From: Winogradskyella sp.
GTDB taxonomy: Bacteria; Bacteroidota; Bacteroidia; Flavobacteriales; Flavobacteriaceae
Direction of reading: 5' to 3'
Assembly: GCF_028282165.1 (NCBI RefSeq)
Contig: NZ_JANQIM010000012.1
Span: 1 to 64,000, forward strand
Length of the DNA stretch: 64,000 bases
A program made the position numbers and the translations under genes. Below, piece by piece: positions 1-64,000 of the stretch. The notes below the pieces were generated by a model that made no database searches, had not been told where the DNA came from, and saw only the letters and a program-made list of their open reading frames with translations. Each line of letters starts with the position of its first letter. Position 1 is the first letter of the stretch.

Positions 1-1
1 A

Positions 2-406
2 AGTGTACAATACTTTAATGGCGACTATTATGAGGACACTATGGTTGGCGGTTACCAGTATATAGAAAATGGTGTGGAAATAGTAAACACACTTACCGAT
101 GCAAATAACCCTAATCTGGGTATTTCTGCAAGTATTGACGGTAATCTAATATTTGATGATTGTCAATATTTACCTGTTGATGATTGCATTGATAGTGAAA
201 AGTATATTAATTTATCCATAGACGACCCTAATTCAGATAAACATTGGGGAAATTTAATTGTACATAAAAGAACAGTTAATGGCCAAGCAGCTATAAAAAT
301 AAACATAGTAATGACTTATGTTACTGGAGCAGATCCCCTTGAAGGAGATCTGCCTGACCCATCCATTCCTTGGCAAATGCATGATATCGTCTTGATAAAA
401 CAGTAA
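2..406 (+). CDS. C-terminal part of a small hypothetical protein, truncated by the window edge (possibly DUF6705-like)
   Basis: Frame is open upstream of the listed ATG to the window edge (SVQYFNGDYYEDTMVGG...); stop at 404-406. Family guess is weak. Confidence 0.5.
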   Translation, partial: SVQYFNGDYYEDTMVGGYQYIENGVEIVNTLTDANNPNLGISASIDGNLIFDDCQYLPVDDCIDSEKYINLSIDDPNSDKHWGNLIVHKRTVNGQAAIKINIVMTYVTGADPLEGDLPDPSIPWQMHDIVLIKQ

Positions 407-443
407 TGATTTAAAATATCTATCAATCGAGAAAAAATCATTT

Positions 444-2273
444 TTATATTTCTATTTTCTTTCCTAGATACACTAATTTACTTTTGGTATCAATTTCTTT
501 TTCTACATCATCATCTAAAGATGGAATAATGTGTATCACATCTTTGCTTGTTTTAAGAAATAATGGAATTTGATCTTTATTCGACTTTATACTTTCTAGA
601 TTTTGGTTATATGATTCTAAATTCTTTACGGGTACTTCTCTTATATCCGGATAACTCTCCGAAACCTGCATAAGGTTATTAAAATCGTCCGATAATGTGA
701 AAACCCCATCTTCTGGGGAAATAGAGCCATTTTCCAATTCGGCTTTAGACGCTAGCCTAAAAGACCCGTTTTCACCAAATTGGGCACCAAATTTTTCAAC
801 GGCATAGCGATTGATATCTGCATTACCTGTTAAGGCCAACAAATACCCAATATCGCTAAACTCAATATTGTCCTTCATGGTGTCCGAATAGATGTTTTCT
901 GTATGAGCTTCTATACCCATTTTCTCAGCTTCATTAACATTATTCTGGTTGCTATCAACCAAAACAACATGTCTTCCGTTGTCTATTAAGTATTGCGCAA
1001 CTAAACGCGATACTCTAGAAGCTCCAATAATTAAAATGCCCTCAGACTTTGTTAAGAATACACCTGAGATTTTAGCAAATAAACGTGCTGTGGTTGCATT
1101 TAACAGTACCGTTCCCAGTACAATCATAAATACTAAAGGTGTTATGTATTCGGCACCAGCTACATCCTCGGCCATGAGCTTACTTCCAAAGAGTGAAGCT
1201 ATACCTGCCGCCACGATACCTCGTGGACCAACCCAACTGATAAACATTTTTTCGTTCACTTTGAGCTTTGAGCCTTGTGCACTCAAAAAAACTGCCAGTG
1301 GCCTTATGATTATTACAACCGCTAAAAACAACGCTAATGTTTCCCAACGATACAGTAACATTAAATCCTGATAATTAATGTTTGCTGCCAGTAATATAAA
1401 AAGAATGGAAATGAGCAATACACTCAATGATTCCTTAAAATAGAGGAGTTCCTTAATATTGTCGAGCTTACTATTTCCTATAACCATTCCCATAACCACA
1501 ACGGCTAGGAGGCCAGATTCATGAGCAAAAATTTCCGATTCAACAAACACTAAAAGAACAACAGACAACGACACCACATTTAATAAATAATGCGGAATAA
1601 ACTTTTTATTTATAGCAAATACCAAGGCGTGGGCGAAAGTGAAACCGAAGGTGGTTCCGAATAATACGATTTTTCCAAATTCGATGAGTGCCGTTTTTGT
1701 GAAACCAGCTTCACCTCCAACAGAAATAAACTCAAACACTAAAACCGCCACTAAAGCGCCTATGGGGTCAATGAGAATACCTTCCCACTTTAATACTGCA
1801 GATACATCACGCTTTAAGGGTATATTTCTTAATATCGGAGTAATAACCGTAGGCCCTGTAACGATTATTAATCCTGAAAACAAAAAACATAAGTCCCAAC
1901 TCAGCTTAAATAGATAACGGGCTAAAACGGCAGCTCCGAAAAAAGTGACCGCAGCACCAACAGTAATCAATTTAGTAATTACTGGACCGACATTCCTAAT
2001 TTCACTGCGTTTCAATGTAAGCCCACCTTCAAAAAGTATAATACTAATGGCAAGAGACACAAAGTAGAATAGACCTTCACCTGGGAATAATCCTTTCTTA
2101 CCGTTCCAAATAGGCTCTATCCATTTGGACCCATCTTCATTTAAAAACTCTGCTGCTATAGGACCTACAAGTAAACCTATTAAGATTAAAGGTAAAATTG
2201 CTGGAATTTTAAATTTCCAAGCCACCCATTGTGCTAAAATTCCAAGAATTATAATACCAGCTAATTCAACCAT
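444..2273 (-). CDS. Cation:proton antiporter (CPA1/NhaP type) with C-terminal TrkA-N-like domain
   Basis: Many hydrophobic TM segments, WVGPRGIVAAG motif, C-terminal Rossmann-like ILIIGASRVSRLVAQYLIDNGRHVVLVD. Confidence 0.9.
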   Translation of the reverse strand: MVELAGIIILGILAQWVAWKFKIPAILPLILIGLLVGPIAAEFLNEDGSKWIEPIWNGKKGLFPGEGLFYFVSLAISIILFEGGLTLKRSEIRNVGPVITKLITVGAAVTFFGAAVLARYLFKLSWDLCFLFSGLIIVTGPTVITPILRNIPLKRDVSAVLKWEGILIDPIGALVAVLVFEFISVGGEAGFTKTALIEFGKIVLFGTTFGFTFAHALVFAINKKFIPHYLLNVVSLSVVLLVFVESEIFAHESGLLAVVVMGMVIGNSKLDNIKELLYFKESLSVLLISILFILLAANINYQDLMLLYRWETLALFLAVVIIIRPLAVFLSAQGSKLKVNEKMFISWVGPRGIVAAGIASLFGSKLMAEDVAGAEYITPLVFMIVLGTVLLNATTARLFAKISGVFLTKSEGILIIGASRVSRLVAQYLIDNGRHVVLVDSNQNNVNEAEKMGIEAHTENIYSDTMKDNIEFSDIGYLLALTGNADINRYAVEKFGAQFGENGSFRLASKAELENGSISPEDGVFTLSDDFNNLMQVSESYPDIREVPVKNLESYNQNLESIKSNKDQIPLFLKTSKDVIHIIPSLDDDVEKEIDTKSKLVYLGKKIEI

Positions 2274-2386
2274 GATTCAGTTTTTAAAATCATTTCGAAA
2301 ATAGCTCTTTTTTTACAACCCTAAAAATCCTAATAAAATCACAAGATTATGATGTATTACAAGCTAATTTGGTAAATTGCGCGATT

Positions 2387-3247
2387 ATGCAACTATACCC
2401 TATAAATGCTGGAAACTTTAAACTAGATGGTGGCGCCATGTTCGGTGTGGTGCCCAAATCTTTGTGGCAACGCACAAATCCTGCTGACAATAATAATATG
2501 ATTGATATCGCGGCACGCTGCTTGCTCATTGAAGATGGAAATCGATTAATACTTGTTGATACTGGAATGGGCAACAAGCAAAGCGATAAGTTTTATGGAT
2601 ACTATTTCCTTTGGGGAGATGATACAATTGACAAATCATTGGCTAAATATGGTTTCCACAGAGATGATATTACTGATGTGTTTATGACGCATCTACACTT
2701 TGATCATTGTGGTGGCAGCATACAATGGAATAAGGACAAAACAGGCTACGAGCCTGCTTTTAAGAATGCACACTTTTGGAGCAACACTGGGCATTGGCAA
2801 TGGGCGACACAACCTAATAGACGAGAAAAAGCGTCATTTTTAAAAGAAAACATATTGCCTATGGAAGACAGTGGGCAACTAAAGTTTACTTCACTTCCCG
2901 ACGACAGAATTTTAAAAGATTCTCAACTCGGATTTGATATCTTTTTTGCCGATGGGCACACAGATAAGCAAATGATTCCGATGATTAATTATAAAGGAAA
3001 AACAATTTGCTTCATGGCAGATTTGTTGCCAACAATGGGTCATTTACCATTACCTTTTGTTATGGGTTATGACACCAGGCCATTATTAACATTAGACGAA
3101 AAAGAGGTGTTTTTAAATATGGCTGCCGACCAAGGTTTTTATCTTTTTTTAGAGCACGACGCACATCATGAGATTATTTCGGTAAAACATACCGAAAAAG
3201 GGGTTCGGCTCAATGAAATTTATACTTGTAAAGACATATTCAATTAA
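2387..3247 (+). CDS. MBL-fold metallo-hydrolase
   Basis: HLHFDHCGG zinc motif; ORF track starts at TTG 2369 but ATG 2387 (MQLYPINAGNF) looks more likely. Confidence 0.88.
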   Translation: MQLYPINAGNFKLDGGAMFGVVPKSLWQRTNPADNNNMIDIAARCLLIEDGNRLILVDTGMGNKQSDKFYGYYFLWGDDTIDKSLAKYGFHRDDITDVFMTHLHFDHCGGSIQWNKDKTGYEPAFKNAHFWSNTGHWQWATQPNRREKASFLKENILPMEDSGQLKFTSLPDDRILKDSQLGFDIFFADGHTDKQMIPMINYKGKTICFMADLLPTMGHLPLPFVMGYDTRPLLTLDEKEVFLNMAADQGFYLFLEHDAHHEIISVKHTEKGVRLNEIYTCKDIFN

Positions 3248-3256
3248 AAATTAAAC

Positions 3257-4876
3257 ATGAACTATATGAAAATTAACCCTAAAGCCTTAGCGTATTTATA
3301 TGTTTCGGCAGTACTGCTTTTTGGTTGCGGAGGTACAGCAGATATTATATCTACACCCATTGAAAATATAGATACGTCACCTTTGAAAGTGACAGATTTA
3401 ACTGAAGCTGAAAAGAAAAATTGGGGCCATTTGGATCTAGAAAGAGATACTATTCCTGGTATGGCCGTAGATAGAGCTTACCAAGAGATTATAAAGGGAA
3501 AAAAAGGGAAAAAGGTTATAGTAGCCGTTATAGATTCTGGTATTGATATTGACCACGAGGATTTAGATGATGTTATTTGGACTAACAAAAAAGAAGTGCC
3601 AAACAACGGTAAGGATGATGACAAAAATGGTTATGTAGATGATATTCATGGTTGGAATTTTCTTGGTGATTCTTATAACGAGCAACTGGAATATGTTCGA
3701 TTGCTAGCAAATAAAGAAACGTCTAACCCAAGATATGCGGAAGCTCAAAAGCTACACGATGAACAGGTTCAAAAATGGACACAAACAAAAACGCAATACG
3801 ATCAAATCGCCCAGGCCATAAATAATGCACACGAAACCTTAAAAAAACAACTTGGTAAAGAAGAGTACACTATTGAAGAGGTCAATAAAATAGAATCTCA
3901 AGAACAAAATGTGCAACAAGCTGTTCAAATAGCAAATAGCATTAATAGTAGTTCCAATGGTTTGTCTATGGCCGAGGCTGTAAAGGAAATTAAAACGCTT
4001 CAAGAGGACATTAATGACCGCCTTAATTACAATCTCAATATAGATTTCTCTGGAAGAAAAATGTCTGATAATATTAATGATCTATCAGATACAGATTATG
4101 GGAATGGGAATGTTAAGCATGTAAAAAAATCTGAAGCGCATGGCACACATGTAGCAGGTATTATTGCCGCAGAACGAAACAACGGTAAAGGTGTTAACGG
4201 CGTAGCCAATAATGTAGAAATTATGGCTTTGCGCGTTGTTCCTAATGGAGATGAATACGATAAGGACGTAGCTTTGGCTATACGCTATGCCGTAGACAAC
4301 GGTGCAAAGGTAATTAATGGAAGTTTTGGAAAATCTTTTTCTCCACATAGTGCTTGGGTAAGGGATGCCATAAAGTATGCTTCAGATAATGATGTCGTCT
4401 TTGTTCATGCTGCTGGAAATGATAGTAATGATGTTGATGTAGAACCTAATTTCCCTGACGATAATGTTGATTTTGTTGAAGTTTCTGATACATACATTAG
4501 AGTAGGTTCTTTAGCTCAAAAATATGGTTCTAAAATGGTCTCTGGTTTCTCTAACTACGGAAAAAAGAATGTAGATATTTTTGCCCCAGGCTCTGCAATT
4601 TATTCAACCATGCCAGAAAATGAATACGATTTTAACGACGGTACTTCTATGGCTGCTCCTGGTGTTGCAGGAATCGCTGCTTTAATACGTTCTCAGTATC
4701 CTAAACTAACAGCGGCTCAAGTTAAGCAAGTGATTTTAGATTCTGGTTTACCTTTAACTACAAAAGTGGTGGTTGCCGGAGATGCTTCAAACGTTAAACC
4801 TTTTGCTGACTTGTCTAAATCCGGTAGAATTGCCAACGCTTACAATGCATTGATCATGGCTTCGAAAATTCGATAA
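3257..4876 (+). CDS. S8 (subtilisin-like) serine peptidase, lipoprotein-like N-terminus
   Basis: Catalytic motifs VIDSGID, HGTHVAGI, GTSMAAPGVAG; N-terminal LLFGCGG. Confidence 0.93.
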   Translation: MNYMKINPKALAYLYVSAVLLFGCGGTADIISTPIENIDTSPLKVTDLTEAEKKNWGHLDLERDTIPGMAVDRAYQEIIKGKKGKKVIVAVIDSGIDIDHEDLDDVIWTNKKEVPNNGKDDDKNGYVDDIHGWNFLGDSYNEQLEYVRLLANKETSNPRYAEAQKLHDEQVQKWTQTKTQYDQIAQAINNAHETLKKQLGKEEYTIEEVNKIESQEQNVQQAVQIANSINSSSNGLSMAEAVKEIKTLQEDINDRLNYNLNIDFSGRKMSDNINDLSDTDYGNGNVKHVKKSEAHGTHVAGIIAAERNNGKGVNGVANNVEIMALRVVPNGDEYDKDVALAIRYAVDNGAKVINGSFGKSFSPHSAWVRDAIKYASDNDVVFVHAAGNDSNDVDVEPNFPDDNVDFVEVSDTYIRVGSLAQKYGSKMVSGFSNYGKKNVDIFAPGSAIYSTMPENEYDFNDGTSMAAPGVAGIAALIRSQYPKLTAAQVKQVILDSGLPLTTKVVVAGDASNVKPFADLSKSGRIANAYNALIMASKIR

Positions 4877-4929
4877 GCGTTTCGTTTCATGCTTATTTTG
4901 AAACAATTGGGATCAGAAAAATAAATACT

Positions 4930-6732
4930 ATGAGAAAAAAAATTTTGAGCCTTTTAGGTATGGCTCTTATCTATTCATGTGGTGCTACAGAAACATCTAG
5001 CCAAACAAACAATATGCCTATTCCTAATTCGGTATATGGTTATTGGCAACAACATGTGAGTTATTCTATGGAAATTGATATGGATGTAAATACATATCGA
5101 TATAAAGGGAAACAAAAGCTTGTATATACCAATAATTCACCAGATGTATTGAACCGTGTATACTACCATTTATATTTTAATGCCTTTCAGCCAGGTAGTG
5201 AAATGGACGTACGCTCTCGGACCATTCAAGATCCAGATCCAAGAGTAGAAGACCGAATCAGTAAACTTAAACCAAATGAAATCGGTTATATAAAAGTGAA
5301 TTCACTAAAGCAAAATGGCAAGGTTGTTTTGCATGAAACCGTAGGAACTGTTCTTGAAGTTCAATTAAATCGACCTATTCAACCAGGCGAACAAGTAACC
5401 TTTGATATGGACTTTGATGCTCAGGTACCTGTTCAGATTCGTCGTTCGGGCAGAAATAATAAAGAAGGTGTGGCGCTGTCTATGACGCAATGGTATCCAA
5501 AACTAGCAGAGTATGACGATGAAGGTTGGCACGCAGATCCATATATTGGAAAGGAATTTTATGGTGTTTGGGGCGATTTTGATGTAAAATTAACTATCGA
5601 TAAGGATTATGTTGTCGGTGGTTCGGGTTATCTACAAGGAGAACCTAAAGTAAAAGCAGGTAAGAAAACATTACACTATAAAGCGCCTAGGGTGCATGAC
5701 TTTTCTTGGGCAGCAGATCCTGACTTTATTCATGATACTTATGAAATGCCTAATGGCCCTAAGCTGCATTTCTATTACAAAAAAACACTTGATCCAGAAT
5801 ATCTGGAAAATTGGAAAAAGTTACAGCCCGATACAGCGAAGTTAATGGCTTACTTTAGTGAAAACATTGGCCAATACCCATACGAACAATACTCGGTCAT
5901 TCAAGGTGGAGATGGTGGTATGGAATACGCTATGTGTACCTTAGTCACAGGGCAACGCAATTATGGAAGTTTATTGGGCGTTACTGCACACGAAATGGCC
6001 CATTCTTGGTTTCAATTTGTTTTAGCTACAAATGAGGCCAAGCACGAATGGATGGACGAGGGCTTTACCGTTTACATATCCAATTTGGGCGAAAATAAAT
6101 TAAAGGAGAAAAAACTTAAAAATCCGCATTCGAGATCTTATATGAGCTATATTGGATTAGCAAATTCTGGTTATGAGCAAGCCTTAACCACTCATGCCGA
6201 TCGTTATGAATACAATGGAGCTTATGGGGCAGCAGCTTATAGTAAAGGGGAGGTCTTTATGGCTCAATTAGGATACGTCATTGGTGAAGACAATTTAAAG
6301 AAAACCATAAAAAAATATTTTGAAGACTTTTCTTTTAAGCACCCTAAACCAATGGACTTTATAAGAACTGCTGAGCGTATTACTGATTTTGAACTCGATT
6401 GGTATTTGATTGATTTTGCACAAACAACTAACACTATAAATTATGGTGTTAAGTCCATAGAAGGGAATGTAATTACGCTGGAGCGTATCGATTTAATGCC
6501 TATGCCCATAGATCTAAAGGTAACATATACTGATGGTTCAACGGAAGACTTTTATATCCCGTTGCAGATGATGCGGGGAGAGAAACCCACGTCCGCAACA
6601 ATAATTAATGATTGGGCATGGGCAATGCCTACTTACACATTTAGCGCTAATAAAACGGTTAAATCTGTTGAGATCGATCCATCTCAAATGATGGCAGACG
6701 TTGATCGCGACAATAATACATTGACGCAATAG
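4930..6732 (+). CDS. M1 family metallopeptidase
   Basis: GGMEYAM and HEMAHSWF(X)nE zinc motifs. Confidence 0.92.
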   Translation: MRKKILSLLGMALIYSCGATETSSQTNNMPIPNSVYGYWQQHVSYSMEIDMDVNTYRYKGKQKLVYTNNSPDVLNRVYYHLYFNAFQPGSEMDVRSRTIQDPDPRVEDRISKLKPNEIGYIKVNSLKQNGKVVLHETVGTVLEVQLNRPIQPGEQVTFDMDFDAQVPVQIRRSGRNNKEGVALSMTQWYPKLAEYDDEGWHADPYIGKEFYGVWGDFDVKLTIDKDYVVGGSGYLQGEPKVKAGKKTLHYKAPRVHDFSWAADPDFIHDTYEMPNGPKLHFYYKKTLDPEYLENWKKLQPDTAKLMAYFSENIGQYPYEQYSVIQGGDGGMEYAMCTLVTGQRNYGSLLGVTAHEMAHSWFQFVLATNEAKHEWMDEGFTVYISNLGENKLKEKKLKNPHSRSYMSYIGLANSGYEQALTTHADRYEYNGAYGAAAYSKGEVFMAQLGYVIGEDNLKKTIKKYFEDFSFKHPKPMDFIRTAERITDFELDWYLIDFAQTTNTINYGVKSIEGNVITLERIDLMPMPIDLKVTYTDGSTEDFYIPLQMMRGEKPTSATIINDWAWAMPTYTFSANKTVKSVEIDPSQMMADVDRDNNTLTQ

Positions 6733-6764
6733 TTAAACCTTTTAAGATAGTAAAAGCTGGCTTT

Positions 6765-7955
6765 TTAATACCACTTTTCATTTTTATACATGGTCTTTCT
6801 GGCAACACGTTCTCTATTATAAAGTAATAGGTGTGTTTGGTCTATTTGTTTATTTCTGTATCCAAACAAATGGAAAATCGACTTTGTTAAAAAGCGCGCT
6901 ATAGTAAGATTAGCCTTTAAAACACCATCTGATTTATTGTACCATGTAATTCCTGGAAGCAATGTTAATAAATGATCTGCTTTTACTTTTCTGAGTAATT
7001 CGGAAAGCTTCAAAAAGAATTTTGGAATGCGTCTAATAATGAAAAAACCATCTTTTCCCGATTTTTGATACAATGGCATAAACAACTTTGCAGAAAAATT
7101 AGAATAAACTGGATTGCCGTTTGAAGTCGCTAGTAACGTATCTTTCTCTACAGATTGAAAACTTACAAACCCAGCTTTCATTTTAAAGTCCTCATTTGGC
7201 TCTATATGATGCTTGTGTATAACTTCAAAAACTGAGTTAATCTGCTTAGAGGCTTTTTTTAAACGATTTTTATATAATTGAAAGCTTTTAGGGTCTGGAT
7301 GCTTTAAATTTCCGGAGTAATACAAAGCCAGATAAATAAAAGCTTCACAGTTATTAATAGCTTGAGGATCTACATGCTGACCAGATTCAAAACCTAATGA
7401 CACATAACCTAGCGTATTAAGATAGCTTAAAAGTGGACCTTCTAAATATTCCTCAATCCCTAAAACAACCGGGATACCAAAACATGCCGAGAACTTTCGA
7501 TTTATCATAGCGTCATTAATCGTAATAAAAGGCAATGTTTTGCTAGATGTGGTGTGTAAATCTATAAAGTAAATGGGTTGGTCAGTTGATGCCAATAATC
7601 CTTCTAAGAACTTGAATAAATCTTTTTGTTCTGATAGTTCATTTTTTGGGTTTTCATCATTCTTTAATTGATCTAAATACTTTGAAGTCCAGACACGATT
7701 TAAATCCAAATCAATAAAACGTTTGTTCTTCTTAAGTGCCTTTATATTACCATAAACACCTATGATTTCTCCAGAAATATGATCTTCATTTAGTGTTGAT
7801 AGAATTGAATTTAGCGCATTAACCCCTGCAAATTCATTACCATGTATACCAGCAAAAAAAACAATTGTTGCTCCAGGTTCTTTTCCTCTAATATGATGAA
7901 AAACTCTGTTCGGTTTGCTCATAGGTTTTATGTGATTACTTGGGCTTGTTCGCAT
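6765..7955 (-). CDS. Succinylglutamate desuccinylase/aspartoacylase (AstE/AspA) family protein
   Basis: GIHGNEFAG, DLNRVW, DLHTTS metal-binding motifs. Confidence 0.85.
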   Translation of the reverse strand: MRTSPSNHIKPMSKPNRVFHHIRGKEPGATIVFFAGIHGNEFAGVNALNSILSTLNEDHISGEIIGVYGNIKALKKNKRFIDLDLNRVWTSKYLDQLKNDENPKNELSEQKDLFKFLEGLLASTDQPIYFIDLHTTSSKTLPFITINDAMINRKFSACFGIPVVLGIEEYLEGPLLSYLNTLGYVSLGFESGQHVDPQAINNCEAFIYLALYYSGNLKHPDPKSFQLYKNRLKKASKQINSVFEVIHKHHIEPNEDFKMKAGFVSFQSVEKDTLLATSNGNPVYSNFSAKLFMPLYQKSGKDGFFIIRRIPKFFLKLSELLRKVKADHLLTLLPGITWYNKSDGVLKANLTIARFLTKSIFHLFGYRNKQIDQTHLLLYNRERVARKTMYKNEKWY

Positions 7956-7958
7956 AAT

Positions 7959-9803
7959 TTATAGATCTCTTGAAGTTAAAATACCTAGTAATTCTCTATT
8001 TCTAACGACAGGGAGGCAATTTATGTTATTGGATACCATTAAATCCTTGGCTTCTTCTAAAAGCGCTTCTTGTGAGATTGTGATTAAATCTCTTGTCATT
8101 ACATCTTTAACCCGCAGATGTAGCTCACTGTTTCCTAGCTTAATTAGATCTGTCCAAGTTAACAAACCAGTAAGTTCTTTTTTCTTGTTTATGACTGGTA
8201 AATGGTGAATGTTTTTCCATTTCATAATATGGCTCACCAATTCTAGACTATCATTTTGATCTACCAACAGTATTTTGGTATTCATATTATGTTTTACTAT
8301 ACGTTTTACATTCAAATTTAAATTTTCTTCAGGATTGAATTGCTCCCATTGATCTATGGTTTTATTACCAAATTGATGTTTGTACATATAAGCGGTTATA
8401 TTTTGAAGCGCTTCAAAATTAGTTTTATTTTTTTGAAGTCTTCTATAATTGGCTACCATCCATTGAGATCCGTTTTTTGATTTTACTCGTCGCTCAATGA
8501 TTGAAAGATACTTTGTAATATCAGCAGCATCTATATGTGCTTCTTCTAAACCTTTTTTTGCAATTGGAAGAAATTCGTTCAAAATTATATCTTTTGCCGA
8601 AATTAATCTATTATTCCATCTAAATTGAGTTTCCATACCATTTCTGGCCGCCTTAAAGAAGTTATTTTTTATGTCCTTAAAATCCATTTTCTCTTGGATG
8701 TCCTTATAATGTTCTGGTTGGCCCAACATTAAACCTACCCAAAATACCATGTTGGCAATTTCATCTGTTAAGGTTGGCCCAGATGGAATATAGCGACATT
8801 CAATCCTTAAATGTGGTTTTCCGTCACCTACACCATAGCATACTCGATTCCACTTATAAACCGTGCCATTATGTAGTTGTAATGCATTAAGCTTTGGGAT
8901 TTCACCATGTTGAAGCCTATCTATACTATCGTCATGCTCATCTGACGTTAACAAACTTCTAAATCTAGAAATATGATCTCTAAAAATATCGGTAACAGTT
9001 CCTTTTTCCCAATTGGCACCAAAGCTTACGCGCGATTGTTTTTCTTTATGAATGAATGAATTTGCTCTTGTGTCTATGCTTTGGGTAAATAGTGCAATTC
9101 TGGTTTCTGCCCACAGCTCTCTTCCAAATAATACAGGCGAATTGGTACATACACTTAAAACAGGTCCGGCTATGGCTTGTGCCCAATTATACTTATCTAC
9201 AAACTCATCTGGATGGATCTGCAAATGTGTCTGAAAGCTGGTATTACACGCTTCCAACATCACATTATCATGAATTAGACTTAATTCATCTACCCCTTTG
9301 ATATGGATGTTAAAACACTGCCGCCGCGATGCTTTTAGGGCATTGTTAAGCACGTGGTATCTGGGCATGTCTGTCATATAGTTTTCGGCAATGTGTTTTA
9401 ATCTCAAAGTAGGTAGAATTCCCGTTAATATAATTTTTGAGTTCTTGGTTTGAGCACCATGCTCTGCTTTTTTAAGTAGCTCCCTAAGCTGTTGTTGTAA
9501 TAATGAAAAGCAATTGCCTTTAAGTAACAAAGGATCCGAATTAATCTCTAGATTATATCGTCCTATTTCAGTAGTAAAATGATCATCATTGATGGCTTCT
9601 AAAACTTCGATGTTATTATTGTTGGGAAAAAAATAATCTGTTGCGACACAAAACTCCTGTTCAGCACCAATCCTTATAGGTTCTTTTTCGATTAAATCGT
9701 TTTTAAGCATCATATCTAAGGCCTCAAGATCTCTTATAAGGTAATGTATATATAATGCTTTATCTTTGGGGCTTTTAAGTTGTTTTACATCTAAATGTCC
9801 CAT
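7959..9803 (-). CDS. Glutamate-cysteine ligase-like (GCS2) protein fused to a C-terminal CBS-domain pair
   Basis: N-terminal RIGAEQEFCV..., LRIECRYIPSGPT; C-terminal two CBS-like repeats (VSHIMKWKNIHHLPVINKKKELTGLLTWTDL; VKDVMTRDLITIS...NCLPVVRNRELLGILTSRDL). Confidence 0.85.
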   Translation of the reverse strand: MGHLDVKQLKSPKDKALYIHYLIRDLEALDMMLKNDLIEKEPIRIGAEQEFCVATDYFFPNNNNIEVLEAINDDHFTTEIGRYNLEINSDPLLLKGNCFSLLQQQLRELLKKAEHGAQTKNSKIILTGILPTLRLKHIAENYMTDMPRYHVLNNALKASRRQCFNIHIKGVDELSLIHDNVMLEACNTSFQTHLQIHPDEFVDKYNWAQAIAGPVLSVCTNSPVLFGRELWAETRIALFTQSIDTRANSFIHKEKQSRVSFGANWEKGTVTDIFRDHISRFRSLLTSDEHDDSIDRLQHGEIPKLNALQLHNGTVYKWNRVCYGVGDGKPHLRIECRYIPSGPTLTDEIANMVFWVGLMLGQPEHYKDIQEKMDFKDIKNNFFKAARNGMETQFRWNNRLISAKDIILNEFLPIAKKGLEEAHIDAADITKYLSIIERRVKSKNGSQWMVANYRRLQKNKTNFEALQNITAYMYKHQFGNKTIDQWEQFNPEENLNLNVKRIVKHNMNTKILLVDQNDSLELVSHIMKWKNIHHLPVINKKKELTGLLTWTDLIKLGNSELHLRVKDVMTRDLITISQEALLEEAKDLMVSNNINCLPVVRNRELLGILTSRDL

Positions 9804-10173
9804 AATTAAAGCTAAGTATTGATTATTCTATGTAAGGTACTCTAAATTAAAAGCTTAAAACATGACTTTTATCACCTAAACAATCAAAGCCTAAAGCCAA
9901 TAATTGTATACGCCCCTTTAAATACTATTAAAATAAACCCCATAACACGTAAAACTATTCTTTTATTGGTAGAAATTGAATTATTAGAATCCCTAATTTT
10001 ATAATGTTTAGTAAAATGTTGGAGTGAGCTATTGTTACAATATTTCCCGATAAAAGTGGAATAAAATACCAAGAATCTTTCAATAAAAATACCACAAATG
10101 TTTAATTTTACATCATAGATTTAACCCTGTTTTATGCTTAGTTTAAAACGTTTTAATTCAAAATTTTCAACTT

Positions 10174-10983
10174 ATGGAGGGTATCGACGAAAAAATATCG
10201 GCAATCATTAATCATTTTCACCTCAATAATTTTTCGTTTTCTAAACGTATTGGTGTTACCGCTACTACAATAGATAGCATTGTTAATGGTCGTCCTCAAA
10301 AAGATGGTACTCGAAAAAAAACAAAACCTGGTTATGATGTTCTAACTGCTATTATAGATACTTTTGATATAAACCCAGCTTTTTTATTTGGCAAAAGCTC
10401 AGTAATGATAAGGGCTAACGTTCCTAACAATCCAACATATTCTGGAATGCCTAAGGTCATCGCTGTAAATGAAACTGGAGATGAAAATGTGGTTTACGTA
10501 CCTGTGCAGGCAAGAGCCGGCTACTTAAATGGTTATGGAGATCCTGAATATATAGAATCACTTCCTTCGTTTCATATGCCTTATCTTACTAATGGTACAT
10601 ATCGTTGTTTTGAGGTGAAAGGCAATTCTATGTTTAGAACGTTTTTTGATGGTGACCTTGTATTTGGAAAGTTCGTAGAAGATCTAAGAGATATAAGGGA
10701 CGGTCGTATTTATGTTATTGTGAGTAAAACTGAAGGCGTAGTTTTAAAACGCGTTATCAACAAGATCGAAGAACGCCAGAAACTTATCCTAAAAAGTGAT
10801 AACAAAGACGGTAACTATCCTACTTATACCATAAACGCTGAAGATATTGAAGAATTATGGGATGTAAAGATGTATGCCTCTATGCAAATACCAGAACCTA
10901 TAGGTATTTATGATCGTTTACACGAACTTGAAAGTAAAATTGTGGATTTAGAAGCGACGCTTCAGCGCAAAATATTAAGTTAA
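10174..10983 (+). CDS. XRE/S24 LexA-like transcriptional regulator
   Basis: N-terminal HTH; C-terminal FEVKGNSMFRTFFDGDLVFGK S24-like motif. Confidence 0.85.
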   Translation: MEGIDEKISAIINHFHLNNFSFSKRIGVTATTIDSIVNGRPQKDGTRKKTKPGYDVLTAIIDTFDINPAFLFGKSSVMIRANVPNNPTYSGMPKVIAVNETGDENVVYVPVQARAGYLNGYGDPEYIESLPSFHMPYLTNGTYRCFEVKGNSMFRTFFDGDLVFGKFVEDLRDIRDGRIYVIVSKTEGVVLKRVINKIEERQKLILKSDNKDGNYPTYTINAEDIEELWDVKMYASMQIPEPIGIYDRLHELESKIVDLEATLQRKILS

Positions 10984-11004
10984 CCCTGTCCCATCGTTAA
11001 GCAA

Positions 11005-11397
11005 ATGACTTTTAAATACGGGAAAAAAGACAAACTAAAAAGTAAAAAGCATATAGAGCAGCTCTTTAATGAGGGCAAAGCCGTTACTGTTTATCCATTA
11101 AGGCTTATTTATCTTGAAACTGAATTTAGTGATGGTTCCCTCTTAAAAACAGGAGTTTCGGTGAGCAAACGTCTTCATAAAACAGCCGTAGCTAGAAATA
11201 GCTTAAAACGATTATTAAGAGAAGCATATAGGCTTAATAAGCCTGTATACTTTAACAATAGTTCAACACCTTATGCGTTTATGATTTTATACCTTAGCAA
11301 AGATGGAACAACTTTTGATGAACTTAATGGCAAAATGAAATTGTTGTTCAAAAAATTCTTGGATAAAACTTCTAAAAATGAAAAAACTGCTCCATAA
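11005..11397 (+). CDS. rnpA: Ribonuclease P protein component
   Basis: Small basic protein; GVSVSKRLHKTAVARNSLKRLLREAYR matches the RnpA RNR motif region. Confidence 0.92.
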   Translation: MTFKYGKKDKLKSKKHIEQLFNEGKAVTVYPLRLIYLETEFSDGSLLKTGVSVSKRLHKTAVARNSLKRLLREAYRLNKPVYFNNSSTPYAFMILYLSKDGTTFDELNGKMKLLFKKFLDKTSKNEKTAP

Positions 11398-13012
11398 AAA
11401 AATAGTAATACTTGTTTTAGCACTTGCTATCTTCTTTAGTACAACTGCTTTTAAAACTGATTTCTTTGAAATTGCTAAACAAATAGAGATATTCACTACG
11501 TTGTTCAAAGAACTTAACATGAACTATGTCGATGATACCAACCCAGGTGATTTAATGGATACCGCCATTAAAAGCATGTTGAACGATTTGGATCCTTACA
11601 CGCAATTTTACAATGAGCAAGATGTTGAGGCATCTAGAATAAATAATGCTGGAGATTACACAGGCATAGGTGCCAAAGTACTCACCTTAGAAGATAAATT
11701 GGTCATTATTGAACCCTACAAAAACTATGCTGCTGATAAAGCTGGTTTAAAAGCCGGCGATGAAATTATAAAAGTGGATAACGTTGTAGTTTCTGACTTT
11801 AAAGATGACGCTGCAAATCTTCTTCAAGGTGCTGCAGGTACCGAAGTTAATATTACTTATAAGCGTCAGGGTAAAACCAACACTGTAAAAATTACAAGAG
11901 AATCCTTAGATATCAAAGCAGTGCCTCATTATTCCATGGTAGACGATAAAACAGGTTATATCGTTCTAAGAAAATTTAACGAAAAGGCCTCTACAGAAAC
12001 TCTCGGTGCCTTAAGAGCACTAAAAAATCAAGGAGCAACTCAGCTTATTCTCGATTTAAGAGGAAATCCAGGCGGCTTATTAAACGAAGCTGTAAATGTC
12101 ACCAATATTTTTGTGCCAAAAGATCAATTGGTGGTAACCACAAAATCCAAGGTTAAAAAATATAACAAGACCTATTACACTAAACGCGATGCCGTAGATA
12201 CAGAAATACCTTTGGTAGTATTGATAGATGGCCGAAGTGCTTCAGCAAGTGAAATTGTTTCAGGTGCACTTCAGGATATGGATAGAGCAGTAGTGGTAGG
12301 AGCTCGTAGTTTTGGTAAAGGATTAGTTCAGCGACCAAAACCCTTAACTTATGGTACACAAATGAAGATCACCATATCTCGATATTACACACCTTCTGGT
12401 CGTTGTATACAAGCCTTGGACTATTGGAATAGAGACGAAAACGGAAAAGCCACTCGTGTTAAAAAGGAAAACTACAATGCCTTTAAAACAAGAAATGGAC
12501 GACCTGTTTTTGATGGAGGAGGTGTACAGCCAGATATAGAGGTTGAATCCTCTAAACAAACACCTATTACCAAAGCTATTTTAAATGAAAATTTAGTTTT
12601 CAACTTTGCAACAAACTATTATTATAATAACAATGTAGAGGATTTAAAAGGTTTTGAGCTATCGGAAAGTGATTATAAATCTTTCAAAAACTACTTAAAA
12701 ACAACAGGATTTAATTTTGAAACTAAAACTGAGGAAGCATTAAATGACGCCTTATCTGTTGCAACAGAAGAAGGTTTAGAAAGTATTATAAATTCTGAGT
12801 ATAACAACCTGTCTGCCACATTGCAAGCCTATAAAACCAACGCTATTGATGGTAATAAACTGCAATTAAAGTCGTTATTAACAGACGAGATCATTAGACG
12901 CTATTTTTATAGCGAAGGATTATATACCTATTATACGGCAAATAATCCTGAGATAAAAAAAGCACTTAGCGTGCTTAATAATCCTAAGCAGTACGCCAGT
13001 ATTTTGAGATAA
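11378..13012 (+). CDS. S41 family C-terminal processing peptidase (PDZ-containing)
   Basis: PDZ GIGAKV..., LDLRGNPGGLL, DGRSASASEIVSGALQD, FGKGLVQ; overlaps the rnpA end by 20 bp. Confidence 0.93.
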   Translation: MKKLLHKKIVILVLALAIFFSTTAFKTDFFEIAKQIEIFTTLFKELNMNYVDDTNPGDLMDTAIKSMLNDLDPYTQFYNEQDVEASRINNAGDYTGIGAKVLTLEDKLVIIEPYKNYAADKAGLKAGDEIIKVDNVVVSDFKDDAANLLQGAAGTEVNITYKRQGKTNTVKITRESLDIKAVPHYSMVDDKTGYIVLRKFNEKASTETLGALRALKNQGATQLILDLRGNPGGLLNEAVNVTNIFVPKDQLVVTTKSKVKKYNKTYYTKRDAVDTEIPLVVLIDGRSASASEIVSGALQDMDRAVVVGARSFGKGLVQRPKPLTYGTQMKITISRYYTPSGRCIQALDYWNRDENGKATRVKKENYNAFKTRNGRPVFDGGGVQPDIEVESSKQTPITKAILNENLVFNFATNYYYNNNVEDLKGFELSESDYKSFKNYLKTTGFNFETKTEEALNDALSVATEEGLESIINSEYNNLSATLQAYKTNAIDGNKLQLKSLLTDEIIRRYFYSEGLYTYYTANNPEIKKALSVLNNPKQYASILR

Positions 13013-13077
13013 AAAATAAATTTATCTATATTTATAATACTAGAATCTTATTGAAGTAATAAGAAAATTCAACAAAA

Positions 13078-13923
13078 ATGAAGTCCCTACTCATTATAAT
13101 ATATCTAGGTTTTCAGCTTGCTTTCGCCCAAAAGGAGATTAAGCACCAGGTATATTTTTTAACCGATGAGTTTGAAATTCCAGAGACGGAAGAAAGTCGA
13201 CTTCTTTTGTTTTTATCTGAAATTGAAAACATGGATATTCAAAAAATATCCATCTATGGATTCTGTGATGATAGAGGTAGTGATTCGTATAATTTAGTGC
13301 TATCACAACAACGTGCAGATGCTATTAAAGAAATCTTTTCTAATAATGAATTTGACGAGTCTGTTATTACCAATGTTGATGGAAAAGGCGAAATTCTTCT
13401 TAATGTAGTCAACGATAATGACCTCTATAGAATACGAGGTCTCAATCGTAAAGTAGAAATTATAGTGCAGCCTTACGATCCACCTCGCGAAAAAATAGAG
13501 CCACCAGCAAAAGAAAGTGCAGAAGAATTACTAAAAGGAGAACTTAAGGAAGGCGATAAAATTCAATTAGAAAATATTCTATTTCGTACAGGTTACAGCT
13601 ATCTAACCAAAGAATCAAAAGCTGTTTTAGATAATATTGCAAAAATACTTGTAGAGCGAACCGATATATACTTTACCATTGAGGGACATGTATGTTGTAC
13701 TTATGGGACTAGAGATGCTATTGATCGGAAAACCAAAAAACGTAATTTATCCTTAGCAAGAGCTAAGACAGTTTATGATTATTTAGCTGACAAAGGCGTA
13801 AAACGTTACCGTATGAAATTTGTTGGCCAAAAGCGAAAATTTCCATTAGGTGGTGAGCCAGAATTAGATAGACGTGTAGAAATATTGGTGACTCGAATTA
13901 TAAAGCCTAAGGCCTCCAATTAA
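13078..13923 (+). CDS. OmpA family protein
   Basis: Two OmpA-like segments (IYGFCDDRGSDSYNLVLSQQRADAI; IEGHVCC...RNLSLARAKTVYDYL). Confidence 0.85.
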   Translation: MKSLLIIIYLGFQLAFAQKEIKHQVYFLTDEFEIPETEESRLLLFLSEIENMDIQKISIYGFCDDRGSDSYNLVLSQQRADAIKEIFSNNEFDESVITNVDGKGEILLNVVNDNDLYRIRGLNRKVEIIVQPYDPPREKIEPPAKESAEELLKGELKEGDKIQLENILFRTGYSYLTKESKAVLDNIAKILVERTDIYFTIEGHVCCTYGTRDAIDRKTKKRNLSLARAKTVYDYLADKGVKRYRMKFVGQKRKFPLGGEPELDRRVEILVTRIIKPKASN

Positions 13924-14363
13924 GATTTAATCATATTAACATGTGGAATACCATCCTCGAGGTACTCCTCTCCTACCTCAATAAAACCTAGATTATTATA
14001 AAAGCTTTTTAAATAGGTCTGTGCTGAAATCCTAATTTTTGTTTGATTATAATGGTCTTTTACAGCCTTTATTGAAGCATTCATAATGGTATAACCATTT
14101 TTAAACTTACGTTCATGAGATCTTACCACTACTCTACCAATACTAGCTTCGTCAAAATAACCTCCAGGCTCAAATATTCTTGTATAAGCCGCTAATTTAC
14201 TACCTCTATAACCAAGTACATGTAAAGCTTTTTGGTCTTTACCATCAATATCCTGATAGACACAGTCTTGCTCAACAACAAAAACTTCACTTCGTAATTG
14301 AAGTAAATCGTAGAGCTCTTTTTTGGTTAATTGTTCGTAATCTTTTACGGTTATTTCTAACAA
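13920..14363 (-). CDS. GNAT family N-acetyltransferase, ElaA-like
   Basis: LYDLLQLRSEVFVVEQDCVYQDIDGKD... and IGRVVV motif; convergent 4-bp TTAA overlap with the upstream stop. Confidence 0.88.
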   Translation of the reverse strand: MLEITVKDYEQLTKKELYDLLQLRSEVFVVEQDCVYQDIDGKDQKALHVLGYRGSKLAAYTRIFEPGGYFDEASIGRVVVRSHERKFKNGYTIMNASIKAVKDHYNQTKIRISAQTYLKSFYNNLGFIEVGEEYLEDGIPHVNMIKS

Positions 14364-14791
14364 GACAGTGGAATTTTATCGACACGTCGTTGGTGACGAC
14401 CACCCTCAAACTCTGTATTTAAAAAAACATCTACCATTTTTATGGCTTGTGGTACAGATGTAAAACGTGCCGGAATACAAATAATGTTAGCATTATTATG
14501 CTGACGGGTTAATTCGGTGATTTCACTCGTCCAACATACACCAGCTCTAACATTTTGATATTTATTGGCCGTCATAGCAACACCATTAGCACTACCACAA
14601 ATAAGAATACCACAATCTACTTTAGCATCATTAACATCGCTTGCAACAGGATGTACAAAATCTGGATAATCCACACTATCTAAAGTATCGGTACCGTAAT
14701 TGGTTATCGTATAACCTTTGGCTTCTAAATGTTTTACAATAGCTTGTTTATATTCTGGACCAGCATGATCGTTACCAATAGAAATTGTCAT
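14357..14791 (-). CDS. rpiB: Ribose 5-phosphate isomerase B
   Basis: IGNDHAGPEYK, GILICGSANGVAMTANK, RAGVCW. Confidence 0.93.
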   Translation of the reverse strand: MTISIGNDHAGPEYKQAIVKHLEAKGYTITNYGTDTLDSVDYPDFVHPVASDVNDAKVDCGILICGSANGVAMTANKYQNVRAGVCWTSEITELTRQHNNANIICIPARFTSVPQAIKMVDVFLNTEFEGGRHQRRVDKIPLSC

Positions 14792-15327
14792 ATTGAGATG
14801 TATTTATTTTATAATGCAAAATTACAAATAATTAAATCTGGTTAATAGTCATATGAATGACATGTTAATAAGTGTTTACAAGTATTTAAAATTTTAGATA
14901 GGTTTATTCAATTTATTTTACAAACCAGAACTAAAACAAGATTTCAAAATTTATTAGCTACTTTTTTCGAGGAAGTTATTCATAATCATTGTAGGCGAAA
15001 TTAACAGAGGTTGGTTATAAAATTATAAGTCAATTCTATTAACATCACTTATCAACAGTTGTTTACAATAAATTTACTTTTCTTATATATCAAAGGTTTA
15101 CATGTAAATTTAATGTTAACTAAACCGTAATAAAATGTAAAATTCAAATTTTCAAAACAATTTCTTAAAAAGTTATATCAATTATTAACAGCCTATAATA
15201 ACCACTATTTATTTTTTAAAATTTAAAAAGAAAAATGATAATAATATATAGAGTTGTGGATAACTAAATAGTGATGACATTTCAGATTTTTATCGATTGG
15301 TTATTGTAACATCAATACTAGCTTATC
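14792..15327. other. AT-rich divergent intergenic region with DnaA-box-like motifs; candidate oriC
   Basis: Exact TGTGGATAA at 15255-15263, TTATCAACA at 15049-15057, TTATTAACA at 15182-15190 and its reverse complement at 14863-14871, plus an A/T-only tract around 15206-15250. Confidence 0.4.
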
Positions 15328-16833
15328 ATGAAAATAAAATTACTGTCACTCACTCTCATTGTTTTTAGTTTATCATGCCTTTATGCACAACAGACTGCCA
15401 TACCTGATTCTAATTTTGAACAAGCACTTATAGACTTAGGTATCGATAGTGATGGTACAATTAATGGTGTTGTTTTAACTTCAGATATTAATACCGTAAC
15501 TAATTTAGATGTTAGTAATCAAAGCATTCAAAATTTAACAGGAATTGAAGATTTTACAGCACTAACAGAATTAATTTTAGATAATAACAGCTATAGTTTT
15601 GCCGACTTGGATTTAACAGGAAATCCTGCATTAACCTATTTATCATCTCGAACAAATCAAATAGACAATATAAACTTAAGTAATAATGCATTATTAACCT
15701 ATCTAGATTTAAATGAAAACGAGTTAACAAATTTAGACCTTAGCAATAATCCCTTATTAACTTATTTAGACCTTACTCTTAATGATTTAATCAGTATAGA
15801 TTTAACAAATAATCAGGACTTAACGTTTTTAAGTTTAAGTACAAATGAATTGACATCAGTAGATTTAAGTAATAATATAGCTTTAACTGAGCTTAATTTA
15901 TCCAACAATGATTTAGTAAGTTTAGATCTAAGCAGTAATACGGCTTTGGTGAATTTATTTGTCTTTGGCTGTCTGTTAACTGATTTAGATGTAAGTAATA
16001 ATACGGCTTTAGAAATCTTAGGGGCAACAGATAATGAATTGACAAGCATTAATTTAACAGGTTTAGATCAATTATTGTCATTAGGCCTAATTCAAAATAA
16101 TTTGGCTACCATAGATTTAAGTACAAATATTGCTTTACGTTCATTACAAATCGCGGAAAATCAATTTCAAACCATAGACCTAAGTAATAATACAGCTTTA
16201 CTTACTATTTCTGCTAACGATAATTTTCTAACTACTGTAGATTTAAGTACAAATACAGAACTTACATTGATAAATTTTATAAGAAATCAACTTACCAGTT
16301 TAGATGTAACTAATAATATAAATCTACAGAACCTAAATGTCCCTGCTAATCAGCTCACGAGCTTAGATGTAAGTAACAATCCAGATTTATTGGTTTTAAA
16401 TGTATTAGAGAATCAACTCACCAGTCTTAATGTTCAAAATGGAAATAATGTTAACATTACCGGTGATTTTTTCCTAGCCCTTAATAATCCAGATTTAGAT
16501 TGCATTCAAGTAGATGATGTTGCTTATAGCACAGCAAATTGGACTTTTGTAGACCCAGGAGTTGTTTTTAGCTTAGACTGTCCTAATCTTAGTATAGAAG
16601 ATAGGGAGAAAGAAAGTTTTCGTCTCTACCCCAACCCAGCTAAAAATCAATTTACTGTTCAATTAACAAATCCATCTGATTTACAAGGAGTTAAAATTTA
16701 CAATAATCTTGGTCAGTTGGTAATGACTTCAAAAGACATTATTGTTGATATCTCAAAATTAACTTCTGGGCTTTATATGGTCGAAGTAGGCACTACAAAA
16801 GGTAAAGGTATTAAGAAGCTAATTATTGATTAA
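15328..16833 (+). CDS. Secreted leucine-rich repeat protein with T9SS type A sorting domain
   Basis: Signal peptide; 13 consecutive 21-aa units (LTYLDLNENELTNLDLSNNPL-like); C-terminal RLYPNPAKNQFTVQL...SGLYMVEVGTTKGKGIKKLIID. Confidence 0.92.
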   Translation: MKIKLLSLTLIVFSLSCLYAQQTAIPDSNFEQALIDLGIDSDGTINGVVLTSDINTVTNLDVSNQSIQNLTGIEDFTALTELILDNNSYSFADLDLTGNPALTYLSSRTNQIDNINLSNNALLTYLDLNENELTNLDLSNNPLLTYLDLTLNDLISIDLTNNQDLTFLSLSTNELTSVDLSNNIALTELNLSNNDLVSLDLSSNTALVNLFVFGCLLTDLDVSNNTALEILGATDNELTSINLTGLDQLLSLGLIQNNLATIDLSTNIALRSLQIAENQFQTIDLSNNTALLTISANDNFLTTVDLSTNTELTLINFIRNQLTSLDVTNNINLQNLNVPANQLTSLDVSNNPDLLVLNVLENQLTSLNVQNGNNVNITGDFFLALNNPDLDCIQVDDVAYSTANWTFVDPGVVFSLDCPNLSIEDREKESFRLYPNPAKNQFTVQLTNPSDLQGVKIYNNLGQLVMTSKDIIVDISKLTSGLYMVEVGTTKGKGIKKLIID

Positions 16834-16898
16834 ATCTTGATGACATTTTAAAAGCTTAGCGATTAGAAAACAAAAGCTAATCCTAATACATTTTTAAA

Positions 16899-18368
16899 AT
16901 GAAACAAATTTACGTTTTACTAGTCACATGTTTTTTATTCTTTAATGTTAATGCACAAACTCAAGTAGGAGATGATATTGATGGTGAATCTACTATTGAT
17001 CAATCTGGCTATGCCGTTAGTCTTTCTGAAGATGGTTCGATCTTAGCTGTTGGCGCACCAGTGAATAGTGATAACGGAAGTGTTGCAGGTCATGTTCGCA
17101 TATATGAAAATCAAAATGGTAATTGGTTACAAATAGGTCAAGATATAGACGGTTTTAGTGATAATGATTTTTTCGGTTGGTCTGTAAGTCTGGCCGCTAC
17201 AGGAAACAGAGTTGCTATCGGTGCACCAGAAAGTAATACAGGTAGTACGGGTTATGTGACAGTTTTAGACTTCGAAAATGATACATGGGTTCAAATAGGG
17301 AATACTATTCAAGGTGAAAATTCTGGAGATTTTTTTGGTTGGACAGTAAGTTTATCGTCAGATGGTAATACATTAGTGGTTGGTGCTCCAGGGAATAGTG
17401 ATAACGGAAGCTTTGCAGGTCATGTAAGAATATATGAATTTCAAAATGACACTTGGATACAAGTAGGAGATGATATTGATGGTGAAGCAATGGGTGATGA
17501 ATTTGGCAGATCAACAGCTTTATCGGATAATGGTGAATTTTTAGCAGTTGGTGCTGTTACAAATGACGGCAATGGAATTGATTCTGGGCATGTAAGAATT
17601 TTTCAAAACCAAAATGGGAGTTGGTTACAAATAGGCCAAGATATAGATGGTGAAAATGCTGGTGACTGGTTTGGTCGGTCCGTAAGTCTTTCTTCTGAAG
17701 GTAATAAAGTAGCTATAGGCGGAAATTTTAATAGTGATAATGGGGTTAATTCTGGCCATGTAAGAATATATGAATTTCAAAATGACAGTTGGCTACAAAT
17801 AGGAGGCGATATTGATGGTATTACTGAAAACGAAGAAACAGGTGTATCGGTAGATTTATCATCAGATGGTAATCTTGTAGTGATCAGTGCCCCGGGAAAT
17901 TCCACGAATGGTAATTTGAGCGGTCAAGTACGTATTTTTGAATATGTGAATAATAGCTGGGAGCAAATAGGGATTCCAATCAATGGTGAAGGCGCTAATG
18001 ATGAATTTGGATTTGCCTTAAGTTTATCTTCTAATTCACAGTATTTAGCCATTGGAGCCCCTGTGAATAGTGGTAATGGATTTGCTTCGGGCCACGTTAG
18101 AGTATACGACATATCTGCATTATTATCAGTCAAAGAAATAAATACTTCTAGTTTTAAGCTCTACCCTAACCCAACCAAAGACCAATTCACCATTCAATTA
18201 CAAAATCCTTTGGAATTACAAAACATTAGTATTTACAATAATTTAGGTCAATTGGTTTTAATTTCAAAAGAAACAACTATAGATACGTTGCAATTAAAAT
18301 CTGGACTTTACATAGTTGAGGTAGAAACTGCAAAAGGTAAAGCAACTAAGAAACTAGTTATAGAATAA
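16899..18368 (+). CDS. Secreted FG-GAP-like beta-propeller protein, 7 repeat units, T9SS type A sorting domain
   Basis: Seven ~56-aa units (IGQDIDGE..FGxSVSLSSDGNxVAIGAP..SGHVRIYE); C-terminal YPNPTKDQFTIQL... Confidence 0.88.
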   Translation: MKQIYVLLVTCFLFFNVNAQTQVGDDIDGESTIDQSGYAVSLSEDGSILAVGAPVNSDNGSVAGHVRIYENQNGNWLQIGQDIDGFSDNDFFGWSVSLAATGNRVAIGAPESNTGSTGYVTVLDFENDTWVQIGNTIQGENSGDFFGWTVSLSSDGNTLVVGAPGNSDNGSFAGHVRIYEFQNDTWIQVGDDIDGEAMGDEFGRSTALSDNGEFLAVGAVTNDGNGIDSGHVRIFQNQNGSWLQIGQDIDGENAGDWFGRSVSLSSEGNKVAIGGNFNSDNGVNSGHVRIYEFQNDSWLQIGGDIDGITENEETGVSVDLSSDGNLVVISAPGNSTNGNLSGQVRIFEYVNNSWEQIGIPINGEGANDEFGFALSLSSNSQYLAIGAPVNSGNGFASGHVRVYDISALLSVKEINTSSFKLYPNPTKDQFTIQLQNPLELQNISIYNNLGQLVLISKETTIDTLQLKSGLYIVEVETAKGKATKKLVIE

Positions 18369-18537
18369 CGTCACTTCGAGTGTCCCGACAGTAAACATGG
18401 GGATGTATCGAGAAGTAAGTCCAACAAAATTTAAGCACTTTAGAAATACTGTGCTTTTTTCATTATTTAACCTAAAAATATTGTTAATGATGTTTTACTT
18501 TTTATCTTGTAAGACAAATCTTTAATATTCAACTATA

Positions 18538-20010
18538 ATGAAACGATTTTTACTCCTATTCTTTTTTCTCCCTTTAATAAATTTTGGCCAAGTACAAATA
18601 GGCTCAGATATAGATGGAGAAGCATCAAATAATTTATCAGGAATCTCTGTAAGTATATCAAGTGATGGTTTAGTTGTAGCTGTAGGAGCGCCACTTAATG
18701 GTGGTAACGGAGCAAACTCCGGACATGTACGCATTTATGAAAACCAAGGAGACAATTGGGTTCAAATAGGTTCTGATATAGATGGAGAGGCCTTAGGGGA
18801 TTCACTGGGACAATCGGTAAGTTTATCGAGTGATGGTTCGGTTGTAGCTATAGGCGCACCATCAAATGATGCTAACGGCGTAATAAACTCCGGACATGTA
18901 CGTATTTATGAGAATCAAGGTGGTAATTGGGTTCAAATAGGTTCTGATATAGATGGGGAAGTATCAGGAGATAGATTAGGGCAATCGGTAAGTTTATCGA
19001 GTGATGGTTCGGTTGTAGCTATAGGCGCACCATTTAATATTGGTACTCAAGTAGGTACGGGACACATACGCATTTATGAGAATCAGGGTGGTAATTGGGT
19101 TCAAATAGGTTCTGATATAACAGGGGACTTATCAGGAGATAGTTTTGGGGAGTCAGTAAGTTTATCGGGTGATGGTTCGGTTGTAGCTGTGGGGGCATCA
19201 CTTAATGATGCCAACGGGATAAACTCTGGACATGCGCGCATTTATGAGAACCAAGGTGGTAATTGGGTTCAAATAGGTCAAGATATAAATGGAGATGGAT
19301 TAGAAGATAGACTAGGGGAATCAGTAAGTTTATCTAGTGATGGTACAATTGTAGCTGTAGGAGCGCCATATAATAATAGTAACGCAGTAGACTCTGGACA
19401 TGTGCGCATTTATGAAAACCAAGGAGGCAATTGGGTTCAAATAGGTTTTGATATAGATGGAGAGGCATCAGGGGATGCACTAGGGGCATCAGTAAGTTTA
19501 TCGAGTGATGGTTCGGTTGTGGCTATAGGAGCACCATTTAATGATGGTAATGGATTTAATTCTGGGAATGTACGCATTTATGAAAACCAAGGAGGCAATT
19601 GGGTTCAAATAGGTTCTGATATAAATGGAGAAACCTCAGGAGATATATCAGGAAATTCTATAAGTTTATCGAGTGATGGTACAGTTTTAGTTATAGGAGC
19701 ACAATTAAATGCAGGTAATGGATTAAATTCTGGACATGCAAGAGTTTTTGATTTATCAGCTTTGTTATCAGTAGATGACCAAACCATTTCAAATTTTAGT
19801 ATTTACCCTAACCCAACTAAAGACCAATTTACCATTCAATTAGACAATCCATCAGATTTACAAAATATCAACATTTACAACAACCTTGGTCAGTTAGTAA
19901 TGACTTCAAAAAACACTATTGTTGATGTCTCAAAATTAACTTCTGGGCTATATATAGTTGAAGTGGAGACTGCTAAAGGTAAAGGCGTTAAGAAGTTGAT
20001 CTTAGAATAG
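18538..20010 (+). CDS. Secreted FG-GAP-like beta-propeller protein, 7 repeat units, T9SS type A sorting domain
   Basis: Seven ~56-aa units ending WVQIGSDIDGE; paralogue of neighbouring genes. Confidence 0.88.
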   Translation: MKRFLLLFFFLPLINFGQVQIGSDIDGEASNNLSGISVSISSDGLVVAVGAPLNGGNGANSGHVRIYENQGDNWVQIGSDIDGEALGDSLGQSVSLSSDGSVVAIGAPSNDANGVINSGHVRIYENQGGNWVQIGSDIDGEVSGDRLGQSVSLSSDGSVVAIGAPFNIGTQVGTGHIRIYENQGGNWVQIGSDITGDLSGDSFGESVSLSGDGSVVAVGASLNDANGINSGHARIYENQGGNWVQIGQDINGDGLEDRLGESVSLSSDGTIVAVGAPYNNSNAVDSGHVRIYENQGGNWVQIGFDIDGEASGDALGASVSLSSDGSVVAIGAPFNDGNGFNSGNVRIYENQGGNWVQIGSDINGETSGDISGNSISLSSDGTVLVIGAQLNAGNGLNSGHARVFDLSALLSVDDQTISNFSIYPNPTKDQFTIQLDNPSDLQNINIYNNLGQLVMTSKNTIVDVSKLTSGLYIVEVETAKGKGVKKLILE

Positions 20011-20134
20011 AAAAAGACGTTATCCATAAAAAATATTAATACTAAACATTTAAAGAATTAATTAAAATTTAATCTTCTAATGTAGGAAAAAACCTGTATG
20101 TAGTATAGTTTGCATAAAACTAAACAATATCAAT

Positions 20135-22762
20135 ATGAAAAAACTATACTTCATTCTTTTATTAGTTCCACTTTTCGGTTTTACCCAAGTACAAATCGGT
20201 CAGGATATCGATGGCGAATACGGAGGTTACCGAAGCGGTAACAGTATAAGTTCATCTGGTGATGGCAATATTGTAGCCATAGGGTCACCCGATAGAGGTG
20301 AAAACGGTGCTTCTTCAGGTCATGTGCGTATTTATGCGAATATCTCTGGTATTTGGACCCAAATAGGTCAGGATATCGATGGCGAAGCTACAGGAGATCG
20401 TAGTGGCTCAAGTGTGAGCTTGTCCAACGATGGCAGTATCATAGCTATTGGAGCTCCACGAAATAATGACAACGGATTTGAATCTGGCCAAGTACGAGTC
20501 TATGAGAATATCTCAGGTGTCTGGACACAGATCGGTCAGGATATTGATGGCGAAGCTGCAGATGATCGCAGTGGTACAAGTGTGAGTTTGTCCAGTGATG
20601 GTAGTATCGTAGCTATAGGTGCACCAGGTAATGATGACAATGGTGCTGGTTCAGGTCATGTAAGGGTCTATGAGAATATCTCAGGTGTCTGGACCCAAAT
20701 AGGACAGGACATAGATGGAGAGGCTATAATTAATGAAGTGTTTTCTATAAATATAAGTGTAAGCTTATCCAGTGATGGAAGTATCATAGCAATCGGCTCT
20801 CCTAATAATGATGGAAATGGCAGTCTATCAGGCCATGTACGTATTTATGGTAATGATAATGGTGTCTGGACCCAAATAGGACAAGACATAGACGGTGAGG
20901 CAGAACTTAATCTTAGTGGTGAAAGTATAAGTTTGTCCAGTGATGGCAATATTGTGGCTATCGGCGCACCTTGGAATAACGGCCCTGAATTTGGTGCTAT
21001 TCATACAGGTCATGTACGCGTTTATGAAAATGTCTCAGGCGTCTGGACGCAAGTAGGTCAGGATATCGATGGAGAAGTTACAGAATTTTTAAGTGGAAAT
21101 AGTGTAAGCTTATCCAATGATGGTAGTATTGTAGCTATTGGTTCATCTCTTAATGGTGACAACGGCAATGGATCTGGTAATGTGAGAGTTTATGAAAACA
21201 TCTCGGGCACTTGGACCCAAATCGGTCAGGATATTAATGGAGCAGGAACTGCTAATTATTTCGGAACAAGTACTAGTATATCTGACGATGGTAATATCGT
21301 GGCAATTAGTGGACCAGGTTATGGAGGTAGTTCCGGTCACGTACGTTCTTACAAGAATGTCTCTGGGGTCTGGACGCAAATCAATGAAGATATAGTAGGA
21401 GACCCAGCTCAAGACTTAAGTGGTGCTAGTGTGAGCCTATCCAACGATGGCAGCATTGTGGCTATTGGCGCACCAGGTAATGATCACAATGGTGGTAATT
21501 CGGGTCATGTTCGAGTTTATGAGAATGTCTCAGGCGTCTGGACGCAAATAGGTCAGGATATCGATGGCGAAGCCTTTGACCGGTTTGGGACAAGCGTAAG
21601 TTTGTCAGGTAATGGGACTGTTGTAGCCATAGGATCAAATTATGGAACTGATTCAGGATATGTCCGTATTTATGAAAATGTCTCAGGCGTATGGACGCAA
21701 ATAGGTCAAGTTATTAATGGCGAAGCCGAAAATGATGGTAGTGGTGATAGTATGAGCCTATCCGATGATGGTAGTATTGTAGCTATTGGTGCACCAAATA
21801 ATGATGGCAATGGTGGTAATTCAGGTCATGTACGTGTCTACGAGAATATCTCAGGCGTCTGGACCCAAATCGGTGAGGATATAGACGGAGAGGCTTCGTT
21901 AGATTGGATGGGTACAAGTGTAAGTTTGTCCAGTGATGGAAATGTCGTAGCTATTGGTGCAGAAGGAAATGACGCAAATGGAGAAAGCTCTGGTCATGTT
22001 CGTGTTTATGAGAATGTATCTGGTGTTTGGACGCAAATAGGTCAGGATATTGATGGAGAAGCTGAGTATGATAGAAGTGGTGAAAGTGTAAGTTTGTCTA
22101 GTGATGGTAATGTCGTAGCAATTGGTTCATCTCTTAATGATCCAAATGGTCATGTACGTGTTTATGAAAATCAATCAGGTACTTGGGTTCAAATCGGTGA
22201 AGATATTGATGGAGAAGCTCAGGGAGATGGTAGTGGTATAAGCGTAAGTTTATCTGGTAATGGGAGTATTGTGGCCATTGGTGCTGATCTTAATTTTGGT
22301 AACGGCTATAGATCTGGTCATGTGCGTATCTATGAGAATGTCTCAGGTGTATGGACCCAAACAGGACAGGATATAAATGGTGAGGCTGAAGATGATCGTA
22401 GTGGTACGAGTGTAAGTTTATCTGCGGATGGCAGTATTTTAGCCATCGGAGCACCAAATAATGATGGCAACGGCTATGGATCTGGTCATGTGCGAGTTTT
22501 TGATTTAAGTGCATTGCTATCAACAAAAGACCAGGTCATTTCAGATTTTAGTATTTACCCCAACCCAACCAAAGACCAGTTCACCATTCAATTAGAAAAT
22601 TCATCAGAACTTCAAAATGTTAACATTTACAACAACCTTGGTCAGTTGGTTTTGATTTCCAAAGAAAATATTATTGATGTGTCTACACTAACTTCTGGTC
22701 TTTATATGGTTGAAGTGGAAACTTTAAAAGGTAAAAACACCAGAAAACTAATCATCAACTAA
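20135..22762 (+). CDS. Secreted FG-GAP-like protein, 14 repeat units (2 x 7), T9SS type A sorting domain
   Basis: Fourteen units counted between the signal peptide and the YPNPTKDQFTIQL tail. Confidence 0.88.
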   Translation: MKKLYFILLLVPLFGFTQVQIGQDIDGEYGGYRSGNSISSSGDGNIVAIGSPDRGENGASSGHVRIYANISGIWTQIGQDIDGEATGDRSGSSVSLSNDGSIIAIGAPRNNDNGFESGQVRVYENISGVWTQIGQDIDGEAADDRSGTSVSLSSDGSIVAIGAPGNDDNGAGSGHVRVYENISGVWTQIGQDIDGEAIINEVFSINISVSLSSDGSIIAIGSPNNDGNGSLSGHVRIYGNDNGVWTQIGQDIDGEAELNLSGESISLSSDGNIVAIGAPWNNGPEFGAIHTGHVRVYENVSGVWTQVGQDIDGEVTEFLSGNSVSLSNDGSIVAIGSSLNGDNGNGSGNVRVYENISGTWTQIGQDINGAGTANYFGTSTSISDDGNIVAISGPGYGGSSGHVRSYKNVSGVWTQINEDIVGDPAQDLSGASVSLSNDGSIVAIGAPGNDHNGGNSGHVRVYENVSGVWTQIGQDIDGEAFDRFGTSVSLSGNGTVVAIGSNYGTDSGYVRIYENVSGVWTQIGQVINGEAENDGSGDSMSLSDDGSIVAIGAPNNDGNGGNSGHVRVYENISGVWTQIGEDIDGEASLDWMGTSVSLSSDGNVVAIGAEGNDANGESSGHVRVYENVSGVWTQIGQDIDGEAEYDRSGESVSLSSDGNVVAIGSSLNDPNGHVRVYENQSGTWVQIGEDIDGEAQGDGSGISVSLSGNGSIVAIGADLNFGNGYRSGHVRIYENVSGVWTQTGQDINGEAEDDRSGTSVSLSADGSILAIGAPNNDGNGYGSGHVRVFDLSALLSTKDQVISDFSIYPNPTKDQFTIQLENSSELQNVNIYNNLGQLVLISKENIIDVSTLTSGLYMVEVETLKGKNTRKLIIN

Positions 22763-22774
22763 AACCAATCCATC

Positions 22775-24211
22775 ATGAAAAAACTATGTTTAATTTTTTT
22801 ATTAGTTCCACTTTTAGGTTTCACCCAAGTACAAATCGGTGAAAATATTAATGGAGGATTACAATTTGAGCAACTAGGAAGGTCTATATCACTGTCATCT
22901 GATGGAAATATTTTAGCTGTTGGTGCAGATGGTGCTAATGATACTTTTTCTAATTCAGGTATAGTAAGAGTATATGAAAATATAAATGGTACTTGGGCAC
23001 AAATAGGAAATGATATTGTTGGCAATCAATTTGAAGTTCTGAGTTATTCTGTATCGTTATCTTCAGATGGAAGCATTGTAGCTGTAGGTGCAGGAGATTT
23101 GGTCGATCGAAAAGGACTTGTTAGGATTTTTGAAAATATAAATGGTATTTGGACACAGATAGGAAATGATATTCTTGGTATGTTTGATGATGACCTTTTC
23201 GGCCGATCGATTTCTTTGTCTTCCGATGGTAATATTGTTGCCGTAGGCGCATCTTGGCATGGCGGATTTAGTGGAGAAGTACGTGTTTTTGAAAATATAA
23301 ATAATGACTGGACACAGGTAGGGCAGGATATTAATGGAGACACACCATTTGAAGAATTAGGCAGATCAGTATCGTTATCTTCAGATGGAAGTAAGCTGGC
23401 TATCGGAGCCCCAAGGAATAACGATAATGTTTTTGCTTCGGGTCAGGTAAAAATCTTTGAGAATCAGTCTAATAATTGGGTTCAGATAGGCCAAGATTTA
23501 AATGGTGAAAATATTGGTGATGGTTTTGGGACTATGATATCTTTATCTTCAGATGGTAATACTGTTGCAATAGCAGCTACAGGAGATGACGATAGTGAGA
23601 ACAATTCTGGAAAAGTAAGTGTATATGAAAATATATCAGGTGTTTGGACACAGATAGGGGATGGTATTAATGGAGAAGAGGAAGATGATTTTTTAGGTAG
23701 AATAGCTATATCCTCCGACGGAAGTATCGTTGCTATTAGTACAGATAGAAATAATAATTTTGCCGGTCATGTACGTGTTTTTAAAAATATATCGGATGTT
23801 TGGACACAGATAGGACAGGATATTAGCGGCAATAGTTCTGATCAATTAGGTTACTCGGTAGCCTTATCTTCTGATGGTAGTGTGGTAGCAACGGGTGCAT
23901 ATACAGCAAGTACAATAAATGGATCAGGCTCGGGTTACGCGGCTGTGTACGATTTAAATGCGGTACTCTCGACAGAAGATCAAACCATTTCAAATTTTAG
24001 TATTTACCCTAACCCAACTAAAGACCAATTCACGATTCAATTAGACAATCGATCAGAACTTCAAAATGTCAATATTTACAACAACTTTGGTCAGTTGGTA
24101 TTAACCTCAAAAGTCATCAATGTTGATATCTCAAAATTAACTTCCGGGCTTTATATGGTTGAAATAGTAACTGCAAAAAGTAAAGGGACCAAAAAGTTGA
24201 TTATAGGATAA
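22775..24211 (+). CDS. Secreted FG-GAP-like beta-propeller protein, 7 repeat units, T9SS type A sorting domain
   Basis: Seven more diverged units; starts 12 bp after the preceding paralogue. Confidence 0.87.
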   Translation: MKKLCLIFLLVPLLGFTQVQIGENINGGLQFEQLGRSISLSSDGNILAVGADGANDTFSNSGIVRVYENINGTWAQIGNDIVGNQFEVLSYSVSLSSDGSIVAVGAGDLVDRKGLVRIFENINGIWTQIGNDILGMFDDDLFGRSISLSSDGNIVAVGASWHGGFSGEVRVFENINNDWTQVGQDINGDTPFEELGRSVSLSSDGSKLAIGAPRNNDNVFASGQVKIFENQSNNWVQIGQDLNGENIGDGFGTMISLSSDGNTVAIAATGDDDSENNSGKVSVYENISGVWTQIGDGINGEEEDDFLGRIAISSDGSIVAISTDRNNNFAGHVRVFKNISDVWTQIGQDISGNSSDQLGYSVALSSDGSVVATGAYTASTINGSGSGYAAVYDLNAVLSTEDQTISNFSIYPNPTKDQFTIQLDNRSELQNVNIYNNFGQLVLTSKVINVDISKLTSGLYMVEIVTAKSKGTKKLIIG

Positions 24212-24319
24212 ATAAACGTCGCTTTGAGTAAAATTCTTGGTTGCTTACCTTAGTTGTTAAGCGAAGTAAAAATGTAACCGAGATACAAAGAATTTTATTT
24301 CGAGAGGTAAACTAAGAAT

Positions 24320-24352
24320 AAAAGCACTGTAATTTTCACAGTGCTTTTTTTA
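24320..24352 (+). terminator. Rho-independent-type terminator
   Basis: AAAAGCACTGT-AATTTTC-ACAGTGCTTTTTTT hairpin plus T tract. Confidence 0.8.
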
Positions 24353-24465
24353 TTATTTAACGGTAACTAAACATTATTAAATTTTAATAGTGTAGTTTTG
24401 TGCAAAACTTTTATTCTCGTACAAGCAGGAATCTCTTCACTCCAAGATAAAAGTTTTTTAATATT

Positions 24466-24490
24466 GTCATTCCTGCGTAGGCAGGAATCT
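24466..24490. repeat. Short dispersed palindromic repeat (GTCATTCCTGCG...CAGGAATCT type)
   Basis: GTCATTCCTGCGTAGGCAGGAATCT with inverted ATTCCTGC/GCAGGAAT; partial copy nearby at about 24425-24434. Confidence 0.75.
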
Positions 24491-24548
24491 ATACGCTTTA
24501 AAGATTCTTCACTCTGTCCAGAATGACAAAAAAAATGAATAAAATTAA

Positions 24549-26813
24549 ATGACAAGAAAAAGAAAAAAGAAATCTAAAAATAATAAGATTTCTAACCTAA
24601 CACAAACAATACTAGGTATACTAAAAAAAGAACGTAACAAATCCTTTAACTATAAACAAATTGCTGCTATTCTAGGTGTTAATGATGCCAGTAGCCGCAA
24701 TCAAATCATAAAAACTTTAGCAAAATTAGCGGCAAAGCAAGAAATAGAACAAGTTGATCGTGGCAAGTTTAAAGCTTTAGTCACTACAGAATACCACACC
24801 GGTATTTTAGATTTATCATCTAGAGGCAGTGGTTATGTAATAAGTGATGATTTTGAAGAAGATGTATTTATTGCTTCAAATAATATCAACAAAGCTTTAG
24901 ATGGTGATGAAGTAGAATTCTATGCCTACAAGCGCAGAAAACGTGGCAAAATAGAAGGCGAAATCACCAATATTATAAAACGCGCCAAAAGTGAATATGT
25001 CGGCACTATTCAAATTAAGGAAAATAAAAACTATGCGTTTGTTTTGCCAGATAGTAGTAAGATGTACAAGGATATTTTTGTACCAATCAATAAAACCAAA
25101 AAGGCGGAAGATGGAGACAAGGTTTTGGTGACCCTTACCGACTGGCCAGAAAATGCAGATTCACCTTATGGCAAAGTACTTGAAGTTCTTGGGAAACCAG
25201 GTGAGCACAGTACGGAGATCCATTCTATTTTAGCTGAATACGGTTTGCCTCACGAATTTCCATATGAAGTAGAGCAATTCGCTAACCAATTGGATCTATC
25301 CATAACCGAAAAAGAAATTGCCAAGCGTCGTGATATGCGAAAGGATTTAACCTTTACCATAGACCCAAAAGATGCTAAGGATTTTGATGATGCTTTATCC
25401 TTTAAAGTACGCGATAATGATTTGTACGAAATCGGTATCCACATAGCAGACGTATCACATTATCTAGAACCTGGAACCGTTTTGGATGATGAAGCTTACG
25501 AACGTGCCACGTCGATTTATTTGGTCGATCGTGTGGTTCCAATGCTTCCAGAAATTCTATCAAACGGGGCTTGTTCACTTAGACCCCACGAAGAGAAATA
25601 TACTTTCTCGGCGGTGTTTCAAATGAATGACAAATGTGAGATAAAAAACCAATGGTTTGGAAGAACCGTTACCTATTCTGATGCACGTTTTGCTTACGAA
25701 GAAGCCCAAGCCATTATAGAACAAAACCCTGGATTTGTCATTCCTGCGCATCCCGATAACTATCGGGAAGGAATCTCGTCTCAATTAAATACTACAATTC
25801 CACAAAAAGTATCCTTAACAGGTCAACCGTACAACACCAAACCAGAAATTGCTGAAGCCGTATTAGTTTTAGACCGACTAGCCAAGAAGATGAGAACTAA
25901 GCGTATGCGCTCAGGAGCCATCTCATTTGATAAAGTTGAGGTAAAATTCAATTTAGATGGAGATGCCAACCCAACAGGCGTATTCTTTAAAACCAGTAAG
26001 GATGCCAATAAGCTTATTGAGGAGTTTATGTTGTTGGCCAATAGAAAAGTATCGGAGTTTATCGGCAAGCAAAATCCAAAAAAGACTTTTGTATATCGTG
26101 TGCACGACGAACCCGATGAGTCTAAACTGGTACAACTGCAGACTGTTGTTGGTCGTTTTGGACATAAACTCACTTTTAAGGATCGCAATAGTATATCATC
26201 ATCCTTAAACAAATTATTGACAGATGTAGTCGGCAAAAAAGAACAAAACCTTGTAGATACATTGACCATTCGTACTATGGCCAAAGCCGAGTACACAACA
26301 CATAATATTGGACATTATGGTTTGGCTTTCGATTATTATAGCCATTTTACATCGCCTATTCGTCGTTATCCAGACGTTATGGCACATCGCTTGCTACAGC
26401 ACTATTTAGACGGAGGTAAATCTGCAAATGAAGCCATTTACGAAGAAAAATGTAAACATTCAAGTAATATGGAATACTTGGCCACAAAGGCGGAGCGTGA
26501 CTCAATAAAATACATGCAAATACGTTTTATGCAAGATCATAAAGACGAAGAGTTCTTAGGAGTCATTTCTGGAGTAACGGATTGGGGTATTTATGTTGAA
26601 ATTATTTCAAATAAATGTGAAGGAATGGTAAGCCTTAGGGATATGAAAGATGATACTTACGATTTTGACCAAACGCACTATGCCATGATTGGTCGTAATA
26701 CAAATAGCATGTATCAACTTGGCGATGAGGTTATTGTTAAAGTGAAAGCTACCGACTTAGTGAAAAAACATTTAGATTTCTACTTGGTTGGTAAACCAGT
26801 ACTTGAAGGTTAA
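24549..26813 (+). CDS. rnr: Ribonuclease R
   Basis: RNB motifs (FTIDPKDAKDFDDALSF, HIADVSHYLEPGT, GAISFDKVEVKF, FTSPIRRYPDVMAHRLL) and C-terminal S1 domain. Confidence 0.95.
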   Translation: MTRKRKKKSKNNKISNLTQTILGILKKERNKSFNYKQIAAILGVNDASSRNQIIKTLAKLAAKQEIEQVDRGKFKALVTTEYHTGILDLSSRGSGYVISDDFEEDVFIASNNINKALDGDEVEFYAYKRRKRGKIEGEITNIIKRAKSEYVGTIQIKENKNYAFVLPDSSKMYKDIFVPINKTKKAEDGDKVLVTLTDWPENADSPYGKVLEVLGKPGEHSTEIHSILAEYGLPHEFPYEVEQFANQLDLSITEKEIAKRRDMRKDLTFTIDPKDAKDFDDALSFKVRDNDLYEIGIHIADVSHYLEPGTVLDDEAYERATSIYLVDRVVPMLPEILSNGACSLRPHEEKYTFSAVFQMNDKCEIKNQWFGRTVTYSDARFAYEEAQAIIEQNPGFVIPAHPDNYREGISSQLNTTIPQKVSLTGQPYNTKPEIAEAVLVLDRLAKKMRTKRMRSGAISFDKVEVKFNLDGDANPTGVFFKTSKDANKLIEEFMLLANRKVSEFIGKQNPKKTFVYRVHDEPDESKLVQLQTVVGRFGHKLTFKDRNSISSSLNKLLTDVVGKKEQNLVDTLTIRTMAKAEYTTHNIGHYGLAFDYYSHFTSPIRRYPDVMAHRLLQHYLDGGKSANEAIYEEKCKHSSNMEYLATKAERDSIKYMQIRFMQDHKDEEFLGVISGVTDWGIYVEIISNKCEGMVSLRDMKDDTYDFDQTHYAMIGRNTNSMYQLGDEVIVKVKATDLVKKHLDFYLVGKPVLEG
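25737..25778 (+). repeat. Dispersed palindromic repeat inserted in frame in rnr
   Basis: GTCATTCCTGCG CATCCCGATAACTATCGGGAAGGAATCTCG; inner palindrome TCCCGATA-AC-TATCGGGA; outer arms match the 24466 copy. Confidence 0.7.
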
Positions 26814-26836
26814 ATTTGTTTAGAAAATACTGTTTC

Positions 26837-27136
26837 ATGATACTTACTACGACGAATTCAATTGAAGGCTTTAAAATCATTAATTACCTAGGTATTGTTA
26901 CAGGTGTGGCCATAAACGAAGAGAAGCTTGTTATGGGATTTAGCCTATCAAAATATTATAAAGCTTTACAGGAGAGCATAGACACCGTTAAGGAAAAAGC
27001 ATTTCAGACACTAACCGAAAATGCCAAAAAACTAAATGCAAATGCTGTTGTTGGCATAAAAGTTGAAATAGAATTAACCACTACTAATTACGCTATGGTT
27101 TCCGTAACAGGAACCGCAGTAACAGTAGCTACATAG
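26837..27136 (+). CDS. YbjQ-like (heavy-metal-binding domain/DUF74) family protein
   Basis: TTTNSIEGFKIINYLGIVTGVAI...ALxENAKKLNANAVVGIKVE; likely start ATG 26837 rather than TTG 26816. Confidence 0.85.
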   Translation: MILTTTNSIEGFKIINYLGIVTGVAINEEKLVMGFSLSKYYKALQESIDTVKEKAFQTLTENAKKLNANAVVGIKVEIELTTTNYAMVSVTGTAVTVAT

Positions 27137-27156
27137 TAAACACATTAATCAATATC

Positions 27157-27828
27157 ATGAAAAACATTCTTTTATTACTCGTTCTAGCACTAAGCTTTAA
27201 CATTAGCGCACAGCAAACCATAGAAAAAACCATAGGTGAATTTAAAACCGTCAAGGTTTACGATTTAATCAACCTTAAAATGAAAAAGTCAGATGAAAAC
27301 AAGGTAATGATCTCGGGTAAAAACAGAAAAGACGTACAGGTGATTAACAAAAACGGAAAACTTAAAATTAGAATGAAACTCGAAGAAAGCTATGATGGTA
27401 ATGATACGGATGTGGTACTTCATTATACTTCAGTAGAGGTGATTGATGCCAACGAAGGCGCCAAAGTAAAGGTTGAAGACCCAATAGAACAATTCGAGAT
27501 TGATCTAAAGACCCAAGAAGGAGGCGAAATTACCGCCGAATTAAATACAAATTATGCTAGCTTTAGAGCTGTAACAGGCGGTATTATCAATGTTTCCGGA
27601 AGTTCAAAGAATCAAGATGTTTCTATCTATACAGGTGGTATTATAAATGGCGAAACGCTTAAAACAGAAGAAACAGAAGTGAGCATTAATGCTGGCGGTG
27701 AAGCTTACATTAATGCCTCAGAATATGTAGAGGTGAGCATTAAGGCAGGAGGTGATGTTTTTATATATGGTGATCCGAAGGTTGTTGATGAAAATCGCGT
27801 ATTAGGAGGTAGAATTAAACGTATGTAA
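27157..27828 (+). CDS. GIN domain (DUF2807) auto-transporter-adhesin-head-like secreted protein
   Basis: Signal peptide; beta-rich repeats VEVIDANEGAKVKVE..., INVSGSSKNQDVSIYTGGIING, VSINAGGEAYINASEYVEVSIKAGGDVFIYG. Confidence 0.8.
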   Translation: MKNILLLLVLALSFNISAQQTIEKTIGEFKTVKVYDLINLKMKKSDENKVMISGKNRKDVQVINKNGKLKIRMKLEESYDGNDTDVVLHYTSVEVIDANEGAKVKVEDPIEQFEIDLKTQEGGEITAELNTNYASFRAVTGGIINVSGSSKNQDVSIYTGGIINGETLKTEETEVSINAGGEAYINASEYVEVSIKAGGDVFIYGDPKVVDENRVLGGRIKRM

Positions 27829-27870
27829 ATTCCTTTCTGTTTGTTACTTTTGTGTAAACCGCAAGTTTAC

Positions 27871-28563
27871 ATGTTAGATGATGTCTTAACAGCTATTCCA
27901 TTCGGAATTATTTTAGCCTTTACGATTGGTCCAGTCTTCTTTGTGTTATTGGAAACCAGTGCTACCAAAGGCTTTACTAGTGCTTTGGTTTTCGACTTAG
28001 GCGTTATTCTTGCTGATATCGTCTTTATTCTTCTCATTTTTATGAGTACTGACACGTTGTTGGATAAAATAAAGGATGATCCAAAACTATTAGTATTTGG
28101 CGGTGTTTTACTTGTGATCTATGGTCTGATTTCATTTATTAAAATCTCTAAATCGTTTCGATCTATTGTAAGGGAACATCACAGAATTGAACTACCAAAA
28201 AAGGACTACGGAAGACTGTTTGCAAAAGGCTTTTTACTTAATTTTATAAATATTGGCGTGCTATTGGGTTGGCTGGGTTTTATTGTCATAGGCACGTCAA
28301 TTACTACATCTAAGAATGGCGTAACGGTTTTTATAATCTCAATGTTAGCCGCTTACTTTGTGTGCGATTTGTTTAAGATAGCAGCAGCTAAACGTTTAAA
28401 AAATAAACTAACGCCCAGACGTATTTTTAAAACCAAGAAGATTGTCGCTTTAGTAATTTTAGGCTTCGGAATCCTTCTATTGTCTCAAGGATTGTTCCCG
28501 GAATTGTACGAAAAAGGCAAAGAACAGATTGACAAGGTGAATCCAATAAAAGATACGCATTAA
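27871..28563 (+). CDS. LysE family translocator
   Basis: IPFGIILAFTIGPVFFVLLETSATKGF; start likely ATG 27871. Confidence 0.8.
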   Translation: MLDDVLTAIPFGIILAFTIGPVFFVLLETSATKGFTSALVFDLGVILADIVFILLIFMSTDTLLDKIKDDPKLLVFGGVLLVIYGLISFIKISKSFRSIVREHHRIELPKKDYGRLFAKGFLLNFINIGVLLGWLGFIVIGTSITTSKNGVTVFIISMLAAYFVCDLFKIAAAKRLKNKLTPRRIFKTKKIVALVILGFGILLLSQGLFPELYEKGKEQIDKVNPIKDTH

Positions 28564-28601
28564 AAGTAAATGCCTTTAAGCCTAAGTTAAAGGCTTTCCT
28601 A

Positions 28602-28806
28602 GAGGTTTCGAATGGATTAGAATCGCAATGTATTAATCTAAAACTTTTCTAAAATTAATTAGAATCAAAAAACCTTTGAAAAGACAGAGGTAGTATTCAC
28701 TTTAGAGGTGTCGAGCGTATTCGAACCGCTTTGATTTAATCTAAATTTTCTTAAAATTTTAAAATAAAAAAAGCCTTTGAATATTTCTCAAAGACTTTAT
28801 GATTTC
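28602..28806. repeat. Two tandem ~102-bp units, each with a copy of the tRNA-Cys 3' half and terminator-like tail
   Basis: gaggttTCGAATGGATTAGAATCGC at 28602 and gaggtgtcgagcgtattcgaaccgct at 28705, compared with gaggtgtcgagcggattcgaaccgct of the intact tRNA at 28807; flanking sequence of the two units also aligns. Confidence 0.8.
28765..28803 (-). terminator. Terminator hairpin directly downstream of tRNA-Cys
   Basis: Minus strand AAAGTCTTTGAGAAATATTCAAAGGCTTTTTTT. Confidence 0.65.
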
Positions 28807-28807
28807 G

Positions 28808-28878
28808 AGGTGTCGAGCGGATTCGAACCGCTGTAGATGGTGTTGCAGACCACTGCCTAGCCACTCGGCCACGACACC
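28808..28878 (-). tRNA. tRNA-Cys (GCA)
   Basis: Minus strand GGTGTCGTGGCCGAGTGGCTAGGCAGTGGTCTGCAACACCATCTACAGCGGTTCGAATCCGCTCGACACCT; anticodon loop CTGCAAC, discriminator T, complementary acceptor GGTGTCG/CGACACC. Confidence 0.95.
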
Positions 28879-28928
28879 TTATCGAGAGGGCAAATATATA
28901 AATTATATACGTTTTACCCTATATAGGC

Positions 28929-29291
28929 TTAGTTTTTTCGTTTTTCTGAAAGCACAATGGTTACCATTTCCACATTACCACCAATAGGAGGATTAATTTT
29001 ACTCACAGAAACAAAAACCTCATTAACCAATTGATCTTCACTAAAAATTCTATCGATAATACGTTGCGCTACGGTTTCCAATAGTTTCGAAGGTATAGCC
29101 ATTTCTTCTTTCACAACATGATTTAAGAACACATAATCGACAGTATCGTTTAACGCATCACTTTTTGAAGATCTTGATAAATCAGCCTCAACAGTAACAT
29201 CTACACGATAATCACTGCCAATAATGGTTTCTTCTTTTAAACAACCATGATGGGCATAAACCCTAATATTTTCAACTTTAATAATTCCCAT
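28929..29291 (-). CDS. folB: Dihydroneopterin aldolase
   Basis: IKVENIRVYAHHGCLKEETIIGSDYRVDV..., DTVDYVFL, INPPIGGNVEMVTI. Confidence 0.9.
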   Translation of the reverse strand: MGIIKVENIRVYAHHGCLKEETIIGSDYRVDVTVEADLSRSSKSDALNDTVDYVFLNHVVKEEMAIPSKLLETVAQRIIDRIFSEDQLVNEVFVSVSKINPPIGGNVEMVTIVLSEKRKN

Positions 29292-29313
29292 AGGGCAAAA
29301 ATAATACTACAGG

Positions 29314-29359
29314 TGTCACTTCGAGTGAATTTCTGCAAGAAATTTGTATCGAGAAGTTA
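29314..29359. repeat. Dispersed palindromic repeat (GTCACTTCGAG...ATCGAGAAGT)
   Basis: GTCACTTCGAGTG AATTTCTGCAAGAAATT TGTATCGAGAAGTT with inner palindrome AATTTCT-GCA-AGAAATT. Confidence 0.7.
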
Positions 29360-29439
29360 ATTCGCGAAGAAATCAAATACATGACAAATAGCACATTAAT
29401 GTTACAATTTATGTAATTTTACACCTTAATTTTTTTGAA

Positions 29440-31476
29440 ATGTCAGAGTACACCCCTCTCAATTTTATAGAGCAAATTATAGAAGAAGATTTGGCCAATG
29501 GACTACCAAAGGAAAAGCTACGTTTTCGTTTCCCTCCAGAGCCTAATGGTTACTTGCACATTGGGCACACTAAAGCCATTGGGATAAGCTTTGGATTAGG
29601 TGAAAAATACAACGCTCCGGTAAACTTAAGATTTGATGATACCAATCCAGCCAAGGAAGAACAAGAGTACGTCGATGCTATAAAACGAGACATTTCGTGG
29701 CTAGGTTATAAATGGGCCAATGAGTTGTATTCTTCAGATTATTTTGATGAATTGTACAATTGGGCTGTGAGATTGATCAAAGATGGAAAGGCTTATGTGG
29801 ATAGTCAATCGTCTGAAGCCATGGCAGAGCAAAAAGGGACACCAACACAACCAGGAACCAATAGCCCATTTAGAAATAGAAGTATTGAAGAGAATCTGGA
29901 TTTGTTCCAACGTATGAAAGCTGGTGAGTTTCCTGCCGGAACCCATGTCTTACGCGCCAAGATAGATATGGAAGATCCAAATATGTTGATGCGCGACCCT
30001 ATTATGTATAGAATCCTTTATGCACATCATCATAGAACAGGAGACCAATGGTGCATTTATCCAATGTACGATTGGACACACGGCGAAAGCGACTATATTG
30101 AACAGATTTCGCATTCACTATGCTCATTGGAATTTAAGCCACACAGAAAACTCTATAATTGGTTTAGGGACCATGTGTATGAATACAATAAAGACCGACT
30201 TCCATTACCACCAAAACAGCGCGAATTTGCACGCCTTAATTTAAGTTATACCATAATGAGTAAGCGCAAATTATTGAGATTGGTTGAAGACGGAGTTGTC
30301 AGTGGCTGGGATGATCCACGTATGCCAACCATTTCAGGATTGCGACGTCGCGGTTACACACCGAACTCTATTCGTCAGTTTATTGAAAAAGTAGGTGTGG
30401 CAAAGCGCGAAAATGTGATAGATGTGTCCTTGTTGGAGTTTTGCATTCGCGAAGATTTAAATAAAACCGCCAATCGTGTTATGGCCGTTTTGGATCCTGT
30501 AAAAGTGGTTATTACCAATTATCCTGAAGACCAAGAAGAATGGCTTGAAGCCGAAAACAATCAAGAAGATGCCTCAGCTGGCTTTAGAAAAGTACCATTT
30601 TCTAGAGAGATTTATATCGAAAAAGAAGACTTTAAGGAAGAAGCGGACAACAAGTTTTTTAGACTTAAACTAGGTGGTGAAGTGCGATTAAAGAATGCTT
30701 ACATTATTAAAGCCAATAGAGTGGTTAAGAATGAAAACGATGGGGTTACGGAAATTCACTGTACATACGATACAGATACGTCTAAGAAAGTAAAGGGCAC
30801 ACTACATTGGGTTTCTATAAAACATGCGATTGCTACCGAAGTAAGAGAATACGATCGCTTGTTTATGCATGAAGCGCCAGATAGTGATAAGGATAAAGAT
30901 TTTATAGAGTTCCTAAATCCAAATTCCCTAACAGTAAAAACAGGTTACTTAGAACCAAGTCTAGCTGAAGTTAAAGTGGGTGAGCGGTTTCAATTTCAAC
31001 GCTTAGGCTATTTTGTGGTTGACGAAGATTCGACGTCTGCAAAATTGGTGTTTAATAAAACCGTTGGATTGCGCGATAGTTGGGCGAAACAGACCCGTGC
31101 TGAGCAAAGTCGAAGTAAGCCAAAACAGAATGTCACTTCGAGCGTAGTCGAGAAGTCTCATAATAAACCACAACAGCAAAGAAAAGCCATTAGTATTATT
31201 CAACAATTAGGTAAAAAGTACACCAATTTGCCAGAGGAAAAACAAGCCAAAGCAAAAGCTGAGATACAACAACTGGCTCAAGAGGTGTCTTATGAAGAAT
31301 TAGAACCTTTGTTTGGAACTGCTGTCAAAAAAGCAGGAACACGAATAGCGGTAATGATTTCATTAAAAGAACTGCTTAAAAATGGGTTGCAACGCAATGA
31401 AGCTATTGATGCGTTTATAGCAAAAGCTTTAGAAGATAAGAACGAATTGTTAGTTGCCGAAGCGCAATCTATTTAA
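29440..31476 (+). CDS. glnS: Glutaminyl-tRNA synthetase with C-terminal YqeY/GatB-like extension
   Basis: RFPPEPNGYLHIGHTKAI, LRFDDTNPAKE, TIMSKRKL motifs; C-terminal helical tail. Confidence 0.95.
   Translation: MSEYTPLNFIEQIIEEDLANGLPKEKLRFRFPPEPNGYLHIGHTKAIGISFGLGEKYNAPVNLRFDDTNPAKEEQEYVDAIKRDISWLGYKWANELYSSDYFDELYNWAVRLIKDGKAYVDSQSSEAMAEQKGTPTQPGTNSPFRNRSIEENLDLFQRMKAGEFPAGTHVLRAKIDMEDPNMLMRDPIMYRILYAHHHRTGDQWCIYPMYDWTHGESDYIEQISHSLCSLEFKPHRKLYNWFRDHVYEYNKDRLPLPPKQREFARLNLSYTIMSKRKLLRLVEDGVVSGWDDPRMPTISGLRRRGYTPNSIRQFIEKVGVAKRENVIDVSLLEFCIREDLNKTANRVMAVLDPVKVVITNYPEDQEEWLEAENNQEDASAGFRKVPFSREIYIEKEDFKEEADNKFFRLKLGGEVRLKNAYIIKANRVVKNENDGVTEIHCTYDTDTSKKVKGTLHWVSIKHAIATEVREYDRLFMHEAPDSDKDKDFIEFLNPNSLTVKTGYLEPSLAEVKVGERFQFQRLGYFVVDEDSTSAKLVFNKTVGLRDSWAKQTRAEQSRSKPKQNVTSSVVEKSHNKPQQQRKAISIIQQLGKKYTNLPEEKQAKAKAEIQQLAQEVSYEELEPLFGTAVKKAGTRIAVMISLKELLKNGLQRNEAIDAFIAKALEDKNELLVAEAQSI
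31132..31160 (+). repeat. Dispersed repeat (GTCACTTCGAGCGTAGTCGAGAAGTCTCA) in frame inside glnS
   Basis: Same consensus as intergenic copies at 18370 and 29314; encodes VTSSVVEKSH. Adjacent ctgagcaaagtcgaag (about 31100-31115) resembles the 36160 repeat. Confidence 0.7.
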
Positions 31477-31570
31477 TCATTTCGTCTAATCTTTATTATC
31501 TAACTAAAGGCTAAAATCCTGCAATTTCATTGTAGTTGCTTTCGGTTTCTATAAACTTTTAAGAGTATTT

Positions 31571-31650
31571 GTCATTTCGAACATAGTGAGAAATCCCATT
31601 ATAAAATCAACACTATGAGATTCCTCGTCGCTTTGCTCTGTCGGAATGAC
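31571..31650. repeat. Dispersed inverted-repeat element
   Basis: GTCATTTCGA...(60 bp)...TCGGAATGAC terminal inverted arms with internal ACATAGTGAGAAATCCC / CACTATGAGATTCC. Confidence 0.7.
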
Positions 31651-31748
31651 ACAGTCAAAAAAGAATTTCATTCATCTAGAAAACTATGAATTTCAAAGCT
31701 ATAGTGATTTATTTGTTGTGTTTTGATAAGTCTTACGACAAAACACAC

Positions 31749-32255
31749 ATGAAGTCATTTGTTGCCATTTTAATTACACTTTGTTCATTAGCCATGTATT
31801 CTCAAAGCATGACCAACGAAAAGCTTGATGATATTTATACGTCCATTAGCGATTCCATACAAGGTAGATCTGGTACATGGCAATTTTATATCAAAGATGT
31901 GCAAATGATCTCAATTGCAGATAGCATTCATAACAGAATGCGCATTATGTCCCCAATTACTGACTCTAATACCTTAACAGATGATTTAATTAAAGCGGCG
32001 ATGATTGCCAATTTCCATACGGCTTTGGATGTAAAATATGCCGTTACCGATGGTATTTTATGGTCAGTTTTCATTCATCCTTTAAAAGAATTATCAGGTC
32101 ATCAGGTTAAAGATGCGGTGAGTCAGGTCTACAATGCCAATGTGAATTTCGGAACCACTTTTGCGAGTACTGGCCTGTCATTTCCATTTAGTCAACTATC
32201 TGAAGAGAAAGAAAAAAAAGAACCGAACTCGAGTTTAAAAAAGAAGAAAATCTAA
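31749..32255 (+). CDS. Hypothetical secreted protein
   Basis: Signal peptide MKSFVAILITLCSLAMYSQS from internal ATG 31749; ORF track start is 31686. Confidence 0.6.
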   Translation: MKSFVAILITLCSLAMYSQSMTNEKLDDIYTSISDSIQGRSGTWQFYIKDVQMISIADSIHNRMRIMSPITDSNTLTDDLIKAAMIANFHTALDVKYAVTDGILWSVFIHPLKELSGHQVKDAVSQVYNANVNFGTTFASTGLSFPFSQLSEEKEKKEPNSSLKKKKI

Positions 32256-32287
32256 GAACAGATTATATATTAATAGCTTAATACTTA

Positions 32288-32319
32288 AACCTCTAAGTTA
32301 TGGACTTAGAGGTTTTTTT
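32288..32319 (+). terminator. Rho-independent-type terminator
   Basis: AACCTCTAAGT-TATGG-ACTTAGAGGTTTTTTT. Confidence 0.8.
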
Positions 32320-32357
32320 GTACTTTTAGTGATACTAACTATAAATCACATTACATT

Positions 32358-32834
32358 ATGGAAATGAATTTTTTAGCCATTGTGGTGGCTGCAATTGTGC
32401 CCTTAGTTATCGGAGCTATTTGGTATAATCCAAAAGTATTAGGAACCGCTTGGATGAAAGCTTCTGGGATGACAGAAGAGAAAATGAAAAGTGGAAATAT
32501 AGCCGTTATATTTGGCATAACCCTAGTATTATCTGTACTATTAGCTATGTCTGTGAATGGGATGGTTATTCATCAGATTGCAGCGTCACAAATGGTATAT
32601 CCAGATATGGAAGCCGAAACCTACAAAGCATTTATGGCCGAATTTGGAAATGCCCATCGTAATTTTCGACACGGTGCACTTCATGGCGCTATAGGTGCTA
32701 TATTTTTTGTATTACCAGTACTGGGAATAAATGCACTCTTTGAGCGAAAGAGCTGGAAATATATTCTTATTAATGTTGGATATTGGGTGGTAACCTTAAC
32801 AATTATGGGAGCTATTCTTTGCGGATGGAAATAA
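32358..32834 (+). CDS. DUF1761 domain-containing membrane protein
   Basis: VIGAIWYNPKVLGTAWMKASGMTEEKM; several TM segments. Confidence 0.82.
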   Translation: MEMNFLAIVVAAIVPLVIGAIWYNPKVLGTAWMKASGMTEEKMKSGNIAVIFGITLVLSVLLAMSVNGMVIHQIAASQMVYPDMEAETYKAFMAEFGNAHRNFRHGALHGAIGAIFFVLPVLGINALFERKSWKYILINVGYWVVTLTIMGAILCGWK

Positions 32835-32836
32835 AT

Positions 32837-32868
32837 TAAAAAAGCCTTGATTTTCCAAGGCTTTTTAA
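32837..32868. terminator. Bidirectional terminator between convergent genes
   Basis: AAAAAGCCTTG-ATTTTC-CAAGGCTTTTT. Confidence 0.8.
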
Positions 32869-32874
32869 GATCTA

Positions 32875-33804
32875 TTATAAACTTTCGCTGTCTTTTTTAG
32901 CTTTTTTCATGGCTTCACCAATTTGATTGCTGGCCGTGAAACTCGCCACCATATCATTAAGCATATTGCTTCCGGCTTGTGGAGAGTTAGGCAATAATAT
33001 TAAGTTACTATTTGTCTCTTGCCCTATAGATTGTAAGGTATCGTAGTGTTGCGTCACAACGATAAGGGCTGAAGCTTCCTGGGAGTTGATGCCGACTTTA
33101 TTCAATACTTCAACCGACTCTTCTAATCCACGCGCAATTTCACGACGTTGGTCGGCAATACCTTGCCCTTGCAAACGCTTGCTTTCAGCTTCGGCTTTCG
33201 CTTTTTCAACGATAAGGATACGAGCTGCATCACCTTCAAATTGTGCAGCAATTTTTTCACGTTCAGACGCATTAATTCGGTTCATTGCAGCCTTCACCTG
33301 TGCATCGGGATCAATATCTGTAACTAGGGTTTTAATAATGTCGTAACCATATTCTAGCATGTATTCTTGTAATTCACGCTTTACAGCAATGGCGATATCA
33401 TCTTTTTTTACAAAGACATCATCAAGTTTCATTTTTGGGACTTCGGCACGTACTACATCAAAGACGAATGATGTAATCTGATCGTGTGGATATTCTAACT
33501 TATAGAAAGCGTCATACACCTTATCTCTTATCACTTTATACTGTACGGAAACTTTTAGTTTTACAAATACATCATCTAAAGTCTTAGTCTCTATTAATAC
33601 ATCTAGCTGTTGAATTTTAAGGCTTAATTTTCCAGCTATACGATCTACCAATGGGATTTTTATCTGTAAGCCAGAGTGTCGAATACTTTGGAATTTACCA
33701 AAGCGCTCTATCACAGCAGCAGTTTGCTGTTTCACAATAAAGAACGCGGAAATCAAAATAATTAGACTAAAAAATATAATCGGAATTAAAACAAATTGAC
33801 CCAT
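32875..33804 (-). CDS. SPFH/Band 7 domain protein
   Basis: VKQQTAAVIERFGKFQSIRHSGLQIKIPLVDRI...; coiled-coil EKAKAEAESKRLQGQGIADQRREIARG. Confidence 0.92.
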   Translation of the reverse strand: MGQFVLIPIIFFSLIILISAFFIVKQQTAAVIERFGKFQSIRHSGLQIKIPLVDRIAGKLSLKIQQLDVLIETKTLDDVFVKLKVSVQYKVIRDKVYDAFYKLEYPHDQITSFVFDVVRAEVPKMKLDDVFVKKDDIAIAVKRELQEYMLEYGYDIIKTLVTDIDPDAQVKAAMNRINASEREKIAAQFEGDAARILIVEKAKAEAESKRLQGQGIADQRREIARGLEESVEVLNKVGINSQEASALIVVTQHYDTLQSIGQETNSNLILLPNSPQAGSNMLNDMVASFTASNQIGEAMKKAKKDSESL

Positions 33805-33900
33805 AACAAGTTTTTTAAAAGGTTAGTGAATACGTGACATTAAATTTAAGTAATATTAAATTATTTTACTTAGGTTTGTTGCAATTAGCTCTTAAATCTC

Positions 33901-34581
33901 ATGAAAAAAACCAATTACCTAATATTAATAGCTTTTTGCATAACCTTCGTTACATTTAGCTACGCACAGCATAAGCGTTATACCATAAAGAATGGATTTG
34001 CGCTTGGCGGTGGATTAACCCAATACGACATTTTAACGGATAATTTAAATACCACCTCAGGCAGTGGTTGGTTAATTAGTGCATCTACGACAGCCGATAT
34101 ACCTCACAAATGGTACAACATTAGTTTTGGGATGCAATTGTCTGAGAATACTATTGAAATTGAAGGGTTAAGCTCTAATGATGGTGTTGCATTTACAGAT
34201 CAACAGCTCGAATACAAAATCTTTGCCGCACAACTCTCTATGCTGCTGCATGCCAAAGTGATTAAAAACTTATTGACTATTGACTTAGGTCCTATGTTAC
34301 AATACAACGGTAAGATGGAGTTGCAAGACGACAACCAAGAGAATCTATTCGTTAGCGTTAGCAACAGCAGATTTGAAGCAATTGAATTGGAAGATATTTC
34401 CCAATTTAATGTCAATGGTGCCATAGGAGCGACTTTAGGCTTTCAATTTATTAAGTTGCGCGTACAATATATCTATGGTTTTACCAATATATTGAACAAG
34501 TTCAACGACAAAAACCTTACTAGCGAAAACTTAAAAGGCAATCAGAGTATGCTAACCTTTGCGGCTTTAATTACGTTCTAG
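33901..34581 (+). CDS. Outer-membrane beta-barrel-like (PorT-type) protein
   Basis: Signal peptide, alternating amphipathic strands, terminal aromatic/phenylalanine. Confidence 0.6.
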   Translation: MKKTNYLILIAFCITFVTFSYAQHKRYTIKNGFALGGGLTQYDILTDNLNTTSGSGWLISASTTADIPHKWYNISFGMQLSENTIEIEGLSSNDGVAFTDQQLEYKIFAAQLSMLLHAKVIKNLLTIDLGPMLQYNGKMELQDDNQENLFVSVSNSRFEAIELEDISQFNVNGAIGATLGFQFIKLRVQYIYGFTNILNKFNDKNLTSENLKGNQSMLTFAALITF

Positions 34582-36146
34582 ATACTTTTCACCAAAGCAT
34601 CGATACGTTTTACGGTTTCGTTTTTACCTATCATAAACATAATTTCAAAGACATCAGGACCTTGTAGCGCGCCTACTAAGGCTAAACGTAAAGGCATCAT
34701 CACTTTTCCAAAACCGATATTGTTTTCAGTAATCCATCCTTTTAGTTTTGATTGAAGATTTTGAACCGTAAATTCTCTGGTCACAGAGACAATTTCTATC
34801 ACTTTTTGCATCAGCTCAACCGTACCTTCTTTAATAGCTTTTTTAGATGCTTTTTCATCGTAAGTTTCTGGCGCCACGAAAAAGAAATGGCTTAAGCCCC
34901 AAAACTCATGGATAAAAGTGGCACGTTCTTTAATTAAGCGAATAACTAAAGCAATGTAATTAACATCAATGTCATTTTGAGTGGAACGAGAAATCTCATC
35001 TAATTTATTATCTATAATTAGTTTGAATTGTTCGGCCAAATCCAAGTCTAACTGTTGCTGCATGTAGTGATGATTAAACCATTTGGTTTTATCAGGATCG
35101 AAACGCGCTCCGGCTTTGTTAACGCGTTCTAAATCGAATTCATTGACCAATTGCTCTAAGCTGAAAATTTCCTGCTCAGTACCAGGATTCCAACCTAAAA
35201 AGGCTAAAAAGTTTACCACAGCTTCAGGGAAATACCCATCTTCCTTATAGCCTCTTGAGGTTTCATTGGTCTTCGGGTCTGTCCAAGCTAATGGAAATAC
35301 TGGAAACCCTAATTTATCACCATCACGCTTACTTAATTTCCCTTTTCCTGTAGGTTTAAGTATTAATGGCAAATGAGCAAATTGAGGTGCTTCCCAGCCA
35401 AATGCATCATACAACAACTGATGCAAAGCCAAAGATGGCAGCCATTCTTCACCACGGATTACATGCGAAATCTGCATTAAATGATCATCTACAATATTAG
35501 CTAAATGGTAAGTGGGCATCCCATCGCTTTTAAATAAGATTTTATCATCGAGTACATTGGTATCAATAGAAATATCACCACGTATAATATCTTTTAGATG
35601 TAAAGTTTCATCTTGTGGTGATTTAAAGCGTATCACAAAGTCTTCACCAGCATCAATTTTAGCTTTAGTATCTTCTTTAGAAAGTACTAAAGAATTCACT
35701 AAACGTCCTTTTTCACGATTATGCCAGTTATAGATAAAGGTTTTGCCTTTAGCCTCATGATCTTTTCTATGCGCATCGAGTTGCTCAGATGTATCAAAGG
35801 CATAATAGGCTTTGTCTTCGGCTATCAGTTGGTCGGCATATTGCTTATATAAATGTTTACGCTCACTTTGTCGGTATGGTCCAAACTTTTCATCTTTTGA
35901 GCCTATACTGAGTGTGGTTGAATTAGGTCCTTCATCAAAAGGAATGCCACACCAATTAAGGGCTTCAACAATATAATCTTCTGCACCTTCTACATAACGA
36001 TTTTGATCGGTGTCTTCAATCCTTAACACAAAATCACCACCATGCTTTTTAGCGAATAGATAATTGAATAAAGCGGTTCTTACACCACCAATATGTAAAG
36101 GTCCTGTTGGACTGGGCGCAAAGCGCACACGTACGTTTTGACTCAT
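34578..36146 (-). CDS. gltX: Glutamyl-tRNA synthetase
   Basis: RFAPSPTGPLHIGGVRTALFNYL; KLSKRDGDK. Confidence 0.96.
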   Translation of the reverse strand: MSQNVRVRFAPSPTGPLHIGGVRTALFNYLFAKKHGGDFVLRIEDTDQNRYVEGAEDYIVEALNWCGIPFDEGPNSTTLSIGSKDEKFGPYRQSERKHLYKQYADQLIAEDKAYYAFDTSEQLDAHRKDHEAKGKTFIYNWHNREKGRLVNSLVLSKEDTKAKIDAGEDFVIRFKSPQDETLHLKDIIRGDISIDTNVLDDKILFKSDGMPTYHLANIVDDHLMQISHVIRGEEWLPSLALHQLLYDAFGWEAPQFAHLPLILKPTGKGKLSKRDGDKLGFPVFPLAWTDPKTNETSRGYKEDGYFPEAVVNFLAFLGWNPGTEQEIFSLEQLVNEFDLERVNKAGARFDPDKTKWFNHHYMQQQLDLDLAEQFKLIIDNKLDEISRSTQNDIDVNYIALVIRLIKERATFIHEFWGLSHFFFVAPETYDEKASKKAIKEGTVELMQKVIEIVSVTREFTVQNLQSKLKGWITENNIGFGKVMMPLRLALVGALQGPDVFEIMFMIGKNETVKRIDALVKSI

Positions 36147-36159
36147 GTTTTGTTAGATT

Positions 36160-36184
36160 GTCAGGCTGAGCGTAGTCGAAGCCT
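36160..36184. repeat. Dispersed short palindromic repeat GTCAGGCTGAGCGTAGTCGAAGCCT
   Basis: AGGCT...AGCCT arms; related motif occurs in glnS. Confidence 0.6.
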
Positions 36185-36217
36185 AAATTTTAGAAAGCAA
36201 AGATAGTTTGATAACTT

Positions 36218-36252
36218 ACAAGATACAAGACTCAAGAGCCAAGAATCAAGAT
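36218..36252. repeat. Five tandem heptamers (NCAAGAN)
   Basis: ACAAGAT ACAAGAC TCAAGAG CCAAGAA TCAAGAT read directly. Confidence 0.75.
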
Positions 36253-36303
36253 ACTTATAAGAAAGTCTTGCGTCTAAAAGTGAAGCGGTCTTGTCTTTTG
36301 TTT

Positions 36304-37347
36304 CTAAGAAACAACCATCTCTCTGGGCACCCGTTTGTTCATAATCTTAAACCAAAGTGGTGGTACCATGGCCAAAACCATGGAGGTTGGGTAGCCGAAA
36401 GGCATTTGTGGGCTTTCATCGTGACAATCCAAGATTTGGTATTTTTTAGACGATTTGTAATGATGGTCACTGTGTCTCGTGAGTTCATACAAAACAATAC
36501 GCCCTATGACATGATTAGAATTCCAGGAATGCATTTCTTTAACACGCTCATAACGGCCAGACTTGGTTTTTAAACGCAATAGCCCATAATGCTCAATATA
36601 ATTGACGGTTTCAAGAAGTATAAACCCAACCACACCAGCAAAAAAAGCAAAGACCAATGCCGCAGTACCAAACAATAATCCTACCAGTACCAGATAAGTC
36701 AACTGAAAAAAAGTGTACCATAGCATATCATTTTTTATAGAGAAAAATGATTGATTGTTATTTTTCAGTAGTTTTTTTTGAATGCGCCAAGCACTAAAAT
36801 ATTGTCGAATGGTAGAGGTGAACCAAAACGAGTAAACCGATTGATTATATCTGGCCGTGGCAGGATCTTCAGGTGTAGCGGCATGCAAATGATGCCCAAA
36901 ATTATGTTCAATATAAAAATGCATGTAGAACGATGGCAGAAACAAGGCCTTGCCAATAAAGCGTTCGTTTGTGGTTTGTCTGTGCCCCAATTCATGCCCA
37001 ACATTAATCCCGTTGACACCCAAAACAATACCGATAGAGAAGATGAGTCCTACAAATTCGTAGGTTGCCAAGGTTTCATTTGAAACAATAAATAAAGCGT
37101 AAAAAACCAATCCAAAAACAATGGGTAAATTTAGATATAATAGCCAATCAAAGAGCTTACGTTTTAATTTACTGTCTACTTCAGCAGTATTGAGATTTTT
37201 AGTATCCACAGGGAAAATAAGCTCCAAAATAGGGATACAGACAAAAGCAAATATCGGTGTTGCCCAAACCCAATAATTCCTTAATATAAGGCCTAATATA
37301 GCTACAAGGGGAATAGAAAAAGCCGCTAGATATTTAAGATCTTTCAT
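36304..37347 (-). CDS. Alkane 1-monooxygenase (AlkB-like membrane fatty acid desaturase superfamily)
   Basis: Histidine boxes HELGHRQ, HNFGHHLHA, NYIEHYGLLR, LTRHSDHHYKSS. Confidence 0.88.
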   Translation of the reverse strand: MKDLKYLAAFSIPLVAILGLILRNYWVWATPIFAFVCIPILELIFPVDTKNLNTAEVDSKLKRKLFDWLLYLNLPIVFGLVFYALFIVSNETLATYEFVGLIFSIGIVLGVNGINVGHELGHRQTTNERFIGKALFLPSFYMHFYIEHNFGHHLHAATPEDPATARYNQSVYSFWFTSTIRQYFSAWRIQKKLLKNNNQSFFSIKNDMLWYTFFQLTYLVLVGLLFGTAALVFAFFAGVVGFILLETVNYIEHYGLLRLKTKSGRYERVKEMHSWNSNHVIGRIVLYELTRHSDHHYKSSKKYQILDCHDESPQMPFGYPTSMVLAMVPPLWFKIMNKRVPREMVVS

Positions 37348-37457
37348 GTTTTAAGGGCTTATTTAACAGTTAAAGTCTCTAAATTAACAGAATCTTACCA
37401 AAATTAAGGAAATACCAATTAAAATAAAATTGTAGATTAGTTGGTTAGAATAAAACC

Positions 37458-40400
37458 ATGAGCAATTTTGAAGCCATAAAAGATAAGCTGCACCAGTTCA
37501 TTAAGAAGTATTACACTAATGAATTACTTAAAGGTGCTATATTATTTTTTGCCACTGGATTACTATACTTTATTGTAACATTGTTTATTGAATATATGTT
37601 GTGGCTCAACCCAACAGCGAGAACTATTTTATTTTGGATGTTTATTGCTGTTGAAACAGGCTTATTCATAAAGTTTATAGCCATTCCATTAGCACACTTG
37701 TTCAATTTACGCCAAGGCATTAATTACGAAACGGCATCTCGATTAATAGGAAACCATTTCCCAGAGGTTAATGATAAGTTGCTCAACATATTACAACTAG
37801 ACCAAAATCCTAGACAATCCGATTTATTGCTAGCCAGTATTGAGCAGAAGTCACAAGAACTAAAGCCAATACCCTTTAAATCTGCCATTAGTTTTAAGTC
37901 TAACACCAAGTATTTAAAGTATGCAGCAATTCCTGTGGCTATTATACTCTTGTCGCTAGTTACTGGAAAAATTAATTGGTTTAGTGATAGCTACGAGCGT
38001 GTCGTTAACTACCAAACGGCATACGAACCTCCAGCACCGTTTCAGTTTTATGTGCTTAACGAGTCGCTTCAGGCTATTGAAGGTAAGGACTTTAAATTGA
38101 AAATATCTACAGTAGGTGATGTGATTCCGGAGAGTGCTCAGATTCAATTTAATGGACAATCCTATTATCTACAGCAGATATCACCTGGGCAATTTCAGTA
38201 TACTTTCAGTCTACCAAAAGAGAGCATAGACTTTGTGCTTTTGGCTAATGATGTTAACTCAAAAGCATATCAACTGCAGGTGTTAAATACACCAAACTTG
38301 GTGAATTTTGAGATGATTTTAGATTATCCGTCTTATACTAAAAAGCAAGACGAAATATTAAAAAGTACAGGCTCTGCAGTAATTCCTGAAGGAACCAAAG
38401 TAACTTGGAAAGCGTTGACCAAAGCAACAAACGAAGTCAATATTTATGCCAATGATACCTTGAACTTTGCTCAAAATAAGGAAGGCGAGTTCGAAGCCAC
38501 AAAACGATTGTTTAGAAATTATAATTATAGTATTTCTACGAGTAATGATGACCTCAAGGACTATGAAAACCTTGTGTACAGTATAAGTGTGGTGAGGGAT
38601 TTGAGTCCAGAGTTAGATATCAAGGTTCAAAAAGATACGCTCGACCAACAAAGTCTTTATTTTTATGGGCAAGCCAGTGATGATTTTGGATTAACAAAAT
38701 TGAACTTGGTTTACTATCCGACAGAAGACGAATCAAATAGCGTTGCTGTACCTATTGCGATTTCAAAATCTAATTTTGCTGAGTTTGTAAGCGCTTTTCC
38801 AGATCAGTTTAATCTTGAAGAAGGTGTGAGTTATCAATTGTACTTTGAGGTTTTTGATAATGATGTTTTGCATAATTACAAGCGCACTAAGAGCAGTGTG
38901 TTTAGCTACAGGAAGTTAACAAAGGAGGAGGAAGAACAAAAGCAACTTCAAGAGCAAAACCAGACGATTAAGGATATCGGGAAGACGTTTGAAAAATTAC
39001 AAGAACAGGATAAAAAGCTTGAAGAATTCTCTAAAACACAAAAGGAAAAGCCCGAGCTTAATTTTAATGACAAAAAGAAATTTGAAGATTTTCTTAAACG
39101 GCAAAAACAGCAAGAGCAATTGATGAAGAACTTCAACAAAAAGCTTCAGGATAATTTGGAAGAATTTCAAGATGAAAAGAAAGAGGATCAGTTTAAAGAA
39201 GACCTCAAAGAACGGCTTAAAGAAAATGAAGAGCAGCTAAAACAAGATGAAAAATTATTGGAAGAACTCGAAGAGTTAAAAGATAAGATCAATAAAGAGG
39301 AGTTTACTCAAAAGTTAGAAGAATTAGCGAAGCAAAATAAAAACAAGAAGCGCAGTATGAAACAACTCCTAGAGTTGACAAAGCGCTTCTATGTGATGAA
39401 AAAAGCCGAGAAAATCGCCAATCAATTAGAAGACTTATCCAAAAAACAAGAAGAACTATCTAAGAAAGACAAAGAGAACACCAAAGAGAAACAAGAAAAA
39501 CTAAATAAAGAATTCGAAGACATACAAAAGGACATTGAAGATTTAAAGAAGGAGGATCGACGTCTTCAAAAGCCCATGAATGTTCCAGTTGATGAGTTTC
39601 TCAAAGACGGGATAAAGTATGATCAAAAGGAAGCCACTGAAGCTTTAGAAAAAAAAGAACAAGACGAAGAAGAGAATAAACCTCAAGAGGCTAAAGAACA
39701 ACAGCAAAAGGCACAAGAAAAACAGAATAAGGCTGCTAAGAAGATGAAAGAAATGAGCAAGAAGATAATGTCCATGCTTAGTAGTGGAGGTGCTGGCGGT
39801 AGCCAGATGCAGGAGGACGTTGATATGCTGCGACAGATTTTGGAGAATCTATTATTGTACTCATTTGATCAAGAAAAGCTTATGAATACTTTTGAGAGTA
39901 TAGATATCAATAACAACAAATACGGCAAATACATTATAGATCAAAGTAATCTAAGGGAGCATTTTGAACATATTGATGATAGCCTTTTTGCTTTGTCTTT
40001 ACGTCAACCAAAAATCTCTGAACGCGTCAATTCTCAAATAACAGAAGTTTATTTCAATATCGATAAAGCTTTAGGACAGCTTACAGAAAATAGATTATAT
40101 CAGGGCGTGGCTTCTCAACAATATGCCATTACCGCAAGTAATGAACTGGCAAGTTTTTTAAGTGATGTTTTGGATAATATGGAAATGTCCATGAATCCGT
40201 CACCTGGATCGGGACAGGGTGAGCAATTGCCAGATATTATAATGAGTCAAGAAGAACTTAACAAACAAATGGAAGAAGGTGTTAAGAAGAATCAGGAAGG
40301 CAAAGAAGGCGAAGAGGGCAAGGAAAGTAAGGGTGAAAAACCTGGAGAAGAAGGGCAAGAAGGTAAGGAAGGCGAAGGAGAACAGAAAGGCGAAGAGGGA

Positions 40401-41006
40401 CAACAAGGTCAAGAAGGACAGCAAGGGGAAAATGGGAATCAACAAGGCCAAAGTGGACAGAACGGACAAGATGGAGAAGGGAATAAAAAAGGTGAAGGCA
40501 AAGACGGTAAATCTGGTAACAAAGGTAAAGATGGCAGAAATGGCACTGAAGGTAATGAAGAGCAAAATGATGGTTATGGTGAGGGAGGAAATGAAGAACA
40601 AAATGCCGAGCTATATAAGATTTACCAACGCCAACAACAATTACGCCAAGCCCTAGAAGATCGATTAGCTAAAGAGGGTAAGATTGAGTCTGCCGGACAG
40701 TTGATTAAGCAAATGGAAGACATAGAGTTAGATTTATTAAACTATGGATTTACTAACCAGACCCTACAAAAAATGATGGATTTACAGCATCAGTTGTTAA
40801 AGTTAGAGAATGCTACCTTTATGCAAGGTCAGGATACTAAGCGTGAATCTGAAACTAATAAAAAGAATTTTGACAGTACCAACCCAAGTCAAATCCCAAC
40901 GGCTAGACAATATTTCAATACTACAGAGATTTTAAATCGACAGGCCTTGCCTTTACAGGCTCATTTTAAGAAGAAGATTCAAGAGTATTTTAAAAAGACT
41001 CAGTAA
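37458..41006 (+). CDS. DUF4175-like large membrane-anchored coiled-coil protein with collagen-like Gly-rich tract
   Basis: N-terminal TM segments, long E/K/Q coiled coil, GEEGQQGQEGQQGENGNQQGQSGQNGQDG tract. Confidence 0.75.
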   Translation: MSNFEAIKDKLHQFIKKYYTNELLKGAILFFATGLLYFIVTLFIEYMLWLNPTARTILFWMFIAVETGLFIKFIAIPLAHLFNLRQGINYETASRLIGNHFPEVNDKLLNILQLDQNPRQSDLLLASIEQKSQELKPIPFKSAISFKSNTKYLKYAAIPVAIILLSLVTGKINWFSDSYERVVNYQTAYEPPAPFQFYVLNESLQAIEGKDFKLKISTVGDVIPESAQIQFNGQSYYLQQISPGQFQYTFSLPKESIDFVLLANDVNSKAYQLQVLNTPNLVNFEMILDYPSYTKKQDEILKSTGSAVIPEGTKVTWKALTKATNEVNIYANDTLNFAQNKEGEFEATKRLFRNYNYSISTSNDDLKDYENLVYSISVVRDLSPELDIKVQKDTLDQQSLYFYGQASDDFGLTKLNLVYYPTEDESNSVAVPIAISKSNFAEFVSAFPDQFNLEEGVSYQLYFEVFDNDVLHNYKRTKSSVFSYRKLTKEEEEQKQLQEQNQTIKDIGKTFEKLQEQDKKLEEFSKTQKEKPELNFNDKKKFEDFLKRQKQQEQLMKNFNKKLQDNLEEFQDEKKEDQFKEDLKERLKENEEQLKQDEKLLEELEELKDKINKEEFTQKLEELAKQNKNKKRSMKQLLELTKRFYVMKKAEKIANQLEDLSKKQEELSKKDKENTKEKQEKLNKEFEDIQKDIEDLKKEDRRLQKPMNVPVDEFLKDGIKYDQKEATEALEKKEQDEEENKPQEAKEQQQKAQEKQNKAAKKMKEMSKKIMSMLSSGGAGGSQMQEDVDMLRQILENLLLYSFDQEKLMNTFESIDINNNKYGKYIIDQSNLREHFEHIDDSLFALSLRQPKISERVNSQITEVYFNIDKALGQLTENRLYQGVASQQYAITASNELASFLSDVLDNMEMSMNPSPGSGQGEQLPDIIMSQEELNKQMEEGVKKNQEGKEGEEGKESKGEKPGEEGQEGKEGEGEQKGEEGQQGQEGQQGENGNQQGQSGQNGQDGEGNKKGEGKDGKSGNKGKDGRNGTEGNEEQNDGYGEGGNEEQNAELYKIYQRQQQLRQALEDRLAKEGKIESAGQLIKQMEDIELDLLNYGFTNQTLQKMMDLQHQLLKLENATFMQGQDTKRESETNKKNFDSTNPSQIPTARQYFNTTEILNRQALPLQAHFKKKIQEYFKKTQ

Positions 41007-41063
41007 TATCTAATCCTAAATATTCCATTATATTTAACCAATAAACATTAAACATTATTCATA

Positions 41064-42365
41064 ATGAAATCGTTATGCCTCATTATTGGCTTACTTTTTT
41101 TGGCTCCTGTACTACCCAAAAATCCTATAGAGGATATCACACTAGATAAAAATCACAAAGTCGAAAGTACATTTTCTGGCAATATCGATGGTGAAGATAG
41201 TTTTCACTTAATTATTGCTAAGAATTTAAACGCCAAGACTTATGATATCATACCATATCATTATTCGAGTGGTGAAGTCATTAAGTTAAAAACTATATCT
41301 TTTTCAAAGTTACCTAATGTACTATCGTTTCATAATAATGATAATGTACTTTCATTAATTGCGAAATCCAAAGAGGGGAAATCAGAAAAAATTCGAGTAT
41401 TAGACTTAGACTTAAAAACTGGTGAAACCAAAAAATCCGATAGTTTTTCAACAGACGATTTTAAGGCTATTATAAGACAAAAGAATAGAAATGTTTTGCT
41501 TTATGCTGATAAGGAATCCATAAAATTGGTTGACGCCACTAGTGCGATATCTACAAAGACAATTAACGTTAAGCCAGACGAATCTGCTCTCGAGTTTTTT
41601 AAAACACTTTCTAACAATAGCATTGATGCTATTAATAACAACGAATTCGTAGCCAATGGTTCTATAAATGATTTTAGGGCCTATTTTGAAGAAAATACGT
41701 TGACAATTACCCAAGAAGATACCAAAGAAGGGCTTACCAATATGATTCAAATTCCAATGGAAAATGGAAATGATCTAACAGTTGTGGCAAAAGAGTTAAA
41801 AAGTGAGTCAGTAAGTGGCAAAATAAAAAAGAGCACGTCTTATTTTTCAGAAGATAAACTTTACCAACTAAGACTTAATAAGGACGAAGCGAAATTGGAT
41901 GTGTTTGATTTAAGTAATGCGTCTAATAAAACAGTAGACATGTTAGAAGATTCATTTAAGAGCTTAGTTTCTAACAAAAACAAGTCTGAAGGCTTTCTAA
42001 AAAATTCCTCTAAGAATAGTAACGCACCGACGTTAACTACTAATAAGGCTAATAATGGTAATATCAAGTTGCGCTTCGATTATGTTAATAAAAACACATA
42101 CAAATACCGTTATAATTGGTGGTGGCATCATCATTGGATGATGCAGCAAATGATGTGGCATCAACAACAGCAAATGCATATGAGAGCTTCAGGTTTTGGT
42201 CCAAACCCTATTGAAGATATATATTGGTACAAAGAAGAACAAACGCATTTTGAAATCGGATTAGACAATAGTGGAAACCTAATAAGCACAGAAGGTCTAG
42301 AAACGGTCCATAAGGACATAGACAAAAAGAAGTATGTCGATGAGTTAGATGAGAATAAAAGCTAA
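41064..42365 (+). CDS. Hypothetical secreted protein with His/Met/Trp-rich patch
   Basis: Signal peptide; ...YNWWWHHHWMMQQMMWHQQQQMHMR... Confidence 0.6.
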   Translation: MKSLCLIIGLLFLAPVLPKNPIEDITLDKNHKVESTFSGNIDGEDSFHLIIAKNLNAKTYDIIPYHYSSGEVIKLKTISFSKLPNVLSFHNNDNVLSLIAKSKEGKSEKIRVLDLDLKTGETKKSDSFSTDDFKAIIRQKNRNVLLYADKESIKLVDATSAISTKTINVKPDESALEFFKTLSNNSIDAINNNEFVANGSINDFRAYFEENTLTITQEDTKEGLTNMIQIPMENGNDLTVVAKELKSESVSGKIKKSTSYFSEDKLYQLRLNKDEAKLDVFDLSNASNKTVDMLEDSFKSLVSNKNKSEGFLKNSSKNSNAPTLTTNKANNGNIKLRFDYVNKNTYKYRYNWWWHHHWMMQQMMWHQQQQMHMRASGFGPNPIEDIYWYKEEQTHFEIGLDNSGNLISTEGLETVHKDIDKKKYVDELDENKS

Positions 42366-42458
42366 AGCATAGTTCCACAGTGTTTACAGACAAAGTATTC
42401 AGATACATTGCATACAATAAGAAAACGAATTCTTTTAAAATAATTGAAAAGAAATTGG

Positions 42459-42866
42459 ATGATTAGTTTTAATTACGAAACCAATTTTGAATTAGATAAA
42501 CCTGAAAACATCTCTTCATGGATTTCAGATGTAATTGTTGAAGAAAACAGTGTGGAAGGAGACATCAATTATATCTTCTGTTCTGATGAATATCTTCATA
42601 GAATTAACGTTGAATTTCTTAACCATGATACATATACGGATATCATTAGCTTTGATTATTCGGTAGGAAAAGAGCTACATGGTGATATATTCATTTCTGT
42701 AGATCGTGTGAGGGAAAATGCCTCTGAGTACCAAGTAGAATTTGAAGATGAATTGGCCAGAGTTATTGTTCATGGTATTTTACACTTTTGTGGTTACAAG
42801 GATAAGTCTGATGATGACGCTATGCTAATGCGAAATAAGGAAGATTTCTACTTGCATCAGCGTTAG
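42459..42866 (+). CDS. ybeY: Endoribonuclease YbeY (16S rRNA maturation)
   Basis: HGILHFCGYKDKSDDD matches the H3-type HGxLHLxGYDH motif; likely start ATG 42459. Confidence 0.92.
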   Translation: MISFNYETNFELDKPENISSWISDVIVEENSVEGDINYIFCSDEYLHRINVEFLNHDTYTDIISFDYSVGKELHGDIFISVDRVRENASEYQVEFEDELARVIVHGILHFCGYKDKSDDDAMLMRNKEDFYLHQR

Positions 42867-42920
42867 CTAATAACGCTAATTCAGCGTATATTTGCAAACC
42901 GAAAATTTAGATTGTATGAA

Positions 42921-42936
42921 TGTTCCACGTGGAACA
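42921..42936. promoter_or_regulatory. parS-like palindrome (ParB/Spo0J binding site)
   Basis: TGTTCCACGTGGAACA, perfect 16-bp palindrome fitting TGTTNCACGTGNAACA. Confidence 0.8.
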
Positions 42937-42949
42937 AAATAGTTGACTT

Positions 42950-44821
42950 ATGTTTAACGATGTTTATGATGTTATTGTCGTTGGTGCTGGCCATGCAGGA
43001 AGTGAGGCTGCTGCTGCTGCTGCCAACATGGGAAGCAAGACATTGTTAATTACAATGAACCTTCAGAACATAGCCCAGATGTCTTGCAATCCTGCCATGG
43101 GTGGAATTGCAAAAGGACAAATTGTAAGAGAGATTGATGCGTTGGGAGGATATAGTGGTATTGTGTCAGACACATCGTCTATTCAATTTAAGATGTTGAA
43201 TAAGTCTAAAGGGCCAGCCATGTGGAGTCCCAGGGTACAATCCGACAGAATGCGTTTTGCCGAGGATTGGAGATTACTTTTAGAGAATACACCCAATCTG
43301 GATTTTTACCAGGAAATGGTTTCGGGCCTATTGATTGAAAACGATAAAATCGTAGGTGTTAAAACATCCCTTGGAATAGAAGTAAGGGCAAAAACTGTGG
43401 TATTAACCAATGGTACTTTTTTGAATGGTCTAATCCATATAGGTGATAAAAATTTTGGTGGAGGTAGAGCTGGAGAACGTGCCGCTACCGGAATTACTGA
43501 AGAACTCATTGCCATTGGTTTTGATTCAGGGCGTATGAAAACAGGAACACCACCTAGAGTCGATGGCAGATCTTTGGATTATTCGGTTATGATAGAACAG
43601 CCAGGAGATGAAAATCCTGAGAAATTCTCCTATTTAGATATTACGCAACCTTTAAAAGAACAACGGTCTTGCCATATGACATATACCAGCCCTGAGGTTC
43701 ATGATTTACTTCGTGAAGGTTTTGACCGTTCACCTATGTTTAATGGAAGAATTAAAAGTGTTGGTCCAAGGTATTGCCCATCTATAGAAGATAAAATTAA
43801 TCGTTTCGCAGATAAGGACAGGCATCAATTGTTTGTTGAGCCTGAAGGGTGGAATACGGTTGAGGTATATGTCAATGGATTTTCTACATCCTTGCCAGAA
43901 GATGTTCAGTACAAGGCACTCCGCTCGGTTAAAGGGTTTGAAAATGTTAAATTCTTCCGCCCAGGTTATGCTATAGAATACGACTATTTTCCACCTACAC
44001 AATTAAAGCATACACTCGAAACAAAGTTGGTCGATGGTCTCTTCTTTGCTGGTCAGATCAATGGTACCACTGGTTATGAAGAAGCGGCATCGCAAGGTTT
44101 AATGGCAGGGATTAATGCTAGCTTAAAAGTGCAGGAACAAGATCCGTTTACATTAAAAAGAGACGAAGCCTATATAGGTGTTTTAATTGATGATCTTATC
44201 ACTAAGGGCACCGAAGAGCCTTATCGCATGTTTACGTCAAGAGCTGAGTATAGAACATTATTGCGTCAAGATAATGCTGATTTTAGGTTGACGCCAAAAG
44301 GGCACAAATTGGGATTAGCTTCTGAAAAACGCCTAAGGCGTATGGAAGAAAAGCAATCAAAATCTAATGCCTTTGTTCAATTTTTTAAAGACACTAGTGT
44401 AAAGCCAGAAGAGATTAATCCGATATTGGAATCTAAGAATTCAGCAATAGTAAAGCAGCAAGATAAAATGTTTAAGCTTTACGCAAGGCCAAACATCACT
44501 ATTGAAGATATGCGAAAAGTGGCTTCTGTAGATAGCTATATTCTAGACAATGATTTGGACACAGAAGTCATTGAGCAAACCGAAATACAGGTTAAATATG
44601 CTGGCTATATTGAGAAGGAAAAGAACAATGCCGATAAACTAAACCGTCTCGAAAATGTAAAGATCCCTTCTAATTTTGATTACTCCAAGCTAAAATCTAT
44701 GAGCATGGAAGCGAGGCAAAAGTTAACCGAAATTCAACCTGTAACGATTTCACAAGCATCTAGAATTAGCGGAGTATCACCTAACGATATTTCGGTTTTG
44801 TTAGTGTATTTAGGAAGATAA
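42950..44821 (+). CDS. mnmG: tRNA uridine-5-carboxymethylaminomethyl(34) synthesis enzyme MnmG
   Basis: VIVVGAGHAGSEAAAAAANMG, CNPAMGGIAKGQIVREIDALGG, GQINGTTGYEEAASQGL. Confidence 0.97.
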   Translation: MFNDVYDVIVVGAGHAGSEAAAAAANMGSKTLLITMNLQNIAQMSCNPAMGGIAKGQIVREIDALGGYSGIVSDTSSIQFKMLNKSKGPAMWSPRVQSDRMRFAEDWRLLLENTPNLDFYQEMVSGLLIENDKIVGVKTSLGIEVRAKTVVLTNGTFLNGLIHIGDKNFGGGRAGERAATGITEELIAIGFDSGRMKTGTPPRVDGRSLDYSVMIEQPGDENPEKFSYLDITQPLKEQRSCHMTYTSPEVHDLLREGFDRSPMFNGRIKSVGPRYCPSIEDKINRFADKDRHQLFVEPEGWNTVEVYVNGFSTSLPEDVQYKALRSVKGFENVKFFRPGYAIEYDYFPPTQLKHTLETKLVDGLFFAGQINGTTGYEEAASQGLMAGINASLKVQEQDPFTLKRDEAYIGVLIDDLITKGTEEPYRMFTSRAEYRTLLRQDNADFRLTPKGHKLGLASEKRLRRMEEKQSKSNAFVQFFKDTSVKPEEINPILESKNSAIVKQQDKMFKLYARPNITIEDMRKVASVDSYILDNDLDTEVIEQTEIQVKYAGYIEKEKNNADKLNRLENVKIPSNFDYSKLKSMSMEARQKLTEIQPVTISQASRISGVSPNDISVLLVYLGR

Positions 44822-44828
44822 AACAAAA

Positions 44829-44844
44829 TGTTCCACGTGGAACG
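44829..44844. promoter_or_regulatory. Second parS-like site
   Basis: TGTTCCACGTGGAACG (15/16 identical to the first). Confidence 0.75.
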
Positions 44845-44869
44845 TCTTTAAGAAAGAATTAATTATACA

Positions 44870-45049
44870 ATGAAAGAAAAGGCGATTTGTTGTTTTTGTG
44901 GAGATTCTGTTACAATTGAGACAGCAGTTGCTTTATCTATAAAGCCCAATCATATCTCTAAAGAAGAACAAGGTTTTTTTGGCCATAAAGAATGTTTGAA
45001 ATTTGCATTAGATGAATCAATGGTCAAGTATCTTCACCCCGAAATATGA
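44870..45049 (+). CDS. Small putative zinc-binding (CxxC ... HxxC) protein, 59 aa, absent from the ORF track
   Basis: MKEKAICCFCGDSVTIETAVALSIKPNHISKEEQGFFGHKECLKFALDESMVKYLHPEI*, below the track's length cutoff. Confidence 0.6.
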   Translation: MKEKAICCFCGDSVTIETAVALSIKPNHISKEEQGFFGHKECLKFALDESMVKYLHPEI

Positions 45050-45068
45050 CTTTTATTAATCTTAGTTT

Positions 45069-45929
45069 TTGAAAAATAACAGAGCAATATATCTAACCGT
45101 TAAAGACTATTCCGTTTCTGGTGAAAACTTCCACTTGTTATATAATGAGGAATTGGACATGTTAGAAACGTTTCCACAACCAAATGCTGAAAATCTATCA
45201 GCATATTATAAAAGCGACGACTATATTTCACATACCGATAGTAGAAGAAATCTGTTAGAAAAGGTTTATCATATCGTTAGAAAAATATCTTTAAAGCGGA
45301 AGCTAAAGTTAATTAACTCTTTTAAAACAGAAGAGAAAGCTCTTTTAGATATTGGTTGTGGAACCGGTGATTTTTTAGAGACCGCTTTAAAAGACAGTTG
45401 GGAAATTACCGGAATTGAACCCAATGAAAATGCACGACAAATTGCAAACTCAAAAACAAATAATGCTGTTTTTGAGATAGAGCGCTTAAAAACATTTGAA
45501 GAAAATAGTTTTGACGTCATTACACTTTGGCATGTGCTTGAACATTTGCCAAATTTAGAAATGCATATTAAGTTAATAAAGCATTTGTTAAAACCCAATG
45601 GTACATTAGTAATTGCAGTTCCAAATTTTAAGAGTCATGATGCCAAGCATTACAAAAACTTTTGGGCAGCCTATGATGTACCAAGACATCTATGGCACTT
45701 CTCTAAAACATCCATTTCAAAAATGTTAATTAAAGAAGGTATACAGCTGAAAAAAGTATTACCGTTGAGTTTTGATGCTTACTATGTGAGCTTGCTTTCA
45801 GAAAAATATAAATCTGGTTTTATGAACCCTATTAAAGCATTTTGGATTGGCATGCACTCAAATCTTAAAGCTAAGCGATCTAAAGAGTATTCGTCTCTTA
45901 TTTATATACTAAAACACTACAATTCCTAA
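45069..45929 (+). CDS. Class I SAM-dependent methyltransferase
   Basis: LLDIGCGTGDFLETA, DVITLWHVLEHLPN; TTG start. Confidence 0.88.
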   Translation: MKNNRAIYLTVKDYSVSGENFHLLYNEELDMLETFPQPNAENLSAYYKSDDYISHTDSRRNLLEKVYHIVRKISLKRKLKLINSFKTEEKALLDIGCGTGDFLETALKDSWEITGIEPNENARQIANSKTNNAVFEIERLKTFEENSFDVITLWHVLEHLPNLEMHIKLIKHLLKPNGTLVIAVPNFKSHDAKHYKNFWAAYDVPRHLWHFSKTSISKMLIKEGIQLKKVLPLSFDAYYVSLLSEKYKSGFMNPIKAFWIGMHSNLKAKRSKEYSSLIYILKHYNS

Positions 45930-46140
45930 TATTAAAACGTCTATTAGTTCTTTTTACTATGGTGCAATCAATTACAAGCAGAAAAAAAGAAAGACGCTTA
46001 AACAGCTTTATTTCATCTCATTTTCTATAAATTTTTATTATAATCAAAAATTATTTCATAGATTTTTTAAATAGATAAGATTTTATGAAAATCACAATCG
46101 AACTTTTATACATTTGCAAAAATTTAATTAGAAAACAATC

Positions 46141-46716
46141 ATGAAAAAATTAATAGTTGCATTACTTGTTTTAATTGTATTTACAGCTTGCCAAGAGCAA
46201 CAAAAAATTGCGTTTATTGATAATGGTAAAGTTATCAACGACTATCAAATGAAAATTGATATTGAAGAACAGTTTAAAATCAAGGATGATGATTTTAAGA
46301 AAAGGATAGATAGTATTGGTAAAGCGTTTCAGATAGAAGCTCAGGCATTTCAGATGGCCGCTCAAAATTTATCGCAAAAAAAGCAGCAAGAAAAGTACCA
46401 AGAGCTGGGTCAAAAACAGCAAGTTCTACAGCAACAGTTTCAATATGAACAGCAGATCATGCAGCAGGAGTTTAACACAGAAATGGATTCCGTGATTTCA
46501 AAAGTTAACGACTTTGTTGCTGACTATGGAAAAAAGAATGGTTATACGTTCATCCTTGGTAAGAATCAGGCGGGGAGTGTGTTGTATGGTGAAGAAACAA
46601 AGGATATTACCGAAGCCGTAACCAAAGCCATAAATGCAGCATACGGTAAAAAGGGAAATGAAGAAAGCTCAAAAGAAGATAAAAGTTCTGAAAAAGAAGA
46701 AACCTCAGCAGAATAA
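46141..46716 (+). CDS. OmpH/Skp-like periplasmic chaperone family protein
   Basis: Lipoprotein-like start TACQEQQKIAFIDNGKVI; coiled-coil Q/K-rich; YTFILGKNQAGSVLYG. Confidence 0.82.
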   Translation: MKKLIVALLVLIVFTACQEQQKIAFIDNGKVINDYQMKIDIEEQFKIKDDDFKKRIDSIGKAFQIEAQAFQMAAQNLSQKKQQEKYQELGQKQQVLQQQFQYEQQIMQQEFNTEMDSVISKVNDFVADYGKKNGYTFILGKNQAGSVLYGEETKDITEAVTKAINAAYGKKGNEESSKEDKSSEKEETSAE

Positions 46717-46740
46717 ATTTTAATTAAAATATTGAATAAA

Positions 46741-46766
46741 GCCAAGCTTATGCTTGGCTTTTTTTG
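46741..46766 (+). terminator. Terminator
   Basis: GCCAAGC-TTAT-GCTTGGCTTTTTTT. Confidence 0.8.
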
Positions 46767-47905
46767 TGTAATAGCCTTGTTAACTTAATCGATAGATCTG
46801 TAAGAATAATCTTAGAATTCCCATTGCGTTCAATATGGTAAATAGCATCTTGAAGCTCATTGGAAATATCTAAAATATTAGAACCATGAACAAAGGGTGC
46901 AAATTTTTCGAGCTTAAAATCCTCTGATTTAGGCTCTAGGTAAACCAAACCATTAGCTTTATAATTAAGAAGCAAAGCTTGCCTAAAATAGTTGAGGCAA
47001 AAGCTTAAAAATTTCTTTTGGGTTTCACGACCAGTTTTAGCAATTTCTTCGGACCAAGAGATTAAATCGTGTATAGCACTTTTATTGCCTTTAGCTTTAA
47101 ATGCAGACCTTACCCAAAGAATGAACCATTTTTCAAATTGAATATCCTCACTATCCTGAAATATAAGATCACAAGCCTTATTATAGTTTCCGTTAGATTG
47201 GTGGGCAATTTTTGTAGCCACCGCCTTTTCAATATGGTAATTCTTAACCAAGGCTTTAGAAATGGCCTCTTCGGCCAAAGGCGGAAAATGCAAAATCTGG
47301 CAACGGGAGCGAATGGTACTAATTATTTGCTCTTCGTCTTCGGCTATTAAAATAAAAATTGTTTTTTCGGGAGGTTCTTCAATGAGCTTTAAGAGCTTAT
47401 TGGCAGCAGCTGTATTCAATTTCTCAGCCATCCATATAAGCATTACCTTATAACCACCTTCATAGGATTTAAGAGATAAAGACTTTACAATTTCCAATGC
47501 TTCATCCACACCGATTTGACCTTGTTTGTTATCAACTCCGAGAAGCTTGTACCAATCAAACAGGTTGCCATAAGGCTGCTGTTCTAAAAGTTGCCGCCAT
47601 TCTTCTAAATAGAAATTGGAAACAGGTTTGCTTTTAACTTTGTCACTGGTAGTTACAGGAAAAGCAAAATGTAAATCTGGATGAGAGAAATTCTTAAATT
47701 TTATGTTGCAGGTGTCATTGCCACCAGTATTTTCACCATTACTATTACCACAAAGAATATATTGGGCATAAGCCAAGGCCATGGGTAAAGTTCCTGATCC
47801 TTCTGGGCCAACAAAAAGTTGCGCGTGTGCAATTCTTCCAGAATCAACACTTTTGGTAAGGTGATTTTTTATATGTTTCTGACCTAAAATCTCTGAGAAT
47901 AGCAT
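46748..47905 (-). CDS. holB: DNA polymerase III subunit delta'
   Basis: ILGQKHIKNHLTKSVDSGRIAHAQLFVGPEGSG; NKLLKLIEEPPEKTIFILI; IRSRCQ. Confidence 0.87.
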   Translation of the reverse strand: MLFSEILGQKHIKNHLTKSVDSGRIAHAQLFVGPEGSGTLPMALAYAQYILCGNSNGENTGGNDTCNIKFKNFSHPDLHFAFPVTTSDKVKSKPVSNFYLEEWRQLLEQQPYGNLFDWYKLLGVDNKQGQIGVDEALEIVKSLSLKSYEGGYKVMLIWMAEKLNTAAANKLLKLIEEPPEKTIFILIAEDEEQIISTIRSRCQILHFPPLAEEAISKALVKNYHIEKAVATKIAHQSNGNYNKACDLIFQDSEDIQFEKWFILWVRSAFKAKGNKSAIHDLISWSEEIAKTGRETQKKFLSFCLNYFRQALLLNYKANGLVYLEPKSEDFKLEKFAPFVHGSNILDISNELQDAIYHIERNGNSKIILTDLSIKLTRLLHKKSQA

Positions 47906-48021
47906 AACACAAAACTATGCAATATTTTACCGCTACAAAACTTTATTACTACAGATTAAAACTAAGTTAAGAATTTAATATTCACATAAAGTTTCTATTT
48001 GCTAGATGCCCATTATGGGCT

Positions 48022-48029
48022 TATATTTG
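48022..48029 (+). promoter_or_regulatory. Bacteroidota-type -7 element upstream of pgk
   Basis: TATATTTG with TTTG about 20 bp upstream (47998-48001), fitting the TTTG-N19/20-TAnnTTTG promoter. Confidence 0.6.
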
Positions 48030-48047
48030 TGACTCAAATTTCAAAAA

Positions 48048-49235
48048 ATGAAAACACTAAACGATTTTAATTTTAAAGATAAAAGAGCATTAATCCGAGT
48101 AGATTTTAATGTACCATTAAATGACAATTTCGAAGTTACTGATGCCACAAGAATAGTATCGGCAAAACCAACCATTATTAAGGTATTAGAAGATGGTGGT
48201 AGCTGCGTTTTAATGTCGCACCTGGGACGTCCAAAAGGCGTTCAGGACGAATTTTCATTAAGACATATTATCTCAAAGATTGAAGATGTACTAGGTGTTG
48301 AAGTAAAATTTGCAAATGATTGTGTTGGCACAGAAGCTGAAGAAAAAGCCAACGCATTGCAATCTGGCGAAATCTTATTGTTAGAGAATTTGCGTTTTCA
48401 TGAGGAAGAGAAAAAAGGCGATAAGGATTTTGCTGAACAATTATCAAGATTAGGCGATATTTATGTCAACGATGCCTTTGGTACAGCACACAGGGCACAC
48501 GCTTCTACAACAATTGTAGCACAATTTTTCCCTGAAGCTAAGTGTTTTGGTCATTTATTAGCTAAAGAGATCGAGAGTATTGATAAGGTATTGAACAATA
48601 GTGAAAAACCAGTTTTAGCGGTACTAGGAGGTGCCAAGGTATCCTCAAAAATTACAGTTATAGAAAATATCTTAGGTAAGGTTGACCATTTAATTATTGG
48701 GGGTGGAATGACTTTTACCTTTATTAAAGCACAAGGTGGCAGTATAGGAGATTCGATCTGTGAAGATGATAAAATGGAGTTAGCTTTAGACATTTTAAAA
48801 CAAGCCGAAGCCAAAGGCGTAAAAATTCATTTACCTGTTGATGTGGTTGCTGCCGATGCTTTTAGCAATGACGCCAATACACAAGTTGTGGATGTAAATC
48901 ATATTCCTGATGGTTGGCAAGGATTAGATGCGGGACCTAAATCATTAGAACATTTTGATACGGTAGTCAATAACTCTAAAACCATCCTTTGGAATGGACC
49001 ACTAGGGGTCTTTGAAATGGAAAGTTTTGCAGAAGGTACAATTGCGCTTGGTCACTCTATAGCTAATTCGACAAAAAACGGAGCATTTTCTCTTGTTGGC
49101 GGTGGCGATTCTGTAGCAGCGGTAAAACAATTTGGGTTTGAAACTAAAGTTAGCTACGTAAGTACAGGTGGTGGTGCCATGCTAGAAAGCTTAGAAGGAA
49201 AGACCTTGCCTGGTATTGCAGCTATTTTAGAGTAA
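48048..49235 (+). CDS. pgk: Phosphoglycerate kinase
   Basis: [44 protein letters not shown]. Confidence 0.97.
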
Positions 49236-49301
49236 AACCTAATAAAAATACTATTTTTAGATTTAGAAACGTTAGGCATTATAGGACCTAATGAATCATT
49301 G

Positions 49302-50849
49302 ATGCGTATTAAATTTATTATATCGATCTGTTGCATAGTGATTACAAGTATTGGTTTTTCACAAATCAAAACAGACTCAGTCATTACATCGAATAAGCTT
49401 GGCGATTCCCTAATTGATGGTAAGTCAATGCATAACGGAAAAACGATTCCAGCAGAAATAGATTCGCTTGGGATTAAAAATCTACAGGACTTACCTGAAG
49501 CTGCCGAACTGGAACAAAAGTGGCTAGAGGAACTGTATAGCAATTCATTGTTTGATACAATTTATAAGTCGGTTACCGAGTTAACGTATGAGCCTATTGA
49601 CTATCCTGAGCTTTCTACAGATACACTGAAAGCAAGATTACAACGCTTAAATGCCAAAACTCCATTTAACGTTGAATATAATCCGTCTCTAGAAAGCGTA
49701 ATAAAACGTTACTTAAAACACAGACGTAAATCCTTAGAGCGTTTAATGGGACTTAGCCATTTTTACTTCCCTATGTTTGAGCAAGAGTTTGATAATTACA
49801 ATATTCCCTTAGAGATGAAGTATTTATCAATTGTGGAGTCTGCACTTAAACCAAAAGCTAGATCTAGAGTTGGAGCCACAGGTTTATGGCAATTTATGTT
49901 TATCACTGGGAAGGAGCACAATTTAGATGTAAGTAGTTATGTAGATGAGCGAAGCGACCCAATAAGATCTACCACTGCAGCAGCTCAATACCTGTCTAAA
50001 TTATATAAGATATTCGGAGATTGGGATTTAGCTTTGGCCGCCTATAACTCGGGACCAGGAAATGTCAACAAAGCCATTAGACGCTCAGGAGGTTATCAGA
50101 ACTACTGGAACATACGTCCATTTTTACCTAGAGAAACGGCTGGGTATGTTCCGGCATTTTTAGCCACGATGTATATTTTTGAATATGCAAAAGAACATGG
50201 CTTTAAACCAGAACGACCACCTTTTCAGTACATTCAAACGGATACGGTACATGTAAAGCAGATGATTACTTTAGATCAGGTTGCCGAAACCACTGGTATT
50301 AATATTGAAGAACTGCAGTTTCTAAACCCGTCTTATAAATTAGATATCATCCCAAAAATTGAAGGCAAAACTTACGCATTACGACTACCAAGAGAAGCTG
50401 TAGGCATTTTTACAACTAATGAAGATAAGATTTATGCCTTTGCGAAGGCTGAATTCGATAAGCGCGAAAAACCACTGCCCCAACTTTTTAATACAGACAC
50501 ACAGGTAAGATACAGGGTTAGAAGTGGTGACTATTTGGGTAAAATTGCGAGACGATATGGCGTTAGAGTAAGCCAAATAAAACGCTGGAATGGTCTTAGA
50601 AGTAATAACTTAAGAATAGGGCAACGCTTAACCATTTACCCTAGAAACCCCGTAATGCCATCACCATCCAAAACTGCTAAAAAACCTGTGAGTACAAAGG
50701 AAAAAAAGACCTATAAAGTAAAATCTGGCGATTCCCTATGGAGTATTGCACAAAAATTTTCTGGAGTTTCTGTTCAAAATCTTAAAGATTGGAACGATAT
50801 TAGTGGTAACAAACTCAAAATAGGAATGACACTTATCGTGTCTGAGTAA
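49302..50849 (+). CDS. Lytic transglycosylase with two C-terminal LysM domains (MltD-like)
   Basis: ESALKPKARSRVGATGLWQFM...AAYNSGPGNVNKAI; LysM YRVRSGDYLGKIARRYGV and YKVKSGDSLWSIAQKF. Confidence 0.92.
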   Translation: MRIKFIISICCIVITSIGFSQIKTDSVITSNKLGDSLIDGKSMHNGKTIPAEIDSLGIKNLQDLPEAAELEQKWLEELYSNSLFDTIYKSVTELTYEPIDYPELSTDTLKARLQRLNAKTPFNVEYNPSLESVIKRYLKHRRKSLERLMGLSHFYFPMFEQEFDNYNIPLEMKYLSIVESALKPKARSRVGATGLWQFMFITGKEHNLDVSSYVDERSDPIRSTTAAAQYLSKLYKIFGDWDLALAAYNSGPGNVNKAIRRSGGYQNYWNIRPFLPRETAGYVPAFLATMYIFEYAKEHGFKPERPPFQYIQTDTVHVKQMITLDQVAETTGINIEELQFLNPSYKLDIIPKIEGKTYALRLPREAVGIFTTNEDKIYAFAKAEFDKREKPLPQLFNTDTQVRYRVRSGDYLGKIARRYGVRVSQIKRWNGLRSNNLRIGQRLTIYPRNPVMPSPSKTAKKPVSTKEKKTYKVKSGDSLWSIAQKFSGVSVQNLKDWNDISGNKLKIGMTLIVSE

Positions 50850-50871
50850 TAAACCAACAAAATTTAAACTT

Positions 50872-51852
50872 ATGAGAACGTTATATACAATATTGTTCTG
50901 TGTGCTATTAATGGCATGTAATAATAAAAAAGATGGCGATAAAACTACTTATCTTCCAGCGTCAAATGGTAATTTAAATAGTATTTCGGTGGTTGTGGAT
51001 AATTCAATTTGGGATGGCGGTGTAGGTGAAAGCATTAGAAATATTTTTGCAGCACCACTAAATGGACTTCCTGTTGATGAACCCATGTTTAAGCTGCGTC
51101 AAATTCCTCCCCAAGTTTTTGATGGTTTTGCAACACGAAGTAGAATAATTCTGAAAATAGAGAAAGGAAATCTAGAACCAACGACTCAAATTAAAAATAA
51201 TGCTTTTGCAAAGCCTCAAACGGTAGCTGTAGTTGGCGGAAAGACCAATCAAGATATTATTGCCCAATTAAAGGAAAACAAGGACAAGATTATTGATGCT
51301 TTCAAGAAAGAAGAAGTAAAAGAAAAGCAAAGACGTATCAACTTATCATTGCTCAAGGACGAGCAAATGGAAAACCAATTAGGTTTTACCGTTAATATCC
51401 CTTCTGCATATAGAATCAGTAGGTCTACTGATGATTTTTTCTGGATTAGAAAAAACTTGAGTAATTCCAAGACCATAGAGCTTATGGTCTATGAAGTTCC
51501 ACTTGATAGTATTTCAAAAGGAGATAGTACAATTGTTGATATAATGAAAATACGTAATAGGATCACTAAAACACAAATCCCAGGTGAAGACGGGATATAT
51601 ATGGTGATTGAAGATGCTTATGCACCCTCAATGTTTAATACAATTATTGATAATAAACCCACTTACGAAGTTAGGGGACTTTGGGAAACCGTAGGGTTTA
51701 AAATGGGAGGTCCTTTTATTATGTATGCCATAGAGGATAAAATAAACAAGCGTTACCTAATAGCAGATGGCTATGTGTATGCGCCATCCCTTAGAAAAAG
51801 TGAATACGTTTTTGAGCTCGAATCGATTATTAAATCTATAACCATTAAATAA
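50872..51852 (+). CDS. DUF4837 family lipoprotein
   Basis: Lipoprotein signal MACNNKKD; ...SNGNLNSISVVVDNSIWDGGVGESIRNIFAAPLNGLPVDEPMF. Confidence 0.8.
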   Translation: MRTLYTILFCVLLMACNNKKDGDKTTYLPASNGNLNSISVVVDNSIWDGGVGESIRNIFAAPLNGLPVDEPMFKLRQIPPQVFDGFATRSRIILKIEKGNLEPTTQIKNNAFAKPQTVAVVGGKTNQDIIAQLKENKDKIIDAFKKEEVKEKQRRINLSLLKDEQMENQLGFTVNIPSAYRISRSTDDFFWIRKNLSNSKTIELMVYEVPLDSISKGDSTIVDIMKIRNRITKTQIPGEDGIYMVIEDAYAPSMFNTIIDNKPTYEVRGLWETVGFKMGGPFIMYAIEDKINKRYLIADGYVYAPSLRKSEYVFELESIIKSITIK

Positions 51853-51853
51853 T

Positions 51854-51886
51854 AAAAAAGCCAACTTAAAATAGTTGGCTTTTTTA
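51854..51886. terminator. Bidirectional terminator
   Basis: AAAAAAGCCAACT-TAAAAT-AGTTGGCTTTTTT between convergent genes. Confidence 0.8.
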
Positions 51887-51900
51887 TTATTAATAATTTC

Positions 51901-52104
51901 TTATTCTTTATCCTTACTTTCCGAAGGGTCTTCTTTACTGGCGTCTTTAAATTCTTTGATACCGCTTCCTAAACCTCTCATTAATTCAGGAATTTTTTTA
52001 CCACCAAATAGTAGCAAAATAGCAACAACTATTAAGACGATTTGCCATGGACCCAATGCCAAAACTATACTACTAGAAATCATAATTTTTAATTTAGATG
52101 ACAA
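51901..52104 (-). CDS. tatA: Sec-independent protein translocase TatA/TatE
   Basis: [36 protein letters not shown]. Confidence 0.92.
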
Positions 52105-52196
52105 AGTTAGTAATTATACTTTAATTATAACGTTGTAAACCTAACTTTAGTAGGTATTGATAGTGGTATTTCACTATTTTAACTAATTTTGTTTTG

Positions 52197-53066
52197 ATGG
52201 CAGAAGAGATAAAAAAGGAAAAGAAATTCACCAAAAAGTTACTCCACAAGTATCGCCTTGTGATATTAAATGAAGATACGTTTGAAGAGCGTTTTGCGAT
52301 TAAACTGACACGTCTTAACGTTTTTGTATTAACATCGCTGTCTGCAATTTTTTTAGTGTTTTTAACCACATTAATTATTGCATTTACACCTTTACGCGAG
52401 TACATTCCTGGCTATTCGTCTGCCAAGCTTAAGAAAGAGGCAACCCTACTTAACTATAAAACAGATTCGCTGGTGCAAGAGTTAGAATTTAATAAACGCT
52501 ATTACGCTTCAATCAGAAAGGTATTAACTGGCGATGTTGCTACTGTTAATTTTAATAGGGACTCAGTTATTGAGGCTGCAAAAAACGACCCAAATATTCT
52601 ACAGGTTTCTACCAATAGAGAAGATTCGCTATTGAGGGAAAAAGTAGAAAAAGAAGATAAGTATAATTTGTTTGAAGAATCAGTAGACCGAAACAATTTC
52701 GTCCTCTTTCCTCCTGTCAATGGTTCTATTTCCGAAGATTACAATATTGAAGACAAGCACTTTGCTGTTGATGTGGTTGTAGCAACTAACACTCCCGTTA
52801 AAGCTACTGCAGATGGAACCGTAATTTTTGCCGAATGGACTATAGAAACAGGTTATGTAGTTATTATTGAACATAGCCAAGAATTGATTTCGGTATATAA
52901 GCACAACTCTGCTATTACCAAGTCTCAAGGCGATTTAGTCAAGGCTGGAGAAGTCATTGCCATGTCTGGAAACACTGGCGAGTTTAGTACAGGGCCACAT
53001 CTTCACTTCGAATTGTGGAGCAAAGGCTATCCCGTAAATCCGAATAATTTTATCGATTTTCAGTAA
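52197..53066 (+). CDS. M23 family metallopeptidase
   Basis: C-terminal HLHFELWSKGYPVNP, VVIIEHSQELISVYKHNS; N-terminal TM. Confidence 0.9.
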   Translation: MAEEIKKEKKFTKKLLHKYRLVILNEDTFEERFAIKLTRLNVFVLTSLSAIFLVFLTTLIIAFTPLREYIPGYSSAKLKKEATLLNYKTDSLVQELEFNKRYYASIRKVLTGDVATVNFNRDSVIEAAKNDPNILQVSTNREDSLLREKVEKEDKYNLFEESVDRNNFVLFPPVNGSISEDYNIEDKHFAVDVVVATNTPVKATADGTVIFAEWTIETGYVVIIEHSQELISVYKHNSAITKSQGDLVKAGEVIAMSGNTGEFSTGPHLHFELWSKGYPVNPNNFIDFQ

Positions 53067-54568
53067 TGCCATCGATTAAAGCAGCACTTTCAAGACCTTT
53101 CGCTAAATATATAGCTAGACGTGTAAAAAAATGGGCATCCAAACCTATTGAAACGCAAGAACGTGTCTTTCTAAATCTTATAAAAAGAGCTCAAAACACA
53201 GTTTTTGGAAAGGATCATAATTTCAGCCAGATAAAGACTTATGAAGACTTTAAAAAGTATGTGCCAATTAGAGATTACGAAGCGCTAAGAACTTATGTTG
53301 AACGTGTTGTTGCAGGCGAAGAAGATATACTCTGGAAAGGCAAGCCCATTTATTTTGCCAAAACTTCGGGTACTACTTCTGGTGCAAAGTATATTCCTAT
53401 TACTAAAGAAAGTATGCCAACACATGTCGAAGCGGCAAGAAATGCTATTTTGCTTTACATTTATGAAACGGGGAACTCAAAGTTTGTTGATGGTAAAATG
53501 ATCTTTCTTCAAGGAAGTCCAATTCTAGAGGAAAAGAACGGTATAAAACTAGGGCGATTATCGGGTATCGTAGCACACTATGTACCTAAATATCTTCAAA
53601 AAAACAGAATGCCTAGTTTAGAGACTAACTGCATAGAAGATTGGGAAACAAAGGTTAATGCTATTGTTGAGGAAACGGTAGACGAAAACATGACCATTAT
53701 ATCTGGCATTCCATCTTGGGTACAAATGTACTTTGAGAAGCTAATTGAAAAGAAACAAAAGAAAGTAGGCGAGATTTTTAAAAATTTTAATCTATTCATT
53801 TTTGGTGGTGTTAATTATGAGCCGTATCGTGCTAAATTTGAAAATTTGATAGGACGACGAGTGGATAGTATAGAATTGTATCCGGCAAGCGAAGGATTTT
53901 TCGCATTTCAAGACAAACAGAACGAAAAAGGAATGTTACTTCAATTGAATTCAGGTATTTTTTACGAGTTTGTAGAAGCAGAGCATTTTTTTGAAAACAA
54001 TCCAGAGCGCATTTCCATAAAGGATGTAAAGCTTGGTGTTAATTATGTTATGATCATTTCTACTACAGCTGGTCTTTGGGGTTATAATATAGGAGATACC
54101 GTAGAGTTTACATCACTTAAACCATATAGGCTTATTGTTAGTGGACGTATAAAGCATTTTATTTCGGCTTTCGGAGAACATGTTATAGGAAAAGAAGTTG
54201 AACAAGCATTGAAAGAAGCTGTTGAAAACACTGACATATCGGTTAATGAGTTTACAGTTGCTCCTCAAATAAATCCGAAAGAAGGCTTGCCTTACCATGA
54301 ATGGCTTATAGAGTTTGAAAATGGACCAGAAGACGAATCAAAGTTTATTCTTGATTTAGAGCAATCCCTTCAACAACAAAACAGTTATTACTTTGATTTA
54401 ATTGAAGGAAAAGTATTAAGACCTTTAATAATTACAAGAATTAAAAAAGAAGGTTTTCAAGCTTACATGAAGTCTATTGGAAAACTTGGAGGACAAAATA
54501 AAATCCCAAGATTGTCTAATGACAGAAAAATAGCAGATAAAATGTACGAGCTTCAATTGACTAAATAA
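53066..54568 (+). CDS. GH3 auxin-responsive promoter family protein
   Basis: FAKTSGTTSGAKYIPIT, ELYPASEGFFAFQ, GLWGYNIGDTVEF. Confidence 0.9.
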   Translation: MPSIKAALSRPFAKYIARRVKKWASKPIETQERVFLNLIKRAQNTVFGKDHNFSQIKTYEDFKKYVPIRDYEALRTYVERVVAGEEDILWKGKPIYFAKTSGTTSGAKYIPITKESMPTHVEAARNAILLYIYETGNSKFVDGKMIFLQGSPILEEKNGIKLGRLSGIVAHYVPKYLQKNRMPSLETNCIEDWETKVNAIVEETVDENMTIISGIPSWVQMYFEKLIEKKQKKVGEIFKNFNLFIFGGVNYEPYRAKFENLIGRRVDSIELYPASEGFFAFQDKQNEKGMLLQLNSGIFYEFVEAEHFFENNPERISIKDVKLGVNYVMIISTTAGLWGYNIGDTVEFTSLKPYRLIVSGRIKHFISAFGEHVIGKEVEQALKEAVENTDISVNEFTVAPQINPKEGLPYHEWLIEFENGPEDESKFILDLEQSLQQQNSYYFDLIEGKVLRPLIITRIKKEGFQAYMKSIGKLGGQNKIPRLSNDRKIADKMYELQLTK

Positions 54569-54595
54569 GGCTATATTTGCAGGTTAAAATAATGT

Positions 54596-56287
54596 ATGAG
54601 TAAAACTAACAAAAAACACGAAAGAACAAGAGCCCAAGAAAGCTCTAGTGCTATAGAGCGCATGTATATTACTATGCGACACCTGTTTATTCGTGGGTTT
54701 TACAAACCAATGGGAGTTTCTGGAGAAACTTTGCGAGAGGCACTGTTATTGCTACGTCCAGAAATATATGGCTCTATCGCCGAGGAAAAAGCGGAATTAG
54801 AAGGTTTATTATATGTCGTTGATCGATTACCTCAGGGCATAGAAGAGTGTACTTTTATTAACTTAACTAGTGATGAAGGTTACACCAATTCACATTTTAA
54901 GCCTATTATTCCACCAAAGCGTAGACGTAATTGCTATCGTATTGATGACGAGCAGATGAATATTGAAATCACTAGAGGCCGTTCTGAGATTTATGATATT
55001 TTAACCCATCTGACGTTTTTATTTGTAGAATCGCATAAGATCAGTAAGCGTGTTCTTATCGATGAAGAAGGTTCAACGATAAGAGATTGGCAGAAGTTAG
55101 AAAATGCTGTTAACTCAACTAAAAAATTAACACAAAAAGAACGCGAAATTGCAATTACACATACAGCAAATATTTTAGGAAGAACATTTAACGAGCTCAC
55201 GGAGGCTTATCCAAAATTTGCAACATCAAACCAACCCGAACGCCTTTTACATATTGTGTATTGGTTGGGTAAATTGGCCATTGAAGAGGTTGTTAATAAT
55301 ATTAAGAGAACGATCACATTTAGCCCTGTTTTAAGAGAAAGGATTGGGCATCATATTCATGGTGAGATTTGGGCAGATAATATTAAGTCCGTAATGTATA
55401 AGCATGGATTATTAGAACGACCAATTCATATTATAAGCGCCAATATGCATAGTGTGATGAATTCCATTTTTACAAAAGGAACATTAAAAGGTAATGATGC
55501 AAAAAAAGATATTTTCGAAGTTTTCGAAACATTAAGTAATCCAGAGAATAAGGCTATTCGCAATAAAGTCGAAAAATCTGCATTGCAAAGCGGAATGATC
55601 TATGTAAAGGATACTTCGGGAACCAACATCGATGTACAAATTTTTGATACGGATAAGATAGATTTTTCTAAAACAGATTTTGAATACATCCCTTCAAATA
55701 AGGATCAAAAAGCCGTTATCTTTGTAATGGACTATGCCTTTGGTGAACAAGCTTATGAGACTTTAGACGAATTTTTAAAACCCATTAAAGCCAATGGCAA
55801 AAAGATTCACTTAAATGTAAGGTCAATATCAATAATGGGTAAAGCGGGTATTCTTGAAGGCGGTAAAGGGGATGTTATGATTCCTTCTGCCCATATTTTT
55901 GAGGGCACGGCAGATAATTATCCATTTAAAAACGAGCTAAGTAAAAACGATTTAGTAGATTGCGGCGTAGATGTATATGAAGGAACAATGATAACAGTTT
56001 TAGGCACTTCTCTACAAAATAAGGAGATTTTAAAGTTCTTTAAAAACTCCACATGGGATGTCATTGGTTTGGAAATGGAGGGCGCGCATTATCAAAAAGC
56101 AATACAAGCTGCATCTAAAGTAAGAGGAAGCATAAACGAGGATGTAAAAGTGAGATATGCTTATTACGCTAGTGACAACCCTTTAGAAACAGGAAGTACA
56201 TTGGCTTCAGGTGGCTTAGGGACTTCTGGAGTTAGACCAACGTACGTAATTACAAAAAAAATACTAGAACAAATATTTAATTCTTAA
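54596..56287 (+). CDS. DUF6909-like conserved hypothetical protein
   Basis: MYITMRHLFIRGFYKPMGVSGETLREALLLLRPEIYG...; recognised conserved Bacteroidota protein next to GH3. Confidence 0.65.
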   Translation: MSKTNKKHERTRAQESSSAIERMYITMRHLFIRGFYKPMGVSGETLREALLLLRPEIYGSIAEEKAELEGLLYVVDRLPQGIEECTFINLTSDEGYTNSHFKPIIPPKRRRNCYRIDDEQMNIEITRGRSEIYDILTHLTFLFVESHKISKRVLIDEEGSTIRDWQKLENAVNSTKKLTQKEREIAITHTANILGRTFNELTEAYPKFATSNQPERLLHIVYWLGKLAIEEVVNNIKRTITFSPVLRERIGHHIHGEIWADNIKSVMYKHGLLERPIHIISANMHSVMNSIFTKGTLKGNDAKKDIFEVFETLSNPENKAIRNKVEKSALQSGMIYVKDTSGTNIDVQIFDTDKIDFSKTDFEYIPSNKDQKAVIFVMDYAFGEQAYETLDEFLKPIKANGKKIHLNVRSISIMGKAGILEGGKGDVMIPSAHIFEGTADNYPFKNELSKNDLVDCGVDVYEGTMITVLGTSLQNKEILKFFKNSTWDVIGLEMEGAHYQKAIQAASKVRGSINEDVKVRYAYYASDNPLETGSTLASGGLGTSGVRPTYVITKKILEQIFNS

Positions 56288-56290
56288 GAC

Positions 56291-57343
56291 ATGAGTGACA
56301 AACCATCTGGGAAAGAAGAAAATGAAGAGGTAGATTTAGGGCAATTATTCAATGCTATAGGTAGACTTTTTGAAAAACTATTTGCTTTTACAAAGCAACT
56401 TCTAGTAGGTGCTTTTGAAATTGTAATATATGCACTTAAACCATTAGTTAATAATTTTAAGATAGTTGCAACTGCTCTTATGCTTGCAGCGGTTATAGGT
56501 TACATTGTGGAGAAAAGTTCCAAGCCAGTTTACTTTTCTGACATGCTTGTTAAACCCTATTTTGACTCTAAGTATCAACTGGCAAATAATGTGGATTATT
56601 TTAATGCCTTAATAGGCTCAAAAAACACCCAAGAATTATCGAGAATTTTTGAAATCGATAGTCTAGACGCTAAGGAATTAATTTCTTTTGAAATAGAAAT
56701 AGGCCCAGAAACCCCTAATGACCTTTTAGTTGAATATGACACTTATTTAAAAAAGATAGATAGTTCTCTTGCAGGCGATGTAACCTATGAATCTTATATT
56801 GGAAACAGAGACATTCTCTCTGGTAGCATATTTTCTGTTTCTGCTAAATCTTATAAGAGCGATATTTTTACGAGCTTAGAAAAAGGATTTGAAAAAACGT
56901 TCAAAAACCGATATTCGGAAAGATTAAAGGTTTTTAGAGACAAATCAATTAATATGAGGCAGAAAACTTACCAAGAAGAACTGGTGAGGATAGATAGCCT
57001 ACAGAAAATGTATATAGATGTCCTTAAGACTGATTCAAGAGAAGGTAATTTAAGTTTTTCTGGGGAAAGCATGGTACCATTGGTAAAAGAAAAATCTGTA
57101 ACAAGGGAGTATGATTTGTTTAAAGAAGAATTAAGAATTAGAGACTCTCTCAGAGTTTTGGATGAAGAACTTATTTTAGAAAGCCAATATTACGACATTC
57201 TTTCAGGTTTTGAAGAAGTTGGGAGGGTAAAAAAAGATATTTTTATTAGGTATTCTATTGTTTTTCCTACCATTATATTCATTATAATGGTATCAGTATT
57301 TTTATTTATTAAAGCATTTAAGTTTATCAAAGAATATGAATAA
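56291..57343 (+). CDS. Two-TM membrane protein, possibly Wzz/chain-length-determinant-like
   Basis: N-terminal TM, periplasmic coiled region, C-terminal TM; directly upstream of sugar genes. Confidence 0.5.
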   Translation: MSDKPSGKEENEEVDLGQLFNAIGRLFEKLFAFTKQLLVGAFEIVIYALKPLVNNFKIVATALMLAAVIGYIVEKSSKPVYFSDMLVKPYFDSKYQLANNVDYFNALIGSKNTQELSRIFEIDSLDAKELISFEIEIGPETPNDLLVEYDTYLKKIDSSLAGDVTYESYIGNRDILSGSIFSVSAKSYKSDIFTSLEKGFEKTFKNRYSERLKVFRDKSINMRQKTYQEELVRIDSLQKMYIDVLKTDSREGNLSFSGESMVPLVKEKSVTREYDLFKEELRIRDSLRVLDEELILESQYYDILSGFEEVGRVKKDIFIRYSIVFPTIIFIIMVSVFLFIKAFKFIKEYE

Positions 57344-58358
57344 TAGCCAATCCATACTAATAACGGGTGGTGCAGGTTTTATAGGTTCAAACTTTATTTT
57401 TTATTTTTTAGAAAATCATCCAGGTATAAAAATTGTAAATTTAGATAACCTTACCTATGCAGGTGACCTGTCTAATTTAGAACACTTAAAGACCAATGAT
57501 GCTTATCATTTTGTAAAAGGCGATATATGCGATGTTCAATTGGTAAATGACCTCTTTGAAAAGTACAAATTTTCGGGTGTTTTTCATTTTGCTGCTGAAT
57601 CTCATGTAGACAATTCAATAAAACATCCAGACACGTTTATAAAAACTAACGTTTATGGAACATTTAACTTATTAAACACAGCTAAGAATTACTGGATGGA
57701 GTCTCCTTTTTCATTCAAAGAAGGCTGTGAAAATAATAGGTTTCTTCATATATCTACTGATGAAGTTTACGGCACACTTGGCAAAACAGGATTGTTTTCA
57801 GAAAAAACACCGTATGCTCCAAATAGCCCATACAGTGCCTCTAAAGCTTCGTCGGATTTTATTGTTAGGAGTTATTATCATACTTACGGTATGAACGTTG
57901 TTACTACAAACTGTAGCAATAATTATGGGCCAAAGCAACATGACGAAAAACTAATCCCAACCATTATTAGAAAGGCCATAAACAATGAAAATATACCTAT
58001 TTATGGAGATGGCAAAAATATTCGCGACTGGCTCTATGTTAAAGACCACTGTAGAGGAATCGATTTAGCTTTTCGTGACGGAAAAACAGGGGAGACCTAT
58101 AATATTGGTGGAAAAAATGAAAGGGATAATCTATATATAGCACATAAGATCTGTGAGATTTTAGATGAAATCAGACCTCAAAAAAAACCATATTCTGAAC
58201 AGATATCCTTTGTTAAAGATAGACCAGGTCACGACTTTAGATATGCCATAGACGCTTCAAAAATAGAAAACGAATTAGGATGGGAAGCAAAGGAAAATTT
58301 TGAAACGGGCATTACAAAAACAATTAAGTGGTATTTAAATAAATACGAAAAACCATGA
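57336..58358 (+). CDS. rfbB: dTDP-glucose 4,6-dehydratase
   Basis: [35 protein letters not shown]. Confidence 0.95.
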
Positions 58359-59218
58359 AAGGAATTGTTTTAGCAGGTGGTTCAGGTACGCGCTTGCACC
58401 CACTTACATTAGCTATAAGTAAACAGCTTATGCCTATTTATGACAAGCCAATGATTTATTACCCTATCTCTACGCTCATGTGGTCGGGAATAAAAGATAT
58501 ACTCATTATATCCACACCACAAGACCTACCCTTATTTAAAAAGTTGTTAGGTGACGGGAAAAAGTACGGTTGTAACTTTCAGTATGCTGTTCAAGAGTCC
58601 CCAAATGGATTAGCTGAAGCATTTATAATAGGAGAGAATTTTATAGGTAAGGATAAAGTTGCTTTAATATTGGGCGATAATATTTTCTATGGTACAGGCT
58701 TGGCAAATTTACTCCAGCAAAACAATAATCCCGATGGTGGTATAATCTATGCATATCATGTTCATGATCCCGAGCGTTATGGAGTAGTAGAGTTCGATAA
58801 AAATGGCGTTGCAGTATCAATTGAAGAAAAACCAATAGAACCTAAATCTAATTTTGCAGTTCCTGGTATTTATTTTTACGACAATTCAGTTGTAGAAATT
58901 GCAAAAAATATTAAGCCAAGTAAACGGGGAGAATTAGAAATTACAGACGTTAATAAAACATTTTTAGAGCAGGGAAGGTTAAAGGTTAGTGTGCTAGATA
59001 AAGGTACAGCATGGTTAGATACAGGAACCTTTAAATCCTTAATGCAAGCCTCACAATTTGTACAGGTTATCGAGGAACGACAAGGCCTCAAAATCGGAGC
59101 TATTGAAGAAGCTGCATATAAAATGGGATATATTGGCGATAAGCAGTTAAAGAAAATTGCTGAAGCTTTAACTAAAAGTGGTTATGGTAGACATCTTTTA
59201 AGTTTAATCCCTGAATAA
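58355..59218 (+). CDS. rfbA: Glucose-1-phosphate thymidylyltransferase
   Basis: [35 protein letters not shown]. Confidence 0.97.
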
Positions 59219-59219
59219 T

Positions 59220-59765
59220 ATGTTGGTTGAAGAGACAAAATTAAAAGGCAGTTATATTCTACAGCCTAAGGTTTTTAAGGATAAAAGAGGGTATTTTATT
59301 GAAAGCTACAATAAGAAAGTGTTTAAAAAAGCAACTGGGTTAGAGGTAGATTTTATCCAAGATAATGAGTCCATGTCGTCTAAAGGTGTTTTAAGAGGGC
59401 TTCACTACCAAATAGGTGCTTATGCCCAAGCAAAACTGGTGAGAGTAATACAGGGAAAAGTATTGGATGTGATGGTTGACCTTAGACCAAATTCCTTAAC
59501 ATATGGAGAAAACGTTTCATTGCTTTTATCTGGTGAAAACAAAACACAATTGTTTATACCAAGAGGGTTTGCACATGGTTTTCTAGTATTAGAGGATAAA
59601 ACGATTTTTAGTTATAAATGTGATAATCCATATAATAAAGAAGCTGAGGCTGGAATTATTTATAATGATAAAAATTTGAATATAGACTGGAAACTTTCAG
59701 GTGTCGAACCCATTATTTCAGATAAAGACTTATTACTTCCTACTTTAGAAAATGCAAGATTATGA
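59220..59765 (+). CDS. rfbC: dTDP-4-dehydrorhamnose 3,5-epimerase
   Basis: VLRGLHYQIGAYAQAKLVRVIQGKVLDVMVDLR. Confidence 0.95.
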   Translation: MLVEETKLKGSYILQPKVFKDKRGYFIESYNKKVFKKATGLEVDFIQDNESMSSKGVLRGLHYQIGAYAQAKLVRVIQGKVLDVMVDLRPNSLTYGENVSLLLSGENKTQLFIPRGFAHGFLVLEDKTIFSYKCDNPYNKEAEAGIIYNDKNLNIDWKLSGVEPIISDKDLLLPTLENARL

Positions 59766-60613
59766 AGCAAATAGCGATTTTAGGATCGAACGGTCAGTTA
59801 GGAAAAACCCTTAAATATTTAGAAGTAGAGACTAATTATGTTTGTAAGTTTTATACAAGAAATGAACTAGATATAACAAACAAATTATCCATTGAAACTA
59901 TTTTTAATAAAAACAGCTTTGATTTTTGTATTAATTGTGCGGCATACACCAATGTAGAAGAGGCTGAAAAAGATATTGAAAGTACTTTTTTGGTTAATGC
60001 CCTAGGTGTCAGAAATATTGCTGAGGTTTGTAAGTCTAAAGGGATAACGCTAATTCATATTTCCACAGACTATGTTTTCGATGGTACTAAAAGAAGCCCA
60101 TATAAAACAAGTGATATAACAAATCCAATAAATGAATATGGCAAATCAAAATTAAAAGGCGAACAGTTTATCAGGGAGGTACTTACAAAGTATTATATCA
60201 TTAGAACATCCTGGCTATACTCAGTTTATGGTAAAAACTTTATGAAAACAATCATAAATAAGATTGCAGACAATACTGTTTTGAGTATTACCACTGAAGA
60301 AACAGGAACACCTACGAGCTGTTTTGATTTAGCCACATTTATTTTTTATCTGGTAAGAAAAAATGATATTCCCTACGGGATTTATAATTTTTCGGCAAAG
60401 GGAAGCACAACCTGGTTCGGATTTGCTCATGAGATAGCTAAATTATATAACCCAGATAAGCAAAAAAACATAAAAAAAGTAGAGACATTTAAAACTTTAG
60501 CAAAACGACCAAAGTATAGTGTTTTGGATATCAGTAATACCGAAAAGGTTTACAAAGACCTCAATAAATGGGAAGATAGCTTAAGTAAAACTTTGGAGCT
60601 TTATAGATTGTAA
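59762..60613 (+). CDS. rfbD: dTDP-4-dehydrorhamnose reductase
   Basis: ILGSNGQLGKTL, INCAAYTNVEEAE, STDYVFDGT. Confidence 0.95.
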   Translation: MKQIAILGSNGQLGKTLKYLEVETNYVCKFYTRNELDITNKLSIETIFNKNSFDFCINCAAYTNVEEAEKDIESTFLVNALGVRNIAEVCKSKGITLIHISTDYVFDGTKRSPYKTSDITNPINEYGKSKLKGEQFIREVLTKYYIIRTSWLYSVYGKNFMKTIINKIADNTVLSITTEETGTPTSCFDLATFIFYLVRKNDIPYGIYNFSAKGSTTWFGFAHEIAKLYNPDKQKNIKKVETFKTLAKRPKYSVLDISNTEKVYKDLNKWEDSLSKTLELYRL

Positions 60614-60683
60614 AGCAATACATTAAAAAGTAAAAAAAGTTACATTTGCGAATGTGGAATAAGAACAATAATTTAAAGTAATA

Positions 60684-61802
60684 ATGAAGAAAAAAATAGC
60701 ACTGATTACTGGTGTTACAGGACAAGATGGTGCATATCTAAGCGAATTTTTGTTAAAAAAGGGGTATTTAGTGCATGGCATAAAGCGCAGGTCTTCATTG
60801 TTCAACACCGACAGAATAGATCACTTATATCAAGATCCTCACGAAGAGAATCAAAATTTCTTCCTGCATTACGGGGATTTAACGGATAGCACAAACCTTA
60901 TACGTATTATTCAAGACGTAAGACCGGATGAGATATATAATCTAGCTGCTATGAGCCATGTGCATGTGTCTTTTGAAACACCAGAATATACAGCTAATGC
61001 AGATGGCATAGGTACACTCAGAATTCTCGAAGCGGTTAGAATGCTCGGTTTAGAAAAGACAACGAAAATTTACCAAGCTTCAACATCGGAGTTGTATGGA
61101 AAAGTACAAGAGGTTCCTCAAACAGAAACTACCCCATTTTACCCAAGAAGCCCTTACGCTGTTGCTAAAATGTACGCGTATTGGATTACTGTAAATTATA
61201 GAGAGGCTTACGGTATGTTTGCATGTAACGGTATTTTGTTTAATCATGAATCCCCAATTAGAGGAGAGACTTTTGTAACGCGAAAGATTACCAGGGCAAC
61301 ATCTCGGATAGCTTTGGAAATGCAAGATAAAATGTATCTAGGCAATTTAGATGCTCAAAGGGATTGGGGACACGCAAAAGACTATATAAGGATGATGTGG
61401 ATGATACTTCAAGCCGATGAACCAGAAGATTGGGTTATAGCCACAGGCAAAACTACAACGGTAAGGGATTTTGTGAGAATGTGTTTTGCACATATAGGTG
61501 TCGAGTTAGAATTTGTTGGAAAAGGACCAAAAGAGAAGGGCTTTATAAAGTCTTGCAAAAATGAAGACTACCAATTAGAAGTAGGTAAAGAAGTCATTGC
61601 AGTCGACGAGAAATACTTTAGGCCAACCGAAGTCGATTTACTCATAGGTGACGCTTCAAAAGCAAAGAATAAATTGGGTTGGATTCCAAAATATGATTTA
61701 CCAGCTTTGGTAGAAGACATGATGACAAGTGATATTAAACTTATGAAAAAGCAACAATTCCTCAAGGAGAGTGGCTACAAGGTTAAAAATTACTTTGAGT
61801 AA
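60684..61802 (+). CDS. gmd: GDP-mannose 4,6-dehydratase
   Basis: [49 protein letters not shown]. Confidence 0.97.
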
Positions 61803-61804
61803 AA

Positions 61805-62872
61805 ATGCATAAAGACTCAAAAATATATGTTGCTGGTCATAGAGGTTTAGTTGGAAGTGCCATACTTGAAAACCTTCACCAAAAAGGATACAAAAATACC
61901 ATAACCAAAACCCACAAAGCACTAGATCTCACCGATCAAAATGCAACCAGAGCCTTCTTCGAAAAAGAAAAGCCAGATTATGTTTTTTTAGCTGCTGCTA
62001 AAGTTGGAGGCATTGTGGCTAACAATGTTTACAGAGCAGATTTTATTCATCAAAATTTGATGATTCAAAATAATGTGATTCATCAAAGCCATCTCAATGG
62101 TGTTAAAAAGCTTTTATTTTTAGGGAGTACATGTATTTACCCTAAAAATTGTCCTCAACCAATGAAAGAGGATTATTTGCTTACCGACATATTGGAGTAT
62201 ACCAATGAACCCTATGCCATAGCCAAAATTGCAGGTATAAAAATGTGCGAGAGTTATAATCTACAATACGGCACAAATTTTATTTCGGTAATGCCTACTA
62301 ACCTATATGGCCCCAATGATAATTTTGATCTAAAAAAATCGCATGTGCTGCCCGCTTTAATAAGGAAAATTCATTTAGCCAAACTGCTGAACGAAAAAAC
62401 TTTTGAAGCTGTTTTAAAAGATACTAACCATGCAACGATCGAAGAGGCCAGAAGTTATCTTTTAGAGTTTGGCGTCACCGAAAACAGTGTAGAAATTTGG
62501 GGCTCAGGAAAGCCTAGGCGTGAATTTTTGTGGTCAAAAGATATGGCCGATGCTTGCGTTTTTATAATGGAAAATAGGGACTTTAAAGACACTTATAACG
62601 ATTTTATTGGTAAAGTAAACGATAATAATAGCGAAATACGAAATACTCACATTAATATTGGTACCGGACAGGACATTTCTATCTCAGAATTGGCTAATCT
62701 AATTAAGAAAATAATAGGGTTTGAAGGGGATTTAGTTTATAATTTAGACAAACCGGATGGCACTTTAAGAAAATTAACAGATGTTTCTAAGCTCAATGCT
62801 TTGGGATGGAAGCATACTATGAGCTTAGAAAATGGAATAAAAGAAATGTATGACTGGTATAGAACAAAATAA
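61805..62872 (+). CDS. fcl: GDP-L-fucose synthase
   Basis: VAGHRGLVGSAIL, LAAAKVGGI, FLGSTCIYPKNCPQPM. Confidence 0.96.
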   Translation: MHKDSKIYVAGHRGLVGSAILENLHQKGYKNTITKTHKALDLTDQNATRAFFEKEKPDYVFLAAAKVGGIVANNVYRADFIHQNLMIQNNVIHQSHLNGVKKLLFLGSTCIYPKNCPQPMKEDYLLTDILEYTNEPYAIAKIAGIKMCESYNLQYGTNFISVMPTNLYGPNDNFDLKKSHVLPALIRKIHLAKLLNEKTFEAVLKDTNHATIEEARSYLLEFGVTENSVEIWGSGKPRREFLWSKDMADACVFIMENRDFKDTYNDFIGKVNDNNSEIRNTHINIGTGQDISISELANLIKKIIGFEGDLVYNLDKPDGTLRKLTDVSKLNALGWKHTMSLENGIKEMYDWYRTK

Positions 62873-63653
62873 AGCGTTAAGGGTCGCCATTGAGGCCTCA
62901 TTAAGAGCAGGTGAAGCCATAATGCAAGTTTATAATACGGAATTTGACGTAGAACTTAAAGACGACAAATCTCCATTAACAATCGCAGATAAAAGGGCAA
63001 ACGAGATTATAAACACATTTTTAAAGCCAACAGATATCCCTATTATAAGCGAAGAAAATAAGCAAATAGACTACAGTGTAAGAAGATCTTGGAGTACCTG
63101 TTGGATTGTAGATCCAGTTGATGGAACTAAGGAATTTATTAAACGAAATGGAGAATTTACGGTTAATATAGCTTTAGTTGATAATGGCAAACCTAGACTT
63201 GGGGTTATATATGTGCCAGCTAATAAGGTGCTTTACTTTGGTGATGTAGCAAATAAGAAAGCGTTTAAAGCACAATTATTAGAGCATAATACATCATATG
63301 AAAGTGTTTTAAAAAAGGTTGAACCACTTACCCCAAAAAGTAAGAGCGACAAAGTAGAAGTGGTAGGAAGTAGATCCCATATGAATGATGAGACTCTAGC
63401 TTTTATACATAACCTTGAGAAGCAGGGTAAAGACGTTTCAATAGTCTCTAGGGGAAGCTCTTTAAAATTTTGTTTAGTAGCAGAGGGAAATGCTGATATT
63501 TACCCAAGATTTGCCCCAACTATGGAATGGGATACAGCTGCAGGTCAGGCCATATGCAATGCCGTAGGTGTAGAGGTTATCTCAAAAGAAACTGAACAAC
63601 CGCTCTCGTATAACAAAGAGAATCTATTGAACTCTTGGTTCGTAGTTTCTTAG
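62850..63653 (+). CDS. cysQ: 3'(2'),5'-bisphosphate nucleotidase CysQ
   Basis: SPLTIADKRAN, IVDPVDGTKEFIKRNGEFTVNIALV, GSSLKFCLVAEGNADIYPR...WDTAAGQAI. Confidence 0.92.
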   Translation: MTGIEQNKALRVAIEASLRAGEAIMQVYNTEFDVELKDDKSPLTIADKRANEIINTFLKPTDIPIISEENKQIDYSVRRSWSTCWIVDPVDGTKEFIKRNGEFTVNIALVDNGKPRLGVIYVPANKVLYFGDVANKKAFKAQLLEHNTSYESVLKKVEPLTPKSKSDKVEVVGSRSHMNDETLAFIHNLEKQGKDVSIVSRGSSLKFCLVAEGNADIYPRFAPTMEWDTAAGQAICNAVGVEVISKETEQPLSYNKENLLNSWFVVS

Positions 63654-63663
63654 AACTAAAAAT

Positions 63664-64000
63664 ATGCCTACTTATAGAAAAGAATCACATATAAGGAGTA
63701 TTCTTAAAGGGATTTCTTGGCGTATTGTTGCTACGGCAGATACTATAGCCGTAGTTTTATTTGTCACTTGTCTTAATGGAAACTGTAGTTTAGAAAGCGC
63801 TATCAAAATAGGCGCTCTAGAATTTATTATCAAGTTTCTTGTCTACTACTTACACGAACGTGTATGGCAAAATATCTTACAGAACAAAACAGTAGATAAA
63901 AAACAGACACTCCATAAAACCATATCCTGGAGAATCATAGCGACAACCATGACTTTTCTCATTTCTGGTACGATCCTCGAAACTTTTGACGAGATAGCGA
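63664..64000 (+). CDS. DUF2061 domain-containing membrane protein (truncated by window edge)
   Basis: MPTYRKESHIRSILKGISWRIVATADTIAVVLFVT...YYLHERVWQNI...HKTISWRIIATTMTFLISGTI, read from the nucleotides; no stop before the window end. Confidence 0.85.
   Translation, partial: MPTYRKESHIRSILKGISWRIVATADTIAVVLFVTCLNGNCSLESAIKIGALEFIIKFLVYYLHERVWQNILQNKTVDKKQTLHKTISWRIIATTMTFLISGTILETFDEIA

Follow-up and report, generated by a model that had tools for sequence, protein, structure and literature searches.

The tRNA-Cys locus and its downstream repeats

The window, by which we mean the whole 64,000-nucleotide stretch of DNA from Winogradskyella sp. that was analyzed, carries on its minus strand an intact tRNA-Cys gene, the sole cysteine-tRNA gene in the genome of this marine organism. 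The gene lies between folB and a convergent gene for a LysE-type translocator, and is followed by two partial copies of its own 3' end. Listed in the direction of tRNA transcription, the features of the locus are:

28929..29291, minus strand: folB (dihydroneopterin aldolase), the upstream neighbor (gene annotation)
28807..28878, minus strand: intact tRNA-Cys (GCA) (ARAGORN and Rfam)
28770..28798, minus strand: intrinsic terminator of tRNA-Cys, apparently in working order, AAAGTCTTTGAGAAATATTCAAAGGCTTT with a T run (terminator prediction)
28736..28759, minus strand: conserved 24-nt motif AAATTTTAAGAAAATTTAGATTAA, exact (pattern search)
28705..28730, minus strand: copy 1 of the tRNA-Cys 3' end, 25/26 identical (repeat search and alignment)
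28666..28693, minus strand: decayed terminator of unit 1 (aligned, but unrecognized by terminator prediction)
28633..28656, minus strand: second copy of the motif, decayed (alignment and profile search)
28602..28627, minus strand: copy 2 of the tRNA-Cys 3' end, 20/26 identical (alignment)
28572..28594, minus strand: distal terminator, between the array and the end of the convergent lysE (terminator prediction)
27841..28563, plus strand: lysE-type translocator gene, the convergent neighbor (gene annotation)

The repeat search placed the three copies in register at positions 28598, 28701, and 28803, with spacings of 103 and 102 nt, in agreement with the two downstream tail copies described in the first-pass annotation. 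When the last 26 nt of the tRNA were compared with copy 1 (25/26 identical) and copy 2 (20/26), each match was better than all of 1000 dinucleotide shuffles; the oldest tRNA-like copy, copy 2, is thus significant by itself. The annotation had also held that the intervening sequence aligns, and this is true of the first two units of 102/103 nt, which can be aligned over their full length (0/1000 shuffles as good) and whose spacers have 55 identical columns (0/1000 shuffles equal). It does not extend to the spacer beyond copy 2, which gave no alignment with unit 1 (880/1000 shuffles as good), apart from having a terminator of its own. Terminator-like hairpins were recognized at just two places on the minus strand of the locus, 28798-28770 and 28594-28572, the middle terminator (about 28693-28666) having decayed.

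Distribution of the units in Winogradskyella

All 69 Winogradskyella congeners carry tRNA-Cys, and a profile built from the motif and the T-arm copy detected units in 25 of them, with no match farther than 700 nt from tRNA-Cys in any of the 69. A unit, about 94-105 bp long, combines a terminator with the conserved 24-nt motif and a tRNA 3'-end copy; arrays contain up to five units, as judged by sequence (G057). Two related types were distinguished: type-A units begin in the T arm and carry the motif before the tRNA-like part, at a near-fixed distance of 6-7 nt, while type-B units begin in the anticodon arm and often have a small palindrome in the T loop.

Exact matches to the motif over 84,980 prokaryote species were found at 11 loci, all 11 of them 3' of tRNA-Cys and confined to Winogradskyella and Arcticiflavibacter; among the named genomes, a single match belongs to the latter genus and the rest to the former. 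A pattern search of 26 genomes likewise gave 14 hits, every one at tRNA-Cys. Since the motif occurs at tRNA-Cys only, a dispersed mobile unit is ruled out. Outside the genus, about 150 genomes from other genera of the family yielded one full-length unit match (G121). In species that have no units, the terminator runs directly to lysE and the motif is missing; the motif is therefore not simply a duplicated piece of the original flank, a point that weighs against the explanation by recombination given below. We favor the view that the array is old in the genus and that its copy number rises and falls by recombination. In one congener (G061), two near-identical tRNA-Cys loci (L107 and L108) are present on different contigs, reflecting either a duplication or an effect of assembly or contamination.

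Growth, decay, and rearrangement of the array

Several arrays record how they were formed. The array of G006 comprises four units, each about 101 bp long; neighbors among the first three are identical at 92-93 of 101 positions, and the tRNA-like parts of these three share T-stem changes not found in the tRNA. In G057, four units in a row are about 89-98% identical and have a common derived 3' part, and a decayed fifth comes after them. In G012, a 215-bp dimer has been duplicated (205/216 identical). These shared derived mutations and the duplicated dimer indicate that the array amplifies itself, producing copies of copies and not fresh displacements of the tRNA end. The nearest copy is nevertheless near-perfect in G011, G012, G071, and the window genome (G000), which indicates that new copies are also made from the tRNA tail itself.

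The array shows an age gradient. Among 17 neighboring pairs of copies, the distal one is more decayed in 10, the two are equal in 6, and the reverse holds in 1, so that the proximal copy is the less decayed in 10 of the 11 informative pairs. The earlier suggestion that the tRNA 3' end underwent a succession of events, the oldest lying farthest out, is thus borne out in the window as well as in its congeners.

Whole units also come and go. The window genome differs from its close relatives G072 and G079 by the clean insertion or deletion of whole units, the empty-site alignments being exact. In these alignments, copy 2, the oldest, falls at the working tRNA 3' end of both relatives, and the distal terminator of the window at their working terminator. 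Similarly, G011 and G059 have the distal array in common and differ by whole proximal units.

We conclude that this is a real, ancient, and dynamic array of tRNA tails, of the kind seen at E. coli tyrT. It is probably a genus-wide tandem array whose copy number was changed by unequal homologous recombination or replication slippage, and the three copies in the window most likely represent the local version of this old array. An exchange could take place within the 25-nt identity of the T arm and acceptor, between the tRNA gene and a partial copy, and would always restore an intact tRNA. If a unit were gained, it would come with a fresh tRNA-like part; if units were lost, an older and deeper terminator would come to adjoin the gene. 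The displaced copies and their terminators would be dispensable and so would decay, which would account for the rise of age with distance from the gene. The recombination step, and whether a single pair of species differs by gain or by loss, are what we infer from these patterns. The first-pass annotation had offered serial duplication leaving spare terminators, which comes near to this explanation. It does not account for the unrelated terminators that neighboring units often carry (G071, G052, G003, and G055); plain duplication does not give these, and they weaken our own explanation as well, as they imply either that intermediate units were lost or that terminators came in from other strains.

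Conservation of the motif and possible function

Across 13 species, pairwise identity was 94% for the motif (a figure inflated by the choice of species with a recognizable motif), 84% for the T-arm copy, and 48% for the 7-nt spacer between them, while the fourfold sites of folB in the same species were 51% identical. Neutral sequence at such divergence would hardly leave any species with a recognizable motif. Conservation so far above that of neutral sites suggests a function and implies that drift and recombination are not the whole story; moreover, because the motif is absent from the tRNA, its persistence cannot be due to conversion from the tRNA. The motif could thus be a binding site, a recombination site, or part of an RNA.

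It is conceivable, if less than probable, that the proximal unit has a function, as a cis element or as an RNA, with the motif and the tRNA-like TTCGAA dyad together binding a protein or arising by processing of tRNA read-through, and that the array is kept for this reason. A role of this type has reportedly been proposed for the RtT RNA of E. coli tyrT. Such a function would be compatible with unequal recombination, which concerns how the array formed, and the contrast in conservation described above argues for it. Against it, the units are missing from 44 of the 69 congeners in the profile search and are thus dispensable, many copies have a disrupted T-stem pairing, which speaks against a folded T arm as the thing that is kept, and the species compared were chosen for a recognizable motif. 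Homology to RtT itself is ruled out, as its covariance model gave no match at these loci (the window at the gathering score; L004, L008, L018, and L023 up to E=5). A bolder version, which we regard as rather unlikely, is that the motif, at its fixed distance from the tRNA-derived TTCGAA dyad, keeps the stack at tRNA-Cys in place by serving as a dedicated recombination site or as a processed RNA. It would then be a self-rebuilding array of tRNA-end cassettes, neither an integron nor an integrated element, in a genus where several tRNA genes stack their own tail and terminator.

Integration, import, and chance

A second alternative, also raised in the first-pass annotation, is repeated site-specific integration at an attB in the tRNA, each element having brought a new tail and terminator before a later deletion left a short scar; the motif would then be the element-side part of the attachment site. 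Several features fit: the copies start in the anticodon arm or the T arm, which are the classic crossover places of integrases, the distance between the motif and the tRNA-like part is nearly constant at 6-7 nt, adjacent units differ in terminator with the older ones outward, and the motif is foreign to empty loci. The surroundings of the gene speak against it. The order folB - tRNA-Cys - lysE is conserved at 69 of 70 loci, and the distance from tRNA-Cys to lysE does not exceed about 3.4 kb: at 58 of the 70, lysE lay in flanks reaching up to about 2.5 kb, at another 11 it was within about 3.4 kb, and the remaining locus, in G019, is near a contig end. The lysE gene is thus close by wherever it could be looked for. 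The genes found between tRNA-Cys and lysE are of GldL-like, RDD, glyoxalase, methyltransferase, and unnamed types, with no integrase among them, and no Phage_integrase match was present within 20 kb downstream of tRNA-Cys in 12 genomes. No distant tail copy was detected at 11 loci searched over about 20 kb each, and viral contigs, examined for a phage attP, contained neither the tRNA-Cys tail nor the motif. Element-sized DNA between tRNA-Cys and a tail copy was not found, all profile matches falling within 700 nt. Independent deletions would not leave the same unit of about 100 bp each time, nor do they agree with the derived mutations common to the copies. The relatives thus show the same tandem units and no element, the outcome that the first-pass annotation had named as favoring plain duplication. 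Given that no integrase or distant att copy was found at the loci searched, nor a phage attP among viral contigs, together with the conserved synteny and the self-amplification of the array, unequal recombination is favored, and we consider repeated integration unlikely, although the very first unit may be an integration scar.

A further alternative is that cassettes of terminator and tail were imported from other Winogradskyella by transformation, recombining in the tRNA and in the motif and T arm. Close relatives do differ in their proximal terminator, and G005, G018, and G021, which belong to different clades, have similar ones; the species tree is built from three short proteins, and its support is modest in places. 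An ancestral multi-terminator array with lineage-specific deletions explains these observations as well (G043, G059, and G011; G003, G052, and G047), and both the spacer adjoining the motif, which follows close relatives, and the flank upstream of the tRNA, which matches the nearest relatives (G005 and G014), argue against import. We therefore judge it improbable. Chance similarity or an assembly artifact is scarcely credible, as 0/1000 shuffles were as good and similar arrays occur in independently sequenced congeners.

Comparison with other tRNA genes and known systems

Tail copies are not limited to tRNA-Cys. In the window genome and G011 together, 10 of 63 tRNA genes are followed within 600 nt by a repeat of their own final 17 nt with no more than one mismatch, against an expectation of about 0.03 from mismatched pairs of tRNA and downstream sequence, for which the chance rate of such a copy was 0.054%. 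Besides Cys, which is among them in both genomes, the genes concerned are those for Trp, Gly (two), Ala, Met (two), Leu, and Thr, and in several, such as Leu(tag) and Met, a repeated terminator is attached to the copy. We found nothing on point about bacterial tRNA-tail arrays in the open-access literature.

The closest precedent is the set of repeats at E. coli tyrT, which the array resembles more than it does the leftovers of inserted mobile elements. An RNA released from the tRNA transcript and an encoded small protein are further marks of this class. We re-found the tyrT repeats, in which 19 nt recur at +175, +472, +650, and +828, with four RtT matches. The tyrT/tyrV repeats (RtT RNA, Rfam RF00391; tpr) are likewise tandem, near-constant units located directly 3' of a tRNA gene, and, as at tRNA-Cys, a tRNA 3'-end copy closes each unit. 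They differ in having 178-bp units, at another tRNA and in another phylum, and RtT homology is lacking at tRNA-Cys. In Winogradskyella, by contrast, each unit has an intrinsic terminator and the AT-rich motif of 24 nt, and the units deteriorate with distance from the gene and differ from one species to another.

Fragments of tRNA 3' ends downstream of tRNA genes are routinely interpreted as scars of integrated islands. Attachment-site duplications by integrases, as in the tRNA-targeted genomic islands of the Islander type, leave a displaced tRNA 3' fragment downstream of the restored tRNA gene (PMC4383910), and such a fragment is also what is seen at tRNA-Cys. The tRNA-Cys array is unlike this type in that it has neither island nor integrase, and consists of repeat units of about 100 bp that are copies of copies. 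At tRNA-Cys the same signature appears without a visible element; it recurs at several tRNA genes and is closely paralleled at E. coli tyrT. The presence of such a fragment is therefore insufficient by itself for calling an island. Whether tRNA-tail arrays have a function can be tested directly through the conserved motif.

Palindromes of the REP type were also encountered. In the window, REP-like cores CTGAGCRNAGYCGAAG occur at 31100-31115 and 36166-36181, and they are dispersed genome-wide; in the genus, such palindromes occupy terminator hairpin loops as well as the T loop in tail copies of other tRNAs and in some tRNA-Cys units. As they are dispersed, lie in hairpin loops generally, and are missing from the units of the window, they are ruled out as the cause of the array. 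The window genome gave no match to a Y1 transposase (Y1_Tnp).

Near-perfect tail copies 50-150 nt downstream of a tRNA gene were noted at L066, L070, L073, L077, L078, and L085 of the window genome and at L087 of G011. Downstream of tRNA-Met, a long inverted-repeat structure follows the terminator in both genomes (L078 and L097). Finally, a Phage_integrase match about 560 nt downstream of a tRNA-Met gene of the window genome (G000:C11:34699-35806) marks a possible true tRNA-integrated element.
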